A stretch of DNA of 64,000 bases from an uncultured Anaerotruncus sp. (GTDB lineage: Bacteria; Bacillota; Clostridia; Oscillospirales; Ruminococcaceae), in NCBI GenBank assembly GCA_904398655.1, contig CAJFPF010000055.1, positions 31,637 to 95,636 on the forward strand. The letters run 5' to 3'. The translations under genes and the position numbers were made by a program. Positions 1-64,000 of this stretch are shown one piece after another. Each line of letters begins with the position of its first letter. Positions within the stretch are counted from its first letter, which is position 1. The notes under the pieces were generated by a model. It was not told where the DNA came from. It ran no database searches and saw nothing but the letters and a program-made list of their open reading frames with translations.

Positions 1-2
1 AA

Positions 3-74
3 GCACTGATCCAAGCTGCCAAACAGGTGCAATTGGATACCATCTATTTTTTGACGGGAAAGGAGGCGGAGTGA
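3..74 (+). CDS. C-terminal fragment of M16-family peptidase-like protein (YfmF-like), truncated by window edge
   Basis: Open frame from window start: ALIQAAKQVQLDTIYFLTGKEAE*, directly before a yfmH-like M16 gene; yfmF-yfmH pairing is common in Firmicutes. Confidence 0.55.
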   Translation, partial: ALIQAAKQVQLDTIYFLTGKEAE

Positions 75-75
75 G

Positions 76-1362
76 ATGGAAAAAACAGTCATTCGCTCCC
101 AGCGCATAGGAGAGGAGATGGTGCGGATCAAGCACCCCTCCGGATTGACGATGCTGCTCTGCCCCATGAAAGGTTTTTCCACAGCCTATGCCACTTTCAC
201 AGCGAAGGTGGGCAGTGTGGATGTGAGCTTCAAAACCCAGGATGATTCAGATTTTGTGGATGTACCGGAGGGCGTTGCCCATTTTTTGGAGCACAAAATG
301 TTTGAAAAACCGGAGGGGGATGCCTTTGCGGCCTATGCAAAGACAGGAGCCTCTGCGAATGCGTTCACTTCTTTTGACAAGACTTCCTATTTGTTCTCCT
401 GTACCGACCACTTTGAGGAGTCGCTGGAGATCCTGTTGGATCTGGCCCGCCGCCCCTATTTTACGCCGGCCTCTGTGGCAAAAGAGCAGGGGATTATTGG
501 CCAGGAGATCCGAATGTATGATGACGATCCCGATTGGCGTGTATTCTTTAATTTGCTAGGGGCGCTCTATCAAAAGCATCCTGTACACATTGATATTGCG
601 GGAACCGTGGAATCGATTTCCCAAATTGATGCGCCGCTGCTCTACCGGTGCCACAGAACTTTCTACAATTTGAACAATATGGTGCTCTGTGTGGCGGGCA
701 ATTTCACAATAGAACAGGTGCTTCAGGCAGTGGACAAGGTGGTAAAACCGGATGAAAAACCGGTGGAGATCACTTCTCGCACGGTGGAAGAACCTGAAGA
801 GGTAGCCCAGAAACTGGTGGAACAGCGCCTCTCGGTGGCGACGCCGCTGTTCCAATTTGGGTTTAAGGGCCGCTCGGAAGGCCCCGCTGACAACTTCCGG
901 CATCAGATCTGGGACGAGATGCTCTGTGAATTGATTGCTGGGGAGGCCAGCCCCCTCTACCGCCGGATGTATGATGCGGGGATTATCAATGCCACCTTTG
1001 GCAGTGAGGTGATGGTCGGCCGGGATTATTTGTGCACCATCTTCTCTGGGGAAAGCCGTCAACCGGAGCAGGTGGCCCAAGAGATCCAAAGAGAAATAGA
1101 GCGTCTGACCCGGGAGGGGATCGATCGGGAGATGTTTGAGCTGGTGCGCCGCGCCACCTATGGGCGGTATATCGGGATTTTTGGCCGCACCGACGCAGTG
1201 GCGGGAATTATGTCCTCGGCGTATCTGGCGGGTGTGGAGGACCCCTATTCTATTTTGGATATTGTGGCCGATACAACTTTGGAAGAGTTACAGGAGCGTT
1301 TGAAGAACTCCTTTGATACAGAGCGCTGTGCCCTATCAATTGTACGGCCGGTGGAGGGCTGA
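76..1362 (+). CDS. yfmH: M16-family zinc peptidase-like protein (YfmH-like)
   Basis: HFLEH (HxxEH) inverzincin motif, M16 architecture; SD aaaggaggcgg upstream. Confidence 0.85.
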   Translation: MEKTVIRSQRIGEEMVRIKHPSGLTMLLCPMKGFSTAYATFTAKVGSVDVSFKTQDDSDFVDVPEGVAHFLEHKMFEKPEGDAFAAYAKTGASANAFTSFDKTSYLFSCTDHFEESLEILLDLARRPYFTPASVAKEQGIIGQEIRMYDDDPDWRVFFNLLGALYQKHPVHIDIAGTVESISQIDAPLLYRCHRTFYNLNNMVLCVAGNFTIEQVLQAVDKVVKPDEKPVEITSRTVEEPEEVAQKLVEQRLSVATPLFQFGFKGRSEGPADNFRHQIWDEMLCELIAGEASPLYRRMYDAGIINATFGSEVMVGRDYLCTIFSGESRQPEQVAQEIQREIERLTREGIDREMFELVRRATYGRYIGIFGRTDAVAGIMSSAYLAGVEDPYSILDIVADTTLEELQERLKNSFDTERCALSIVRPVEG

Positions 1363-1395
1363 TGGTAGCAAAAAGGTAGGGAAGGAGTTTTATCA

Positions 1396-2520
1396 ATGCA
1401 TGTGGTACAGACCATTTCTTTTCCAGGACTGGGGATCGCTCCTTTCGAATTGGATAGAGTGGCGTTCACTTTATTTGGCAAACCGATCTACTGGTACGGG
1501 ATCCTGATTGCAGCTGCCTTTTTAGCGGCCATCTTCTATATCCTAAAACGCTGCAGGCTGTTTGGCTTGGACAGCGACCGGGCGATGGATGTCATTTTTG
1601 GTGCAGTAATTTTGGGGATTATTGGTGCCCGCGCCTACTATGTCATCTTTTCTTGGGAAGATTACAAGGATCATCTTCTGGATATTTTCAAAATCTGGAA
1701 TGGCGGAATTGCGATCTATGGCGGTATCATCGGCGGCGTCATTGGCGGCTGGATCGTCTGTAGATTCCGAAAACTGCCCTTCTTGCCCATGGCAGATGTT
1801 TCTCTCACCGGCGTCATCTTAGCCCAGGCCATTGGCCGATGGGGAAACTTCGTCAATGTGGAGGCGTTTGGACGGGTCACTGATTTACCCTGGAGAATGA
1901 GCTCCCCCCAAGCTGCTCAGTATTTGCTGAATACCCAACAGATCAGCCCGGATACCGCTTCACAAATTTCCAGCGGAGTTCTGGGTGTACATCCCACATT
2001 TTTCTATGAATCGGTATGGTGCCTGTTGGGATTTGTGCTTCTGGCTTGGCTGACCAGGCGCCGCAAATTTGATGGACAGCTCTCGTTGGTTTATTGTGCC
2101 TGGTATGGGGCAGGGCGTTCCGTAATCGAAGGTTTACGCACCGATAGCCTTTATCTGGGCGATATCCGCGTTTCTCAGGCCCTTGCTCTGGTTCTGGTGG
2201 TGGTTTCGATTGTTCTATTGATTCGGAACTTCTCCCGAATCCAAAGAGATGATGATTACATGCATCCGCATTTATATGTGGAGACTCCAGAGGGGCAGGC
2301 GGTGCTCAATGGGACTTCCCCTTCTGTGGAGGAGGTACCATTGAATGAATCAGAGCCGCCTCTGGAGGGTGAAGAAATTTCTCCGATGGAAGCAGAATCC
2401 AATCCATCCGGGCAGGATGGAGAGGGTGAGGAGGGGCTCTCTCTTTCTTCTAGCGAGGAGAACAGGCCTTTAGATTGCATAAGCGACTCGGAAGAAGAGG
2501 CAGACAGCCCAAAGAATTGA
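1396..2520 (+). CDS. lgt: Prolipoprotein diacylglyceryl transferase
   Basis: GGIAIYGGIIGG and GRWGNFVNVEAFG motifs typical of Lgt, multiple TM segments; acidic low-complexity C-terminal tail. Confidence 0.95.
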   Translation: MHVVQTISFPGLGIAPFELDRVAFTLFGKPIYWYGILIAAAFLAAIFYILKRCRLFGLDSDRAMDVIFGAVILGIIGARAYYVIFSWEDYKDHLLDIFKIWNGGIAIYGGIIGGVIGGWIVCRFRKLPFLPMADVSLTGVILAQAIGRWGNFVNVEAFGRVTDLPWRMSSPQAAQYLLNTQQISPDTASQISSGVLGVHPTFFYESVWCLLGFVLLAWLTRRRKFDGQLSLVYCAWYGAGRSVIEGLRTDSLYLGDIRVSQALALVLVVVSIVLLIRNFSRIQRDDDYMHPHLYVETPEGQAVLNGTSPSVEEVPLNESEPPLEGEEISPMEAESNPSGQDGEGEEGLSLSSSEENRPLDCISDSEEEADSPKN

Positions 2521-2548
2521 GAAACGGTTGGAAAACTGCAACAGAGGG

Positions 2549-2577
2549 TTGACAGGCTCTTCTCCGTATGTTAAAAT
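2549..2577 (+). promoter_or_regulatory. Sigma-A-type promoter for rplU operon
   Basis: TTGACA - 17 nt - TAAAAT. Confidence 0.6.
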
Positions 2578-2582
2578 GATTT

Positions 2583-2655
2583 ACGCCGCATGTTTCGGGC
2601 TAGAAGTGTGCCCAAAAGGTGCCGCCTGGGAGCAGCGAGTCTAGAGAAATGAGGA
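2583..2655 (+). ncRNA. Candidate ribosomal protein L21 leader (structured 5' UTR)
   Basis: About 75-nt GC-rich leader between promoter and rplU; L21 leaders are known at this position in Firmicutes; covariance not tested. Confidence 0.4.
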
Positions 2656-2661
2656 AACGCT

Positions 2662-2973
2662 ATGTACGCAGTGATCGTGACCGGCGGAAAACAGTATCGC
2701 GTCAGCGAAGGCGATGTTGTTTTCATCGAAAAGCTGGATGCCGAAGTCGACTCGACCGTAAAGTTTGATCAGGTTCTGGCCGTTGGCAAGGAGGACGGTG
2801 TGGTAGTGGGCGCTCCTAACGTGGAGGGTGCTGTGGTTACCGGTAAAGTTCTCAAGAACGGCAAGGCCAAGAAGATCACCGTCTTCACCTATCGTCCCAA
2901 GAAGGGTTCCGCTCGCAAGATGGGCCATCGGCAGCCCTATACCAAGGTGGAGATTCAGTCGATCCAGGCTTAA
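2662..2973 (+). CDS. rplU: 50S ribosomal protein L21
   Basis: [18 protein letters not shown]...; adjacent to L27. Confidence 0.98.
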
Positions 2974-3005
2974 GGATTTAACGAAGAAAGCAGAGGTGTT
3001 TTTCA

Positions 3006-3263
3006 ATGGCACATAAGAAAGGCGTAGGTTCTACTAAGAACGGTCGTGATTCTGAATCCAAACGGCTGGGCGTCAAACGCGCGGACGGGCAGTTTGTCCT
3101 GGCGGGCAACATCCTGGTTCGGCAGCGCGGCACCCACATCCATCCGGGCACCAATGTGGGCAAGGGCTCTGATGACACCCTGTTCGCTCTTGTGGACGGC
3201 AGAGTGAAATTTGAGCGTATGGACCGTGACCGCAAGAAGGTTTCGGTTACCCCCATTCAGTAA
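3006..3263 (+). CDS. rpmA: 50S ribosomal protein L27 (no N-terminal extension)
   Basis: [43 protein letters not shown]. Confidence 0.98.
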
Positions 3264-3270
3264 TGTAGTT

Positions 3271-3305
3271 AAAAATCCCGAGTGGAGCCACTCGGGATTT
3301 TTCTT
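3271..3305 (+). terminator. Rho-independent terminator after rpmA
   Basis: AAATCCCGAGTG-GAGC-CACTCGGGATTTTT. Confidence 0.85.
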
Positions 3306-3343
3306 TTCTGGAAGCGGAAAACAGGAAGAGTTAGGTGAGTGCG

Positions 3344-4618
3344 ATGTTTGTAGATAAAGCGAGGATCCGCATCAAAGCAGGGGATGGCGGTAATGGCGCG
3401 GTGGCTTTTCACCGGGAAAAGTTTGTCGCCGCTGGAGGACCGGACGGCGGAGACGGTGGGCGCGGTGGAAATGTGGTGTTTCAGGCGGATACCAATTTGT
3501 CCACACTGGTGGATTTTAAATATAAGAAGCGCTACTTTGCGGAAAACGGAAAAAATGGATCAGGCAACCGCTGTAAAGGGAAGAATGGCGCGGATCTCGT
3601 GATTCGGGTTCCCAAGGGAACTGTGGTGCGGGAAGCCGAAACGGGGCGTGTTATGGCGGACCTCTCCACAGAGGAACCGGTGATGGTGGCCAAGGGGGGC
3701 AATGGCGGCTGGGGAAACAGCCATTTTGCTACTCCTACCCGACAGGTTCCCCGGTTCTCCAAGCCTGGCATGCCGGGAGAGGAGTTCGAGGTGGAGCTGG
3801 AGCTAAAACTGTTGGCGGATGTGGGGCTGGTGGGGTTCCCCAATGTGGGAAAATCGACCTTGATCTCAATGGTCAGCGCCGCGAAACCGGAGATTGCCAA
3901 CTACCATTTCACCACTTTGACCCCTGTGTTGGGTGTGGTGCGTGTGGAGGAAGGAAAATCCTTTGTGATGGCGGATATCCCCGGCCTGATCGAAGGGGCC
4001 AGTGAGGGGGCCGGTTTGGGGCACGAATTTTTGCGCCATGTGGAGCGCTGCCGCTTGGTACTGCATGTGGTGGATGTCTCTGGAATTGAAGGAAGGGACC
4101 CCATAGAGGACTTCCAGACCATTCAGCAGGAACTGGAACGATTCAATCCGGAACTGGCCTCCCGTCCCCAGATTGTGGCCGCCAACAAGTGTGATTTAGC
4201 AGAGGCGGATCAGGTGGAGCGTTTTTGTGCCTTTGTTCAGAAACATGGGTATGAGGTATATCGGATCTCCGCTGCCACCCACAATGGTTTGGAACCGCTG
4301 GTCTATGGGGTGAGTCGTCTGTTGGATACCCTTCCGCCCATCCGGATCTATGAAGTGGAAGCGCCTGCGCCAGCGGACCTCTCCAGGTTCTCTCGGAATG
4401 TCTTTGACATCCAACAGGAGGAAAATGGGACCTATGTGGTGGAAGCAGATTGGTTGAAGCCGGCTCTTGGTTTGGTTAATCTGGAGGACGAGGAGAGCCT
4501 CATGTATTTTCAGCGGGTTTTGCGGGAGAGTGGAGTGATCGACCGTTTGGAAGAAATGGGGATCCAGGAGGGAGATACCGTCCGGATTTTGAATTTTGAA
4601 TTTGAGTATATCCGTTGA
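3344..4618 (+). CDS. obgE: Obg-family GTPase
   Basis: MFVDKARIRIKAGDGGNGAVAFHREKF, GFPNVGKSTL, C-terminal OCT domain; SD AGGTGA supports ATG at 3344. Confidence 0.97.
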   Translation: MFVDKARIRIKAGDGGNGAVAFHREKFVAAGGPDGGDGGRGGNVVFQADTNLSTLVDFKYKKRYFAENGKNGSGNRCKGKNGADLVIRVPKGTVVREAETGRVMADLSTEEPVMVAKGGNGGWGNSHFATPTRQVPRFSKPGMPGEEFEVELELKLLADVGLVGFPNVGKSTLISMVSAAKPEIANYHFTTLTPVLGVVRVEEGKSFVMADIPGLIEGASEGAGLGHEFLRHVERCRLVLHVVDVSGIEGRDPIEDFQTIQQELERFNPELASRPQIVAANKCDLAEADQVERFCAFVQKHGYEVYRISAATHNGLEPLVYGVSRLLDTLPPIRIYEVEAPAPADLSRFSRNVFDIQQEENGTYVVEADWLKPALGLVNLEDEESLMYFQRVLRESGVIDRLEEMGIQEGDTVRILNFEFEYIR

Positions 4619-4633
4619 TGAGGAGGGATTGAT

Positions 4634-5020
4634 TTGACAGAACAGGAAAATCCAAACCTCTATAGTCCCTTGGCGCTAGCTTTTTTGGGGGACGCAGTCT
4701 ATGAATTGTGTGCCCGGGAATATGTGGTTGCGCAAGGGAATCTTCCTGTGGGCGAACTGCATCAGCGAGTGGTCGCAATGGTGAACGCGGGCGCGCAGTC
4801 CACCGCCTTAGAGAAGTTGTTGCCCTCTTTGACCTCAGAGGAGCTGGCAGTCTTTAAGCGGGGGAGGAATGCCAGTTCCTCTAGTGTCCCCAAACATGCA
4901 GAGATTGCGGATTACCGCCGCGCCACCGGTGTAGAAGCATTATTTGGTTACCTTTTCTTAAAAGGGGAGCATCAACGCCTAAAACAGCTTTTCCTACAGA
5001 TGAATCATTCGGCGGAATAG
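4634..5020 (+). CDS. mrnC: Mini-ribonuclease 3
   Basis: ALAFLGDAVYELCAREYVV, RGRNAS...KHA motif; TTG start. Confidence 0.9.
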   Translation: MTEQENPNLYSPLALAFLGDAVYELCAREYVVAQGNLPVGELHQRVVAMVNAGAQSTALEKLLPSLTSEELAVFKRGRNASSSSVPKHAEIADYRRATGVEALFGYLFLKGEHQRLKQLFLQMNHSAE

Positions 5021-5152
5021 TCTTTGCGGATATCTATCCGGATGAGTTTCGTCGGATCTAGATCCTGTTGTCGAGGAGAGCCCCAGGACTTTTCAAATAT
5101 TGTTTTCCATGGTATCATAAAGAAAAGCCTATGCAATAGAGGAGGAAATGCT

Positions 5153-6163
5153 GTGGGAACTGTTACTTTGGGAAAAACTGGGATTACAGTCAATAAAAAT
5201 GGATTTGGCGCATTGCCGATCCAGAGAATCTCCTTGGAAGAGGCAGTAAAGCTTTTGCGAAAGGCCTATGATGGCGGCATCCGTTTTTTTGATACTGCCC
5301 GGGCTTACACCGACAGTGAGGAAAAATTGGGGGCTGCGTTTGGCGGGATGCGTCAGAAGATTTACATTGCCACCAAGACCCATGCCACCTGCGCAAAGGA
5401 GCTGTGGGAGCATCTGGAGACCAGCTTGCGCCTTTTAAAGACGGATTATGTGGATCTCTATCAGTTTCACAATCCTTCTTTTTGCCCCAAACCGGGGGAC
5501 GGTACGGGGCTTTATGAAGCCGCTTTGGAGGCAAAAGCCCAAGGAAAGATCCGGCATATTGGGATTACAGAACATCGGGCGGAGATCGCCCGAGAAGCCA
5601 TCGAGTCTGGGCTCTATGAAACTCTCCAGTTCCCACTGAACTACCTGTCCTCTTCTGGGGACGAGGAGTTGGCAGAGCTTTGCAAAAAACACGGGATGGG
5701 ATTTTTAGCGATGAAATCGCTCTCCGGAGGTCTGATCACCAATTCGGCGGCCGCTTATGCCTATCTGGATCAGTTTGACCAGGTACTTCCTATCTGGGGG
5801 GTACAGCGGGAGTCTGAATTGGACGAGTTCCTTTCCTATGTGGAGCATCCACCTGTGCTAAATGCAGAGTTACAGAAGGTGATCGATCAGGATCGCAAGG
5901 AGTTGACAGGAGACTTTTGCAGGGGTTGCGGTTACTGCTTACCCTGCCCGGCGGGGATCAATATTCCAGATGCCGCCCGGATGTCCCTGTTGCTTCGCCG
6001 GTCTCCTTCCGCCCAGTATTTGACACCGGAGGGACAGGCTCAGATGCGGAAGATTGAAGATTGTATCAATTGTCGTCACTGTGCGGATCATTGCCCCTAT
6101 GGTTTGGATACGCCAGCGTTGTTGCGGCGCAACTATGAGGACTATCTGACCTTCCTAAAATAG
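5153..6163 (+). CDS. Aldo/keto reductase with C-terminal 4Fe-4S ferredoxin-like domain
   Basis: AKR fold FFDTARAYTDSEEKLG; CRGCGYCLPCPAGI and CINCRHCADHCPYGL clusters; GTG start after GAGGAGG. Confidence 0.85.
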   Translation: MGTVTLGKTGITVNKNGFGALPIQRISLEEAVKLLRKAYDGGIRFFDTARAYTDSEEKLGAAFGGMRQKIYIATKTHATCAKELWEHLETSLRLLKTDYVDLYQFHNPSFCPKPGDGTGLYEAALEAKAQGKIRHIGITEHRAEIAREAIESGLYETLQFPLNYLSSSGDEELAELCKKHGMGFLAMKSLSGGLITNSAAAYAYLDQFDQVLPIWGVQRESELDEFLSYVEHPPVLNAELQKVIDQDRKELTGDFCRGCGYCLPCPAGINIPDAARMSLLLRRSPSAQYLTPEGQAQMRKIEDCINCRHCADHCPYGLDTPALLRRNYEDYLTFLK

Positions 6164-6168
6164 AAGGA

Positions 6169-6212
6169 AAAAACACCCCGCTCCTTTTGTTCAAAAGGGG
6201 TGGGGTGTTTTC
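6169..6212. terminator. Bidirectional terminator
   Basis: AAAACACCCCgCTCCTTTT-gttc-AAAAGGGGtGGGGTGTTTT between convergent genes. Confidence 0.8.
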
Positions 6213-6218
6213 GATTGG

Positions 6219-6386
6219 TCAATGTCCACAATCGGTATATTCAGAGGTGGCTTTTTTAGAGGAAGTGCGTTTCTGACGGGAAGAATGACTGCCTTTAGAA
6301 GGCTGCGCAGTGGAATTCTCTAGGCTATTCTGCGTCTGGTTGATATAGTCCGGCGCAGGGGTACTGGTCTTTTTTTCCTGTTTCAC
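6219..6386 (-). CDS. Small hypothetical protein, 55 aa, Ser/Thr/Lys/Gln-rich
   Basis: GTG start 5 nt after AGAGGTGATTTC SD; MKQEKKTSTPAPDYINQTQNSLENSTAQPSKGSHSSRQKRTSSKKATSEYTDCGH*; stop abuts terminator; absent from ORF track. Confidence 0.55.
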   Translation of the reverse strand: MKQEKKTSTPAPDYINQTQNSLENSTAQPSKGSHSSRQKRTSSKKATSEYTDCGH

Positions 6387-6518
6387 GAAATCACCTCTTT
6401 TCTAAGTCGGAAGGGTGTTTTTAGTATGGGATTTCAAAAAGAGAATATGCAATCAGAGAAATGATTTTATAGGAATGGAAAAATTTTGCTATTTTTTTGT
6501 AAAATTAAGGGGATGGGG

Positions 6519-6546
6519 TTGACAAATTATACTTTTAAGGTATAAT
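6519..6546 (+). promoter_or_regulatory. Promoter with overlapping 23-bp inverted repeat (candidate PerR/Fur-family operator) of reverse rubrerythrin
   Basis: TTGACA-16-TATAAT; AATTATAC-N7-GTATAATT at 6525-6547. Confidence 0.6.
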
Positions 6547-6590
6547 TAAAGAGGATCGTTGAAACCCAATTCAAAAGGAGGATGTTTGTG

Positions 6591-7139
6591 ATGAAAAAGT
6601 TTGTTTGCACTGTTTGCGGATATGTTTACGAGGGCGAGCACGCTCCTGAGTTTTGCCCTCAGTGCAAGGCTCCGGCCTCTAAATTTGTGGAGCAGACCAG
6701 CCAAGAGATGAGCTGGGCGGATGAGCATCGCATCGGTGTGGCCGAGGGCGTTGACGCTGAGATCCTCGAAGGCCTGCGTCAAAACTTCACTGGCGAGTGC
6801 ACCGAGGTTGGTATGTATCTGGCGATGGCCCGTCAGGCCCATCGTGAAGGCTATCCTGAAGTCGGCCTGTACTATGAGAAAGCCGCTTGGGAAGAGGCCG
6901 AGCATGCTGCTAAGTTTGCAGAGCTGCTGGGTGAGTGTGTCACCTCCAGCACCAAGAAGAATCTGGAACTGCGGGTTGCCGCGGAAAACGGCGCTTGCGA
7001 TGGCAAGAAGAAACTGGCCACCCGCGCCAAAGAGCTGGGCCTGGATGCGATCCATGACACTGTTCATGAGATGGCGAAAGACGAGGCCCGTCATGGTTGC
7101 GCTTTCCAGGGCCTGCTGAATCGCTATTTCGGCAAATAA
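6591..7139 (+). CDS. Reverse rubrerythrin (N-terminal rubredoxin domain + diiron four-helix domain)
   Basis: N-terminal [10 protein letters not shown]...FCPQC rubredoxin site, then [13 protein letters not shown] and EEAEHA/DEARH diiron ligands. Confidence 0.93.
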
Positions 7140-7153
7140 TCTCTCTCCTTTTC

Positions 7154-7211
7154 AATTATAAAAGAAGTGGCGCGGAGCAGTTTACTGCTCCGCGCCACTT
7201 CTTTTATAATT
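7154..7211. terminator. Long bidirectional terminator, 27-bp perfect stem
   Basis: AATTATAAAAGAAGTGGCGCGGAGCAG-TTTA-CTGCTCCGCGCCACTTCTTTTATAATT between convergent genes. Confidence 0.9.
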
Positions 7212-8575
7212 CAATGATTCTCTAAAAGCAAATGGGCGCATTTGTAGATGTCTCCACAGCCCAATGTGAGCACAAGGTCTCCTGGTTCAGCATGAGAGCG
7301 CACATATGACGCAATCTCTGCAAATGTGGGGAACCAAACGGCGCCGGGAATCTTTTCTGCCAGCTGGCTGGCATAGACCCCCTCTGTATTTTTCTCCCGG
7401 GACCCCATAATTTCACTGAGCACGACCTGATCCGCCAATTGAAGTGCCTGGGCAAAATCGTTCATCAACAGTTTGGTCCGGGAGTAGGTGAAAGGCTGGA
7501 AAACCGCCCAGACTTTTTGAAAGGGGAGTTCTTGGGCTGCCCGGAGAGTTGCGGCCAATTCTGTGGGATGGTGAGCATAATCGTCCGCCACTGTAATTCC
7601 ACCAATCTCTCCTAAAATTTCAAACCGCCTTCCAGCGCCTTGAAATTGGGACAGATGTTCCTGGATCTGTGGGATCTTCGCGCCTACTTCCAAAGCAGCT
7701 ACAATTGCCGCGGTCGCATTTAAGATATTGTGCCTACCCGGCACATGGATGGTAAACTGCCCCAAGGATTTTCCCCGATGGAGCAGAGAGAAGGAAGAGG
7801 AGGCGGCTTCGTGTTGAATTTGGGCGGGGGCATAATCCAAATTGGGTTCCCACCCAAATGTGATGACCTTTTGGGACGGGAGACTTTCCACCGCTTGCAT
7901 TGCTTTGGGGTCCGAACCATTGACGATGACCACCTTAGAAGTCATCTCGGAGAAGGTCTGGAAGGAATGAATTGCATTTTCGACAGTACCGAAATAGTCC
8001 AAATGGTCATTGTCAATGTTCAAAAGCACCGCGATAGAGGGGGATAGCTTGAGAAAGTGATCCTGGAATTCGCAGGCCTCACAGGCCATCAATTGACTTT
8101 TCCCAACCCGGCCATAACCGCCGATGGAAGCCAACTTTCCGCCGATTACGGCGGTGGGATCTAAACCAGCACCGACAAGGATTTGTGTGAGCATAGCGGT
8201 AGTGGTCGTTTTGCCATGTGTTCCACAGACACAGATGCACTCCCGATACTGTTTGGAAAGCCATCCAAGCAGCTCTGCCCGCTCAATTAATGGCTTTCCG
8301 CTTTTTTTAGCGGCCAGAAGCTCCGGATTGTCGTCTAAAATGGCCGCGGTGTAGACGATAAAATCTGCATCTTGGATATTTTCTGGCTTTTGTTCCAATT
8401 GTACGGGGATCCCCAATTCGCGCTCCATCTCTATAATGCTGCCGTCATTGTTATCCGACCCTGTGATATGATATCCCCAGTCGTGAAGAATTTGGACAAG
8501 CGGGAACATTCCCGACCCGCCAATTCCAATAAAATGGATCTTTTTTGCATTTTTTAGCAGGGTTTCATCAAACAT
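7211..8575 (-). CDS. murC: UDP-N-acetylmuramate--L-alanine ligase
   Basis: IHFIGIGGSGM, GTHGKTTTTAML; internal ATG at 8575 has better SD than 8593. Confidence 0.95.
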   Translation of the reverse strand: MFDETLLKNAKKIHFIGIGGSGMFPLVQILHDWGYHITGSDNNDGSIIEMERELGIPVQLEQKPENIQDADFIVYTAAILDDNPELLAAKKSGKPLIERAELLGWLSKQYRECICVCGTHGKTTTTAMLTQILVGAGLDPTAVIGGKLASIGGYGRVGKSQLMACEACEFQDHFLKLSPSIAVLLNIDNDHLDYFGTVENAIHSFQTFSEMTSKVVIVNGSDPKAMQAVESLPSQKVITFGWEPNLDYAPAQIQHEAASSSFSLLHRGKSLGQFTIHVPGRHNILNATAAIVAALEVGAKIPQIQEHLSQFQGAGRRFEILGEIGGITVADDYAHHPTELAATLRAAQELPFQKVWAVFQPFTYSRTKLLMNDFAQALQLADQVVLSEIMGSREKNTEGVYASQLAEKIPGAVWFPTFAEIASYVRSHAEPGDLVLTLGCGDIYKCAHLLLENH

Positions 8576-8764
8576 TTCCCACACTCCAACCATGAAATTC
8601 TTCCATTTCCATCATTCCTACGCTATGTAGTATAGGCCGAAATGGTGAAAAAAGCAAGCGTCGACAGATTTTGAAGGCATAGAGATGTATAAGTATTTTT
8701 GAACTGCTGAATACTAGCGTTGATGGCTTCGTTAGTTTTACCAGCTTCAGGGAGGAAATGCAAC

Positions 8765-9085
8765 ATGCAGATTACCAATGTAAAAATCCGCCGCCTATAT
8801 CAGGATCAACGCCTGAAAGCACTGGTATCAGTGACTGTGGACGAGGCGTTGGCCATTCATGACATCAAGATTATCCAAGGACCAGAACGGCTATTTGTGG
8901 CCATGCCCAGTCGTCGGGACGAAAATGGCGTATTTCGTGATATTGCCCATCCGATTACTGCTCAGGCTCGCAACCAGTTGGAAGAGCAGATTTTACAGGC
9001 ATATCAAAATTATATTGCGGAACGCTATGGTCAGGAGTTGGAGGAGACCCCGGAAAAAGTTTCGGAAAATGTAAACCATCTGTAA
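8765..9085 (+). CDS. spoVG: Septation/sporulation protein SpoVG
   Basis: MQITNVKIRRLYQDQRLKALVSVTVDEALAIHDIKII...MPSRRDENGVFRDIAHPI. Confidence 0.96.
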   Translation: MQITNVKIRRLYQDQRLKALVSVTVDEALAIHDIKIIQGPERLFVAMPSRRDENGVFRDIAHPITAQARNQLEEQILQAYQNYIAERYGQELEETPEKVSENVNHL

Positions 9086-9166
9086 ATTTTCCTTTTCCAA
9101 AGGGAAATTGTACAAAAGCTATGTTAAAATAAAAGTCAAAAGCTCATTTCTGAGAGGATTTCACAC

Positions 9167-10597
9167 ATGGGGAAAAGGGTGCTTGGTCTATTAGCAGCTC
9201 TGCTGCTGGTATTTGGAATGGAAATTGTGGCAGTAGCAGAGGAGAACGGAGCGGAATCGCCGCCCTCTCTCTATGCACAGGCTGCGATTCTTTTGGATGC
9301 AGATACTGGCCAAGTGATCTATCAGAAAAATCCTCATCAAAAAATGTATCCAGCTAGTATCACAAAAATTATGACCTGCCTGATTGCCATGGAAGAGGGC
9401 GATCCTACCGATGTAGTGACTGTCACCGATGAAGGTGTTCTAGCGATTCCAAGGAATACCACCCATATTGCTCTGACCGGTGGGGAACAGCTGACCCTGG
9501 AACAGTTGGAATATGCGATGATGGTGCAGTCAGCGAACGACGCGGCAAACGCGATTGCCATCCATTTGGCAGGATCGGTAGAGGCTTTTGCCCAGCGGAT
9601 GAATCAGGAGGCCGCGCAGTTGGGGGCAAAGGACACCCATTTCACCAATCCCCATGGACTGCCTGACCCGGCCCACTATACCTCCGCCTATGATATGGGC
9701 TTGATTACTAGAGCAGCATTATCCTACCCAGAGTTTCGTTCTCTGGCAGGGACGCAGTCCTATGAAATTCCTCCCACAAACCTGCAAAAGGGCACCCGCT
9801 ATTTGGCCAACAATCAGTATATGTTTACGCTTAACGATACCTATCCTGGGGCCTTTGCAGGGAAAACAGGTTGGACGGAAGAGGCAGGGCATACATTGGT
9901 GACAATTGCGGAACAAAATGGAATCACCTTGATTTGTATTGTGTTGCACAGCGACGCTGCCGGTGTTTTGGATTGTCAGTACAAGGATTCCACGGCCCTT
10001 TTGGATTACGGATTTAAAAATTTTAGTCGCAGTACCATTCAGACAAGCGATCTAGCTCCCATACCAATTTCGTTTTCGGATGAGAATGGCGGTCAAACAG
10101 TGGAGGGGACGCTTCAATTGACACAGGAAATCCCGCTGTTATTATCTCAAGGGATGACGACTGCGGATGTGAAGTTAATCACACAGGTTCCCGATCAATT
10201 GGACCAGGAGGCAGTCCATCAGGCTTATGTTCAGGTCCAACTACAGGACACCATGGGGAGTATGGATACATTGGTCGGAACCTTTCCCCTCACTTTTCAA
10301 GCGGCACAGCCTGCGGCAGCTCTTGCAGAGCAGCCTGTGGAAGCGGAGACACCTTTATGGATGACTCTGCTCAAATGGATTGCTATTTTCCTTGTGCTGC
10401 TGATTATTGGTGTACTCATACTCCGTCAAATTCTTTTAGTGCGATACCGAAAGAGAAAGCGTTTGATGGCCAGAAGGAGGATCCTCTCAGCTCCACCACC
10501 ACAGCGCCCTCGTCCTAAAGTGGAGCAAGTGATCGATGTAACGGTTCAGAAAAATTCTCGTAACAAAATTCAGGTAATCCCGCCAAAAGAACGATAG
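9167..10597 (+). CDS. dacF: D-alanyl-D-alanine carboxypeptidase (DacF-type, S11)
   Basis: Signal peptide, YPASITKIMT (SxxK), SANDAANAIA (SxN), KTG motif FAGKTGWTEEAGH, C-terminal TM anchor. Confidence 0.92.
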   Translation: MGKRVLGLLAALLLVFGMEIVAVAEENGAESPPSLYAQAAILLDADTGQVIYQKNPHQKMYPASITKIMTCLIAMEEGDPTDVVTVTDEGVLAIPRNTTHIALTGGEQLTLEQLEYAMMVQSANDAANAIAIHLAGSVEAFAQRMNQEAAQLGAKDTHFTNPHGLPDPAHYTSAYDMGLITRAALSYPEFRSLAGTQSYEIPPTNLQKGTRYLANNQYMFTLNDTYPGAFAGKTGWTEEAGHTLVTIAEQNGITLICIVLHSDAAGVLDCQYKDSTALLDYGFKNFSRSTIQTSDLAPIPISFSDENGGQTVEGTLQLTQEIPLLLSQGMTTADVKLITQVPDQLDQEAVHQAYVQVQLQDTMGSMDTLVGTFPLTFQAAQPAAALAEQPVEAETPLWMTLLKWIAIFLVLLIIGVLILRQILLVRYRKRKRLMARRRILSAPPPQRPRPKVEQVIDVTVQKNSRNKIQVIPPKER

Positions 10598-10603
10598 AGA
10601 TGC

Positions 10604-10670
10604 ACCTGGATAAGCCAACCCTCATAGGATAACAACATACATGACTGTATGATTAAATCCTATGGGGGTT
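10604..10670 (+). promoter_or_regulatory. Candidate sigma-K/E-type promoter embedded in inverted repeat upstream of spoVFA
   Basis: AC-N17-CATAGGATA (10604-10631); 14-bp inverted repeat 10617-10630 / 10657-10670. Confidence 0.5.
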
Positions 10671-10675
10671 GTGTT

Positions 10676-11557
10676 ATGCATGCCTATCAAACGTTTGCTG
10701 TGGTGGGCGGAGATCTGCGTCAGGTGGATGTGGCGAACCGTCTGCTGAAACAGGGAAAGACGGTCTATGCGCTTTTGTTGGAAAAAAACCAACTGTTAAC
10801 CCCGCCTCTGCAACAGCGCCTAGCTTTCAAAGAAGTCCTTTCCAAGTGTGATGTAGTGATTCTCCCGCTTCCATTGACAACTGATGAACAGACGATCAAT
10901 GCACCATTTTCTGATCATAGCCTCTCCTTGGAAGAATGTTTCTGTTCCATTCGCCAAGATACGGTGGTGTTTGCCGGTAAAATAAATCGCCGGGCAAGAG
11001 AGCTGGCGGAGCGTTTCTCCCTTTGTTTGATCGATTACTTAGAGCGTGAGGAATTGGCTATTAAAAACGCCCGTGTCACAGCAGAGGGGGCGTTGGCCAT
11101 CGCCTTGGATGAATTACCGATTGCAATGTTTCAGACTCGGTGTCTGGTCACCGGCCATGGGAGGGTTGCAAAAGAACTTATACGGGTGCTTCGGGGGATG
11201 GGAGCACCGACGACCGTCTGTGCCCGTAAATACAAGGATCTAGCTGAGATTGAAATGGAAGGTTGTCACGCCATCCCCATCTCCCAGCTGGCGCAATCAG
11301 TGGAAACCGCCGATGTGATTTTTAACACGGTACCCGCAAAACTATTTAGCCGTTCCTGCCTGGAACATCTTCGACCGGAGACGCTTTTAATCGATCTGGC
11401 AAGCAAGCCTGGTGGTGTAGACTTGAACGCAGCAGGAGAGCTGGGAATACGAACCATTTGGGCGCTATCTCTCCCGGGAAAATGCGCCCCCTTGACTGTG
11501 GGGGATACTATTTTGCAAACGGTAGAAAACTGTCTGATGGAGCAGGAGGGGATTTGA
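10676..11557 (+). CDS. spoVFA: Dipicolinate synthase subunit A
   Basis: FAVVGGDLRQVDVANRLLKQG; directly followed by subunit B. Confidence 0.93.
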   Translation: MHAYQTFAVVGGDLRQVDVANRLLKQGKTVYALLLEKNQLLTPPLQQRLAFKEVLSKCDVVILPLPLTTDEQTINAPFSDHSLSLEECFCSIRQDTVVFAGKINRRARELAERFSLCLIDYLEREELAIKNARVTAEGALAIALDELPIAMFQTRCLVTGHGRVAKELIRVLRGMGAPTTVCARKYKDLAEIEMEGCHAIPISQLAQSVETADVIFNTVPAKLFSRSCLEHLRPETLLIDLASKPGGVDLNAAGELGIRTIWALSLPGKCAPLTVGDTILQTVENCLMEQEGI

Positions 11558-12141
11558 TGGAACGGAAGAAGTTAGGATTCGCCATGACCGGCTCTTTTTG
11601 TACTTGGTCCAAGGCTGTGGCTGTGATGGAACAATTGTCAAAAGAATATGAGTTGTACCCGATTTTATCGCCGATCAGCTGTCGTTCTGACAATCGATTT
11701 GGAAAGGCTCAGGATTGGATCCAAAGAATTGAGGAAATCTGCGGCCGTACAATATGGAAGACGATTGAAGATGTGGAACCTATTGGGCCCCGGAACCTTT
11801 TGGATCTTTTGCTGATAGCGCCCTGTACGGGAAATACCTTGGGGAAATTGGCGGGAGGAATCACAGATACTTGTGTTGTGATGGCTGCAAAAGCCAATCT
11901 GCGAAATGGAAACCCGTTGGTGTTGGCAGTCTCCACCAACGATGCTTTAGGGGCCTCCGCTCGAAATATTGGATTATTGATGAATGCTAAGAATGTCTAC
12001 CTGACCCCTATGGCCCAAGATGCCCCAGAGAAAAAACCGACCTCCCTTGTAGCTCTCTTTGACCGTATTCCAGAGACTCTGGAAGCGGCCTTACAGGGAA
12101 AGCAGCTGCAACCAGTATTGGCTGCTACACCCGGACAATAA
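11557..12141 (+). CDS. spoVFB: Dipicolinate synthase subunit B
   Basis: MERKKLGFAMTGSFCTW flavoprotein-like; TGATG coupling to spoVFA. Confidence 0.93.
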   Translation: MERKKLGFAMTGSFCTWSKAVAVMEQLSKEYELYPILSPISCRSDNRFGKAQDWIQRIEEICGRTIWKTIEDVEPIGPRNLLDLLLIAPCTGNTLGKLAGGITDTCVVMAAKANLRNGNPLVLAVSTNDALGASARNIGLLMNAKNVYLTPMAQDAPEKKPTSLVALFDRIPETLEAALQGKQLQPVLAATPGQ

Positions 12142-12143
12142 GC

Positions 12144-12190
12144 AAGACAAAACGCCCTCACAGAACCATTCTGTGAGGGCGTTTTGTCTT
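12144..12190. terminator. Bidirectional terminator
   Basis: AAGACAAAACGCCCTCACAGAA-cca-TTCTGTGAGGGCGTTTTGTCTT. Confidence 0.85.
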
Positions 12191-12192
12191 TG

Positions 12193-13272
12193 TTAGGAGA
12201 GTTTTTGGCTGGCCAATATGTAACTTCCCAAATGGTCAGTAGAGAGCAAAAATGCCCCATTTCCATCGGAATCAGTTCCATAGGTAGCCTGACGGGTAAT
12301 CTCAACAGGATAACCATCCTGTAGTTCATAGATGACAACATCTTCATGGGGAATCGTTTCCTCACCTTCTTCCGTTAGGAAAGGATTGGTCAGAATAAGC
12401 GTGACTTGGCCGCTTTGCGTTTGAGGATTTCCCACGAAGATCCGGGCATAGCAGTCTCCAAACGAACGGGTACGGGTGAGATAGGTGTCCTTCCATAGGG
12501 TGGAGAGTTTAGGGGAAGAGTCCAAAGAGCCACTGTTAAAATTCACTTGGGCCACCAATTTTCCCACGTCATCCCAGGTAAGATCCGCATCTTCATCCTT
12601 CTCAGGACTTAAGATGACTTCTTCTGGCCCAGAGGGGAAAAGAGGATCTGTAGGTAGAATGGTCTGTTCATAACGGGCTGATCGGAGTTCGTAGTCGTCA
12701 TAGTTTCCGGTAAACAGAGCATCGTCGGCGATATTTACTGTATACTCTACAACAATTTTTTCTTTGTCTCCTACTTTCATTTCCATCGGAGAGGCGGAAG
12801 AGGCCCCAGTCGGTAGGACAGAGAGAGAGGTATCCTTTAAAGCAGTGTAAGTCACCTGAAATTTTATGAGTACATCCTGATAGAGCCAGTCATCTGCCAA
12901 TGTAATGACAAAACTGGTAAAATTCTGGTTTTTCTGTTCATCTTTCGCCAGCTTTAAGGTTTTGACAGCGGGCGCATTTGTCAACAACTGGATTTTTGAA
13001 CGAAACTGGGAGCTATCAGATAGGGGAGAGGCGTCCGCCAGACGATAGATCTTTCCGTCATTTCCATACAGACGCTCCTGCGCCGAGCAGTAGATGGTAT
13101 TTCCATAGCGGGCTCTGCCAGCAGCGTCAAAAATCAGTGGCTGATAATCATAGATGGTGGCTGCTGCAGTGGTGGATCCTTCCTTCAGCTGCAAATTTGC
13201 TGCAAAGGCGAAACTGTTGGAACTAAAAGCACAGATAGTGGCCAAAGTGACCGCAATCCATCGCTTTCTCAT
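12193..13272 (-). CDS. Secreted hypothetical protein
   Basis: Signal peptide MRKRWIAVTLATICAFSSNSFAFA; SD before 13272; no recognised domain. Confidence 0.75.
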   Translation of the reverse strand: MRKRWIAVTLATICAFSSNSFAFAANLQLKEGSTTAAATIYDYQPLIFDAAGRARYGNTIYCSAQERLYGNDGKIYRLADASPLSDSSQFRSKIQLLTNAPAVKTLKLAKDEQKNQNFTSFVITLADDWLYQDVLIKFQVTYTALKDTSLSVLPTGASSASPMEMKVGDKEKIVVEYTVNIADDALFTGNYDDYELRSARYEQTILPTDPLFPSGPEEVILSPEKDEDADLTWDDVGKLVAQVNFNSGSLDSSPKLSTLWKDTYLTRTRSFGDCYARIFVGNPQTQSGQVTLILTNPFLTEEGEETIPHEDVVIYELQDGYPVEITRQATYGTDSDGNGAFLLSTDHLGSYILASQKLS

Positions 13273-13475
13273 ATGAAGCACCCTCTTTTTATTACAATGT
13301 TCTATTGTTTTTATCATAGCGCATTTCTATGAACCCTTTATGAATTATGGGGTGCAATTCACAGAAAGAGGAGGGAAAACTTTCCGGACGAGTCTTCCCA
13401 AGTTTGGAAATTTGCGGTATACTGAGAGGGAAAACGATGGAAAGCCAATCGATGACCAGAACAGGAGGAGTTACA

Positions 13476-14570
13476 ATGCAATCCTATGAGATGCGCATGA
13501 TAGCGATACAAAAGCAGATGGCAGAACAGCAAGTCAGCCATTTAATTTTAGGCCCTTCTGCGAACTTATTTTATTTAACCGGTCTGTCCCCCATGCCAGA
13601 TGAACGTTTACAGCTCTTGATTCTCCCTGTACAAGGGAAACCGGCTTTGGTGCTCCCTGAGCTCTATCGCACCATGGTTCAGGAATCTGGTGGCAATTGG
13701 GAGTTATATACTTGGGGAGATGGACAACCGCCGGAACAGGCGTTGAAAAAGTTATTAACGGGGGTCACAAAGGCCGCGGTGGATGAACAGCTGTGGGCGA
13801 TGCATCTATTGCAACTCCTTCCATTTTTGCAGAAGGCCCAATTGTTGGAGGCATCCCAAGTAGTGGGGGAGGTTCGGATGCATAAAGATCCCCAGGAACT
13901 GCAACTTTTGAAAAAAGCTGCGGAACTGGCGGACGCAGTGGTCCCTTGGGTCATCCCTCAATTGCATGAAGGCATTACGGAGAAGGAAGTTGCATTTTTG
14001 ATCGAGCGTTGTATGCGGGAGGCGGGCGCGGAAGGGATCTCTTTCCGTCCGGTGGTGGGCTTTGGTCCTGGCAGCGCAGACCCGCATCATAGCGCATCAG
14101 ACCTGCCCCTGCAGAAAGGGCAGATGATTGTAATGGACTTTGGCTGTAAGTGGCACGGGTACTGTTCTGACATGACCCGTACAATCTGCTTTGGCAGGGC
14201 GACAGAGGAGATGCGTCATGTTTATGAGACTGTATTGGCGGCCAATCGGGCAGGTTTTGCCGCTGCCCAATTGGGAGTTCCCTGTGAAGAAGTGGATGCA
14301 GCTGCCCGGAAGGTAATTACCGATGCAGGGTATGGAGAATATTTTATCCATCGTACGGGTCATGGTTTGGGATTAGATGACCATGAAGAAACCTATATCG
14401 TCTCGGGGAATCGTCGCCCCCTGGAAGAAGGGCTCGTATTTAGCATTGAGCCGGGGATCTATTTACCTGGAAAATTTGGTGTTCGAATTGAAGATATTGC
14501 GGCCATGACTGAAAAAGGAGTTTGGTGCTTGAACGAATGTCCTCGAGAGCTTATTGAGGTGGAATTATGA
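13476..14570 (+). CDS. M24-family aminopeptidase (Xaa-Pro peptidase)
   Basis: MDFGCKWHGYCSDMTRT, HRTGHGLGLDDHEE, FSIEPGIYLPGKFGVRIED metal-ligand motifs. Confidence 0.93.
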   Translation: MQSYEMRMIAIQKQMAEQQVSHLILGPSANLFYLTGLSPMPDERLQLLILPVQGKPALVLPELYRTMVQESGGNWELYTWGDGQPPEQALKKLLTGVTKAAVDEQLWAMHLLQLLPFLQKAQLLEASQVVGEVRMHKDPQELQLLKKAAELADAVVPWVIPQLHEGITEKEVAFLIERCMREAGAEGISFRPVVGFGPGSADPHHSASDLPLQKGQMIVMDFGCKWHGYCSDMTRTICFGRATEEMRHVYETVLAANRAGFAAAQLGVPCEEVDAAARKVITDAGYGEYFIHRTGHGLGLDDHEETYIVSGNRRPLEEGLVFSIEPGIYLPGKFGVRIEDIAAMTEKGVWCLNECPRELIEVEL

Positions 14571-14678
14571 GGGCTTTTTGATAGCTTCCCCTTGTAATTT
14601 TCGGAAAAATCCATTATAATATACTAGATAGCTCAAGATAACTCGCCCATCCATTTGGATGGCAGGATGGAGGCTGCT

Positions 14679-15053
14679 ATGAATCTCGCAGAAAAATTCC
14701 GGGAGTATCTGGGATATCCGGAGAAAGAGGAATACGATCAGGAGGATCGGGTCGAAGAACTACAAGAGGAAGCCCAGGAAAGCGCGGCTGCGGTGGCCCA
14801 AATTTCAATCCTCTGCCCTCGGGCGTTTGAAGACGCCAGTGTTGTGGTGGATCATTTAAATCAGGGGAGAACTATTGTTCTCAACTTGGAATCGATCTCT
14901 GGAGAAGCGGTTCGGCGCTTGATGGACTTTTTGGGCGGTGCGGCCTATGCCAAGGATGCCCGTATTGATCGGATTGCCCAAAACGCTTATGTGATTACAC
15001 CGTATTATGTGGAGTTCTTCTCTGATGCAGAGGATGATGGCTTTTCCCTTTAA
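14679..15053 (+). CDS. sepF: Cell division protein SepF
   Basis: LCPRAFEDASVVVDHLNQGRTIVLNL...RLMDFLGGAAYA. Confidence 0.93.
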   Translation: MNLAEKFREYLGYPEKEEYDQEDRVEELQEEAQESAAAVAQISILCPRAFEDASVVVDHLNQGRTIVLNLESISGEAVRRLMDFLGGAAYAKDARIDRIAQNAYVITPYYVEFFSDAEDDGFSL

Positions 15054-15184
15054 AAAGTAAAATCTTGAGTTGCAAAATAGCTATATTCTCAAGATCTTAT
15101 GAATGGTTTTTGGATAGTCTGTTGGAATTTGAAAAGAGGGGCTTTACAATCCAATCGTTTTATGCTAAAGTGGTTTTCGATATT

Positions 15185-15481
15185 TAAAATGCTTTGATGG
15201 GGAACAAGAGGATTCCCAATCCGCTGCAGAGAGCTGTTGGTTGGTGCAAGACAGTGCGGAAGGATTCTTCACTCGCCCCGGAGCAGCCAGCTGAACGATT
15301 TTTCTAGTAGGTTTGGCCGGGTTTCCTCCCGTTATCAAAGGAAGGCATTGCAATGCTACATTTTGTTAGCAAGAGATGCCGCAGAGTTGGGCAGGATTTG
15401 CCAACAAGAGTGGTACCGCGGAAACGTTTCACGCTTTCGTCTCTTGGAAAATAATTTTCCGGAGACGAAAGCGTTTTTTTA
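15185..15481 (+). ncRNA. T-box riboswitch (leader with Stem I, T-box motif and terminator)
   Basis: AGAGAGCTG...GGTTGGTGCAAGACAG Stem I, AGTAGG, CCGGG...CCCGTTA stem III, T-box TGGTACCGCG (15411-15420), terminator CGCTTTCGTCTC...GAGACGAAAGCGTTTTTTT (15432-15481). Confidence 0.92.
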
Positions 15482-15524
15482 TTTCTCTCCGGAGGGAATG
15501 TAAACTGACAGGGAGGTAATGTAC

Positions 15525-18062
15525 ATGAAACTTGCATTTTCCACACTGGGCTGTCCGGATTTTTCTTGGTCGGATATTTTTGCCATGGCCAAGGACTTTG
15601 GGTTCTCCGGCATTGAACTACGAGGACTGGGCAATGAGATCTTCTCCGTCCGCGCCAAACCTTTCCAGGAAGAGAATTTGCCTAAAACCATTGCCCAACT
15701 GCGCAAAATGCGTCTGGAGATTCCCTGCATCTCCACGGGAAACGCACTGAAATATCCAGAGCCTGAAAAACAGAAAGCGGCCAAGGAAGAGATATTAGAA
15801 ACTATCCAACTGGCCCAAAAATTGGGCGCTTCTTATATTCGAGTCCTGGCAGATCTGGCGGCTCAACCTCAGGGGGAAGTGGATGACGCGGTTGTGCTCA
15901 AAGCCCTTCGGGAGTTGGCTCCCTATGCAGAGGAGGCTGGGGTGATCCTTCTGGTGGAGACCAACGGTGTCTATACCAACACCGCTCGCTTACGGGAGCT
16001 GTTGGAACAGGTGGGCAGTGATAATGTGGCCGCCCTATGGGATACGCACCATCCTTACCGGTTTGCTGGGGAATCTCCCGAGCAGACGGTGCAAAATCTG
16101 GGAGCCTTCATCAAATATACCCATGTTAAAGACTCTGTAATGGAAAATGGGAAGGTCAGCTACCGACTAATGGGAGAGGGCGATCTCCCCATGGATGGAA
16201 TCGTCAGAGCCCTACGTTCCATCAATTATGAGGGCTATATCTCCCTAGAGTGGCTGAAGGCCTATGCCCCTGACCTCTCGGATGCAGGCATCGTTTTCCC
16301 CCATTTTGCCAACTATATGGCCCAATATCAGGAGTCAGCGGGGGATTCCCACCGCCTTTATGACAACCAGGCGGGTACAGGAAAATATGTCTGGCCCAAA
16401 GAGACCCTCATTGATCTGACCTTCCCGCAGGTCCTGGATCGGATGGTAGAGGAATTTCCCGACCAGTACTGCTTCCGCTACACAACCTGTGACTATACCC
16501 GTACCTATGCAGAGTTTCGGGATGATGTGGACACTTTCGCACGGGCTTTGATTGCGATGGGTGTCAAAGCGGGGGATCATGTGGCCATCTGGGCCACAAA
16601 TGTGCCCCAGTGGTTTATTACCTTCTGGGCCACGACCAAGATCGGTGCAGTCCTGGTGACAGTGAACACTGCCTATAAGATCCATGAGGCAGAATATCTG
16701 CTGCGTCAGTCAGATACCCACACACTCGTGATGATCGATGGATGCAAAGACTCCGATTATGTGGGGATTATGAAGGAACTCTGCCCCGAACTGGCCACTG
16801 CCCCAAAGGGCCGTCCGCTACACATTAAGCGCCTTCCATTCCTGCGCAACATCATCACTGTGGAATCCTCCCAGCCTGGGTGTTATACTTGGGATGAGGC
16901 GATGTCCCTGGCTTCCCGGGTACCCGTGGAAGAGGTTCTGCGCCGGGCTGCCACCATTAATAAGCATGATGTTTGCAATATGCAATATACCTCTGGTACC
17001 ACAGGATTCCCCAAAGGGGTTATGCTTACCCATTACAATGTGGTTAACAATGGTAAGGCCATCGGAGATTGCATGGATCTGTCCACCGCAGATAAATTGA
17101 TGATCCAGGTGCCCATGTTCCACTGTTTTGGCATGGTGTTGGCCATGACGGCGGCTATGACCCACGGCACCACCATGTGTCCTATCCCCATGTTCTCCCC
17201 CAAAAAAGGGCTGGATTGCATCAATCGGGAGCAGATCACCGCATTCCATGGGGTCCCCACGATGTTCATTGCCATGCTGGGGCATGAGGATTTTCCCAAC
17301 ACTGATTTCAGCCATATGCGTACCGGCATTATGGCTGGCAGTCCCTGCCCTGTGAAGGTGATGCAGGATGTCATTGAGAAAATGCACATGCCCGAGATCT
17401 GTATTACCTATGGCCAGACAGAGGCTTCTCCTGGTTGTACCATGAGTAAGACCACCGACTCCCTGGAAACCCGTGTCAACACAGTGGGCGGAGCTATTTT
17501 TGGCGTTCAGTGCAAGATCGTTGATCCGGAAACGGGAGAGGACCTGCCTGATAATGTGGATGGGGAGTTTGTGGCTAAGGGCTACAATATTATGAAGGGC
17601 TACTATAAGATGCCCACAGCCACCGCGGCGGCGATTGATGAGGATGGTTGGCTTCACACTGGGGATCTGGCCCGCCGGGATGAAAATGGGAACTACAAGA
17701 TCACAGGCCGGATCAAAGATATGATTATCCGCGGCGGTGAAAACATCTATCCCAAGGAGATTGAGGACTTTATCTATACCAATCCCAAGGTCCAGGATGT
17801 CCAAGTGATCGGCGTACCGGATAAGCAGTATGGGGAGGAGATCATGGCCTGTGTCATTCTAAAGGATGGCGAGCAGATGACCGAAGAAGAGCTCAAAGAT
17901 TATGTGCTCACCCATATGGCCAAGCATAAGGTACCCCGTTATGTGGATTTTGTGGAAAGCTTTCCCATGAATGCCGCCGGAAAGATCCTGAAATATAAGA
18001 TGCGGGAGCAGGCGGTGGAGAAACTTCGCCTACAGGATGCTGCCAGCATTGAGACCGCATAA
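15525..18062 (+). CDS. Fusion: xylose isomerase-like TIM barrel (sugar phosphate isomerase/epimerase) + AMP-forming acyl-CoA synthetase
   Basis: N-term LVETNG/WDTHHPYR/THVKDS/SLEWLK metal-site motifs; C-term YTSGTTGFPKGVMLTH, ITYGQTEAS, GDLARRDENGNYKITGRIKDMIIRGGENIYPKEIE, AGKILKYKMRE; uninterrupted frame. Confidence 0.9.
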   Translation: MKLAFSTLGCPDFSWSDIFAMAKDFGFSGIELRGLGNEIFSVRAKPFQEENLPKTIAQLRKMRLEIPCISTGNALKYPEPEKQKAAKEEILETIQLAQKLGASYIRVLADLAAQPQGEVDDAVVLKALRELAPYAEEAGVILLVETNGVYTNTARLRELLEQVGSDNVAALWDTHHPYRFAGESPEQTVQNLGAFIKYTHVKDSVMENGKVSYRLMGEGDLPMDGIVRALRSINYEGYISLEWLKAYAPDLSDAGIVFPHFANYMAQYQESAGDSHRLYDNQAGTGKYVWPKETLIDLTFPQVLDRMVEEFPDQYCFRYTTCDYTRTYAEFRDDVDTFARALIAMGVKAGDHVAIWATNVPQWFITFWATTKIGAVLVTVNTAYKIHEAEYLLRQSDTHTLVMIDGCKDSDYVGIMKELCPELATAPKGRPLHIKRLPFLRNIITVESSQPGCYTWDEAMSLASRVPVEEVLRRAATINKHDVCNMQYTSGTTGFPKGVMLTHYNVVNNGKAIGDCMDLSTADKLMIQVPMFHCFGMVLAMTAAMTHGTTMCPIPMFSPKKGLDCINREQITAFHGVPTMFIAMLGHEDFPNTDFSHMRTGIMAGSPCPVKVMQDVIEKMHMPEICITYGQTEASPGCTMSKTTDSLETRVNTVGGAIFGVQCKIVDPETGEDLPDNVDGEFVAKGYNIMKGYYKMPTATAAAIDEDGWLHTGDLARRDENGNYKITGRIKDMIIRGGENIYPKEIEDFIYTNPKVQDVQVIGVPDKQYGEEIMACVILKDGEQMTEEELKDYVLTHMAKHKVPRYVDFVESFPMNAAGKILKYKMREQAVEKLRLQDAASIETA

Positions 18063-18082
18063 TTTTTGTTTTCATTGTACAG

Positions 18083-18129
18083 AGAAAAATCCCCCGCCAG
18101 AGGAATATTCCTCTGGCGAGGGATTTTTC
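18083..18129. terminator. Bidirectional terminator
   Basis: GAAAAATCCCcCGCCAGAGGAATATTCCTCTGGCGaGGGATTTTTC. Confidence 0.85.
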
Positions 18130-18136
18130 TTGTTGT

Positions 18137-18397
18137 TTAACGAGCACAATATAGATCTTTGCAGCAGAGCCAACGGGGGTGGGAAAACTCAGGCCAGAAG
18201 GTATTTCGGCAGCTTTCAGGATACATACCACAGCAACCATTTTGATCGCAGCAGATTCTCATGGGGATATCCTCTTCGGTTTCTTCAATAGGATACCATT
18301 TGCAATCACTACAGGAGTCCTGGCATCCACTGACCGGTTTGCTGGAACATGTACTCTGGGAGGAGTTACAACGGCATCTAGAGGAATTACATGCCAT
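18137..18397 (-). CDS. Cysteine-rich small protein (86 aa, ~15 Cys)
   Basis: SD AAAGGTG before ATG; stop adjacent to bidirectional terminator; MACNSSRCRCNSSQSTCSSKPVSGCQDSCSDC...CCDQNGCCGMYPESC... Confidence 0.65.
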   Translation of the reverse strand: MACNSSRCRCNSSQSTCSSKPVSGCQDSCSDCKWYPIEETEEDIPMRICCDQNGCCGMYPESCRNTFWPEFSHPRWLCCKDLYCAR

Positions 18398-18525
18398 ACG
18401 ACAATCACACCTTTATCAGGAATAGAGCGGAACTGGGGTTTGCGCTACCGCTCCTTTCATCCTATGCAGCAGGGGAAACTTTGGTCAGCCGAACCCCATG
18501 GGAAAATCTGGACACTCCCCATGTA

Positions 18526-18560
18526 TTCGACAAAAAGAAAACTTGTCCGCTCTCTATAAT
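18526..18560 (+). promoter_or_regulatory. Spo0A box and -10 of spoIIGA-sigE operon
   Basis: TTCGACA (reverse 0A box) at 18526-18532, 22 nt, TATAAT at 18555-18560. Confidence 0.65.
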
Positions 18561-18606
18561 GGAGAAGCAGTCCAAAATTGCTATCAGGGTTTCAGGGGGA
18601 AGGCAA

Positions 18607-19440
18607 GTGGAGGTCTATGCGGATGTACTGGTCATCATCAATTATACCGTTAATTTGTTATGCTTGCTGGCTGCGGGAAGGATTTTAGGGCGAGTGATCC
18701 CTAGGTGGCGGCTTTGTGCAGCGGCACTGCTGGGAGGGCTGGGGAGTTTAATTATTTTTTTTCCCCTTCCCAGATGGGGATGGTCCGTCTTTCAAGTGTT
18801 TCTCACAGTGCTCATGACCATATGCGCCTTCGGATTTGGGCATGGGCGTCGGTTCTTACACGCTATATCTGCGGTATTAATCGTCAGCTTTCTATTTGCC
18901 GGCCTACTGTTCGCCCTCTATCTATTTGTGGCTCCTGCAGGAATGTTATTTTATCAAGGAGTCGTCTATTTTGACCTATCGGCGTTCTCTCTGCTGTTGG
19001 GGATCGGGGTCGCCTATCTGGTCATTCAAACTGTAGACCGATTCCTTCTGGGAAAGCGGGAAAAACAACTGACTTATCGCTTGACCTTATGGAAGGAGGG
19101 GAGAACGCTAGATCTCAAAGCTTTTGCGGATACGGGAAACCGGTTGAAGGAACCGTTTTCAGGGGCTCCAGTTATCGTCTGTGATAGGGAAGTGGTGGAA
19201 CGGCTTTGGCCGCCAAAGGAACAGCAGCCCTTCCGTATTATCCCATTTGACACGGTGGCTGGAGAGGGGGCCCTAAAAGGATATCGGCCCGATAAAGCTT
19301 TGCTTCAAGGGCCGGAGATCTACCTGGAGACACAGGATGTCTACATAGCCGCCAGCCCCCAGCCACTTTCAGGAGAATTTCAGGCAATTATAAATCCCCA
19401 GCTTGTGGAGCGTCAGGGAGATTTTTGTGTGAGAGGATGA
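18607..19440 (+). CDS. spoIIGA: Sigma-E processing peptidase SpoIIGA
   Basis: Multi-TM N-terminus, [22 protein letters not shown] aspartic protease-like motif; next to sigE; GTG start after GGGGGAAGG. Confidence 0.9.
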
Positions 19441-20177
19441 TGGTTGTTTTGAGTGGATGGTTGGAAAAGGTCGCTAGATGGACAACAGCCCTTGTCAAAA
19501 GATTTGTAAGACAACTGTTTCCTCCTCCCAGGATCGACTATATCAACGGCCCAGAGACATTACCTGCCCCCCTCTCCAAAGAGGAGGAACAAATCGCATT
19601 TCTAAAATTGGAGCAGAATGATGCGTCCGCGCGGGAGACTTTGACAGTACATAATTTGCGGCTGGTAGTCTATATCGCTAAAAAATTCGAATCAACCGGA
19701 ATTTGTGTAGAAGATTTGATCTCCATTGGAACGATTGGACTCATTAAGGCAGTCAATACCTTTTGCCCCCAAAAGAACATCAAATTAGCAACCTATGCCT
19801 CCCGATGTATTGAAAATGAGATCCTAATGCATCTGCGGAAAACACAAAATCATCGCAATGAAATCTCCATTGACGAACCGCTGAACATCGATTGGGATGG
19901 GAATGAATTGCTTTTGTCCGATATTTTGGGAACGGATCCAGACAGCATCAACCGGCCTATTGAGGAAGAGGCAGAAAAGGGCTTACTCTTGGCCGCAGTG
20001 GAACATCTGGATGAAAGGGAACAGTTGATTATGCGGATGCGATTTGGTTTGTTGGGAGAGGAGGAAAAAACCCAAAAAGAGGTCGCAGATCAAATTGGTA
20101 TCTCTCAGTCCTATATCTCCCGGTTGGAAAAGCGGATTATTAAAAAACTGCGCAAAGAATTAGAAGCGATTATTTGA
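19437..20177 (+). CDS. sigE: RNA polymerase sporulation sigma factor SigE
   Basis: [71 protein letters not shown]. Confidence 0.97.
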
Positions 20178-20191
20178 AAGAAGGGTCAATG

Positions 20192-20239
20192 GCGAACTCC
20201 TCCCTTTTATGGTATACTAAGAAAAAGGGGGGAGTTCGC
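20192..20239 (+). terminator. 17-bp intergenic hairpin between sigE and cca (terminator-like; also carries -10 in loop and cca SD in 3' arm)
   Basis: GCGAACTCCTCCCTTTT / AAAAGGGGGGAGTTCGC with one G-U pair. Confidence 0.65.
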
Positions 20240-20241
20240 TT

Positions 20242-21585
20242 TTGTTATTTCAAATACCGGTGGAAGTTCAGGAAATTCTAAACTGCCTGGAACAGGCAGG
20301 CTATGAGGCCTATTTGGTAGGGGGCTGCATACGGGACTGCCTTATAGGGAAAGTTCCACAGGATTGGGACATCACGACCTCGGCTCAACCGGAGCAGGTG
20401 ATCTCTAGCTTTCCTCATACTATTGTTTTGCCCACAGGGTTACGCCACGGCACGGTGAGCGTTCGTCAGGGAGGAATGACCTGCGAAGTAACTAGCTACC
20501 GGACAGAATTTGGGGTGGCTGATGGGCGCCATCCCAGAGTGGTGCAGTTTGGCTGTTCGCTGGAAGAGGACTTAAAGCGAAGGGACTTTACAGTTAATGC
20601 GATGGCATATCATCCTCAAAAGGGACTGATCGATCTTTTTGGTGGGCAAAAGGATTTAGAGAAACGCCTTATCCGTTGTGTGGGCGACCCAGACCTTCGC
20701 TTTCAAGAGGATGCTTTGAGAATTTTAAGGGCAATGCGGTTTGCTTCTGTCTATGGATTTTCCATACAACGGGAGACGGCCTGTGCCATCCATCGAAATT
20801 ATGCCCTGTTGGGTCGAATCTCTGTGGAGCGCGTATTAGAGGAATTTCGTCGCTTTTTAATAGGAAAAAACCCTTCGCAACTATTGAGGGAATTCTCTGA
20901 TGTAACAGGGTTTCTTTTTCCGGAATTAGAGCCCTCCTTTGGTTTTGAACAGAAAAACCCCCATCATTCACTGGACATTTGGGAACATACTTTAAAAGCG
21001 TTGGAGGATACGCCCCCAGACTATATCGTTCGAATGGCCGTGCTATTACATGATTCTGGAAAGCCAAATTGCTTTACAGAAGATCAGGCCGGCATAGGCC
21101 ACTTTTATGGGCACAATAAATGCGGCAGTGAACTCGCTGAGTCCTGTTTAAAACGCCTGCGTTGCGATAAAGAGTCTATGGCTCAGATTATTTTGCTTGT
21201 CCGCTGGCATGATGCACCTTTGGAGACCCAGCGTCAACTGCTGAGAATGCTAAATCGATTGGGAGAGCCTTTGCTGCGGAAATTGTTATTGGTCAAGCGA
21301 GCGGACCTGCGTGCTCACGCTCCGGCGGATATCCCATTGGGGGAAGAACGACTGCGCCGCTCAGAACAACTGCTCAATCTGATTTTAACACAACATGTCT
21401 GTTTTTCTCTCCGGGATTTGGCGATAAATGGAGAAGATTTACTGCAATTAGGATTTTCCCAAGGCCCTCTGTTGGGCAGCTGCCTTAAGGGGCTGCTGGG
21501 AGAGGTATTGGAAGGCAGGCTTGAAAATCAAAAAGAGGTGCTTTTAGCTTGGGCCATCCAATTTTTGCAAAAGGCAGGGGGCTAG
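20242..21585 (+). CDS. cca: CCA tRNA nucleotidyltransferase (with HD domain)
   Basis: AYLVGGCIRDCLIGKVPQDWDITTSA; HD region LLHDSGKP; TTG start. Confidence 0.95.
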   Translation: MLFQIPVEVQEILNCLEQAGYEAYLVGGCIRDCLIGKVPQDWDITTSAQPEQVISSFPHTIVLPTGLRHGTVSVRQGGMTCEVTSYRTEFGVADGRHPRVVQFGCSLEEDLKRRDFTVNAMAYHPQKGLIDLFGGQKDLEKRLIRCVGDPDLRFQEDALRILRAMRFASVYGFSIQRETACAIHRNYALLGRISVERVLEEFRRFLIGKNPSQLLREFSDVTGFLFPELEPSFGFEQKNPHHSLDIWEHTLKALEDTPPDYIVRMAVLLHDSGKPNCFTEDQAGIGHFYGHNKCGSELAESCLKRLRCDKESMAQIILLVRWHDAPLETQRQLLRMLNRLGEPLLRKLLLVKRADLRAHAPADIPLGEERLRRSEQLLNLILTQHVCFSLRDLAINGEDLLQLGFSQGPLLGSCLKGLLGEVLEGRLENQKEVLLAWAIQFLQKAGG

Positions 21586-21607
21586 AAGGGCATTTTTGAT
21601 AGCTGCA

Positions 21608-22057
21608 TTACTCCTCTCCAGCCTTTCTAACACTGAAACACCCATCTCCTCCCATTGAAGCCGTCAGTGCTTCAATGTGTTCCAAAGGGAATGGAGGCTG
21701 CGACAGTGGTTTCATAGCAATGGACATCAACTTTAAAGGATTATCATCTGCGGCAATTCGGTTGGAACTGAATGCGCCACACCTACGACAGCGGTGTATG
21801 ATTGCCCACTCTCCGTTTTTTCTCACCCATACCCCGACTGGATCCATAATACCCCCACAATCTGCTTCCCGATCTCCAGGTTCAATATCCAAATGTAAGC
21901 TGGAAAGACAGTTTGGGCAGTGATTGCGATGATCGCTGCCTGCCCCCATCGAAACGACCAATCTCCCACATACTTTGCAAGTAAAGCTGTCGTTGCACGC
22001 ATGGGTTTTGTAGTAGCCTTTTTCATATTGTTTTCTTTTATTTTCCCGATTCATCAA
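21608..22057 (-). CDS. RNHCP-domain zinc-ribbon protein
   Basis: CKVCG...DHRNHCPNCLSSLH...GGIMDPVGVWVRKNGEWAIIHRCRRCG. Confidence 0.85.
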   Translation of the reverse strand: MMNRENKRKQYEKGYYKTHACNDSFTCKVCGRLVVSMGAGSDHRNHCPNCLSSLHLDIEPGDREADCGGIMDPVGVWVRKNGEWAIIHRCRRCGAFSSNRIAADDNPLKLMSIAMKPLSQPPFPLEHIEALTASMGGDGCFSVRKAGEE

Positions 22058-22075
22058 TATAGCACTCCTATTAAG

Positions 22076-22507
22076 CTATTCCATTGTTTTCAAATATTTT
22101 TTTAGTGCATCTCGGTATTTTTCTGTAAGCCTTAAATACTCCTGTTGCTCAGCTTTGGTCCAATCATTCCAAATTTGGTTTTCAATTTGAAACAGGGGAT
22201 AAATTTTTTCAGCCGCATATGCTTTCCCCTTTTCAGTCAGATAAACAAGCGTGTTTCTTCCGACACCCGGTTCAAGATACACAATATTTTCTTTTTCCAA
22301 CTTCCGAATGGCAGAGTTGATGGTTTGTCTGCTGATGCCTGTTAATTTGCTGATATCACTTTGCTGACAGACATCTCCCTTTTCACAGACTACATACAAA
22401 ATATTTTGGATACTGTCTGACATCCCCATCTTTACGGCCGCTTCATGATATAGAGCATTGATTTCTCCAGCTAGGTGCGTATATTGTCTAGCAATTAAGT
22501 AGTGCAT
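22076..22507 (-). CDS. MarR-family transcriptional regulator
   Basis: wHTH: DVCQQSDISKLTGISRQTINSAIRKLEKENIVYLEPG..TLVYLTEKGK. Confidence 0.88.
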   Translation of the reverse strand: MHYLIARQYTHLAGEINALYHEAAVKMGMSDSIQNILYVVCEKGDVCQQSDISKLTGISRQTINSAIRKLEKENIVYLEPGVGRNTLVYLTEKGKAYAAEKIYPLFQIENQIWNDWTKAEQQEYLRLTEKYRDALKKYLKTME

Positions 22508-22522
22508 ACTTGCATCTCCTTG

Positions 22523-22573
22523 TCCGATTTCGTATATTGAATTAAATTATATCCGATTTCGTACAAATGTCAA
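22523..22573 (-). promoter_or_regulatory. marR-RNHCP promoter with two direct repeats (candidate operator)
   Basis: Minus strand TTGACA (22573-22568)-16-TATAAT (22551-22546); TACGAAATCGGA repeated at 22563-22552 and 22534-22523. Confidence 0.65.
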
Positions 22574-22714
22574 CCCCCTTGCCTTAAAATTGAAGACAGG
22601 GGGGATCCATGGGTAGATTAGTAATGATTGCCATCCGTTGTAATTCCTGTATGGGCTGTAAGCTTTCTGCCCATACTTCTGGTACAAGCAATTGAGCCAG
22701 AGGAGTTGGATGGC

Positions 22715-23488
22715 ATGTACACAAATAAGGTGGAAATTTGCGGGGTCAATACGTCCAAGCTGCCAGTTTTGAAAGAAAAAGAGAAAACTGAACTCCTTCA
22801 AAAAATCCGACAGGGGGACCGTCGGGCCAGGGAAAAGATGATCAATGGAAATTTAAGATTGGTGCTTTCGGTCATCCAAAAATTTACCAACCGGGGAGAA
22901 AATCTGGATGACCTCTTTCAAGTTGGTTGCATTGGCTTGATAAAGGCAATTGACAACTTTGACCCCAATCAAAATGTACGTTTTTCTACCTATGGAGTGC
23001 CAATGATTATTGGGGAAATTCGCCGCCATCTGCGGGATAACAATCCCATCCGTGTCAGCCGTTCTATGAGAGATACCGCATATAAGGCCATGCAGGCAAA
23101 GGAGGCTTTGACCAATCGGAACGCTCGAGAGCCCACCATCGATGAAATTGCCCAGGAAATGGGGATGAAAAAGGAGGAGGTTGTGATGGCTCTGGAAGCG
23201 ATTGTGGAGCCGATGTCCTTGTTTGAACCCGTTTATTCAGATGGAGGAGACACCATTTACGTCATGGATCAGGTGGGAGACAGAGGAACCGAAGGGGATT
23301 GGATGGACGAATTGGCCATACGGGAAGCGATTAAAAATTTGGGAGAGCGGGAGAAAAAAATTCTTTCTTTGAGATTTTTTATTGGCAAAACGCAAATGGA
23401 AGTGGCGAAAGAGATCGGCATCTCCCAAGCACAAGTTTCCCGGCTGGAAAAGGGCGCCTTGGATTGGATCAAAAAACACCTATCATAA
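22715..23488 (+). CDS. sigG: RNA polymerase sporulation sigma factor SigG
   Basis: MYTNKVEICGVNTSKLPVLKEKEKTELLQKIRQGD...NGNLRLVLSVIQKF. Confidence 0.96.
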   Translation: MYTNKVEICGVNTSKLPVLKEKEKTELLQKIRQGDRRAREKMINGNLRLVLSVIQKFTNRGENLDDLFQVGCIGLIKAIDNFDPNQNVRFSTYGVPMIIGEIRRHLRDNNPIRVSRSMRDTAYKAMQAKEALTNRNAREPTIDEIAQEMGMKKEEVVMALEAIVEPMSLFEPVYSDGGDTIYVMDQVGDRGTEGDWMDELAIREAIKNLGEREKKILSLRFFIGKTQMEVAKEIGISQAQVSRLEKGALDWIKKHLS

Positions 23489-23490
23489 AA

Positions 23491-23525
23491 AATAGAACCA
23501 CTCGATCGAGTGGTTCTATTTTTTC
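23491..23525. terminator. Bidirectional terminator
   Basis: AATAGAACCACTCGATCGAGTGGTTCTATTTTTTC. Confidence 0.85.
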
Positions 23526-23533
23526 TTTAGAAT

Positions 23534-24388
23534 TTAGAAAAAAGAGAGATTATGCAGGACCTCCATTCCCTCCGTAAAACTGGTTTCATTTTGGGCCAGC
23601 AATAAGGAAATGACCAAGTGGTCCTCCGCCAAAAAAATGCTATATCCTTGGTAGATCGTGGTATCTTCCAACGTTACCCCATCGGATGAAACCTCTAAGG
23701 TAATCTGGCTTTGGAGGAAGGCGACTTCGTTTCCGTCTACTGTGTAAGATTCAACAGAAGATGGTTCCATCCACCCTCCAAGGTTCTCATAAGTCTCCTG
23801 GGTCTGATGGGCCAGTTCCTCCAGGTAAGTGGAAGGCGTCATATCTTGGAGTGCCACTGCGGGTGCGATTTGTACCAAAATATTGGCCGGAGAATTTTGC
23901 CCGTCTTCCATCTCCTCTGCTGCGTCTTCAGAACTGGAGGAGGTCGTAAGATCTGAAGTTGTTGCATTTTCTGTCTGCAAAACAGGTGCTTCGACATAGA
24001 GCAGATAACCTAAAGAGCCTAGCTCTATGGATTGCTCTAATTCCTCTGTTGTTCCATAGGCAGCTTGCGCCTTTTCCAATTGGATTTCCAGTGCTTGATC
24101 GGCATCAAATAAATGCCATCCCTCTGGAAAAGTATAGGAGAATCCTAGCACCTCATTTTGATAGGTCTGTCCATCAATAGAACCAGCCTGTATCGGATCA
24201 AGGTCCTCCGGTAACTCAGAAGCTGGCTGAGAAGCAAAGGCCGAGTCTTCGATACTGGTAGAAGACGACACCTCTTCCATTGAAATTGAAGAGGTCTCTA
24301 CAGCCGATGATTGGCAGGATGTCAACATTAAGCAGATGGTCAATGGCAGGCATAGATAGGGTAGGCGCATATCTGTCCTCCCGTTCAA
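23534..24388 (-). CDS. Hypothetical lipoprotein
   Basis: Signal peptide with lipobox CLMLTSCQSS; ATGA overlap with upstream transporter stop. Confidence 0.75.
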   Translation of the reverse strand: MNGRTDMRLPYLCLPLTICLMLTSCQSSAVETSSISMEEVSSSTSIEDSAFASQPASELPEDLDPIQAGSIDGQTYQNEVLGFSYTFPEGWHLFDADQALEIQLEKAQAAYGTTEELEQSIELGSLGYLLYVEAPVLQTENATTSDLTTSSSSEDAAEEMEDGQNSPANILVQIAPAVALQDMTPSTYLEELAHQTQETYENLGGWMEPSSVESYTVDGNEVAFLQSQITLEVSSDGVTLEDTTIYQGYSIFLAEDHLVISLLLAQNETSFTEGMEVLHNLSFF

Positions 24389-25782
24389 TGGAATAGTGCC
24401 AACAGGCGATTGATAATTTGGAACTTGTCGTTATATCCCTGTAAAAAGATTCCCAGCACGATCAGGGGGAGCAGATAGGAGACATAGAAGCGGGCCCGGG
24501 CAGGAAATTTGATTCCATTTCCAGCATCCGCTTCCTGTAAAAACTGATTCCAGCCCCATCCATGTTTAGAGGTGCAAAATAGTAGATAGACCAGGGAGCC
24601 TAAGGGGAGAAGGTTGTTACTAACGATAAAGTCCTCCAGGTCTTGAATGGTCGTCCCGGCTCCCAAGGGCGCAAATCCACTCCAAAGATTGAACCCTAGG
24701 ACACAGGGAAGGGAGAGTAGAATCACCAAAAAAATATTGATAAAAACTGTTTTTTGCCGCGACCATCCCCAAATATCCATGCCAAAGGAAACGATATTTT
24801 CAAAAACGGCAATGACCGTGGAGAGGGCGGCAAAGGTCATGAATACGAAAAAGAGCGCTCCAAAAAAGCGACCAGCTGGCATTTCATTAAATACGTTGGG
24901 CAGCGTTACAAATACCAGGCTGGGACCTTGTCCGGGGGAGATCCCAAAAGAAGAACAAGCAGGGAATATTACCATTCCGGACATGAAAGCAACAAACGTA
25001 TCCATTAACATAATATTGATGGTTTCTCCCGTAAGGGAACGGTCCCGGCTAATGTAGCTGCCAAAAATGGCCATAGAACCGATGCCAATGCTCAACGTAA
25101 AAAAGGATTGTCCCATTGCAGCAAAGACGACGGTAGAAAGCCCCTGTTCGCGAATTCGCTGGAAATCAGGAACCAGATAGAATTTCAAACCTTCTGCCGC
25201 ACCAGGTAGGGTCACTGCACGGATGACCAATACGACCATGGAGAGAAATAGACAGACCATCATAGCCTTTGTGATCTTTTCTACGCCGTTTTGTAGCCCC
25301 ATGGCACAGATACCGAAGCCCACGAGTACCACTACTACCATCCAAAAGCCCATAAGCAGGGGTTGCGTAAGCATTTGATTGAATACTTCCCCCACCTGTT
25401 CCGGGTTTTTTCCCACAAATTCCCCACGGATCATCTTTACAAAGTAGATAAACATCCAGCCGCAAACGGTGGTGTAGAACATCATCAATAAATAATTTCC
25501 GGCAATGGCAGCATACTTGTGCAGATGCCATTTGGTGCCCTTGGGCTCCAATACATCGAAGGAGCGAGCAGCGCTTTTTTGGCTGGCCCGTCCTACCGAA
25601 AATTCCATCACCATAATGGGCAATCCCAGGATAATTAAAAAGAAGAGATAGATCAGTACAAAAGCTGCGCCGCCATACTGGCCAGTAATATAGGGAAAGC
25701 GCCAAACGTTACCTAAACCAATAGCACATCCTGCTGAAATTAAAAGAAACCCCATGCGTGAGGAAAATTTCTCTCTCTGCAA
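24385..25782 (-). CDS. Sodium:neurotransmitter symporter (NSS/SNF) family transporter
   Basis: GFLLISAGCAIGLGNVWRFPYITGQYGGAAFVLIYLFF N-terminal signature. Confidence 0.93.
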   Translation of the reverse strand: MQREKFSSRMGFLLISAGCAIGLGNVWRFPYITGQYGGAAFVLIYLFFLIILGLPIMVMEFSVGRASQKSAARSFDVLEPKGTKWHLHKYAAIAGNYLLMMFYTTVCGWMFIYFVKMIRGEFVGKNPEQVGEVFNQMLTQPLLMGFWMVVVVLVGFGICAMGLQNGVEKITKAMMVCLFLSMVVLVIRAVTLPGAAEGLKFYLVPDFQRIREQGLSTVVFAAMGQSFFTLSIGIGSMAIFGSYISRDRSLTGETINIMLMDTFVAFMSGMVIFPACSSFGISPGQGPSLVFVTLPNVFNEMPAGRFFGALFFVFMTFAALSTVIAVFENIVSFGMDIWGWSRQKTVFINIFLVILLSLPCVLGFNLWSGFAPLGAGTTIQDLEDFIVSNNLLPLGSLVYLLFCTSKHGWGWNQFLQEADAGNGIKFPARARFYVSYLLPLIVLGIFLQGYNDKFQIINRLLALFH

Positions 25783-25989
25783 AATGAAACACCTCTTATC
25801 TTGTTTTTATCAAAATGTAATGCCTCTCAAAAACCTTGACAAAAACTTTTACACTTTAAATTCTTTGAACTTCTTTCATCATACGGTATTTTATAGCAAA
25901 AGTCAATTGAACCGACTTGCTTGTGGGGTTGCTCCCGCTTCTCCTATTTGGTAAAATATCCTTTATCACAGAAAGCGAGGGATGAAAAA

Positions 25990-26535
25990 ATGGTTTTAGA
26001 GACAGAGCGCCTATTGCTTCGCCCTTGGGAGGAAAGAGACGCAGCTGCATTGTTCCGTTATGCCCAAGACCCTCGTATTGGGCCAATTGCGGGTTGGCCG
26101 CCCCATACCAGTCTGGAGAATAGTTTGGAGATTATTAAAGGAGTCCTTTCGGAGCCAGAAACCTACGCGGTGATACTGAAACAATCTGCAGAACCGGTTG
26201 GGAGTGTGGGGATTATGAGACGGGGAAAGGGATCTGCTCCCATGTCGGAGACAGAGGCGGAAATTGGATACTGGATCGGTGTGCCCTATTGGGGACAGGG
26301 TTTGATTCCAGAGGCGGTCCGCCGACTGTTACAGAGATGCTTTATGGAATTGGGATGTACCGCCGTTTGGTGCGGCTATTACGATGGCAATGAGAAATCC
26401 CGGAGAGTACAGGAGAAATGCGGATTTCTTCATCATTCTAGCCAGACTTGTCGTTCGCCATTGGGGGATATGCGATTGGAGCACTTTACACGACTGACCA
26501 AAGAGCTGTGGGAAGAAGGGCTACACTCTGCATAA
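25990..26535 (+). CDS. GNAT-family N-acetyltransferase
   Basis: LETERLLLRPWEERDAAALF...EIGYWIGVPYWGQGLIPEAVRRLL. Confidence 0.92.
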   Translation: MVLETERLLLRPWEERDAAALFRYAQDPRIGPIAGWPPHTSLENSLEIIKGVLSEPETYAVILKQSAEPVGSVGIMRRGKGSAPMSETEAEIGYWIGVPYWGQGLIPEAVRRLLQRCFMELGCTAVWCGYYDGNEKSRRVQEKCGFLHHSSQTCRSPLGDMRLEHFTRLTKELWEEGLHSA

Positions 26536-26615
26536 AAGACCAGCCTCCGCCGCTTGTCCTCTACTATTCTATACTTTTTCACAATATATTATAAATAATA
26601 GATATAGAGGGAGGG

Positions 26616-26915
26616 ATGGCGATGGTCTATGGCCTGGGAGAATTGAGAAAAAAGCCGGTCATCAATGTACGGGATGGGTGCCATTTGGGCGTGGTTTCCG
26701 ACCTAGAGTTCGATACGGATACCGCTCATGTAACCTGCCTTTTGGTGCGCGGAAAACTGCGTCTGTGGGGGATCTTAGGGAGACAGGAAGATTTGGAAAT
26801 CCCCTGGGAACAGATTGAAGTTTTGGGGGAGGACGCCGTTCTGGTCAATTTTGAATCTGGGGAACCCGAAACAAAACGTAAAGGACGATTTTCTTGGTTC
26901 CTATCAGAGGAATAA
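26616..26915 (+). CDS. YlmC/YmxH-family PRC-barrel sporulation-associated protein
   Basis: LGELRKKPVINVRDGCHLGVVSDLEFDTDTAHVTCLLV...IPWEQIEVLGEDAVLV. Confidence 0.8.
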   Translation: MAMVYGLGELRKKPVINVRDGCHLGVVSDLEFDTDTAHVTCLLVRGKLRLWGILGRQEDLEIPWEQIEVLGEDAVLVNFESGEPETKRKGRFSWFLSEE

Positions 26916-26939
26916 TTCGGCATTTTTACCCGAATATGC

Positions 26940-26968
26940 TTGCAATCTTCGGGAGATTATGCTAGAAT
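26940..26968 (+). promoter_or_regulatory. Promoter of rpsB-tsf operon
   Basis: TTGCAA-17-TAGAAT. Confidence 0.55.
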
Positions 26969-27014
26969 ACAAAAGTTGGGGTACCCATACCTGACAAAAC
27001 ACACACCGTGCGAC

Positions 27015-27055
27015 CGCTTTGTAGGTGTTCCAGAAACTTCTGGGATGGCAAAGTG
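27015..27055 (+). ncRNA. Candidate structured rpsB leader
   Basis: Nested helices CGCTTTG/CAAAGTG (27015-27021/27049-27055) and CCAGAA/TTCTGG (27030-27035/27038-27043) in a ~130-nt leader. Confidence 0.4.
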
Positions 27056-27102
27056 GGAAGAACGTGGTGGAGGAATTTAAACCGAAAGTGAGGAATCAAT
27101 TT

Positions 27103-27852
27103 ATGGGCGTCGTATCAATGAAGCAGTTGTTGGAAGCGGGTGTCCACTTTGGACATCAAACCCGGCGTTGGAACCCTAAAATGGCGCGGTATATTTTCAC
27201 TGAGCGCAATGGTATCTATATCATTGACCTGCAGAAGACAGTGAAAAAGCTGGATGAGGCCTATATGTTTGTCCGGGATCTGGCGGCCAATGGCGGCAAT
27301 CTGCTGTTTGTGGGCACCAAGAAGCAGGCTGGGGATTCTATCCGCGAGGAAGCGACCCGCGCTGGCGCTTATTATGTAAATGCCCGTTGGTTGGGCGGCA
27401 TGCTCACCAACTTCAAAACCATCCGTCATCGGATTGACCGTTTGGAGCAACTGCACAAGATGCAGGAGGACGGTACCTTCGATCTGCTGCCCAAGAAAGA
27501 GGTCAGCAAGCTGAATTTGGAGATTGAGAAGTTGGAGAAATTCCTGGGCGGTATCAAAGAGATGAAAAAGCTGCCCTCTGCTCTGTTCATTGTGGATCCT
27601 CGTAAGGAGCGGATCGCTGTGGCTGAGGCCCGGAAATTGGGCATTCCCATTGTTGCAATTGTGGATACCAACTGTGACCCGGATGAGATTGACTATGTGA
27701 TCCCTGGCAATGATGACGCCATCCGCGCCGTGAAGCTGATCTCCGCCACGATGGCTGACGCTTTGATCGAAGGCCGGCAAGGCGATACCAGCATGGCTGA
27801 GGAAGAAGCTGCGGCTAAAGAGAACGAGACTGATGAGGCCGAGGCTCAGTAA
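27103..27852 (+). CDS. rpsB: 30S ribosomal protein S2
   Basis: [41 protein letters not shown]. Confidence 0.98.
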
Positions 27853-27892
27853 TTCGATATTGCGGGACGTTTGAAAATAGGAGGTTGTACAG

Positions 27893-28813
27893 ATGGCATT
27901 TACTGCAAAAGATGTACAGGCGCTGCGGGAAAGAACCAACTGCGGCATGATGGATTGTAAAAAGGCGCTGACCCAGGCGGACGGCGATATGGAAAAGGCG
28001 GTTGAGATCCTGCGGGAAAAGGGCCTTGCTGCGGCTACCAAGAAGGCTGGCCGAATTGCCGCTGAGGGTGTGGTATTGGCAACTGTGGATCCTGACACCA
28101 AAGTGGGCGTAGTTATTGAGGTCAACTCTGAGACTGACTTTGTAGCAAAGAACGAGAGCTTCATGGAATTTGTGAAGTCCTGCGCCAAGACGGTGGCTGC
28201 CAATAAGCCGGCGGATGTGGATGCGCTTCTGAAGCTGCCTGCGGTGGGCATGTCCATGACGATCGAAGAAGAGTTGCGGGACAAGATCCTAACCATTGGT
28301 GAAAATATGAAGATCCGCCGGTTTGCCTTTGCGGACGGCGTGGTGGAAACTTATGTTCATGGTGGCGGCCGGATTGGCGTTATGGTGGTCTTTGACACCG
28401 ATGTGGCGGACAAAGAGGGCTTCTCCGCTTACGCGAAGGACATCGCCATGCAGATCGCGGCGATCAACCCCAGCTATCTGGATGAGGATTCCGTCCCTGC
28501 TGAAGTGATTGCCCATGAGAAAGAGATTCTCAAGGCTCAGATCGCCAACGATGAGAAGCTGAAGAATAAACCGGCTCAGATTATTGAGAAGATGGTGGAC
28601 GGCCGGATTGGCAAGTACTATAAAGAGAACTGTCTGCTGGATCAGCCGTTTGTAAAGAATGGCGATCAGACTGTCCGTCAGTATACGGAAGAGACTGCCA
28701 AGGCTCTGGGCGGCTCCATCAAGATCAAGAGCTTTGTCCGGTTTGAGAAGGGCGAAGGGCTGGAAAAACGCGAGGAAAATTTCGCGGAAGAAATTGCCAA
28801 AATGGTAAAATAA
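27893..28813 (+). CDS. tsf: Elongation factor Ts
   Basis: VQALRERTNCGMMDCKKALTQADGDMEKAVEILREKG. Confidence 0.98.
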   Translation: MAFTAKDVQALRERTNCGMMDCKKALTQADGDMEKAVEILREKGLAAATKKAGRIAAEGVVLATVDPDTKVGVVIEVNSETDFVAKNESFMEFVKSCAKTVAANKPADVDALLKLPAVGMSMTIEEELRDKILTIGENMKIRRFAFADGVVETYVHGGGRIGVMVVFDTDVADKEGFSAYAKDIAMQIAAINPSYLDEDSVPAEVIAHEKEILKAQIANDEKLKNKPAQIIEKMVDGRIGKYYKENCLLDQPFVKNGDQTVRQYTEETAKALGGSIKIKSFVRFEKGEGLEKREENFAEEIAKMVK

Positions 28814-28823
28814 TGACCTGTTT

Positions 28824-28860
28824 CAAAAGAGCTGCTGGATTTTCCAGCGGCTCTTTTGTC
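28824..28860 (+). terminator. Terminator after tsf
   Basis: CAAAAGAGCtGCTGGATTTTCCAGCgGCTCTTTTG. Confidence 0.75.
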
Positions 28861-28888
28861 ACATATGGAGAAGTTGGAGGATCAGTTT

Positions 28889-29287
28889 ATGATATCTTCC
28901 CAAATAAGAGCTATCCTTCCCTACGATCTCTCCGCAGTATGGAGGGCTGTCACGGATATAAAAAATTATGGAGCATGGCGTAGTGATCTAAGTCATGTAG
29001 AAGTAAAGGGAAAGCAGCAATTTATAGAATATACAAAGTCCGGTTATGCGACAAACTTTGTAACGACCCAAATAGATTCCCTAAAGCAGTGGGAGTTTGA
29101 TTTAGAGAACGGCAATATGAGAGGGCACTGGATCGGAATTTTTCAACAGAAGGGGAGTGGAACAGAGGTCATATTTACAGAATATGTGACGATAAAGAAA
29201 TTCTTCCTGAAGCCCTTTGTTAAGCTTTATTTAAAAAGGCAACAGAAACAATTCCTTTTAGATTTGAAAAATTACCTTCATAGCTGA
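28889..29287 (+). CDS. SRPBCC (START/Bet v1-like) family protein
   Basis: [31 protein letters not shown]...; ATG at 28889 preceded by TTGGAGG. Confidence 0.7.
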
Positions 29288-29460
29288 TTGGGAATTCCTC
29301 CTGTAGAGGAGGCGACGCAATACCTTTTGCTAGAGATCCCTTTCATGTTAAGTTTTTCCAACTTCCTGCCGCCTTTCTCTTTACTTTGCCGAGGGATTAT
29401 TGTAAAATAAGTAGAGCATTTGTGTTGACAATTTCGAAAATAACGGCTTGGAGGAACAAC

Positions 29461-30183
29461 ATGTCGGTCAAATATCAGAGAGTCCTATTGAAGCTCAGCG
29501 GGGAAGCCTTAGCTGGGGATAAAAAATTTGGTATTGATTATGATGTAGTTTCTAACATCTGTAGGAGCATTAAAAAATGTGTAGAGCTTGGAGTACAGAT
29601 GGGGATTGTTGTGGGCGGCGGAAACTTCTTCCGGGGCAGAAATGCTGGAGAAATGGATCGTACGCGAGCAGATCACATGGGAATGTTGGCTACCGTCATG
29701 AATTCCCTGGCCCTGGCGGATGCTCTAGAGCAATTGGGAGTTCAGGTGAGAGTTCAAACGGCAATCACGATGCAGCAGATTGCGGAGCCTTACATTCGTA
29801 ATCGTGCAATCCGGCATCTAGAAAAAGGTAGAGTTGTAATTTTTGGCTGCGGGACAGGTAACCCATTCTTTTCCACCGACACAGCTTCTAGCCTACGGGC
29901 TGCGGAAATTGATGCTGATGTTATCTTAAAGGCTACAATGGTGGACGGTGTCTATGATAAAGATCCCAACCGTTTTTCAGATGCTGTTCGGTATGAGGCT
30001 CTTTCCTTCCAGGAGGTCTTGGAGAAGGGATTGGGGGTCATGGACAGCACCGCGGCGGCCATGTGCCGGGATAACCACATTCCAGTTTTGGTCTTTAGCC
30101 TGAGCAATCCAGATAACATTTTGGATGCAGTGCTTGGGAAAAATATCGGTACAATTGTCAAGGAGGATGAAACAGATGAATGA
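29461..30183 (+). CDS. pyrH: UMP kinase
   Basis: [40 protein letters not shown]. Confidence 0.97.
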
Positions 30184-30730
30184 GCGTCTGAAGGCCTACA
30201 ACGAAAAAATGGAGAAGACCATCCGGGTGCTGGAGAATGAGTTCGCAGCGATCCGAGCCGGGCGGGCCAATCCAGCAGTGTTAGACAAGGTAACCGTAGA
30301 CTATTACGGAACCCCCACACCCATTCAGGCTGTGGCTGCAATTTCTGTTGCAGAGGCCCGTATTCTGGTCATCCAGCCATGGGATAAGTCCACTTTGAAG
30401 GCAATTGAAAAGGCAATCCAAGCTTCTGACATCGGGATCAACCCCACCAATGATGGGTCTGTGATTCGCGTGGTTTTTCCTCCCCTTACAGAGGAACGCA
30501 GAAAGGACATCTGCAAGCAGATTCGCAAGCAGGGGGAAGAATCCAAAGTTGCGATCCGCTCTATTCGCCGGGATGCCAATGACAAATTTAAAGCTTTAAA
30601 GAAATCCAGCGAAATTAGTGAAGATGACCAGAAGGACCTGGAAGATGAGATCCAGAAACTGACAGATAAGTTCTGCAAACGGATTGATGAGCTCTCTGCC
30701 AAGAAAGAAAAAGAGATCATGGAAGTCTAA
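30176..30730 (+). CDS. frr: Ribosome recycling factor
   Basis: [28 protein letters not shown]; 8-nt overlap with pyrH. Confidence 0.97.
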
Positions 30731-30754
30731 TTGGATTAAAACGGGAGGAGCTAC

Positions 30755-31483
30755 ATGGCCAAATCGTCCCTAGCAAATATTCCCCTAGAACAGTTGCCCA
30801 CACATATTGGCATCATTATGGATGGCAATGGGCGGTGGGCCAAGAAGAGGGGATTGCCGCGGAATGTTGGGCATCGCCAAGGCGCACAAACCTTTGAAAA
30901 AATTGCAAAGTACTGTCGAGAGATTGGCATACGCTATTTGACGGCGTATGCCTTCTCCACGGAAAATTGGAAACGCCCACAAGATGAAGTGGACACCATC
31001 ACGGACATGATGCGCCGTTACCTCAAGGAGGCATTCCAACATCCTGATGAGAACATTCGTCTCTGCTTTTTGGGGGATTTACGACGTATGCCTCAGGATA
31101 TCCAAGAGATGATGTCAGAAATTGCGGAAAAAAGTGCAGATCGGACAGGAATCACGGTCAATATCGCTGTTAATTATGGCGGCCGAGATGAGATCGTCCA
31201 TGCTGCGCGCAAATTGGCACAATCCTGTTTAGATGGGAAACTATCTCCTGAACAGATCGATGAGGGATGTTTTGCCAACCAGCTCTATACAGCTGGACAA
31301 CCAGATCCTGATTTGATTATCCGCCCCAGCGGTGAACTGCGCCTCTCCAATTTTTTGCTTTGGCAGGCCGCCTATGCGGAGTTCGTATTTTTAAATGTTC
31401 TGTGGCCGGACTTTTCGCCTGCCGATCTTGATGAAGCAATTTTGCAGTATCTGCACCGCTCCCGGCGCTTTGGGGGCATCTAA
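30755..31483 (+). CDS. uppS: Isoprenyl (undecaprenyl diphosphate) synthase
   Basis: HIGIIMDGNGRWAKKRGLPRNVGHRQGAQTFEK. Confidence 0.97.
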   Translation: MAKSSLANIPLEQLPTHIGIIMDGNGRWAKKRGLPRNVGHRQGAQTFEKIAKYCREIGIRYLTAYAFSTENWKRPQDEVDTITDMMRRYLKEAFQHPDENIRLCFLGDLRRMPQDIQEMMSEIAEKSADRTGITVNIAVNYGGRDEIVHAARKLAQSCLDGKLSPEQIDEGCFANQLYTAGQPDPDLIIRPSGELRLSNFLLWQAAYAEFVFLNVLWPDFSPADLDEAILQYLHRSRRFGGI

Positions 31484-31550
31484 ACAACCGTATTCCCGCA
31501 CAATACGGAAGTCAATTGGAAAGTCCGTGCGGCAGTGAGGAGTATCCTGT

Positions 31551-32393
31551 ATGAAGGTGCGCATTATCAGTTCTTTGGTATTGCTGATCATCCTTTCAAT
31601 TGTTTTATTGTTGTTTGATACGCTGGCACTCAATTTAGTAATTGCATTTGTCTCTCTGTTAGCAGTCCATGAATTGCTTTCTGCTGTAGGGTGCCTTCAA
31701 TACCGCCTACTGACCGCGCTCTCTCTGTGTTTTTCCGCCATTGTCCCATTTCTTTCCATTGAGCCAGTTGTTCATGGGATGCCTGTGATCTGTTACCTCT
31801 ATGTGGTGGCACTTTTCTTGTTGCTATTGCGACACCATCAGCAGATTCATGTGGAACAGATTGCTATGAGCTTGATGTTTAGCCTTCTGGTTCCCTTTTC
31901 TTTCTCAACAATCATTTTTATCCGCGACCAGCAGGGCATTGCTTTGGGGATCTTCTATATTGCGGTCACTTTAGGCAGCGCCTGGCTGTCGGATACAGGG
32001 GCCTATTTCTCTGGGCGTCTATTTGGAAAGCATAAATTAGCACCCTACGTTAGCCCTAAAAAGACAGTAGAAGGTGCTGTTGGCGGCGTGGTTGTTTCAG
32101 AAGTGTTGATGTTGGGGATCGCTTGGTTATGCGCAACGGTTGCGGAACATTTTGGGGCACCCATCCAAATCCATTACGGACGGCTGCTTTTGATTGTCCC
32201 GGTTCTTTCTGTCATCAGCATTCTGGGGGATCTGTCCGCTTCCGTCATCAAACGTCAATATGGCGTGAAAGATTATGGCTCTATCATTCCAGGGCATGGG
32301 GGAATTATGGATCGTTTTGATAGTGCCCTGATGGTGGCTCCCTTGGTCTATCTTTTAAGTCAATATCTTCCGTTGGCTGAAGTTATAGGGTGA
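31551..32393 (+). CDS. cdsA: Phosphatidate cytidylyltransferase
   Basis: SDTGAYFSGRLFGKHKLAPYVSPKKTVEGAVGG; KDYGSIIPGHGGIMDRFDS. Confidence 0.96.
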   Translation: MKVRIISSLVLLIILSIVLLLFDTLALNLVIAFVSLLAVHELLSAVGCLQYRLLTALSLCFSAIVPFLSIEPVVHGMPVICYLYVVALFLLLLRHHQQIHVEQIAMSLMFSLLVPFSFSTIIFIRDQQGIALGIFYIAVTLGSAWLSDTGAYFSGRLFGKHKLAPYVSPKKTVEGAVGGVVVSEVLMLGIAWLCATVAEHFGAPIQIHYGRLLLIVPVLSVISILGDLSASVIKRQYGVKDYGSIIPGHGGIMDRFDSALMVAPLVYLLSQYLPLAEVIG

Positions 32394-33556
32394 ACTCATT
32401 GGAAAAACATGTCACAATTTTAGGTTCTACAGGGTCAATTGGAACGCAGACTTTGCAAGTCTGCCGTCACTTGGGGTTCCATGTGGATGCTTTGACCGCC
32501 CATCGTAATACGATTCTATTGGAACAACAGGCACGAGAATTTTTGCCCCAACGGGTAACGATTGCTGACGACTCGCTCTATTCGGATTTGAAAACGCGGC
32601 TGGCAGACACTTCCATACAGGTATCTGCCGGTCTGGAAGAGGTCTGTGCCTGTGCCCAGCTGCCTCAGACTCAAGTGGTCTGCAATTCCGTGGTAGGAAT
32701 GGTGGGGCTTGGCCCTACTTTGGCCGCTATTCAGGCGGGGAAGCGACTGGCCCTTTCTAATAAGGAGAGCTTGGTCGCTGGTGGTCAGCTGGTAAAAGCG
32801 GAGGCTAAACGTTACCGGGCACAAATCCTACCTGTAGATAGTGAACACAGTGCGATTTTCCAGTGTTTGCAAGGGAATCGGAGAGAAGATTTACGAAAAA
32901 TTTTGCTGACAGCCTCTGGAGGCCCTTTCCGTGGGAAAAAGCGGGCGGATTTGGAGAAGGTTACCGTTCAAGAAGCTTTAAAACATCCCAACTGGTCCAT
33001 GGGCGCAAAGATCACGGTAGATTCTGCCACCTTGATGAACAAAGGTCTGGAATTTATTGAGGCAATGTGGCTGTTTGACCTGTCACCTCAACAGATCGAA
33101 GTGGTTGTCCATCCTCAGAGTGTTATTCATTCGGCAGTAGAATATCAGGACGGCGCTGTCATTGCTCAACTCGGAATCCCAGATATGGCGATTCCAATTC
33201 AATATGCACTGACTTGGCCGGCGCGGGAGCCAATCAACAGCCCGCCGCTTTCCCTTGTTGACTATGGGACTTTGACGTTTGAAAAGCCGGATTTGGAGAC
33301 ATTCGTCTGCCTGCGGCATTGCATTCAGGCGATCCACAAGGGCGGACTGTATCCATGTGCGGTTAATTCCGCAAATGAGCAGGCTGTCAACTTGTTTTTG
33401 CAAGGAAAGATTAGTTTTTGGCGCATTGGCCAGGCTGTCGGGGAAGTTTTAGAACGTTTTACCTGTGATGTACAGCAGCCCTATACTTTAAAGCAGGTGA
33501 AAGAGACCGATTGCTGGGCCAGAGAATTGGTATTGGAATATTGCAGTAAGGGATAA
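32390..33556 (+). CDS. dxr: 1-deoxy-D-xylulose-5-phosphate reductoisomerase
   Basis: VTILGSTGSIGTQTLQVC; PVDSEHSAIFQCLQG; ATGA-type overlap with cdsA. Confidence 0.97.
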   Translation: MNSLEKHVTILGSTGSIGTQTLQVCRHLGFHVDALTAHRNTILLEQQAREFLPQRVTIADDSLYSDLKTRLADTSIQVSAGLEEVCACAQLPQTQVVCNSVVGMVGLGPTLAAIQAGKRLALSNKESLVAGGQLVKAEAKRYRAQILPVDSEHSAIFQCLQGNRREDLRKILLTASGGPFRGKKRADLEKVTVQEALKHPNWSMGAKITVDSATLMNKGLEFIEAMWLFDLSPQQIEVVVHPQSVIHSAVEYQDGAVIAQLGIPDMAIPIQYALTWPAREPINSPPLSLVDYGTLTFEKPDLETFVCLRHCIQAIHKGGLYPCAVNSANEQAVNLFLQGKISFWRIGQAVGEVLERFTCDVQQPYTLKQVKETDCWARELVLEYCSKG

Positions 33557-33565
33557 GAATACTAT

Positions 33566-33589
33566 AAAAGGGGCGTAGGCCCCTTTTTT
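33566..33589 (+). terminator. Terminator after dxr
   Basis: AAAAGGGGC-gtag-GCCCCTTTTTT. Confidence 0.75.
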
Positions 33590-33628
33590 CCATAGATTCG
33601 GATATCCTTGATAGAAAGGCTTTGATGT

Positions 33629-34654
33629 ATGAGCACAGTTTTACAGATTATAGTTGCCATTTTTGTCTTTGGACTTCTGATTTTTATCCATGAGCTGGGC
33701 CATTTCACGGTGGGAAAGCTTTCTGGGATGAAAATCAACGAATTTGCCATTGGTATGGGGCCGGCTATTTGGAGCTCCCAAAAAGGGGAGACGAAATATG
33801 CCATTCGCGCGCTACCGATTGGCGGTTATGTGGCGGTGGAAGGGGAGGACGAAGACAGCTTTGATCCCAGAGCTTACTGCAATGTAGCTCTATGGAAACG
33901 GATTCTTTTTGTCTGCGCGGGGGCATTGATGAATCTGCTATTGGGATTTCTACTCTTTGCCATCCTGGTGGGGCAGAGGGATGCCCTGCCCACCACTGTG
34001 GTGCATTCTTTTGACCCAGGTTCGGCGGCCTCCTCCCAGTTGCAGGTGGGGGATCAGATTTTGCAAGTCAATGGCTCCCGTGTATTTATCTCCAATGACA
34101 TCTCTTTTTCCCTTGTGAGCGATCGTGACGGTGAAGTAGATTTCACCGTCCTAAGGGATGGAAAACAGTTAGAGATTACGGGTGTGGATATGGGGATGGA
34201 GGTCTTGGAGGATGGAACGAGAACCATTCGTCCCGGTTTTTATGTGGCTTCAGAGGAAAAAAGCCTTTTGGGAGGAGTGCGTTATACCCTTCTGTGGATG
34301 CTCTCCACTGTACGGCAGGTATGGCTCTCCTTTTTGAACTTGATTACAGGGAACTTTTCATTATCAGAACTCTCTGGCCCTGTAGGTGTTTCAGCGGTAA
34401 TTGGCCAGGCCAGTACGTTGGGAGTGGTGCCGCTGTTGACACTGGTAGGATTTATCACCATTAATATTGGTGTGTTCAATCTACTGCCGCTGCCTGCTCT
34501 GGATGGCGGAAGGCTCTTATTCTTGCTCGTTGAGTTGGTGATCCGTCGTCCAGTAAATCCCAAATATGAAGGGATCATTCATACAGCAGGGTTTCTATTG
34601 TTGATGGGATTGATGTTAGTGGTTACATTTAACGATCTAGTGCGTCTATTTTGA
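33629..34654 (+). CDS. rseP: RIP metalloprotease RseP (site-2 protease)
   Basis: FIHELGHFTVGK (HExxH), PDZ domain, NLLPLPALDGGRL. Confidence 0.95.
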   Translation: MSTVLQIIVAIFVFGLLIFIHELGHFTVGKLSGMKINEFAIGMGPAIWSSQKGETKYAIRALPIGGYVAVEGEDEDSFDPRAYCNVALWKRILFVCAGALMNLLLGFLLFAILVGQRDALPTTVVHSFDPGSAASSQLQVGDQILQVNGSRVFISNDISFSLVSDRDGEVDFTVLRDGKQLEITGVDMGMEVLEDGTRTIRPGFYVASEEKSLLGGVRYTLLWMLSTVRQVWLSFLNLITGNFSLSELSGPVGVSAVIGQASTLGVVPLLTLVGFITINIGVFNLLPLPALDGGRLLFLLVELVIRRPVNPKYEGIIHTAGFLLLMGLMLVVTFNDLVRLF

Positions 34655-34665
34655 GAGGAATTGGT

Positions 34666-35700
34666 ATGACAAGGAAGGTTAAAATTGGAGGACGAGTGAT
34701 TGGAGGGGGAGCCCCAATTGCAATTCAATCCATGCTGAATGCTCCGGCGGCGGATTTGTCTGGGAATGTAACGCAAGCCAAAGCTCTGGAGGCTGCTGGT
34801 TGTGAAATCCTACGAGTGGCTGTCCCTAATTTGGAGGCGGTCACTCTTGTCAAAGCGCTTAAGAGAGCGATCTCAATTCCGTTGGTAGCGGACATCCATT
34901 TTGACTACCGGATTGCCCTAGAGTGTGTAGCCGCTGGTGTGGACAAGATTCGGCTCAATCCAGGGAATATTGGTGGGGAGGACCGTGTACGTCAGGTGGC
35001 CCAAGCCTGTAAGAGAGCTGGGGTACCGATCCGCATTGGAGTCAACTCTGGGTCTGTACAGAAACAGATCTTGGAAAAATACCATGGTCCCACACCAGAG
35101 GCTTTGGTGGAAAGTGCTCTCTGCCATGCCCGCCTTTTAGAGAAGTGTGATTTTCATGATATTGTACTCTCTATGAAATCCTCCAGTGTTCCAGGGACAA
35201 TTGCTGCCTACCGATTAGCCGCTGAAAAAACAGACTATCCGCTCCATCTGGGAGTAACTGAAGCGGGTACCAGCCGAATGGGTCTGGTGAAATCTGCCAT
35301 TGGAATTGGATCCTTGCTCTGCGATGGGATTGGGGATACCATTCGCGTCTCTCTGACAGCTGATCCTGTGGAAGAAATACGAGCTGCCCAAGAGATTCTC
35401 CGGGCCTGTGGAAAACGCCCAGGTGTAGATATCATTTCTTGTCCTACCTGTGGCAGAACAAAAATCGATTTGATTTCTTTGGCAGAAAAGGTGGAGAGAG
35501 CCCTTATTGGCTGTGAAAAGCCGATTAAAGTGGCCGTTATGGGATGTGCGGTGAACGGGCCAGGAGAGGCTCGAGAAGCGGATATTGGCATTGCAGGTGG
35601 AGATGGAACGGTATTGCTCTTTAAAAAAGGGGTTCCGATTGCCAAATACTCGGAAGATCAAATTTTAGAGGTGCTCTTGCAGGAAATTGAGCAGTTTTAA
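34666..35700 (+). CDS. ispG: 4-hydroxy-3-methylbut-2-en-1-yl diphosphate synthase
   Basis: GGGAPIAIQSMLNAPAADLSGNVTQ; CPTCGRTKIDL, GCAVNGPGEA Fe-S ligands. Confidence 0.97.
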   Translation: MTRKVKIGGRVIGGGAPIAIQSMLNAPAADLSGNVTQAKALEAAGCEILRVAVPNLEAVTLVKALKRAISIPLVADIHFDYRIALECVAAGVDKIRLNPGNIGGEDRVRQVAQACKRAGVPIRIGVNSGSVQKQILEKYHGPTPEALVESALCHARLLEKCDFHDIVLSMKSSSVPGTIAAYRLAAEKTDYPLHLGVTEAGTSRMGLVKSAIGIGSLLCDGIGDTIRVSLTADPVEEIRAAQEILRACGKRPGVDIISCPTCGRTKIDLISLAEKVERALIGCEKPIKVAVMGCAVNGPGEAREADIGIAGGDGTVLLFKKGVPIAKYSEDQILEVLLQEIEQF

Positions 35701-35706
35701 CAAGGA

Positions 35707-38700
35707 GTGGCAGGCTTGGCTGGATTTTGGGACATTTTTTCCGAATACATATCCGAAAAAGAGACATTTGCGGACGCCTTTCATGGGGTGCAGGTGACAA
35801 AAATCCGTTGGAACCAGGGAAAAAGCCAGATGGAAGCGGAACTGGAATGTCCAGCACCCGTCCCGTATACCCATCTCTCCCGCGCAGAAAGACAGTTGCG
35901 GGAGAGCCTTTCTTTAGGTGAATTTTCTCTACACCCCCATTATCCCGCCCAAACGTTCCATAGCGACTGTTTGCCGGAACTACTGGCTCGTCTGGGAAAT
36001 GAGGGGCTCCCTATCAACGGCTTTTTCGAGGGGTGCCGCTGTGATCTACTGGAAGATCATTTGCGCATCTATTTGACCCATGGAGGTCAAGAGTTCCTGG
36101 AGGGGATCCACTGTGCCCAAAAGCTATCGGAGTTGGTGTATCAGCAGTTTGGCCGGAAAATCCAGGTCTCTTTTGATGGGGTTTTGGATGTAAAACAGGA
36201 CAGCCAGATCTATCAGTCCACAATGGAAAAAGCTCGTATTGAGACTGTTCAAACACCAACGTTGTCTCCGTCGCCAGCTAGCAAAGAGAAGAAGCTGGAG
36301 AATGCCACGCCTGCTCTCGCCCCTACAAAATTCTCCTTTGATGCTGGAAAACTTCCATTTGAGCCGGGGAGTATGGTGCTCCTTTACGGCAACACGCCGA
36401 AAGGCAATCTGACGGAAATGGCTTCAGTCAATATTGAGAGCGGTGCAGTAACCGTCTGGGGAGATGTTTTCAAACTGGACAAGCGTACGAGCAGGGATGA
36501 AAAAACCCTCATTCTTTCGGTCTATTTCACTGACTATACAGGTTCCTATACTGCCAAAATTATCGGACGGCTGGATAAAAAGATGAAAGCCCTGGATGTT
36601 TTGAAGGTTGGGGATACTGTGGTGATGCATGGCACGGTAGAATTCGACCGGTTTGATCACGAGGCGATTTTGCGCCCAGACAGCATCGCCACGGTGAAAA
36701 AAATCCCCAGGCAGGACAATGCCCCGGAAAAGCGAGTGGAGCTGCACATGCATTCCACTATGTCCGCGATGGACGGCGTCACACCAGCCGACAAACTGGT
36801 GGAGCGAGCGTGGCAATTTGGCCATCGGGCAGTGGCGATTACCGACCATGGAGTGGCCCAAGCATTTCCCGATTGCATGAAGGCTGTGGGGAAAATCCGT
36901 AAAAAAGGCGGAAACATGAAAGTCATCTATGGGGTGGAATCTTATTTTGTAGATGACGTAGTACAGGCGGTCCACGGATCTGCGGAAGGAAATTTCAATC
37001 AGGAGATCATTGTCTTTGACTTGGAGACCACCGGACTGTCAGCCGCAACCGAGCGGATTACCGAGATCGGTGCGGTAAAATTACGGAATCAGGAGATTGT
37101 GGACCGGTTCAATACTTTTGTAAATCCGGAAAGGTCCATTCCACCAAAGATCACAGAACTTACCGGAATTACAGATGAGGACGTTCGAGACGCACCCAGT
37201 GAAAAGGAAGCACTGGAGGCATTCTATGCCTTTTGCGGAGGGCCTGAAGCGATATTGGTGGCCCATAACGCCCCTTTTGATACCAGTTTTGTCCGCCAAG
37301 CGGCACGGCGGTGCCAGATGCCTTATCAGTTCACCTCTATCGATACCGTTATTATCTCCCGATCCCTGTTTCCAGGATTAAAAAAACATAAGTTAGATAT
37401 TGTGGCCAAGCATCTGGATTTGGGGGAGTTCAATCATCATCGGGCCTGTGACGATGCAGAAATGCTCGCCAAGATCTTCCAGAGGATGATGGAGATTCTC
37501 TCAGGAGAGAAGAAGTGTGACCGGGTAGAACAGATTAATACTTCTCTGGCTGCGGTAGATGTAAAGAAATCCCCAACCTATCACCAGATTCTCCTTGTGA
37601 AAAACCTCACAGGGCTGAAAAATCTTTATAAGCTGATCTCTGTCTCCCACTTGGACTACTATGCAAAACGTCCTCGGATTCCCCGCAGCAAATTGTTGGA
37701 ATGCCGCGAGGGGCTTTTGGTGGGAAGCGCCTGCGAAGCTGGACAACTCTACCGAGCGATTGTGGAGGGAAAGAGCTGGGGAGATCTCTGCGATATCGCC
37801 CGATTCTATGACTATTTAGAGATCCAGCCCTTAGGAAATAACGAGTTCATGGTACGCAACAACACGGTCCCCAGTGTAGAGACTTTGAAAGAATACAATG
37901 AGACCATTGTCCGCCTGGGAGAAAAACTGCATATCCCAGTGGTGGCCACTTGTGATGTTCACTTTATGGATCCGGGAGATGCCAAATTCCGAGCGATTTT
38001 GATGGCGGGGATGGGATTCTCTGACGCTGACCAACAGGCGCCCCTTTATTTCCGTACTACTGAAGAGATGTTAAAGGAATTTGAGTATCTGGGTGAAGAA
38101 AAGGCTTATGAAGTGGTAGTAACCAATCCCAATCGAATTGCCGATTTGGTGGACGATATCAAACCGATTCCAGATGGCACCTTTACGCCCACTATCCCCG
38201 GCTCCGAAGAGGACCTACAGCGGATTACCCGCCAGAGGGCAATGGACCTCTACGGCTATCAGGGACAAGTCCCTGAACTTGTCTCCAAAAGGCTTGAACG
38301 GGAGCTAAGTTCTATTATCAAACATGGTTTCGCAGTTCTCTATATGATCGCCCAAAAGTTGGTGGCCAAGAGTGAAGAAGGGGGATATAAGGTAGGGTCT
38401 CGAGGGTCGGTAGGCTCCTCCTTTGTGGCCACTATGGCCGGCATCTCAGAGGTGAATCCATTGCCGCCCCATTACTATTGTCCCCATTGTCACTACAGTG
38501 AATTTATTACCGACGGTTCGGTGGGATCAGGGTTTGATTTACCAGAAAAGAATTGTCCTAAATGCGGCACAAAATACAAACAGGATGGGCATGATATCCC
38601 CTTTGAAACTTTTTTGGGGTTTGACGGAGACAAGGCTCCTGATATCGACCTCAATTTCTCAGGGGAATACCAAAGTAAAATCCATAAGTATACAGAGGAG

Positions 38701-40068
38701 CTATTCGGTCCAACCCATGTCTTTAAAGCCGGCACCATTTCCACGGTAGCAGAGAAAACAGCATACGGTTATGTAAAAAAATATGCCCAGGAGCGGGGAC
38801 TGGTATTGACGCGGGCCGAGGAGGAGAGACTGGCACTGGGTTGTACTGGGGTAAAAAGAACTACGGGCCAACATCCAGGGGGAATGGTGGTGGTTCCCTC
38901 CAGCCATGAAGTATTTGACTTTACTGCAGTCCAAAGGCCGGCGGACGATCCCAATTCCGATATCACCACCACCCATTTTGACTTTCATTCCCTCCATGAC
39001 ACCATTCTCAAGCTGGACGAACTAGGGCACGATGTTCCCACCATGTACAAATACTTGGAGGACATGACCGGTATCGATGTCAATGATGTGCCGATGAATG
39101 ACCCTCAGGTGATGAGTCTATTTTTGAAGCCGGACGCTCTGGGGGTGACAGCGGAGGAGATCGATTGTAATACGGGGACTTTGGGGATCCCAGAGTTTGG
39201 TACCAATTTTGTACGGGGGATGCTTCAGGAGGCAAAACCGAAAAATTTTTCCGATCTATTGCAGATTTCCGGCCTTTCCCATGGTACAGATGTCTGGTTG
39301 GGGAACGCCCAGGATCTGATCCGCAACCACACTTGTACCATCTCTGAAGTAATCGGCACTCGGGATAGCATTATGACCTATCTTCTGTACAAAGGTTTGG
39401 AACCCAAGATGGCCTTTAAGATCATGGAGATCACTCGAAAGGGCAACGCCCCCAAACTATTGACGGAAGAGCACATGAACGCCATGCGGGAGCACGGAGT
39501 CCCTCAATGGTATATTGACAGCTGTTTAAAGATCAAATACATGTTCCCCAAAGCGCATGCGGCCGCTTATGATATCGCGTCTATCCGGCTGTGTTGGTTC
39601 AAAGTCCACCATCCTCTGGCCTTTTACGCGGTGATTTTTACCGTGCGAGGAGATGATTTTGACGCCCAAGCCGCTGTGGGAGGAAAGGATGCAACAAAAC
39701 GGAAGATCCAAAACTTGATGGCTATGGGGAATGACCGCTCTGCGAAAGATGAAGGCACTTTAACCATGCTGCAAATTATCCATGAGTGCCAGGCCAGAGG
39801 TTTCGCCTTTCTGCCTGTAGATCTCTATAAATCCCATTACAAGCTATACCAGGTAGAAGATGGAAAGATCCGACTTCCTTTTATGGCTTTGAAGGGAGTG
39901 GGGGAGGCCGCTGCCAAAGGACTCTATGAAACCGCCCAGAAAGAGCAGTTTATCTCTGCGGATGATATTGTCAATCGTGCAGGTATTTCTAGCGCGGTTC
40001 TAGAGACCTTACGCGAAGCCGGAGCCCTGGGCGATCTTCCTGAAACCTCTCAGGTTACTTTTTTCTAA
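35707..40068 (+). CDS. polC: DNA polymerase III alpha subunit, PolC type (with embedded DEDD exonuclease)
   Basis: PHP [11 protein letters not shown], exonuclease [25 protein letters not shown], zinc module [31 protein letters not shown]. Confidence 0.97.
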   Translation: [1453 protein letters not shown]

Positions 40069-40090
40069 ATTGATCGCTCCTCCTGAGATA

Positions 40091-40125
40091 TTGACAATTT
40101 CGATTCCGTATGCTAATATATTAGC
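40091..40125 (+). promoter_or_regulatory. his operon promoter with 14-bp palindrome over -10
   Basis: TTGACA-17-TAATAT; GCTAATATATTAGC at 40112-40125. Confidence 0.6.
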
Positions 40126-40150
40126 TAGTTAAAGTAAACGAGGAGGAGCT

Positions 40151-41356
40151 ATGCGCAATTACGACAAAATAACCCCTGATGGCACAAGGGATCTGTTGTT
40201 TGATGAGTGCACCCGTAGGCAGGAACTTGTTGAGCGGCTCACCACTCAATTTGCCAATCGAGGTTATCACCAGATACGTACGCCTGCTTTAGAATTCTAT
40301 GACGTCTTTGGATCTGCGGCTGCCCATTTTCCTCAAGAGAGTATGTACAAGCTTTCCGATACCCAGGGGCGGCTAATGGTTCTACGTCCGGACTGCACCA
40401 TTCCCATCGCCCGGTTGGCTTCTACCCGATTGTCGGGAATGTCCCTACCACTGCGGCTTTATTACTGTCAGCATGTCTATCGGGTGCAGCATACGATGCG
40501 GGGAAAACCCAGCGAGATCTATCAAACTGGCGTGGAACTGATTGGGGCGGGAAATCAACGAAGTGATCTAGAAATTTTGGAGTTGGCGGCCACTGCCCTA
40601 GCTCAGATTGGCGACGGCTTTCGGATTGAACTATGCCATATTGGGTATTTTAAAGCATTGATCGACAGTTTGAAGGCAGATGAATCCACCAAAGAGACGA
40701 TCCGACAGTATATTGAGCAGAAAAACTATGCTGCCCTTACCGATCTTTTGGACCAATTTGGGGAAAGCTGTCCCGCCCGGGCCCTCAAATACCTGCCGCG
40801 CCTGTTTGGCGGAGAGGAAGTATTTGAGCGCGCTTATAGGCTGTTTGATGAAAATGGTGCTCATGAGAGCTTGGACAATCTACATACCCTCTATAGTTAT
40901 CTCTGTCAGCTGGGATTGAAGGAAAAAGTGCTGATCGATCTGGGGATGGTCAACCAGGCGGAGTACTATACGGGGATCCTCTTCAGAGGCTATTTCGACG
41001 GCATTGGAGAACCAGTCCTCTCCGGCGGAAGATACGATCACCTTTTAGAGGACTTCGGCCAACCTCTCTCCGCCACTGGATTTGGCATTTATGTAGATAG
41101 CGCAGTTTCTTTATTGTCGGAACGCCCTCTCAAAAGTCCGCAGATTTTAGTTTTTTCAGAGGACGACTGTCTGCCTCAGGCGGTTCAGCAGGTTCGACAG
41201 TTCATCTCCCAGGGGATGGTAGTAGAAAATTGTGTCTTTTCCACCCAAGAGGAGGCAATTCAATATGCCAAAAAACGAGGGATTCAACAGCTGTGTCATG
41301 TGAGCCAGCAGGGGATTGTTCTGATAGAAATCCCTACAGATGGGAGGGATAACTGA
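40151..41356 (+). CDS. hisZ: ATP phosphoribosyltransferase regulatory subunit
   Basis: HisRS-like fold (PDGTRDLLFDECTRRQELVERL), directly upstream of short-form hisG. Confidence 0.93.
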   Translation: MRNYDKITPDGTRDLLFDECTRRQELVERLTTQFANRGYHQIRTPALEFYDVFGSAAAHFPQESMYKLSDTQGRLMVLRPDCTIPIARLASTRLSGMSLPLRLYYCQHVYRVQHTMRGKPSEIYQTGVELIGAGNQRSDLEILELAATALAQIGDGFRIELCHIGYFKALIDSLKADESTKETIRQYIEQKNYAALTDLLDQFGESCPARALKYLPRLFGGEEVFERAYRLFDENGAHESLDNLHTLYSYLCQLGLKEKVLIDLGMVNQAEYYTGILFRGYFDGIGEPVLSGGRYDHLLEDFGQPLSATGFGIYVDSAVSLLSERPLKSPQILVFSEDDCLPQAVQQVRQFISQGMVVENCVFSTQEEAIQYAKKRGIQQLCHVSQQGIVLIEIPTDGRDN

Positions 41357-42021
41357 TGAACAGACCAATTCGGATTGCTCTCACCAAGGGACGTTTGGAG
41401 GAGAAGAGCGTTTCTATGTTTGAGCAGCTGGGATACGATTGTTCCTCCGTCCGGAACAAAGGTAGAAAGCTGATTCTTCCAATTCCAGAGGCGAACCTGG
41501 AGGTGGTGTTGGCCAAGGCGGCAGATGTGGCTACCTATGTGGAAAATGGTGTCTGTGACTTGGGAATCCTGGGGAAGGATACCATCTTGGAAATGGGGGG
41601 AACCTTCTATGAGGTGGCTGACTTGGGGTTTGGACGGTGCCGGTTTGCTCTGGCAGTTCCTCAGGGAATGGACTTTTATGCGGGATATCATACCCGCTGC
41701 ATTGCTTCCAAGTATGTGAATGTCACCAAATCGGTCTTCGAGCGAAAAAATATGGATGTCAAAATTGTGAAGATCGAAGGTTCTGTGGAACTTGCCCCCA
41801 TCCTAGGGCTCAGTGACGCCATTGTGGATATTGTGGAGACGGGAACTACCTTGCGGGAAAATGGTTTGATGGTCGCGGAATATCTGACAGAGGTCAGTGC
41901 CAGGCTGATTGTAAATATCGCCAGCTTGAAGTTGCATAAAGCGGAAATTGAGCCATTGATTAATCAGATTGAAGCTTTTATTAATAGGGAGGGAAAACGG
42001 GATGGAGCTTGTAAGAGCTGA
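41356..42021 (+). CDS. hisG: ATP phosphoribosyltransferase (short form)
   Basis: IRIALTKGRLEEKSVSMFEQLGYD; DIVETGTTLRENGL. Confidence 0.96.
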   Translation: MNRPIRIALTKGRLEEKSVSMFEQLGYDCSSVRNKGRKLILPIPEANLEVVLAKAADVATYVENGVCDLGILGKDTILEMGGTFYEVADLGFGRCRFALAVPQGMDFYAGYHTRCIASKYVNVTKSVFERKNMDVKIVKIEGSVELAPILGLSDAIVDIVETGTTLRENGLMVAEYLTEVSARLIVNIASLKLHKAEIEPLINQIEAFINREGKRDGACKS

Positions 42022-43288
42022 TGGCATCGCGGAGAAGCGGCTGCTCCAGACGCTGCGCAGCCGTAGTGGTGAGGTGGACCGTAAAGTAACCGCAGCAGTC
42101 ACAGAAATTATTGAAGCGGTCCAAAAGAGGGGAGATGATGCCGTACGGGAGTATACCCTCCGTTTTGATGGGCGGTGTCCAGAGACGTTTGAGGTGAGCC
42201 GGGAGGAGATCAATGATGCCCTTACAGAGGCGGATACGGCATTTGTGGATGCTTTGCTCTCTGCCCAGGAGAATATTGCTGCTTTTCATAACCGTCAAAA
42301 ACAGCAAAGCTTCATTGACACCCAACCCAATGGGGTCATGATGGGGCAGCGGATTCGCGGGCTCTCCCGGGTAGGGCTCTATGTGCCGGGAGGAACTGCT
42401 GCCTATCCCTCCTCTGTACTCATGAACTGTATCCCTGCTAAAATTGCCGGTGTTGGAGAGATTATCATGGTCACACCCCCGCGGAAAGATGGCACCGCCA
42501 ATCCAGATATCCTGGTCGTTGCGGCAATTGCGGGGGTGGATCGCATTTTCCTGATGGGCGGGGCGCAGGCTGTGGCGGCCATGGCCTATGGAACGGAAAC
42601 TGTATCCAAGGTGGATAAGATTGTAGGTCCCGGGAACATCTATGTGGCCACTGCAAAACGTCTGCTCTATGGTACTGTGGACATTGATATGGTGGCCGGC
42701 CCCAGCGAAATTTTGATTTTGGCGGATGACTCCGCCAATCCAGTATATCTTGCCGCAGATCTGATGAGTCAGGCAGAACATGATGTGCTGGCCTCCGCCA
42801 TCTTGCTTACGAACTCGGAGCGCATTGCCCAGAAAACCAAAGAGGAACTGGAGAGACAGATACAGGCTCTTTCCCGACAGCAGATTATTCGCCAGTCTTT
42901 GGACAACTATGGGGCAATTGTAGTTTGCCGAAACATATCAGAGATGGTGACATTGGCCAATGAATTGGCGCCGGAACATCTGGAAGTCATGTTGGAAAAT
43001 CCCATGATGTATGTGGGCCAGCTGGACAATGTGGGCTCCCTGTTTTTGGGGCAGTACTCCCCGGAGCCTCTAGGGGATTACTATGCGGGTCCAAATCATG
43101 TACTTCCCACCTCAGGAACCGCTCGTTTCTTCTCTCCTCTGGGAGTGGATAGCTTTGTGAAGCGTTCCAGTTTCCTCTATTATACACGAGAGGCCCTAGA
43201 ATCCGCCAAAGAGGATATTGTCCGGATTGCTCAAAAAGAACAACTGACCGCTCATGCCCATTCCATTGAGGTGAGATTTGAAAAATGA
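42002..43288 (+). CDS. hisD: Histidinol dehydrogenase
   Basis: VGLYVPGGTAAYPSSVLMNCIPAKIAGV; HVLPTSGTARFFSPL. Confidence 0.97.
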   Translation: MELVRADGIAEKRLLQTLRSRSGEVDRKVTAAVTEIIEAVQKRGDDAVREYTLRFDGRCPETFEVSREEINDALTEADTAFVDALLSAQENIAAFHNRQKQQSFIDTQPNGVMMGQRIRGLSRVGLYVPGGTAAYPSSVLMNCIPAKIAGVGEIIMVTPPRKDGTANPDILVVAAIAGVDRIFLMGGAQAVAAMAYGTETVSKVDKIVGPGNIYVATAKRLLYGTVDIDMVAGPSEILILADDSANPVYLAADLMSQAEHDVLASAILLTNSERIAQKTKEELERQIQALSRQQIIRQSLDNYGAIVVCRNISEMVTLANELAPEHLEVMLENPMMYVGQLDNVGSLFLGQYSPEPLGDYYAGPNHVLPTSGTARFFSPLGVDSFVKRSSFLYYTREALESAKEDIVRIAQKEQLTAHAHSIEVRFEK

Positions 43289-44337
43289 GCTACCAATTAC
43301 CTGAAAAGCTTTTAAACTTGACGCCATATGCTCCCCTGGAAGGGGTGGCCTCTGTCCGATTGGACGCCAATGAGAGCCCTTTTTCGCCTCCTGAATGGTT
43401 GCGAGAGGAGATTGCAAACTCTGTAAAGTCTATTGACTTTAATCGATATCCGGACCCCTATTGTGTGTCACTCTGTGAAAAAGCAGCAGCGTTTTGGGGT
43501 GTCCAGCCCTCCATGCTGGTGGCCGGAAACGGCTCCGACGAGTTGATCAGCTTGATCCTCAGTTGGTTTACCAATCCTGGCGAATGCGCAGTAGTGGTCT
43601 CCCCGGACTTTTCCATGTATGCTTTTTATGCCCAGTCCTGTGGTGTCCGTGTGGAGGTATTTCCCAAACAGCAGGGCCGTTTGGATGTGGACGCATTGAC
43701 CGATTTTGTTCAGAAAAAGGACGCACGTTTGCTCATTCTCTCAAATCCCTGCAATCCCACCTCCCTACAGGCGGGACGGGAGGAAATTTTGCACTTGGTC
43801 CAAGCGTTGCCGGACTTATTGGTGGTTGTGGACGAGGCATATATGGATTTTTCCGATGGATCTATCCTGTCAGATGTGAACCGATTTGACCATCTGATCC
43901 TTTTGAAGACCTGTTCCAAATCGATCGGGATGGCAGCTATCCGCTTAGGTTTTACCATCTCCCATCCCACTCTGGCGATTGCCTTAAAAGCAGCCAAATC
44001 TCCCTACAATGTGAATGCTATGACCCAGACGGTGGGGGAGGTACTCTTCTCCCATCCGAACTATTTGCGGGAACAGTGCCAACGGATCTTGCGTTGCAGG
44101 GATATGCTCTATCAAGGAATCTTAAATCTATCTAAGAAAACACAGGAGATTTTGCAGGTATTTCCCACCTGTACCAACTATGTCTATTGTGAGATGCAGG
44201 ATGCAAAACGGGTTTTTTCAGCTCTTGCAGAGCGGGGAATTGCCGTCCGTTGCTTAGGGAATTGTCTGAGGATCTGCACCGGTACCGAGGCGGAAAATAG
44301 AATCCTATTGGAGTCCTTGGCGGATATTTTACACTGA
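43285..44337 (+). CDS. hisC: Histidinol-phosphate aminotransferase
   Basis: RLDANESPFSPP; LKTCSKSIGMAAIRLGF (PLP lysine). Confidence 0.95.
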   Translation: MSYQLPEKLLNLTPYAPLEGVASVRLDANESPFSPPEWLREEIANSVKSIDFNRYPDPYCVSLCEKAAAFWGVQPSMLVAGNGSDELISLILSWFTNPGECAVVVSPDFSMYAFYAQSCGVRVEVFPKQQGRLDVDALTDFVQKKDARLLILSNPCNPTSLQAGREEILHLVQALPDLLVVVDEAYMDFSDGSILSDVNRFDHLILLKTCSKSIGMAAIRLGFTISHPTLAIALKAAKSPYNVNAMTQTVGEVLFSHPNYLREQCQRILRCRDMLYQGILNLSKKTQEILQVFPTCTNYVYCEMQDAKRVFSALAERGIAVRCLGNCLRICTGTEAENRILLESLADILH

Positions 44338-44351
44338 GGAGGTGTATAGCT

Positions 44352-44930
44352 ATGCGGGAAATCACCCTCCACAGGGTCACTCGGGAAACCGATATCACCC
44401 TATCCTGTAATTTGGACGGAAACGGAACTTTTTCCGGTGGGAGCGGGATCGGCTTCTTTGACCACATGCTCTCTGCTTTTTCTGTACATAGTGGGATAGA
44501 CCTCTCCCTCAAGATGACCGGCGATTTGGAGGTAGATTGCCATCACTCGGTGGAGGATGTGGGCATTGTTTTGGGCCAGGCTTTGGGGCAACTGGCGGAT
44601 AAAAATGCAATTCAGAGGTATGGGAACTTTTATATCCCCATGGACGAATCGTTGGCCTTCTGTTCACTGGATTTAGGCGGTCGGCCGTTCTTGGTATTTG
44701 ATGCGGCTTTCCAAAACCCCACAGTGGGTCAGTTCGATTGCTGTATGACAGTGGAGTTTTTTCGGGCAGTGGCTATGAACGCAGGTATGACATTGCATCT
44801 TCGGCTGTTGTATGGGGAGAACGACCATCACAAGATTGAAGCGCTCTTCAAAGCATTTGCGCATGCGCTCTCCCAGGCCATAGCTTTACGAGCGGATGGT
44901 CCGCTCTCCTCCAAGGGGGTGCTGGGCTGA
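44352..44930 (+). CDS. hisB: Imidazoleglycerol-phosphate dehydratase (monofunctional)
   Basis: GIGFFDHMLSAFSVHSGIDL; DCHHSVEDVGIVLGQAL. Confidence 0.97.
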   Translation: MREITLHRVTRETDITLSCNLDGNGTFSGGSGIGFFDHMLSAFSVHSGIDLSLKMTGDLEVDCHHSVEDVGIVLGQALGQLADKNAIQRYGNFYIPMDESLAFCSLDLGGRPFLVFDAAFQNPTVGQFDCCMTVEFFRAVAMNAGMTLHLRLLYGENDHHKIEALFKAFAHALSQAIALRADGPLSSKGVLG

Positions 44931-45556
44931 TGTTGGCCATTGTAGATTATGGCGCAGGAAACTTATTTTCTGTACAAAATGCCCTCACTTATCTCAATGA
45001 GACCTTTTGTACCACCCGAGACCCCGCGGTACTCCAAAGCTGTGATGGGATTATCCTACCTGGGGTAGGGGCTTTCCCTGATGCCATGCGCCGTTTAGAG
45101 CTGACGGGGCTGGTTCCCATACTTCAACAGGAGGCACGAAAAAAACCGCTTTTGGGGATCTGTCTGGGGATGCAGATTTTGTTTGAGCGGGGCTTTGAAT
45201 TCCAGGAGACTGCTGGTCTTGGACTCATCCCCGGAGAAGTGCGTCTTATCCAAGCACCTGGACTCAAGATCCCCCATATGGGTTGGAATGACCTGGAGAT
45301 TCTTCATTCCTGTCCTTTGACAGCAGGGATTCAAGCGGGAGATTACGTCTACTTTGTGCACTCCTACTGTGCCCATACAGAGGAAAAATACCTCAGCTGT
45401 GTCACCCAATATGGGGAGCAAATTCCGGCTTTGGTTTGGAGCGGCCAGGTGTATGGTGCTCAGTTCCACCCTGAAAAGAGTGGGGAAGTAGGGCTTAAAA
45501 TCCTAAGAAATTTTGCGAGGTTGGTGAACGGCGATGGTGATACTCCCTGCTATTGA
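44930..45556 (+). CDS. hisH: Imidazole glycerol phosphate synthase glutaminase subunit
   Basis: DYGAGNLFSVQNAL; LLGICLGMQILFERG; QFHPEKSG. Confidence 0.97.
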   Translation: MLAIVDYGAGNLFSVQNALTYLNETFCTTRDPAVLQSCDGIILPGVGAFPDAMRRLELTGLVPILQQEARKKPLLGICLGMQILFERGFEFQETAGLGLIPGEVRLIQAPGLKIPHMGWNDLEILHSCPLTAGIQAGDYVYFVHSYCAHTEEKYLSCVTQYGEQIPALVWSGQVYGAQFHPEKSGEVGLKILRNFARLVNGDGDTPCY

Positions 45557-46259
45557 TATCCAAGGCGGAACCTGTGTGCGTCTATTTCAAGGGGATTTTT
45601 CTACCGCTCAAAAGGTAGCAGAGGACCCTCTAGTGACAGCCGTGAGCTTTCGTAAGGCGGGGGCTGTATGGATCCATATGGTGGATTTAGATGGTGCCAA
45701 ACGGGGATCCCGAGAAAATACCGAGGTCTTTTTGCAGGTGGCTGCGCAATCTGGATTGAAAGTGGAGCTAGGAGGCGGAATCCGAGATCTGGAAACAGTG
45801 ACCTACTATTTGGAGCGGGGGATTTCCCGGGTGATCTTAGGTTCCGCGGCGGTAAAAAATCCTGCTTTTGTACAGGAAGCTGTCCAGAAATTTGGAGATC
45901 GAATTGCCGTTGGAATCGACGCCAAAAATGGCTTAGTGGCCACCGAGGGATGGCTGGACAACAGCACTGTCCCCTATTTGGAGCTGGCAAAAAAAATGGA
46001 GCAGATTGGCGTACAATATTTGATTTTCACTGATATCTCCCGGGATGGCACCCTCTCCGGGCTCAATTTGGAGCAGTTGGAGGCCCTCAATCAGGAGGTC
46101 TCCTGTCAGGTGATTGCTTCAGGGGGTGTCCGCGGATTAGGAGACATCGAAGCCTGTCAACAGCTGGGGCTCTATGGTGTCATCTGCGGGAAATCTCTCT
46201 ACCAGGGAACACTGAATCTTCAGGAGGCCATCGGAAAGGCGGGTGACCAGAGTTGTTAG
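45534..46259 (+). CDS. hisA: HisA isomerase (ProFAR isomerase)
   Basis: [32 protein letters not shown]. Confidence 0.96.
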
Positions 46260-47020
46260 CAAAACGGATCATCCCCTGTTTGGACGTACGAGATGGGAAG
46301 GTGGTCAAGGGGGTCCAGTTTGTGGGGATCCAAGAGGTGGGGGATCCGGTGGAATGTGCCATTGCCTACGGAGAACAAGGAGCTGACGAGATCACCTTTT
46401 TGGATATCACTGCTACCCATGAAGGACGGGGCACTATGCTGGACGTGGTGCGCAATACCGCCCGGAATGTATTTGTTCCGCTGACCGTCGGAGGCGGCAT
46501 CCGCACGGTAGAGGATTTCCGAGAACTTTTGCGGGCAGGAGCAGATAAGGTGTCCGTCAATTCTGCCGCTGTGCGGAATCCTCCATTGATTCGGGAGGCC
46601 GCCGATAGATTTGGCAGTCAATGTGTGGTGGTAGCGATTGACGCCAGACGCAGAAAGGATGGGAATGGATTCACAGTAGTGGTCAATGGCGGCAGGATTG
46701 ATATGGGGATCGATGCCCTGGAGTGGGCCAGGACCTGTGAGCGCCTGGGGGCGGGAGAGATTCTGCTCACCTCCATGGATACCGATGGCTGTCGTGACGG
46801 TTTCGATCTGGAACTCACGGAGGCGGTCACAAGGGCTGTGGACATTCCGGTCATTGCCTCTGGTGGATGCGGAAGACTCGAACACTTTTCGGAAGTGTTT
46901 GAGAAAACGGGAGCGGATGCGGCATTAGCGGCATCGCTGTTCCACTTTCGGGAGTTGACTGTGGGACAGGTAAAGGAGCATTTGGCTGGTCGCGGGATCC
47001 CGGTAAGGAGGAACTGTTGA
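46253..47020 (+). CDS. hisF: Imidazole glycerol phosphate synthase cyclase subunit
   Basis: [38 protein letters not shown]. Confidence 0.97.
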
Positions 47021-47349
47021 TGGACTTAGATCGTTACTTTCAGAAATCTGACTTGATTCCTGCCATCATTCAGGAACAAGGGACAGGAGAAGTGCTGATG
47101 CTGGCCTATATGAACCGGGAGAGCCTGAGAAAGACGTTTGAAACAGGTTACACCTGGTTTTGGAGCCGCTCTCGTCAAGAACTTTGGAACAAAGGCGCCA
47201 CTTCCGGCCATCTTCAAAAGGTCGTGGATTTACGGGCGGACTGTGATGACGATACCCTATTGGTAACGGTTATCCAAACAGGAAATGCATGTCACACCGG
47301 TGCCCACAGCTGCTTTTTTAAAGAGATTTGGGGGGAGAGAAAAGCATGA
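47017..47349 (+). CDS. hisI: Phosphoribosyl-AMP cyclohydrolase
   Basis: [42 protein letters not shown]. Confidence 0.97.
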
Positions 47350-47672
47350 TGGATGTTATCCAAGGACTTTATCAGGTGATTTTGGATCGCAGAGATCATC
47401 CGCAGGAGGGTTCCTATACCTGCTATCTGTTTGAGCAGGGGCTGGACAAGATTCTAAAAAAGTGCGGTGAGGAGTGCAGCGAGGTGATCATTGCTGCAAA
47501 AAATGGCCGCAATCCGGAAACCCAGGAGGAGCTGTGTGATCTGCTTTATCATCTCTTGGTGTTGATGGTCGAGCAGGACATCCGTCCAGAGCATCTCCAG
47601 GAGATTTTAGAGGCAAGACGACAAAAGATTGGGAACCTCAAACAGTTCCATGTGAGCGATCACAATACTTGA
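47328..47672 (+). CDS. hisE: Phosphoribosyl-ATP diphosphatase
   Basis: [32 protein letters not shown]. Confidence 0.96.
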
Positions 47673-47694
47673 ATGTCTTGTATGGCAGAAAAAA

Positions 47695-47738
47695 CAAAAA
47701 ATGCCTTGTTCCCTTGAAAAGGGAACAAGGCATTTTTT
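47695..47738. terminator. Bidirectional terminator between his and dap operons
   Basis: AAAAAATGCCTTGTTCCCTTgaaAAGGGAACAAGGCATTTTTT. Confidence 0.9.
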
Positions 47739-47760
47739 CTGCAGAAGATCCGGCGGCATT

Positions 47761-48240
47761 TTAGCAAGGGGTGACCTGGACCTGAAAAGCTTCTTCCAAA
47801 GCATGGACCGCTTTGTTACAATCTGACTGTGGAACAAGAAGGGAAATTTCGACTTCGCCTGTAGAAATCAAAGTCAGTTCAGCATCCACGTCGGCCACTG
47901 CGGAGATGGCGCGGGAAGCTACGCCGTACATCTCCCGCATTTCCTCTCCATAGAGTTGGATTTTACAGTTTCCACTAGAAACCATGGGGAAGAGATCAGC
48001 ATGCAGCTCCTTGAATTGGTTGATCAGTCCCAATACTTCTACCAACTGGTCCGCCCGGAGTGTGAAAGAGATATCAATCTGATGTCCTTGGGGTGCAGTT
48101 TGACTGATCATATCCAAATTGACCTGGGCGTTGGCCAACCCCGTAAAAATTTGGGAAAGAATTTTCCAATTATTGGGAATTTTATGAAAGGTTAACAGCG
48201 CCACATCCTCTGTTACTATAATTCTCGATACTCCATTCAT
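47761..48240 (-). CDS. Stand-alone tandem ACT-domain protein (aspartokinase regulatory-domain-like)
   Basis: Two ACT-like repeats (VALLTFHKIPNNWKILSQIFTGLANAQVNLDMISQ...; MYGVASRAISAVADVDAELTLISTGEVEISLLV); no kinase domain. Confidence 0.8.
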   Translation of the reverse strand: MNGVSRIIVTEDVALLTFHKIPNNWKILSQIFTGLANAQVNLDMISQTAPQGHQIDISFTLRADQLVEVLGLINQFKELHADLFPMVSSGNCKIQLYGEEMREMYGVASRAISAVADVDAELTLISTGEVEISLLVPQSDCNKAVHALEEAFQVQVTPC

Positions 48241-48264
48241 TATCGATCATCCTTTCTTAGCGTC

Positions 48265-49014
48265 TTAGAGAAGATCCCCCATGTGATATAGTCCTTCCTG
48301 TTTGTCACAGAGGAATAGTGCTGCATTGATCGCTCCTGCCGCAAAAACCCCTTTGTTCAAAGCAGTATGAGAGAGGGACAACATCTCGTCTTGGCCAGCA
48401 AACAAGATTTCATGCTCCCCTACGATGGTCCCGCCCCGGACGGCATGAATGCCAATCTCATTTTTTTCTCTCTTTTTGCGTACAGCGTGCCGGTCGTAGA
48501 TATAATGAGAGGGTTCAGGTAGTACAGAGGAGATCGCATCAGCCAACATCAGCGCTGTTCCACTGGGAGCATCTAATTTTTGATTGTGATGCTTTTCAAT
48601 GATCTCGATATCAAACTTTCCTCCCAGTGTTTTAGCTGCCTTTTTCGCCAACTCGACCAAAAGGTTGACTCCCAAGGACATATTGGCTGTAAAGAAAATG
48701 GGGACCGTTTGGGAAGCCGCATGAATCGCTTCTATTTGATCCGGGGAAAAGCCCGTCGTGGCAATCACTGCGGGAAGATGGCGTTCTACCACATATCCCA
48801 ACAGCCCTTCCAATATACTGGGGTGGGAAAAGTCGATCAATACATCCGCTTCCACAGCGCATTCAGAAGGGGATGTGAAGACCGGAAATCCGTCAGAACT
48901 GATCGGGTTCCGGTCGATCCCAGCTACCACAACGCAATCCTCCCGTTCCCGTATTTGCGCCACAATATTACGTCCCATCTTGCCATTACAGCCTGAAAGA
49001 ATGATCCGTCTCAT
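48265..49014 (-). CDS. dapB: 4-hydroxy-tetrahydrodipicolinate reductase
   Basis: IILSGCNGKMGRNI; IIEKHHNQKLDAPSGTALMLAD. Confidence 0.96.
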   Translation of the reverse strand: MRRIILSGCNGKMGRNIVAQIREREDCVVVAGIDRNPISSDGFPVFTSPSECAVEADVLIDFSHPSILEGLLGYVVERHLPAVIATTGFSPDQIEAIHAASQTVPIFFTANMSLGVNLLVELAKKAAKTLGGKFDIEIIEKHHNQKLDAPSGTALMLADAISSVLPEPSHYIYDRHAVRKKREKNEIGIHAVRGGTIVGEHEILFAGQDEMLSLSHTALNKGVFAAGAINAALFLCDKQEGLYHMGDLL

Positions 49015-49048
49015 CCTGCCTTTTTCACCTCTGTTATCGATTTTGCTA

Positions 49049-49939
49049 TTACAAAAGCCCGGCGTCTTGAAGGGCCTTTTTCAAAATTTCTTTGCGGGCC
49101 CCATCCAGAGGAATCAATGGGAGACGAGGGGCACCAGCTTTCCAACCCAGTAGATTCATAGCCTCTTTTACCGGGATGGGGTTCACATCTGAGAAGAGGG
49201 CATTGATCAAAGGCAACAGCTTGATTTGCAGATCTGCGCTCTCCTGTACTTTTCCATCAAAATACAGCTGGCACATGTCATGGGCCTGTCTTGGGGCCAC
49301 GTTGGAAAGCACTGAAATAACACCTTTTCCCCCTAAGGAGAGGATCGGAACTGTCTGGTCATCATTTCCAGAGTAAAGATCCAGCGCATCTCCGCAGAGA
49401 TAACGGATGTTGGCAATCTGGCTCAGATCCCCGCTGGCCTCTTTGGTAGCCACAATGTTGGGATGTTGGCAAAGCTTTTGATAGGTGGCTGGCTGGATGT
49501 TGACGCCAGTGCGGCTAGGAACATTGTAGAGGATGATAGGCAGGCTAGTGGCATCTGCCAAGGCAAAGAAATGGCTAATCAGTCCTGCTTGAGAGGTTTT
49601 ATTATAATAAGGGGTAACCTGCAGCAGGGCGTCCGCACCCGCTTGTTCAGCCTGCTTGGAAATTTCAATGGCATGGGCGGTATTGTTGCTACCAGCGCCG
49701 GCTACCACAGGGACACGTCCAGCCACCTTTTCCACTGCAAAACGGATACACTCCACCTGCTCCTTCTCTGTCATGGCGGAGGCCTCTCCTGTGGTACCCA
49801 CTGTTACAATGGAATCGGTCCCATTGGAGATTTGGTGTTCAATCAGTCGGCCATACTCCTCCCAATTGATGGAAAGATCCTCATTCATGGGAGTGATGAT
49901 CGCCACGCCTGTACCCGTGAAGATTGTCTTTTTGCTCAT
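49049..49939 (-). CDS. dapA: 4-hydroxy-tetrahydrodipicolinate synthase
   Basis: GTGVAIITPMNEDLSINW; VGTTGEASAMTEKEQ; YNVPSRTGVN. Confidence 0.97.
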   Translation of the reverse strand: MSKKTIFTGTGVAIITPMNEDLSINWEEYGRLIEHQISNGTDSIVTVGTTGEASAMTEKEQVECIRFAVEKVAGRVPVVAGAGSNNTAHAIEISKQAEQAGADALLQVTPYYNKTSQAGLISHFFALADATSLPIILYNVPSRTGVNIQPATYQKLCQHPNIVATKEASGDLSQIANIRYLCGDALDLYSGNDDQTVPILSLGGKGVISVLSNVAPRQAHDMCQLYFDGKVQESADLQIKLLPLINALFSDVNPIPVKEAMNLLGWKAGAPRLPLIPLDGARKEILKKALQDAGLL

Positions 49940-49972
49940 TACAAAAACCACCTTTCTACCCCAAAATTCATT

Positions 49973-51052
49973 TTAGTCGAGATATCCTCTCGCTGCTAAC
50001 AATTCTGCCAGTAACACAGCGCCGCCCGCCGCTCCACGCAAAGTGTTGTGGGAAAGGCAGACAAACTTGTAGTCATACTGGGTGTCCTCCCGCAGCCGCC
50101 CGATTGAGACCGCCATTCCATTTTCCAGGTTGCGGTCCAATTTGGTCTGAGGGCGGCTCTCCTCTTCAAAATAATGTAAGAAGTGTTTGGGAGCGCTGGG
50201 CAGTCCCAATTTTTGAGGGGCCCCGGAAAATGCCGCCCAACGTTCTTTCATCTGTTGCATAGTTGGTTTTTTCTCAAAACTCGCGAACACCGCCGCCATA
50301 TGGCCGTCCGAACAGGGGACCCGTAGGCACTGTGCAGTAAAAGCAGGGGAGGTGGCGGGCACAATCGCCCCGTCCTGGATGGTACCCCAAATCTTCAACG
50401 GCTCCCGTTCACTTTTTTCCTCCTCCCCGGGGATGTAGGGAATGACGTTATCTACAATTTCCGGAAAGGTTTCAAATGTTTTTCCCGCTCCGGAAATTGC
50501 TTGGTAGGTACAGACGAGTGTTTTGGTAAGGCCAAACTCCTCCTTCAAGGGATGGAGCGCTGGTACATAGCTCTGCAAAGAACAGTTGGATTTGACTGCC
50601 ACAAATCCCCTCCGGGTGCCCAACCGTTTTCGTTGCGCCGGGATGATCTGGAGATGTTCATCATTGAGCTCCGGAATCACCATGGGGACGTCAGGAGTGA
50701 ATCGGTGGGCCGAATTGTTGGAGACCACCGGGCACTCCGCTTGGGCATAGGCTTCCTCCAGTGCCCGAATCTCCTCTTTTTTCATATCTACCGCGCAAAA
50801 AACAAAATCCGCCTGTTGAGCAACTTTCTCCACATCGGCCGCGTTCTGGATCACCATCTTTTTGACCCCTTCCGGGATCGGTGAGGTCATTACCCAGCGG
50901 TCTTTCACCGCATCTTCATAGATTTTTCCAGCCGAATTGGGGGAAGCTGCCAAAACCGTCAGCTGAAACCATGGATGGTTTGCCAAAAGGCTGATAAAAC
51001 GCTGTCCTACCATCCCGGTAGCCCCTACAACACCCACATTCCATTTTTTCAT
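49973..51052 (-). CDS. asd: Aspartate-semialdehyde dehydrogenase
   Basis: VGVVGATGMVGQRFISLLANHPWFQL; VKSNCSLQSYVPAL. Confidence 0.95.
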   Translation of the reverse strand: MKKWNVGVVGATGMVGQRFISLLANHPWFQLTVLAASPNSAGKIYEDAVKDRWVMTSPIPEGVKKMVIQNAADVEKVAQQADFVFCAVDMKKEEIRALEEAYAQAECPVVSNNSAHRFTPDVPMVIPELNDEHLQIIPAQRKRLGTRRGFVAVKSNCSLQSYVPALHPLKEEFGLTKTLVCTYQAISGAGKTFETFPEIVDNVIPYIPGEEEKSEREPLKIWGTIQDGAIVPATSPAFTAQCLRVPCSDGHMAAVFASFEKKPTMQQMKERWAAFSGAPQKLGLPSAPKHFLHYFEEESRPQTKLDRNLENGMAVSIGRLREDTQYDYKFVCLSHNTLRGAAGGAVLLAELLAARGYLD

Positions 51053-51094
51053 TGCCAAAACCCCTTTTTTCAAATCATATGCAGATTGGGATAA

Positions 51095-51372
51095 TAAAAA
51101 AACCGGTTGAAAACCGGTTCAAATTCCATTATAATGGAGAAGTTCTAAAATATGCCAGTAAATAGTTCGCAGCAGGAAAACCACGTCCCATCCACCGCCA
51201 TAGCGCTCCATCATAACGTAAAATGATGACAGTCGCAAGCCTATTTGGCTGTGCGCCCAGAGAAACCGCTTGCCAAACGTTTCTCTTCGGCGTCGATCCC
51301 TTTCGCACGGTATAAACGACTTTGGCAGTCTGAGCCGAGCTACTGATGAAAGACGCGACCTCTACCGGTTTG
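51095..51372 (-). ncRNA. Lysine riboswitch (L-box) with downstream terminator
   Basis: Minus strand: GGTAGAGGTCGCG...ATCAGTA...GAAAGGGATCGACGCCGAAG...CTTGCGACTGTCATCA...TGGAGCGCTATGG, then AACCGGTTTTCAACCGGTTTTTTTA; promoter TTGACA-17-TAATAT at 51443-51415. Confidence 0.88.
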
Positions 51373-51555
51373 GATTTTTATCAAAATTGGGGACTTCTTT
51401 TAGAATTTTTTATTATATTAACACTGCTGGGAATAGATGTCAACCCGATTTTCTCAATTTAATGTATCAAAATTTTGGATAGCTCTCCAAAAGGAGATCA
51501 TGCACACATTGGCAGACGCTGTCCTCTTGTTTCATACATTTAGGAGGCCTACAGA

Positions 51556-52587
51556 TTGTTTAAGACATCGGATTTTTATTTTGACTTACCCCAGGAGCAG
51601 ATTGCCCAAACCCCGGTGGAGCCCCGGGATCACTCCCGCATGCTGGTGTTACACCGACAAAATGGTTTGTTGGAGCACCGTCACTTCTACGATCTTCCCC
51701 AATACCTTGAGGCGGGAGATACTTTGGTCATCAATACCTCTCGGGTCATTCCGGCACGTCTCTATGGCAATAAGGAGGATACGGGAGGACGGATGCAGTT
51801 TCTCCTTTTAACCCAAAGAGAAAAGGATATTTGGGAAGTCATGGTAAAACCCGGAAAAAAGGCCAAAGAGGGTTCCCGCTTTGTATTTGGGGATGGGATC
51901 CTCCGCGCAGAGGTCTTAACGACTGTAGAGGGTGGAAATCGACTTGTCCGTATGGAGTATCAAGGGGATAGCATCTATCCTATCTTAGAAAAAATTGGAA
52001 ATATGCCGCTGCCTCCCTATATTACGCAAGAACTAAAGGACAATGAGCGATACCAAACGGTGTATTCCCAACAGCTTGGTTCTGCTGCAGCTCCTACCGC
52101 TGGCCTGCATTTTACCGATCAGCTACTAGATCAGTTGCGTTCACAGGGAGTCAATATTGCAGAGGTAGTGTTGCATGTGGGCCTAGGGACCTTCCGCCCT
52201 GTAAAGGAAGAAGACATTACACAACATCATATGCATTCTGAACACTATCACCTCCCGCGAGAGACCGCAGAACTGATCAATACCACAAAACAAAACGGCC
52301 ATCGAGTAATCGCGGTGGGAACTACCAGCTGCCGCACATTGGAATCGGTGGGAACAAAGTACGGAAAAGTCCAAGAGGATGATGATGATACCAGCATCTT
52401 TATCTATCCTGGTTATTCTTTCAAAGTTTTGGACGGGCTGGTTACTAATTTCCATTTACCGGAAAGTACTTTGATTATGCTGGTCAGCGCTTTTGCTGGC
52501 TATGAACAGACCATGCGTGCCTATCAGGTGGCGGTACGGGAGCATTATCGATTTTTTAGTTTTGGAGATGCAATGTTGATTTTGTGA
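51556..52587 (+). CDS. queA: tRNA preQ1(34) S-adenosylmethionine ribosyltransferase-isomerase
   Basis: [39 protein letters not shown] start. Confidence 0.96.
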
Positions 52588-53733
<1,146 letters not shown>

Positions 53734-53829
53734 GAGGATTTTTATAGGAATCCCTTGAAACCCATGTCCAAACACGCTATAATAGTTAAAGTGTACTCTT
53801 TTAGGTAGAAATTATTTGGAGGTTTTTTT

Positions 53830-54153
53830 ATGGAAGGAGCAGCCACAACTGGATTTGGTAGCAGCATTTTGATGATCGTTGTCATCTTTGTCGTCTTCTA
53901 TTTCCTGTTGATCCGGCCCCAAAAGAAACAGGAAAAGAAAACCCAGCAGATGCGTGCTAGCTTGGAGGTCGGGGATGAGATCGTCACCATCGGTGGTATC
54001 ATCGGTACAGTTGTTGTGACGAAGGACGACTATCTGGTCATTGAGACTGGGTCTGACAGAAGCAAGGTTCGGATTACCCGTTGGGCTGTTCAGACCAATA
54101 ATACTCCTCATGACCCTCCTGCTGCTGAGAACGGCAAAAAATCTAAAAAATAA
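53830..54153 (+). CDS. yajC: Preprotein translocase subunit YajC
   Basis: FVVFYFLLIRPQKKQEKKTQQMRASLEVGDEIVTIGGIIGTVV. Confidence 0.95.
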   Translation: MEGAATTGFGSSILMIVVIFVVFYFLLIRPQKKQEKKTQQMRASLEVGDEIVTIGGIIGTVVVTKDDYLVIETGSDRSKVRITRWAVQTNNTPHDPPAAENGKKSKK

Positions 54154-54243
54154 TCATGGTGTTCTAAAATTTGCTCATTCCCCGTATTCTGGATTAAGCG
54201 GTGTGTGATAGTCGCAAAAGCCGCTGAAAGGGAGGATCTGGGA

Positions 54244-54642
54244 ATGAGCAAATCCGATGTATCCCGCTTGAAGAGGTACTTGCGGCCCCTCTCTATGGGC
54301 GTGCTGTTTGGGGCAATCATATGTATGTGCCTATTAGCTGTGATGGCACTGGTCATGAGTATCGGGGATATTCCTCAGGGATGGGTGTTCATGCTCGCGT
54401 CCATCGCCTTTTGGCTCGGCGGGTTGGCAGGTGGCTTTTTCTGCGCTTGTCTTTCTAAAGAGCGAGGACTCCTGTTGGGCCTATGTTGTGGCCTCATTCT
54501 TTCAGCGATTTGTCTATTGGCTAGCTTAACAATGGGAGAGCCCAATTGGGGTGGAGCCGCAATTGCAAGGTTTGTTGCGATGTTGTTTGCTTGCGCCTTG
54601 GGAGGCGTATTGGGGGTAAATCGCCGGAAAAAAGTCCGTTGA
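54244..54642 (+). CDS. TIGR04086-type membrane protein
   Basis: Four hydrophobic segments; position between yajC and SCIFF is typical of Clostridia. Confidence 0.75.
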   Translation: MSKSDVSRLKRYLRPLSMGVLFGAIICMCLLAVMALVMSIGDIPQGWVFMLASIAFWLGGLAGGFFCACLSKERGLLLGLCCGLILSAICLLASLTMGEPNWGGAAIARFVAMLFACALGGVLGVNRRKKVR

Positions 54643-54650
54643 ACGATTGC

Positions 54651-54679
54651 CTTTTTTGTAAAAATGTGTTATACTAGTC
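54651..54679 (+). promoter_or_regulatory. Promoter of SCIFF precursor gene
   Basis: TTGCCT-17-TATACT. Confidence 0.5.
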
Positions 54680-54709
54680 CCAGATTATTAGGAAATGAGG
54701 GAGTTTCAA

Positions 54710-54853
54710 ATGAAACATATAAAGACTATTAATCATGCCAATTTGAAAGAGTCCGCAGTGAAGGGCGGTTGCGGCGAGTGCCAAGCCTCCTGCCAGTCTG
54801 CTTGCAAAACTTCCTGCACTGTAGCAAATCAGAAATGTGAGAACAAGAGATAA
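54710..54853 (+). CDS. scfA: SCIFF ribosomal peptide precursor (six cysteines in forty-five residues), 47 aa
   Basis: MKHIKTINHANLKESAVKGGCGECQASCQSACKTSCTVANQKCENKR*; six Cys; upstream of SCIFF maturase; absent from ORF track. Confidence 0.95.
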   Translation: MKHIKTINHANLKESAVKGGCGECQASCQSACKTSCTVANQKCENKR

Positions 54854-54890
54854 TCTCTTTGATCTTTTCACTTGCCACAATGTTTCATTT

Positions 54891-54912
54891 AGGGCGGCTG
54901 AAAGGCCGCCCT
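54891..54912 (+). terminator. Intercistronic hairpin between SCIFF precursor and maturase (attenuator-like)
   Basis: AGGGCGGC-tgaaag-GCCGCCCT followed by ctgttttgg. Confidence 0.6.
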
Positions 54913-54936
54913 CTGTTTTGGTTATAGGAGATTGCA

Positions 54937-56298
54937 ATGATACATAAGTACCAACTAAATGGCTATTGGATTGTGCTAGATGTCAATTCGGGGGCAGTAC
55001 ATCTTTTAGATGAGCTCAGTTATCGTCTATTGGATCTCATGACGGATTCGGTTCCGCCAGAGTGTCCACCAGAGGCGTTTGAGCGGCTTTCGGATTATAC
55101 ACCGGAAGAAATCCAAGAAGCTCACGCCGAATTATTGATGTTGCAGGAGGCAGGGCAGCTGTTTTCCTCCGATGACTACGATCAATTTGCTAAATTGATG
55201 ACCCCTTCACCCGTCAAAGCAATGTGCCTTCATGTGGCCCATGACTGCAATCTGCGGTGTAAGTATTGTTTTGCTGATTCGGGAGAGTACATGGGACACC
55301 GTGAGTTGATGAGTCTGGAAACGGGGAAAAAGGCCATCGACTATTTAATTAAATATTCTTACGGCCGCCATAATTTGGAAGTGGATTTCTTTGGCGGTGA
55401 GCCTCTTATGAATTTTGGCGTAGTGAAGGAACTAGTGGCCTATGCGCGCTCTTTGGAAAAGGAACATAATAAACTTTTCCGTTTCACGACCACTACCAAT
55501 GGCATTTTGCTGACCGATGACAAAATTGATTTCATCAATCGGGAAATGTCCAATGTTGTGCTCTCCATTGACGGACGCAAAGAGGTCAACGACCGGATGC
55601 GTCCCCATGTAGACGGTCGGGGCAGCTATGAAAGTATGGTTCCGAAGTTTCAGCGACTGGTAGAAAAGCGTCGCCAAGGACCGTTCGATCAGTACTATGC
55701 CAGAGGAACATTTACAAAATATAATAAGGACTTCGCAGAAGACGTTCTCCATCTGGTGGACCTTGGATTTGATCAGGTCTCCGTAGAGCCGGTGGTTTCC
55801 GACCCATCGGTGCCCTATGCTCTTACAGAGGAGGATCTTCCTGAGATCTTTGCCGAGTACGAACGTTTGGCGAAAATTATGGTCCAGAGGCATGGGACTG
55901 ACAAGGATTTCAATTTCTTCCATTTCATGTTGGACCTGGATCAGGGCCCGTGTGCAATCAAACGGCTGAGAGGGTGCGGTTGCGGCAATGAGTATGTAGC
56001 GATCACTCCCTCTGGAGATGTCTATCCCTGCCATCAGTTTGTGGGGCATGCAGAATGGAAAATGGGCAGTGTCTATGACCAGAGTTTGGACTATGACATG
56101 AAGAGCAAATTTGCCGCAGCGACGGTCTATGGAAAAGCAGAGTGTCGAAATTGTTGGGCAAAATTCTATTGTTCCGGTGGCTGTAATGCAAACAGTATGC
56201 AATATCAAGGGGACATTTTAAAACCGGTAAAGATCTCTTGCGAGTTGGAAAAGAAGCGCCTGGAGTGCGCAATTATGATTAAAGCAGCAACCCTATAA
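54937..56298 (+). CDS. scfB: Radical SAM/SPASM thioether-forming SCIFF peptide maturase
   Basis: HDCNLRCKYCFADSGEYMG (CxxxCxxC); VYPCHQFVG...CRNCWAKFYCSGGCNAN SPASM Cys; N-terminal RRE-like region. Confidence 0.95.
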   Translation: MIHKYQLNGYWIVLDVNSGAVHLLDELSYRLLDLMTDSVPPECPPEAFERLSDYTPEEIQEAHAELLMLQEAGQLFSSDDYDQFAKLMTPSPVKAMCLHVAHDCNLRCKYCFADSGEYMGHRELMSLETGKKAIDYLIKYSYGRHNLEVDFFGGEPLMNFGVVKELVAYARSLEKEHNKLFRFTTTTNGILLTDDKIDFINREMSNVVLSIDGRKEVNDRMRPHVDGRGSYESMVPKFQRLVEKRRQGPFDQYYARGTFTKYNKDFAEDVLHLVDLGFDQVSVEPVVSDPSVPYALTEEDLPEIFAEYERLAKIMVQRHGTDKDFNFFHFMLDLDQGPCAIKRLRGCGCGNEYVAITPSGDVYPCHQFVGHAEWKMGSVYDQSLDYDMKSKFAAATVYGKAECRNCWAKFYCSGGCNANSMQYQGDILKPVKISCELEKKRLECAIMIKAATL

Positions 56299-56370
56299 CA
56301 TATGACTATGACATAAATTATAAAAGACATGCATATCTCTTTTATTGGAAAAACCAAGGAAGGGAAGTGG

Positions 56371-57075
56371 ATGTTCATGCCGTTTACCGCCGCTGATTTG
56401 GACAAGATTTTAGCCCAGCAGCAGCAAAAAAAGCCTGCTGAAGAGCTTCCAATACACCCAATAAGGGTGGAGGAGGCATCACTGCGGGCTTTTTCTTTTC
56501 CCACCAAACGGGACTGGATATTCTACCTTTTAGGAGCTTTATTTTTATTAGGCGTAGGGATTGGGGCGTTATTGGTAAGTCGCTGCCAACCGCAGACCTT
56601 AGAACTACTCAAAGGAGTCCTGGGGGGATATGTAGAGTTACGTCAAAGCCGTCCTTTCGGCAGCATTGTTATTTCCACATTTAGCTCCCTCTTTCTATTT
56701 CTCCTCATCCTCTTTTTATTGGGTTTTTGTTCCATCTCACAACCTGCCATTCTTCTGGTACCCCTTTTTAAAGGATTGGGATATGGTTTTGCTGCGGGCA
56801 CTCTCTATGGAGAATCTGGCGCTTCGGCTATTCTGCAGATCGCAATTTTAATGCTTCCCTCCATATTGCCTGGCACGCTTCTTTTGATGCTGGCAAGCAG
56901 AAGTGCGCTTTTATTCTCCACCCGTTTATTTCATGTTTCCGTCCACAGAGAAAGCGCTTTTGGCCCCAGTATTAAGCGATATGGAATGCGCTTTTTGTTA
57001 TTTATGGTGCTCAGTCTTTTGATTGCCCTGTTGGATGCCAGCATCTGCGTCAAGTTCCGAAGCCTGCTGCTTTGA
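56371..57075 (+). CDS. SpoIIM-like multi-pass membrane protein
   Basis: TM pattern; LLVPLFKGLGYGFAAGTLYG; adjacent to Xer recombinase as in other Firmicutes. Confidence 0.6.
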   Translation: MFMPFTAADLDKILAQQQQKKPAEELPIHPIRVEEASLRAFSFPTKRDWIFYLLGALFLLGVGIGALLVSRCQPQTLELLKGVLGGYVELRQSRPFGSIVISTFSSLFLFLLILFLLGFCSISQPAILLVPLFKGLGYGFAAGTLYGESGASAILQIAILMLPSILPGTLLLMLASRSALLFSTRLFHVSVHRESAFGPSIKRYGMRFLLFMVLSLLIALLDASICVKFRSLLL

Positions 57076-58095
57076 AACAGGTCCTTCTGTCGTGGGAACT
57101 CTTTTTCGAGCTTTTGGCGAAACCGAGGATAGAGGGGAATGTTCCGCCGCGTTTTCCATTTGACGGCTGGAAACATGGGTATAAATTTCAGTAGTACTGA
57201 GACTGACATGTCCCAGGATCTCTTTCAAAACCCGGATATCTACGTTCCCATGCTGGTACATCAATGTAGCGGCGGTGTGGCGGAGCTTATGCGGCGAATA
57301 GCCTTGCCCAGCTAGACCGGCTCGCTTGAGCCATTCACCAATGATCTGCTCCACCCGTCGGGGGGTAATTCTGGTACCACGGGAGCTCAAAAATAGTGCA
57401 TCACGGGCGTTTTCCTTCACCGGAGGTTTCCGGACGGCCAAATAAGCTTCCATCGCTTGCAGGCAGGCATCGTTTAAGTAGACAACTCTCTCCTTATTAC
57501 CTTTTCCCAAAAGACGCACAGTATTATTTCGGATATCCGAGAGATTGATTCCAACCAACTCAGACAGACGCATCCCGCAGTTTAAAAAGAGGGTTAGAAT
57601 ACAGAAATCTCGTTCGTAACTGGTACTATTGGCGGGGGTAGTGTCGGTAAGTAGTTCTAAGCTTTCTTCCAACGTCAAATAACGAGGCATGGCCTTCTTT
57701 AAGGATGGCACCTCCAAGTTTTCCACGGGATTTGTACGCAATAGGCAGGCCTTTTGCGTCAAATAGTTGAAAAAGGAGCGGAGGGCAGATACCTTTCGAG
57801 AACGCGTTTTGGCATTATTGCTGCGCTGATCCAGCGTATAATTTAGAAAGCCATAAACATCGGAAAGGGTAATTTCAGAAATGGTCTGAATAGAAATGTC
57901 GTGGATCGATAGCTGTTGGAACTGTTCGGAATCTATATGGGACTGATGGAGAAGCTTAGTAGCTTTGATATACCGTAAAAAAGTGCGCAAATCCACGTGA
58001 TAAGCATCGACTGTCCGTTGTGAGCGGCCGCGAATGGTCAACATATAAAATAAGAAATCCTGAAGATAACGAGGACAATCTTGATAGTCCGCCAT
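56998..58095 (-). CDS. Tyrosine recombinase (XerC/XerD-like integrase)
   Basis: Catalytic R..HxxR..H..Y: GMRLSELVGINL, SPHKLRHTAATLMY, LGHVSLSTTEIYTH. Confidence 0.92.
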   Translation of the reverse strand: MADYQDCPRYLQDFLFYMLTIRGRSQRTVDAYHVDLRTFLRYIKATKLLHQSHIDSEQFQQLSIHDISIQTISEITLSDVYGFLNYTLDQRSNNAKTRSRKVSALRSFFNYLTQKACLLRTNPVENLEVPSLKKAMPRYLTLEESLELLTDTTPANSTSYERDFCILTLFLNCGMRLSELVGINLSDIRNNTVRLLGKGNKERVVYLNDACLQAMEAYLAVRKPPVKENARDALFLSSRGTRITPRRVEQIIGEWLKRAGLAGQGYSPHKLRHTAATLMYQHGNVDIRVLKEILGHVSLSTTEIYTHVSSRQMENAAEHSPLSSVSPKARKRVPTTEGPVSKQQASELDADAGIQQGNQKTEHHK

Positions 58096-58109
58096 AAAAC
58101 CCCTCCCTT

Positions 58110-58139
58110 AATTTCGCTAAATTTTTATTTAGCGAAATT
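58110..58139. repeat. Perfect 13-bp-arm inverted repeat (4-nt centre)
   Basis: AATTTCGCTAAAT-tttt-ATTTAGCGAAATT. Confidence 0.95.
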
Positions 58140-58198
58140 TCATATTCATATTTTATTCCCTCTCTGGAAAAATGTCAAGTACCTTGGAGATGATATTT

Positions 58199-59128
58199 GT
58201 GGAGTTAAAACAGTTGGAATTCTTTTTGGCGGCCTGCGAGTGTGGCAGTCTGGGTAAGGCTGCAGACCGACTGTATACGACACAGCCAAATGTAAGTAAA
58301 GTCATTGCCTCCCTGGAGCATGAACTTGGGAAACCGTTATTTGAACGGACAAGCCGTGGACTGAAGCTTACCGACTATGGGAAGTCCATTTATCAATATG
58401 CTGATAACATTTTCAAAAATGTAGAGCTTATCACCCACTCCAGCCGTGTGAGACATCCAGAGACCCTTAGTGTCTCCACCTATCCCAGCCATGTACTTGC
58501 CTCTGTCCTAGTAAATTTGTATCAACGAGATCCCACGCGAATTATCGAACACCGTCAGGATACTGTGGAAGGTATTACAAACCATGTAGCCAGAGGGATC
58601 TCTGAACTGGGAATCCTCTACGTTTCTCAAAAGCAACGGATGATTTTCCAGCACATTATTGCCCATAAAAATCTGGAATTCGTCACATTGGGCGTCCGGG
58701 AAGCCTGTATTTATGTGGGCCCCCACAACCCTCTCTTTTATGGAAAAGACTCTATTTCGTTAAAGGAAGTATATCAGTTGCGGTTTATACGCGGCTTGAG
58801 TGATTATTTCTCTATGGAACACCATTTAAAACAAGTGAGCATGGGTGCTATTGATTCTGAAAAACTTCATCCCGCTGTCTACACAAATAGTGAGCACTTT
58901 ACAATGGAAATGTTGCGATGCACGGATCTTGCCGAACTGGGTATTGATGTGAATCCCCCTGCCCTGCCGCAACCTCCCAGTAGTCACTTGCGCTGTCTGC
59001 GTATTGAAGGCGAGGAAGCGAATTTGATCTTGGGATATGTGGTGACAAAAGAACACGTGCTCTCGGATATCGCCAATGAATTGGTGGAAGGAATGCGTGA
59101 GCAGATGGATGCTTCCCAGTACCCATAA
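58199..59128 (+). CDS. LysR-family transcriptional regulator
   Basis: LKQLEFFLAACECGSLGKAADRLYTTQPNVSKVIASLEHELGKPLFERTSRG. Confidence 0.92.
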   Translation: MELKQLEFFLAACECGSLGKAADRLYTTQPNVSKVIASLEHELGKPLFERTSRGLKLTDYGKSIYQYADNIFKNVELITHSSRVRHPETLSVSTYPSHVLASVLVNLYQRDPTRIIEHRQDTVEGITNHVARGISELGILYVSQKQRMIFQHIIAHKNLEFVTLGVREACIYVGPHNPLFYGKDSISLKEVYQLRFIRGLSDYFSMEHHLKQVSMGAIDSEKLHPAVYTNSEHFTMEMLRCTDLAELGIDVNPPALPQPPSSHLRCLRIEGEEANLILGYVVTKEHVLSDIANELVEGMREQMDASQYP

Positions 59129-59252
59129 CAAACTGTTATGCCTTTATCCATATAAATCCAAAGTTGTCCTCTCCTTTTAAAACCGATATAATAAAACCAA
59201 TGAGTTCCAGCCTTTTTAGAGCGGGTAATTTAGAAAGGATTGAGGCGCAGCT

Positions 59253-60242
59253 ATGGAAAAAACGAGTGTTACCTTGCAAGATATCCGGGAGGCGGCTGAA
59301 CGGATTCGACCATTTATCCGCAGAACTCCCCTGCTCCGGGAAGCGACTTTGGATAATCTCTTAGGTTGTCAGGTTTATTTAAAACCCGAGATGCTTCAAA
59401 TTACTGGCGCCTTCAAATTGCGGGGCGCTTTGAGCAAAATCCTGACTTTGACTCCAGAAGAACGTGCGAGAGGGATTATCACCAGTTCTTCCGGCAATCA
59501 TGCCCAAGCTTGTGCCTATGCAGGCCAGCTATTGGGGATCAAGGTGACTGTCATCGTCCCCGATGACACTCCCCATCTAAAGGTGAGCAATGCTCGTCGT
59601 ATGGGGGCCAACGTGATTCTCTGGGAACGCACTTACGCCGAACGTTGGAAAAAGGTCCAACAGGAAGTGGAGGAACATGGATATTCCATTGTTCATGCCT
59701 TTGAAGATTATACAGTTATGGCGGGACAAGGGACGATCGCTCTGGAAATCATGGAGGACTTGCCCGATGTAGAAACGGTTTTGGTCCCAATTGGCGGCGG
59801 CGGGTTGATTTCTGGCATCTCCACCGCGATCAAGGAATCCAATCCTAAAATCCGCGTGGTAGGTGTCCAAGCAGCCAACTCTGACGGATTCCGTGCCAGT
59901 CGCGAGGCTGGACAGCGGATCCGCATTCAATCAAAACCCACCATTGCAGATGGGATCACCTGCAGTATGCCAACAGAACGTCCGTTTCAGGTGGTGGAAC
60001 GGTATGTGGACGAGATTGTTTCTGTGGAAGAGAACGATATTCGTGAGGCAGTCCGCCAGATCGCCCGTGAGGCAAAGCTGATTGCGGAACCTACCTCCAG
60101 TGTCGTGGTGGGCGCCCTTTTGGCCCACAAGATCACTGTTCGGCCGGACGAAAAGGTGGCCTTGGTGCTCACTTCCGGAAACTGGGACATTGAGAATATT
60201 GGAAAAATCTTCAAAGATGAACCCGTTCCGGGCGTTTTATGA
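59253..60242 (+). CDS. Threonine/serine dehydratase-like PLP enzyme (possibly 3-hydroxyaspartate dehydratase-type)
   Basis: KPEMLQITGAFKLRGALSKI (PLP Lys), SSSGNHAQACAYAG, GGGGLISGIS; lacks ACT regulatory domain. Confidence 0.85.
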   Translation: MEKTSVTLQDIREAAERIRPFIRRTPLLREATLDNLLGCQVYLKPEMLQITGAFKLRGALSKILTLTPEERARGIITSSSGNHAQACAYAGQLLGIKVTVIVPDDTPHLKVSNARRMGANVILWERTYAERWKKVQQEVEEHGYSIVHAFEDYTVMAGQGTIALEIMEDLPDVETVLVPIGGGGLISGISTAIKESNPKIRVVGVQAANSDGFRASREAGQRIRIQSKPTIADGITCSMPTERPFQVVERYVDEIVSVEENDIREAVRQIAREAKLIAEPTSSVVVGALLAHKITVRPDEKVALVLTSGNWDIENIGKIFKDEPVPGVL

Positions 60243-60276
60243 GATCTACGACATGTTATCTAGAGGAGGTATTACC

Positions 60277-61272
60277 ATGGAAAAGACCCTATTGCTCAAT
60301 AAAAGTGAAATTGGCAGCCTAATCGATCTGGATGCTGTGCAGTTGGCGGTGGAGGATGCTTACCGCTCTTTCAACAGCGGCAAAGTGGTTCAACCGGATT
60401 TTATGTGCGTCAACCTACCGGACAGCCATGCTGGGATCGACTTTAAAGGTGGAATGGATCTGGGAAACGGTTTTTTGACAATCAAGGCATCTACCGGCGG
60501 CTATGACAATAATAAGGAGTTGGGTCTGCCTACAGGGATGAATACCGTTCTGCTGTTTGACGCCTATACCAGCTTTTTGAAGTGTGTCATGGATGCTACC
60601 TGGATCACAGGATGCCGCACAGCTGCCGCTGGTGCCATCTCTGTGAAATACCTATCCCGTGAGGATGCCAATGTCCTCTGTGTCATTGGCGCTGGAAATC
60701 AGGCCAGAAGGCAGTTACGGGCCATCATGCGGGTACGTAATTTGACTAAAGTGTTGGTTTGGAACGCATTTCGAGAGGAAATGGACACCTATGTGAAGGA
60801 GATGTCCCAAGAGACGGGGTTGCCAATCTATGCCTGTGAAACCCCTGAAGAGGCAATCTCTCAAGCGGACATCGTTGTCACCACTACCCGGGGCATTCTA
60901 CCCCCTGTGGTGAAGCGTAGCCTTCTCAAGCCTGGGACCCATATCGCCGCTATTGGGGCGGATATGCCCAATAAGCAGGAACTTTGCACAGATGTTTTTA
61001 AAGGAGCTAAGATTGTGAACGACTCCATTCACCTCTGCTCTACTCATGGAGAAACCCACCATGCTCTGGAGGAAGGGGTTATCAAGGTCTCCGACATCTA
61101 TGGTGAGATTGGAGAAATCATTTTGGGCAAAAAGCCAGGGCGGGAGAATCCGGAAGAGATCACCATCTTTGATACTGTTGGTATGGCCGTTCAGGATACC
61201 GCCACAGCCTCGATGCTCTATAAAGGTGCCTTGGAGAAAAATTTGGGTACCTGGTTTGATTTTATGGCTTGA
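60277..61272 (+). CDS. Ornithine cyclodeaminase/mu-crystallin family protein
   Basis: CVIGAGNQARRQLRAIMRVR Rossmann motif; DATWITGCRTAAAGAISVKYLSR. Confidence 0.88.
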   Translation: MEKTLLLNKSEIGSLIDLDAVQLAVEDAYRSFNSGKVVQPDFMCVNLPDSHAGIDFKGGMDLGNGFLTIKASTGGYDNNKELGLPTGMNTVLLFDAYTSFLKCVMDATWITGCRTAAAGAISVKYLSREDANVLCVIGAGNQARRQLRAIMRVRNLTKVLVWNAFREEMDTYVKEMSQETGLPIYACETPEEAISQADIVVTTTRGILPPVVKRSLLKPGTHIAAIGADMPNKQELCTDVFKGAKIVNDSIHLCSTHGETHHALEEGVIKVSDIYGEIGEIILGKKPGRENPEEITIFDTVGMAVQDTATASMLYKGALEKNLGTWFDFMA

Positions 61273-61297
61273 TCACTTGGTTATATAAAATAATATA

Positions 61298-61339
61298 ATA
61301 AACAAGGAGAGGGCTCAAAGAGCTCTCTCCTTGTTTATT
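61298..61339. terminator. Bidirectional terminator
   Basis: AATAAACAAGGAGAG...CTCTCCTTGTTTATT. Confidence 0.85.
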
Positions 61340-62525
61340 GAAATCTCAGTGCATCCACTGGGCGCATCTTGGCAGCTAGCAACGCCGGATAGGCTCCAAA
61401 AATGACACCTGTAAAGATTGAAACCAGGATACTTAAAAGCAGCAGTTGGAAATTGAGCCGCATTTGAATGCCCAACAAAAGACATCCGAGTCCAACACCG
61501 CCTATTCCTACAAGTAAGCCAATGAGACTGCCAGCCAAGGAGAGCAGTAACGCTTCCATTAGAAACTCTGATAAAATCATCCCTTGTGTGGCGCCCAAAG
61601 ATTTTTTGATTCCAATTTCCCGTGTACGCTCCTGGACCGAGACGACCATCACCGTCATAATTCCCAATCCCGCCACCACCAGAGAGACCGCCGCAATGGA
61701 AGATAAGGCAAATGTTACAATTTCTAGAAGGCGATTGAGAGAATCCTTTTGCTTGGAGAGGTCGGAAGCTTTAAATCCGCGCTTGAGCTGGTGCTGTCGA
61801 TTTACTGCGTCCTGCAGCTGTTGGGAAAGCGTACCGGTGTCTCTCCCCTCTTGAACAGTGACTGCGATCTGTTGAAAGGTATTGTCTCCCGTATACTTTT
61901 GCAATGTGGTATAGGGCAGATAGACAAAAGAGGGAATCACATCCCCCACAAGGTTTTGTAGCACATTGCCGCCAGAGGAGACAACTCCAACAATCTCAAA
62001 GGAGACATAATTTCCGTTTAACAACAAATCCATCGTTTTTCCAACCACATTTTCGCGCTGATAAAATAACTCTGCTACTCTGCTATCCACAAGGCAGACA
62101 TCGGCTTTCCCCAAAAGATCCGCCTCACGGAATTTTCTTCCATGACGGGTTTCTAAGGAAATCAACTGGGTATTTTCTTCGCTAATTCCCCAGACCATAG
62201 CATTGGCAATCATCCCCCTCATACGGATCGTACTCAATTGAGTAACAATAGGAACCGCACTCTGCACATCTGGGTAGCTTTGCAGTAACTGTAGGTCGGT
62301 TCTGTCCATTTTTTGTGTTGTCAATTTTTGGTCGGCGCTAACCGCAATACTGCCCAAACCCATAGAACTGAGTTCTTGGTCAATCTCTCGCTTGCCAATC
62401 TCTCCAATGGAGCCAATCAGCACCACCGATGTTACTCCAATTGCGATGCTGATTACTGTTAACAGGCTGCGTCCTCCCTTCCGTCTCAAATTACGGAACC
62501 CATAAAACAATCCATCAACAAACAT
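61335..62525 (-). CDS. ABC transporter permease (MacB/FtsX-like)
   Basis: FRNLRRKGGRSLLTVISIAIGVTSVVLIGSIG; C-terminal FtsX domain ERTREIGIKKSLGATQGMIL. Confidence 0.9.
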   Translation of the reverse strand: MFVDGLFYGFRNLRRKGGRSLLTVISIAIGVTSVVLIGSIGEIGKREIDQELSSMGLGSIAVSADQKLTTQKMDRTDLQLLQSYPDVQSAVPIVTQLSTIRMRGMIANAMVWGISEENTQLISLETRHGRKFREADLLGKADVCLVDSRVAELFYQRENVVGKTMDLLLNGNYVSFEIVGVVSSGGNVLQNLVGDVIPSFVYLPYTTLQKYTGDNTFQQIAVTVQEGRDTGTLSQQLQDAVNRQHQLKRGFKASDLSKQKDSLNRLLEIVTFALSSIAAVSLVVAGLGIMTVMVVSVQERTREIGIKKSLGATQGMILSEFLMEALLLSLAGSLIGLLVGIGGVGLGCLLLGIQMRLNFQLLLLSILVSIFTGVIFGAYPALLAAKMRPVDALRFQ

Positions 62526-62526
62526 C

Positions 62527-63561
62527 TCAACTCCCCACCCCCTTTAAAAGAACTCTAGTCCCTGATCCTGTGATCTGGGAGGCATCTGAGACAACAATGT
62601 CCCATTGTGTGAGCCCATCCGTCACTTCTACGCTATGAGTGAGCTCCATTCCAGTGACAATGTCTCGTCGGACCGTCCGAGAGCCCTCTACCAAATAGAC
62701 ATATTCCACATTATTTTCATCCTGCTGCACAGCTCCATAGGGAACCGTCAGCATGGGGCGTTTTTCTCCAGCTGAAATTTCTGCTTGTACAGTAAAGCCT
62801 TCTTTCAAATGTTCGTCTGGATTGGAGATAGCAATGTTTACGTCCACGACAGCTTCCTGATTGGATAGGACATCCTGGTAGGCCACAGGAGAGATACTTT
62901 GTACCACTCCGTTATATACCCGTCCTCCAAAACCGGCGCCCTGAATCTCTACAGGATTCCCCACTTGAATCTGCGCAATCTCTGCCTCCCCTACTTGGAC
63001 AACCGCTTCAAAGCTGTTGGGATCTGAAATTGTAACCGCAGGTTGAGAAAGCGAATTGGGCAGTTGCTCCTTCAGATTGATGGCTGTAACAATACCATCC
63101 ATAGGAGCGACGATTTGTTCAGGGGTTATAGGATTTTCGACAGCTTTCTCTCTTTCGCTCTCAGCTGTAAAATTTCCATATTTTTCTAGTGTTTCCTGAG
63201 AAATTCCATGCTTTTGCAACGACTCGTTGTTGCGTAATGCTGCGGGAATGCTCTCCTCCAGTAAATCTGTTTGATTTGTTAAGGGGTCTAATTCTGCCAA
63301 CAACTCCCCACTCTGGACTGAGTCCCCTAAAGCCACATGAACGGATGAAGCGACTACCGGTACATCTAGGTAAAAGGACCAGCTATTTCCAGCCACGATT
63401 TCCCCAGTGGCATGCACTTGCTGTTCATAAAGGATGTAAGTCGGATACAAAAAGTCCACCTGGGTATGACGATGGAGGATGATTTCTGGGACAAATGCTG
63501 CTATACCGAAGAGTATCCAGACCAATAACAGAGCCGTTACTTTTTTTAAGGACAAAGCCAT
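62527..63561 (-). CDS. HlyD/MacA-like efflux membrane-fusion protein
   Basis: N-terminal TM, lipoyl-like segments, QIVAPMDGIVTAINLKEQLPN. Confidence 0.85.
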   Translation of the reverse strand: MALSLKKVTALLLVWILFGIAAFVPEIILHRHTQVDFLYPTYILYEQQVHATGEIVAGNSWSFYLDVPVVASSVHVALGDSVQSGELLAELDPLTNQTDLLEESIPAALRNNESLQKHGISQETLEKYGNFTAESEREKAVENPITPEQIVAPMDGIVTAINLKEQLPNSLSQPAVTISDPNSFEAVVQVGEAEIAQIQVGNPVEIQGAGFGGRVYNGVVQSISPVAYQDVLSNQEAVVDVNIAISNPDEHLKEGFTVQAEISAGEKRPMLTVPYGAVQQDENNVEYVYLVEGSRTVRRDIVTGMELTHSVEVTDGLTQWDIVVSDASQITGSGTRVLLKGVGS

Positions 63562-63711
63562 TCCTCCATTTCCATTCCAGCACTGTTCTTAGTCTTTTCT
63601 GGAAACAGCGGTTTATTCTGGACTAGAGGAAGTTTGAGTGAGAATAAAATCATTAGGGTTGGGCAGCCTATGAAAAGCCGTCAAAAATCTGGGTGCTGGG
63701 GAGGGGATAAT

Positions 63712-63873
63712 TTGCCCAACGAAAAGATGCTCCATTTGATTCCCTGCGATAAGGATTGTTATTACCAACAGCAGGGATACTGTACTTTGGATGGCGTCGC
63801 GCGTATCACAAATTTTCATGGGGATGGATGTGGGTATTTTACCCAAACGGACCCCTATCAACAAGAGGAGTAG
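63712..63873 (+). CDS. Small Cys-containing protein (DUF1540-like spacing)
   Basis: MLHLIPCDKDCYYQQQGYCTLDGVARITNFHGDGCGYFTQTDPYQQEE; TTG start after GGGGAGGGG; track gives an upstream ATG at 63634. Confidence 0.55.
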   Translation: MPNEKMLHLIPCDKDCYYQQQGYCTLDGVARITNFHGDGCGYFTQTDPYQQEE

Positions 63874-63882
63874 CTATTACAC

Positions 63883-63919
63883 AAAACGGGAGTTGGACAA
63901 ATTCCAACTCCCGTTTTAT
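63883..63919. terminator. Terminator
   Basis: AAAACGGGAGTTGGA-caaat-TCCAACTCCCGTTTTATT. Confidence 0.85.
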
Positions 63920-63931
63920 TATACCTCGTAA

Positions 63932-64000
63932 ACCACACGCTAAGCGTGTGGTGAAAGGAGGGAGCGATAGCGTTGATATGAAAAAAGAAGCCTCCTTTTG
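63932..64000 (+). mobile_element. Possible left end of an IS200/IS605-like element cut by window edge
   Basis: ACCACACGCTAAGCGTGTGGT hairpin followed by a short leader and an ATG (63978) open to the window edge; family assignment is only by resemblance. Confidence 0.25.

Follow-up and report, generated by a model that had tools for sequence, protein, structure and literature searches.

A leucine T-box gene of Clostridia joining a TIM barrel to a predicted branched-chain acid:CoA ligase

The window (the whole stretch of 64,000 nucleotides analysed here) carries on its forward strand, at positions 15525–18062, a gene that joins a xylose-isomerase-like TIM barrel to an AMP-forming acyl-CoA synthetase. 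All features of this gene and its leader given below are on the same strand. As the earlier note stated, it is one unbroken frame, running from the ATG at 15525 to the stop codon at 18060–18062, and its product is 845 amino acids long. A second in-frame ATG is present upstream, at 15519. The ATG at 15525 is preferred as the start, based on the Shine-Dalgarno sequence GGGAGG at 15511–15516, 8 nt before it, and on the residues M1-K2, which are invariant in the alignment of homologues. An open reading frame of 328 codons is contained in the gene on the complementary strand (16818–17804), and is probably a chance mirror of the codon bias of the fused gene. The neighbouring genes, named by eye, are SepF/PepP upstream and SpoIIGA/SigE-like genes downstream, and they do not form a pathway. 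PADLOC gave no match. Elsewhere in the window, a lysine riboswitch (51193–51372, complementary strand, 102.9 bits) precedes Asd/DapA-like genes at 49049–51073.

The Pfam search finds both parts of the fusion above the cut-offs. AP_endonuc_2 (PF01261) covers residues 19–245 (E = 7.9e-36, 124.4 bits against a cut-off of 31.1). AMP-binding (PF00501) covers residues 305–694 (E = 7.1e-90, 302 bits against 29.9), and AMP-binding_C (PF13193) covers residues 745–820 (E = 1.3e-18, 68.1 bits against 24.5). The AlphaFold model of the full-length protein (pLDDT 84.5, pTM 0.64) contains a (beta/alpha)8 barrel at residues 1–266, a linker of low confidence at residues 271–276, and an ANL fold at residues 298–833. 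The barrel (15525–16322), modelled alone, reaches a pLDDT of 92.5 and a pTM of 0.91. Its putative metal ligands are E145 (15957–15959), D173 (16041–16043), H200 (16122–16124), and E242 (16248–16250). The inter-domain linker, residues 267–297 (16323–16415), contains the invariant G286, W290, and K292. The synthetase (16416–18023) contains YTSGTTGFPKG (16986–17018), TGDL, the GRIKD hinge, and the catalytic lysine K820 (17982–17984), and has both the domains and the motifs of the ANL superfamily. All the barrel and synthetase motifs quoted in the earlier note are found in the translation. The nearest NCBIfam model of the fused protein is PRK12583 / NF009233 (residues 292–836), at 683.6 bits, below the curated cut-off of 832. 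The MbcS equivalog NF047394 is absent from the best 25 NCBIfam matches. Judging from its residues, the synthetase half is apparently an active acyl-CoA synthetase.

These two folds are generally separate proteins, as had been noted, but their fusion is common in Clostridia. In the genomes sampled, full-length fusions were counted in ~140 of 394 from the order (54–96% identity), in ~89 of 291 from the class, and in 14 others among 300 from the phylum; these, like all cross-genome counts below, are from related draft genomes, which are phylogenetically non-independent and in which the absence of a gene proves nothing. When GTDB contigs were scanned with the stretch from barrel to ligase, at least 530 candidate loci encoding relatives were retrieved. 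The best 80 of these were examined, and they include Ca. Formimonas warabiya, Anaerobacterium chartisolvens, Desulfotomaculaceae, and many gut or rumen Oscillospiraceae. The carriers of the fusion are hundreds of Clostridia from gut and digester. Literature searches for the barrel-synthetase fusion returned nothing relevant.

In the trees, a single branch sets the fused ligase domains apart, and another does so for the fused barrels (SH-aLRT 94 and 99). Based on this phylogeny, the simplest history is one ancient fusion event that gave rise to all copies. The fusions that group with the window are here called clade A, and the sister fused clade is called clade B. A frameshift, a chimera, or an assembly error could in principle have merged two genes, and unfused neighbours do occur in the same genus. 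However, many independent full-length fusions are present in many genomes, and each fused domain forms one clade, which leaves a negligible probability for an artefact.

In unfused relatives, a ligase gene is followed by a barrel gene, mostly within ~100 bases, as an ANL-to-TIM operon (L329–L336 and L353–L355). The unfused barrels are 39–47% identical, and the gene order is the reverse of that in the fusion. These operons indicate that the functional tie between the two halves is real. Between the unfused ligase and barrel genes, five species of the window's genus, and one further species of the same family, carry a kinase-like gene encoding zinc ribbon and PASTA domains (L034–L039). Nearly all copies of it have lost HRD and DFG, and it looks like a pseudokinase. 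A link through phosphorylation by a Ser/Thr kinase in these operons was dropped for the same reason. Genes for 2-oxoacid:ferredoxin oxidoreductase are close downstream in 4 of 11 unfused ANL-TIM operons, against a background of 2–8 PF01855 matches per genome. Unfused ligases adjoin leuS (named by eye) in four genomes (L349–L352), with leucine T-boxes. The window copy stands alone, without VOR or BCAT alongside, and PF01855 genes are present elsewhere in its genome.

Two further associations were seen among these relatives. A PF04909 amidohydrolase is recurrent near ligase-barrel genes (L330, L331, L332, L334, L347, and 11 clade-B loci), and a homologue is encoded elsewhere in the genome of the window (G000:C5:4287-5069). 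A ligase of the same family lies without a barrel between an MFS transporter and a metallo-beta-lactamase-fold protein (L045 and L046).

Upstream of the fused gene, a T-box leader (RF00230) is located at 15185–15447, with an Infernal score of 101.5 bits against the Rfam gathering threshold of 93. Our own stem-I model matches 15185–15286 with 93.3 bits, the window sequence itself being part of that model. The specifier codon in stem I is CTC (leucine) at 15272–15274, both in the Rfam alignment and in the alignment of homologous leaders. The T-box TGGT at 15411–15414, in AGAGTGGTACCGCGG, pairs with the ACCA end of a tRNA with A73. A terminator hairpin with a U-run, the off state of the T-box, occupies 15431–15480, and the fold of 15395–15490 has a free energy of −33.4 kcal/mol (z = −4.6). 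The leader therefore has the RF00230 score, the stem I specifier loop, the TGGN/antiterminator, and the terminator of a T-box.

In the 450 nt before the gene, the core motif of the T-box is present at 104 of 153 clade-A fusions, at 17 of 38 unfused ligase genes, and at 28 of 34 clade-B operons consisting of a LeuA-like gene and the fusion, but at none of 12 standalone barrel genes. Of 88 clade-A loci, 72 have a match to the stem-I covariance model, in each case on the strand of the gene and 177–487 nt before its start; at the other 16, no leader was found. Specifiers were taken from the covariance-model alignments of the leaders. All 72 aligned clade-A leaders have a leucine codon (65 CUC and 7 CUG), and the aligned family leaders of unfused homologues and of the sister clade have a leucine specifier throughout. 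By this conserved specifier, the fused gene is a member of a leucine T-box regulon, with a predicted response to tRNA-Leu, and such regulation points to a role in leucine supply. In the main text of a T-box survey (PMC2494555), the specifier matched the gene function in all verified cases. No acyl-CoA synthetase is mentioned in that main text, and passages of PMC3766115 also name none; other standard surveys may list one.

Specifiers of other T-box genes were compared as controls. The canonical LeuA of the window's own genome has CUC (Leu). AUC (Ile) is the specifier of MbcS-type ligases that carry an XRE part, and one such leader is in the window's genome (L031). A second XRE-ligase has GUA (Val), and phenylacetate-CoA ligase, a gene named by eye, has UUC (Phe). 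In six MbcS-type leaders with an insertion, the column tally reads CTC and the contiguous triplet read by eye is ATC, so that the raw tally overcounts Leu. According to PMC10026030, the preferred substrates of S. aureus MbcS are 2-methylbutyrate and isobutyrate, and isovalerate is used poorly. This leaves the slot of isovalerate and leucine open, and a separate isovalerate ligase is to be expected.

MbcS-like synthetases that carry an XRE part at the N-terminus lie under AUC or GUA T-boxes at L059:544-3093, L062:12420-17637, L126, L129, L133, and L031. Genes resembling phenylacetate-CoA ligase, by eye, are under UUC T-boxes at L061:4846-6492 (+) and L149:12108-12354 (−). At the former locus, a glycine riboswitch aptamer (L061:3009-3100, +) precedes a probable symporter gene.

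The barrel shows different conservation in the two clades. E145, D173, H200, and E242 are intact in 51 of 52 clade-A fusions, and these ligands are invariant across a set of 52 sequences. In clade B, the metal site was lost repeatedly; the ligands are intact in 11 of 37 fusions and broken in 26, while the synthetase motifs stay intact. Among 31 aligned fusions from both clades, the P-loop, GDL, the hinge, and the A10 lysine are invariant or nearly so. On the tree of all fusions, the ligand set must have switched between intact and broken six times or more.

AsbF (3dx5) is the best match of the barrel in profile (E = 4.3e-11) as well as in fold, the whole model is closest in fold to 4-coumarate:CoA ligase, and aroQ adjoins the fusion in two loci. 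From these matches, an AsbF-like dehydratase joined to an aryl-CoA ligase could be considered, which would convert 3-dehydroshikimate to protocatechuate and then to its CoA ester. This is very improbable, as the fused gene has a leucine T-box, the aroQ adjacency is limited to 2 of 41 loci, and the lead of AsbF over the epimerases in the fold comparison is marginal (3.8e-15 against 7.9e-15). Because AsbF and the sugar epimerases are nearly tied, the chemistry of the barrel is not readable from homology.

The earlier note proposed that the barrel isomerises or epimerises a hydroxy or keto (sugar) acid and that the synthetase makes its CoA ester. The intact clade-A tetrad fits such a step, and the closest folds of the barrel include, besides AsbF, sugar epimerases, YcjR, and IolI. 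A divergent GFO/IDH/MocA oxidoreductase also adjoins the fusion in one family (L051, L113–L118, and L120; for example, L117:8838-9926). However, this link is limited to that family, and a further 80 clade-A loci have no conserved neighbour in common. Around the fusion, the gene context showed no link to sugar acids. Besides, the gene is under a leucine T-box, and the 26 clade-B fusions with broken ligands retain an intact synthetase. What stands of the proposal is a real fusion of two linked halves in a single chain; isomerisation or epimerisation of an acid prior to its activation did not gain support, and is improbable.

Clade B differs from clade A also in its neighbourhood. A LeuA-like gene is located near 37 of 37 clade-B fusions and near 0 of 120 clade-A loci. 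In the 34 alignable copies (L048:11331-12758 on the minus strand, L059:8466-9854 on the plus strand, and 32 more loci), the catalytic barrel no longer has its LRDG and HxH motifs, and the motif GDG(P/S/A)(I/V)D of the dimer domain is kept. The dimer domain with this motif is leucine-binding in true LeuA. By its motifs, the clade-B LeuA-like protein is catalytically dead and keeps the motif of the leucine domain. Genuine LeuA, defined as TIGR00973 or NF002991 above the cut-off, is encoded by 5 of 37 clade-B genomes against 37 of 41 clade-A genomes (Fisher 3e-12, kinship ignored). LeuB shows the same trend (4 of 37 against 28 of 41). The window's own genome retains true LeuA. BCAT is near 11, and VorB near 9, of the 37 clade-B fusions.

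Branched-chain volatile acids have been known since the 1960s as growth factors for ruminococci. The best explanation for the fused gene, to which we give a probability of roughly 0.65, is that it encodes the branched-chain acid:CoA ligase belonging to the leucine T-box regulon, and that the attached barrel is regulatory or accessory. As in the T-box family in general, uncharged tRNA-Leu would let transcription proceed through the leader. The C-terminal half, with its intact catalytic residues, would form an acyl-AMP and then an acyl-CoA, which is the chemistry of ANL enzymes. The substrate is most likely isovalerate, which would be converted to isovaleryl-CoA. A 2-oxoacid:ferredoxin oxidoreductase would carboxylate isovaleryl-CoA to 2-oxoisocaproate, and a branched-chain aminotransferase would convert this to leucine, which is probably the end product of the pathway. 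Isovalerate and leucine are suggested by the Leu specifier, by the neighbours in relatives, and by the corresponding Ile, Val, and Phe ligases under T-boxes. According to PMC7356843, citing Allison (1962, 1966), isovalerate, 2-methylbutyrate, and isobutyrate are carboxylated and aminated in rumen bacteria to leucine, isoleucine, and valine, respectively, and for isovalerate this is established biochemistry. The T-box ligases, each with the leader of the amino acid that its route would supply, fit these conversions as a set. In the literature searched, the enzyme that activates isovalerate for carboxylation had no gene assigned to it, and the fused gene is a candidate. In the host of the window, leucine need not derive from isovalerate, since true LeuA is present under its own leucine T-box.

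A leucine-regulated ligase might instead activate an acid, branched-chain or other, that goes into the fatty acids of the membrane, into signalling, or into metabolites derived from leucine, and not into leucine synthesis. The ligase family is broad, its nearest model being below the cut-off, and in S. aureus, MbcS, which has been characterised, supplies fatty acid synthesis (PMC10026030). LeuA is also retained by clade-A hosts. However, T-boxes raise the supply of their own amino acid, three other acid:CoA ligases with Ile, Val, and Phe T-boxes fit known carboxylation routes, and VOR, POR, and BCAT are neighbours in relatives. Such an end use is therefore unlikely.

In the preferred reading, the barrel is functionally tied to the ligase, and the clade-A barrel with its full metal site would bind or convert a ligand. 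We lean slightly to a role in control, at about even odds, over a catalytic step, which has a smaller but considerable chance. The XRE parts on the Ile and Val ligases, the pseudokinase, and the dead LeuA suggest that the accessory parts of T-box ligases are controls. For the strictly kept metal site of clade A, catalysis is no worse an explanation than control, and a catalytic barrel stays under consideration.

A wider and tentative speculation, doubtful as a whole, is that these Clostridia turn waste acids into amino acids by reductive carboxylation, with the help of a set of T-box ligases. The TIM-ligase would act on isovalerate for Leu, XRE-MbcS on 2-methylbutyrate for Ile and isobutyrate for Val, and PaaK on phenylacetate for Phe. 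In clade B, the ligase route would have replaced de novo leucine synthesis, LeuA would have turned into a leucine sensor acting on the fused ligase, and the barrel of the fusion would have become a docking or control domain. If the preferred reading of the fused gene is right, isovalerate activation would have its gene and, with the Ile, Val, and Phe counterparts, the whole ligase set would be at hand. Regulation would read out the purpose of a ligase gene, and the fusion would predict which gut and rumen bacteria depend on the branched-chain acids of their neighbours. LeuA would be an enzyme apparently kept only for its sensor domain.

Among known systems, MbcS (NF047394; S. aureus, PMC10026030) is an ANL synthetase for branched-chain volatile acids, similar to the role predicted here. 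MbcS-like genes in the sampled genomes have Ile or Val T-boxes, just as the fused gene has a Leu T-box. MbcS belongs to a different ANL subfamily, such paralogues being 24–34% identical, and it lacks the TIM barrel; some MbcS homologues have an N-terminal XRE part in its place. The fatty acid CoA ligases of PRK12583 / NF009233 have the same full set of catalytic motifs, but their model does not include a barrel. A literature search on YngI returned nothing relevant. The AP_endonuc_2 barrels AsbF, IolI, D-tagatose 3-epimerase, and YcjR share the fold and the E-D-H-E tetrad with the fused barrel. Unlike these enzymes, the fused barrels constitute one clade, and the tetrad is lost in much of the sister clade. 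The RNA element and the Leu specifier are common to the fused gene and the leucine T-box regulon (leuA and leuS), and the true LeuA of the same genome carries a leucine T-box as the fused gene does. With the route reported for ruminococci by Allison (1962, 1966), as cited in PMC7356843, the predicted chemistry and the host range of the fused gene agree.
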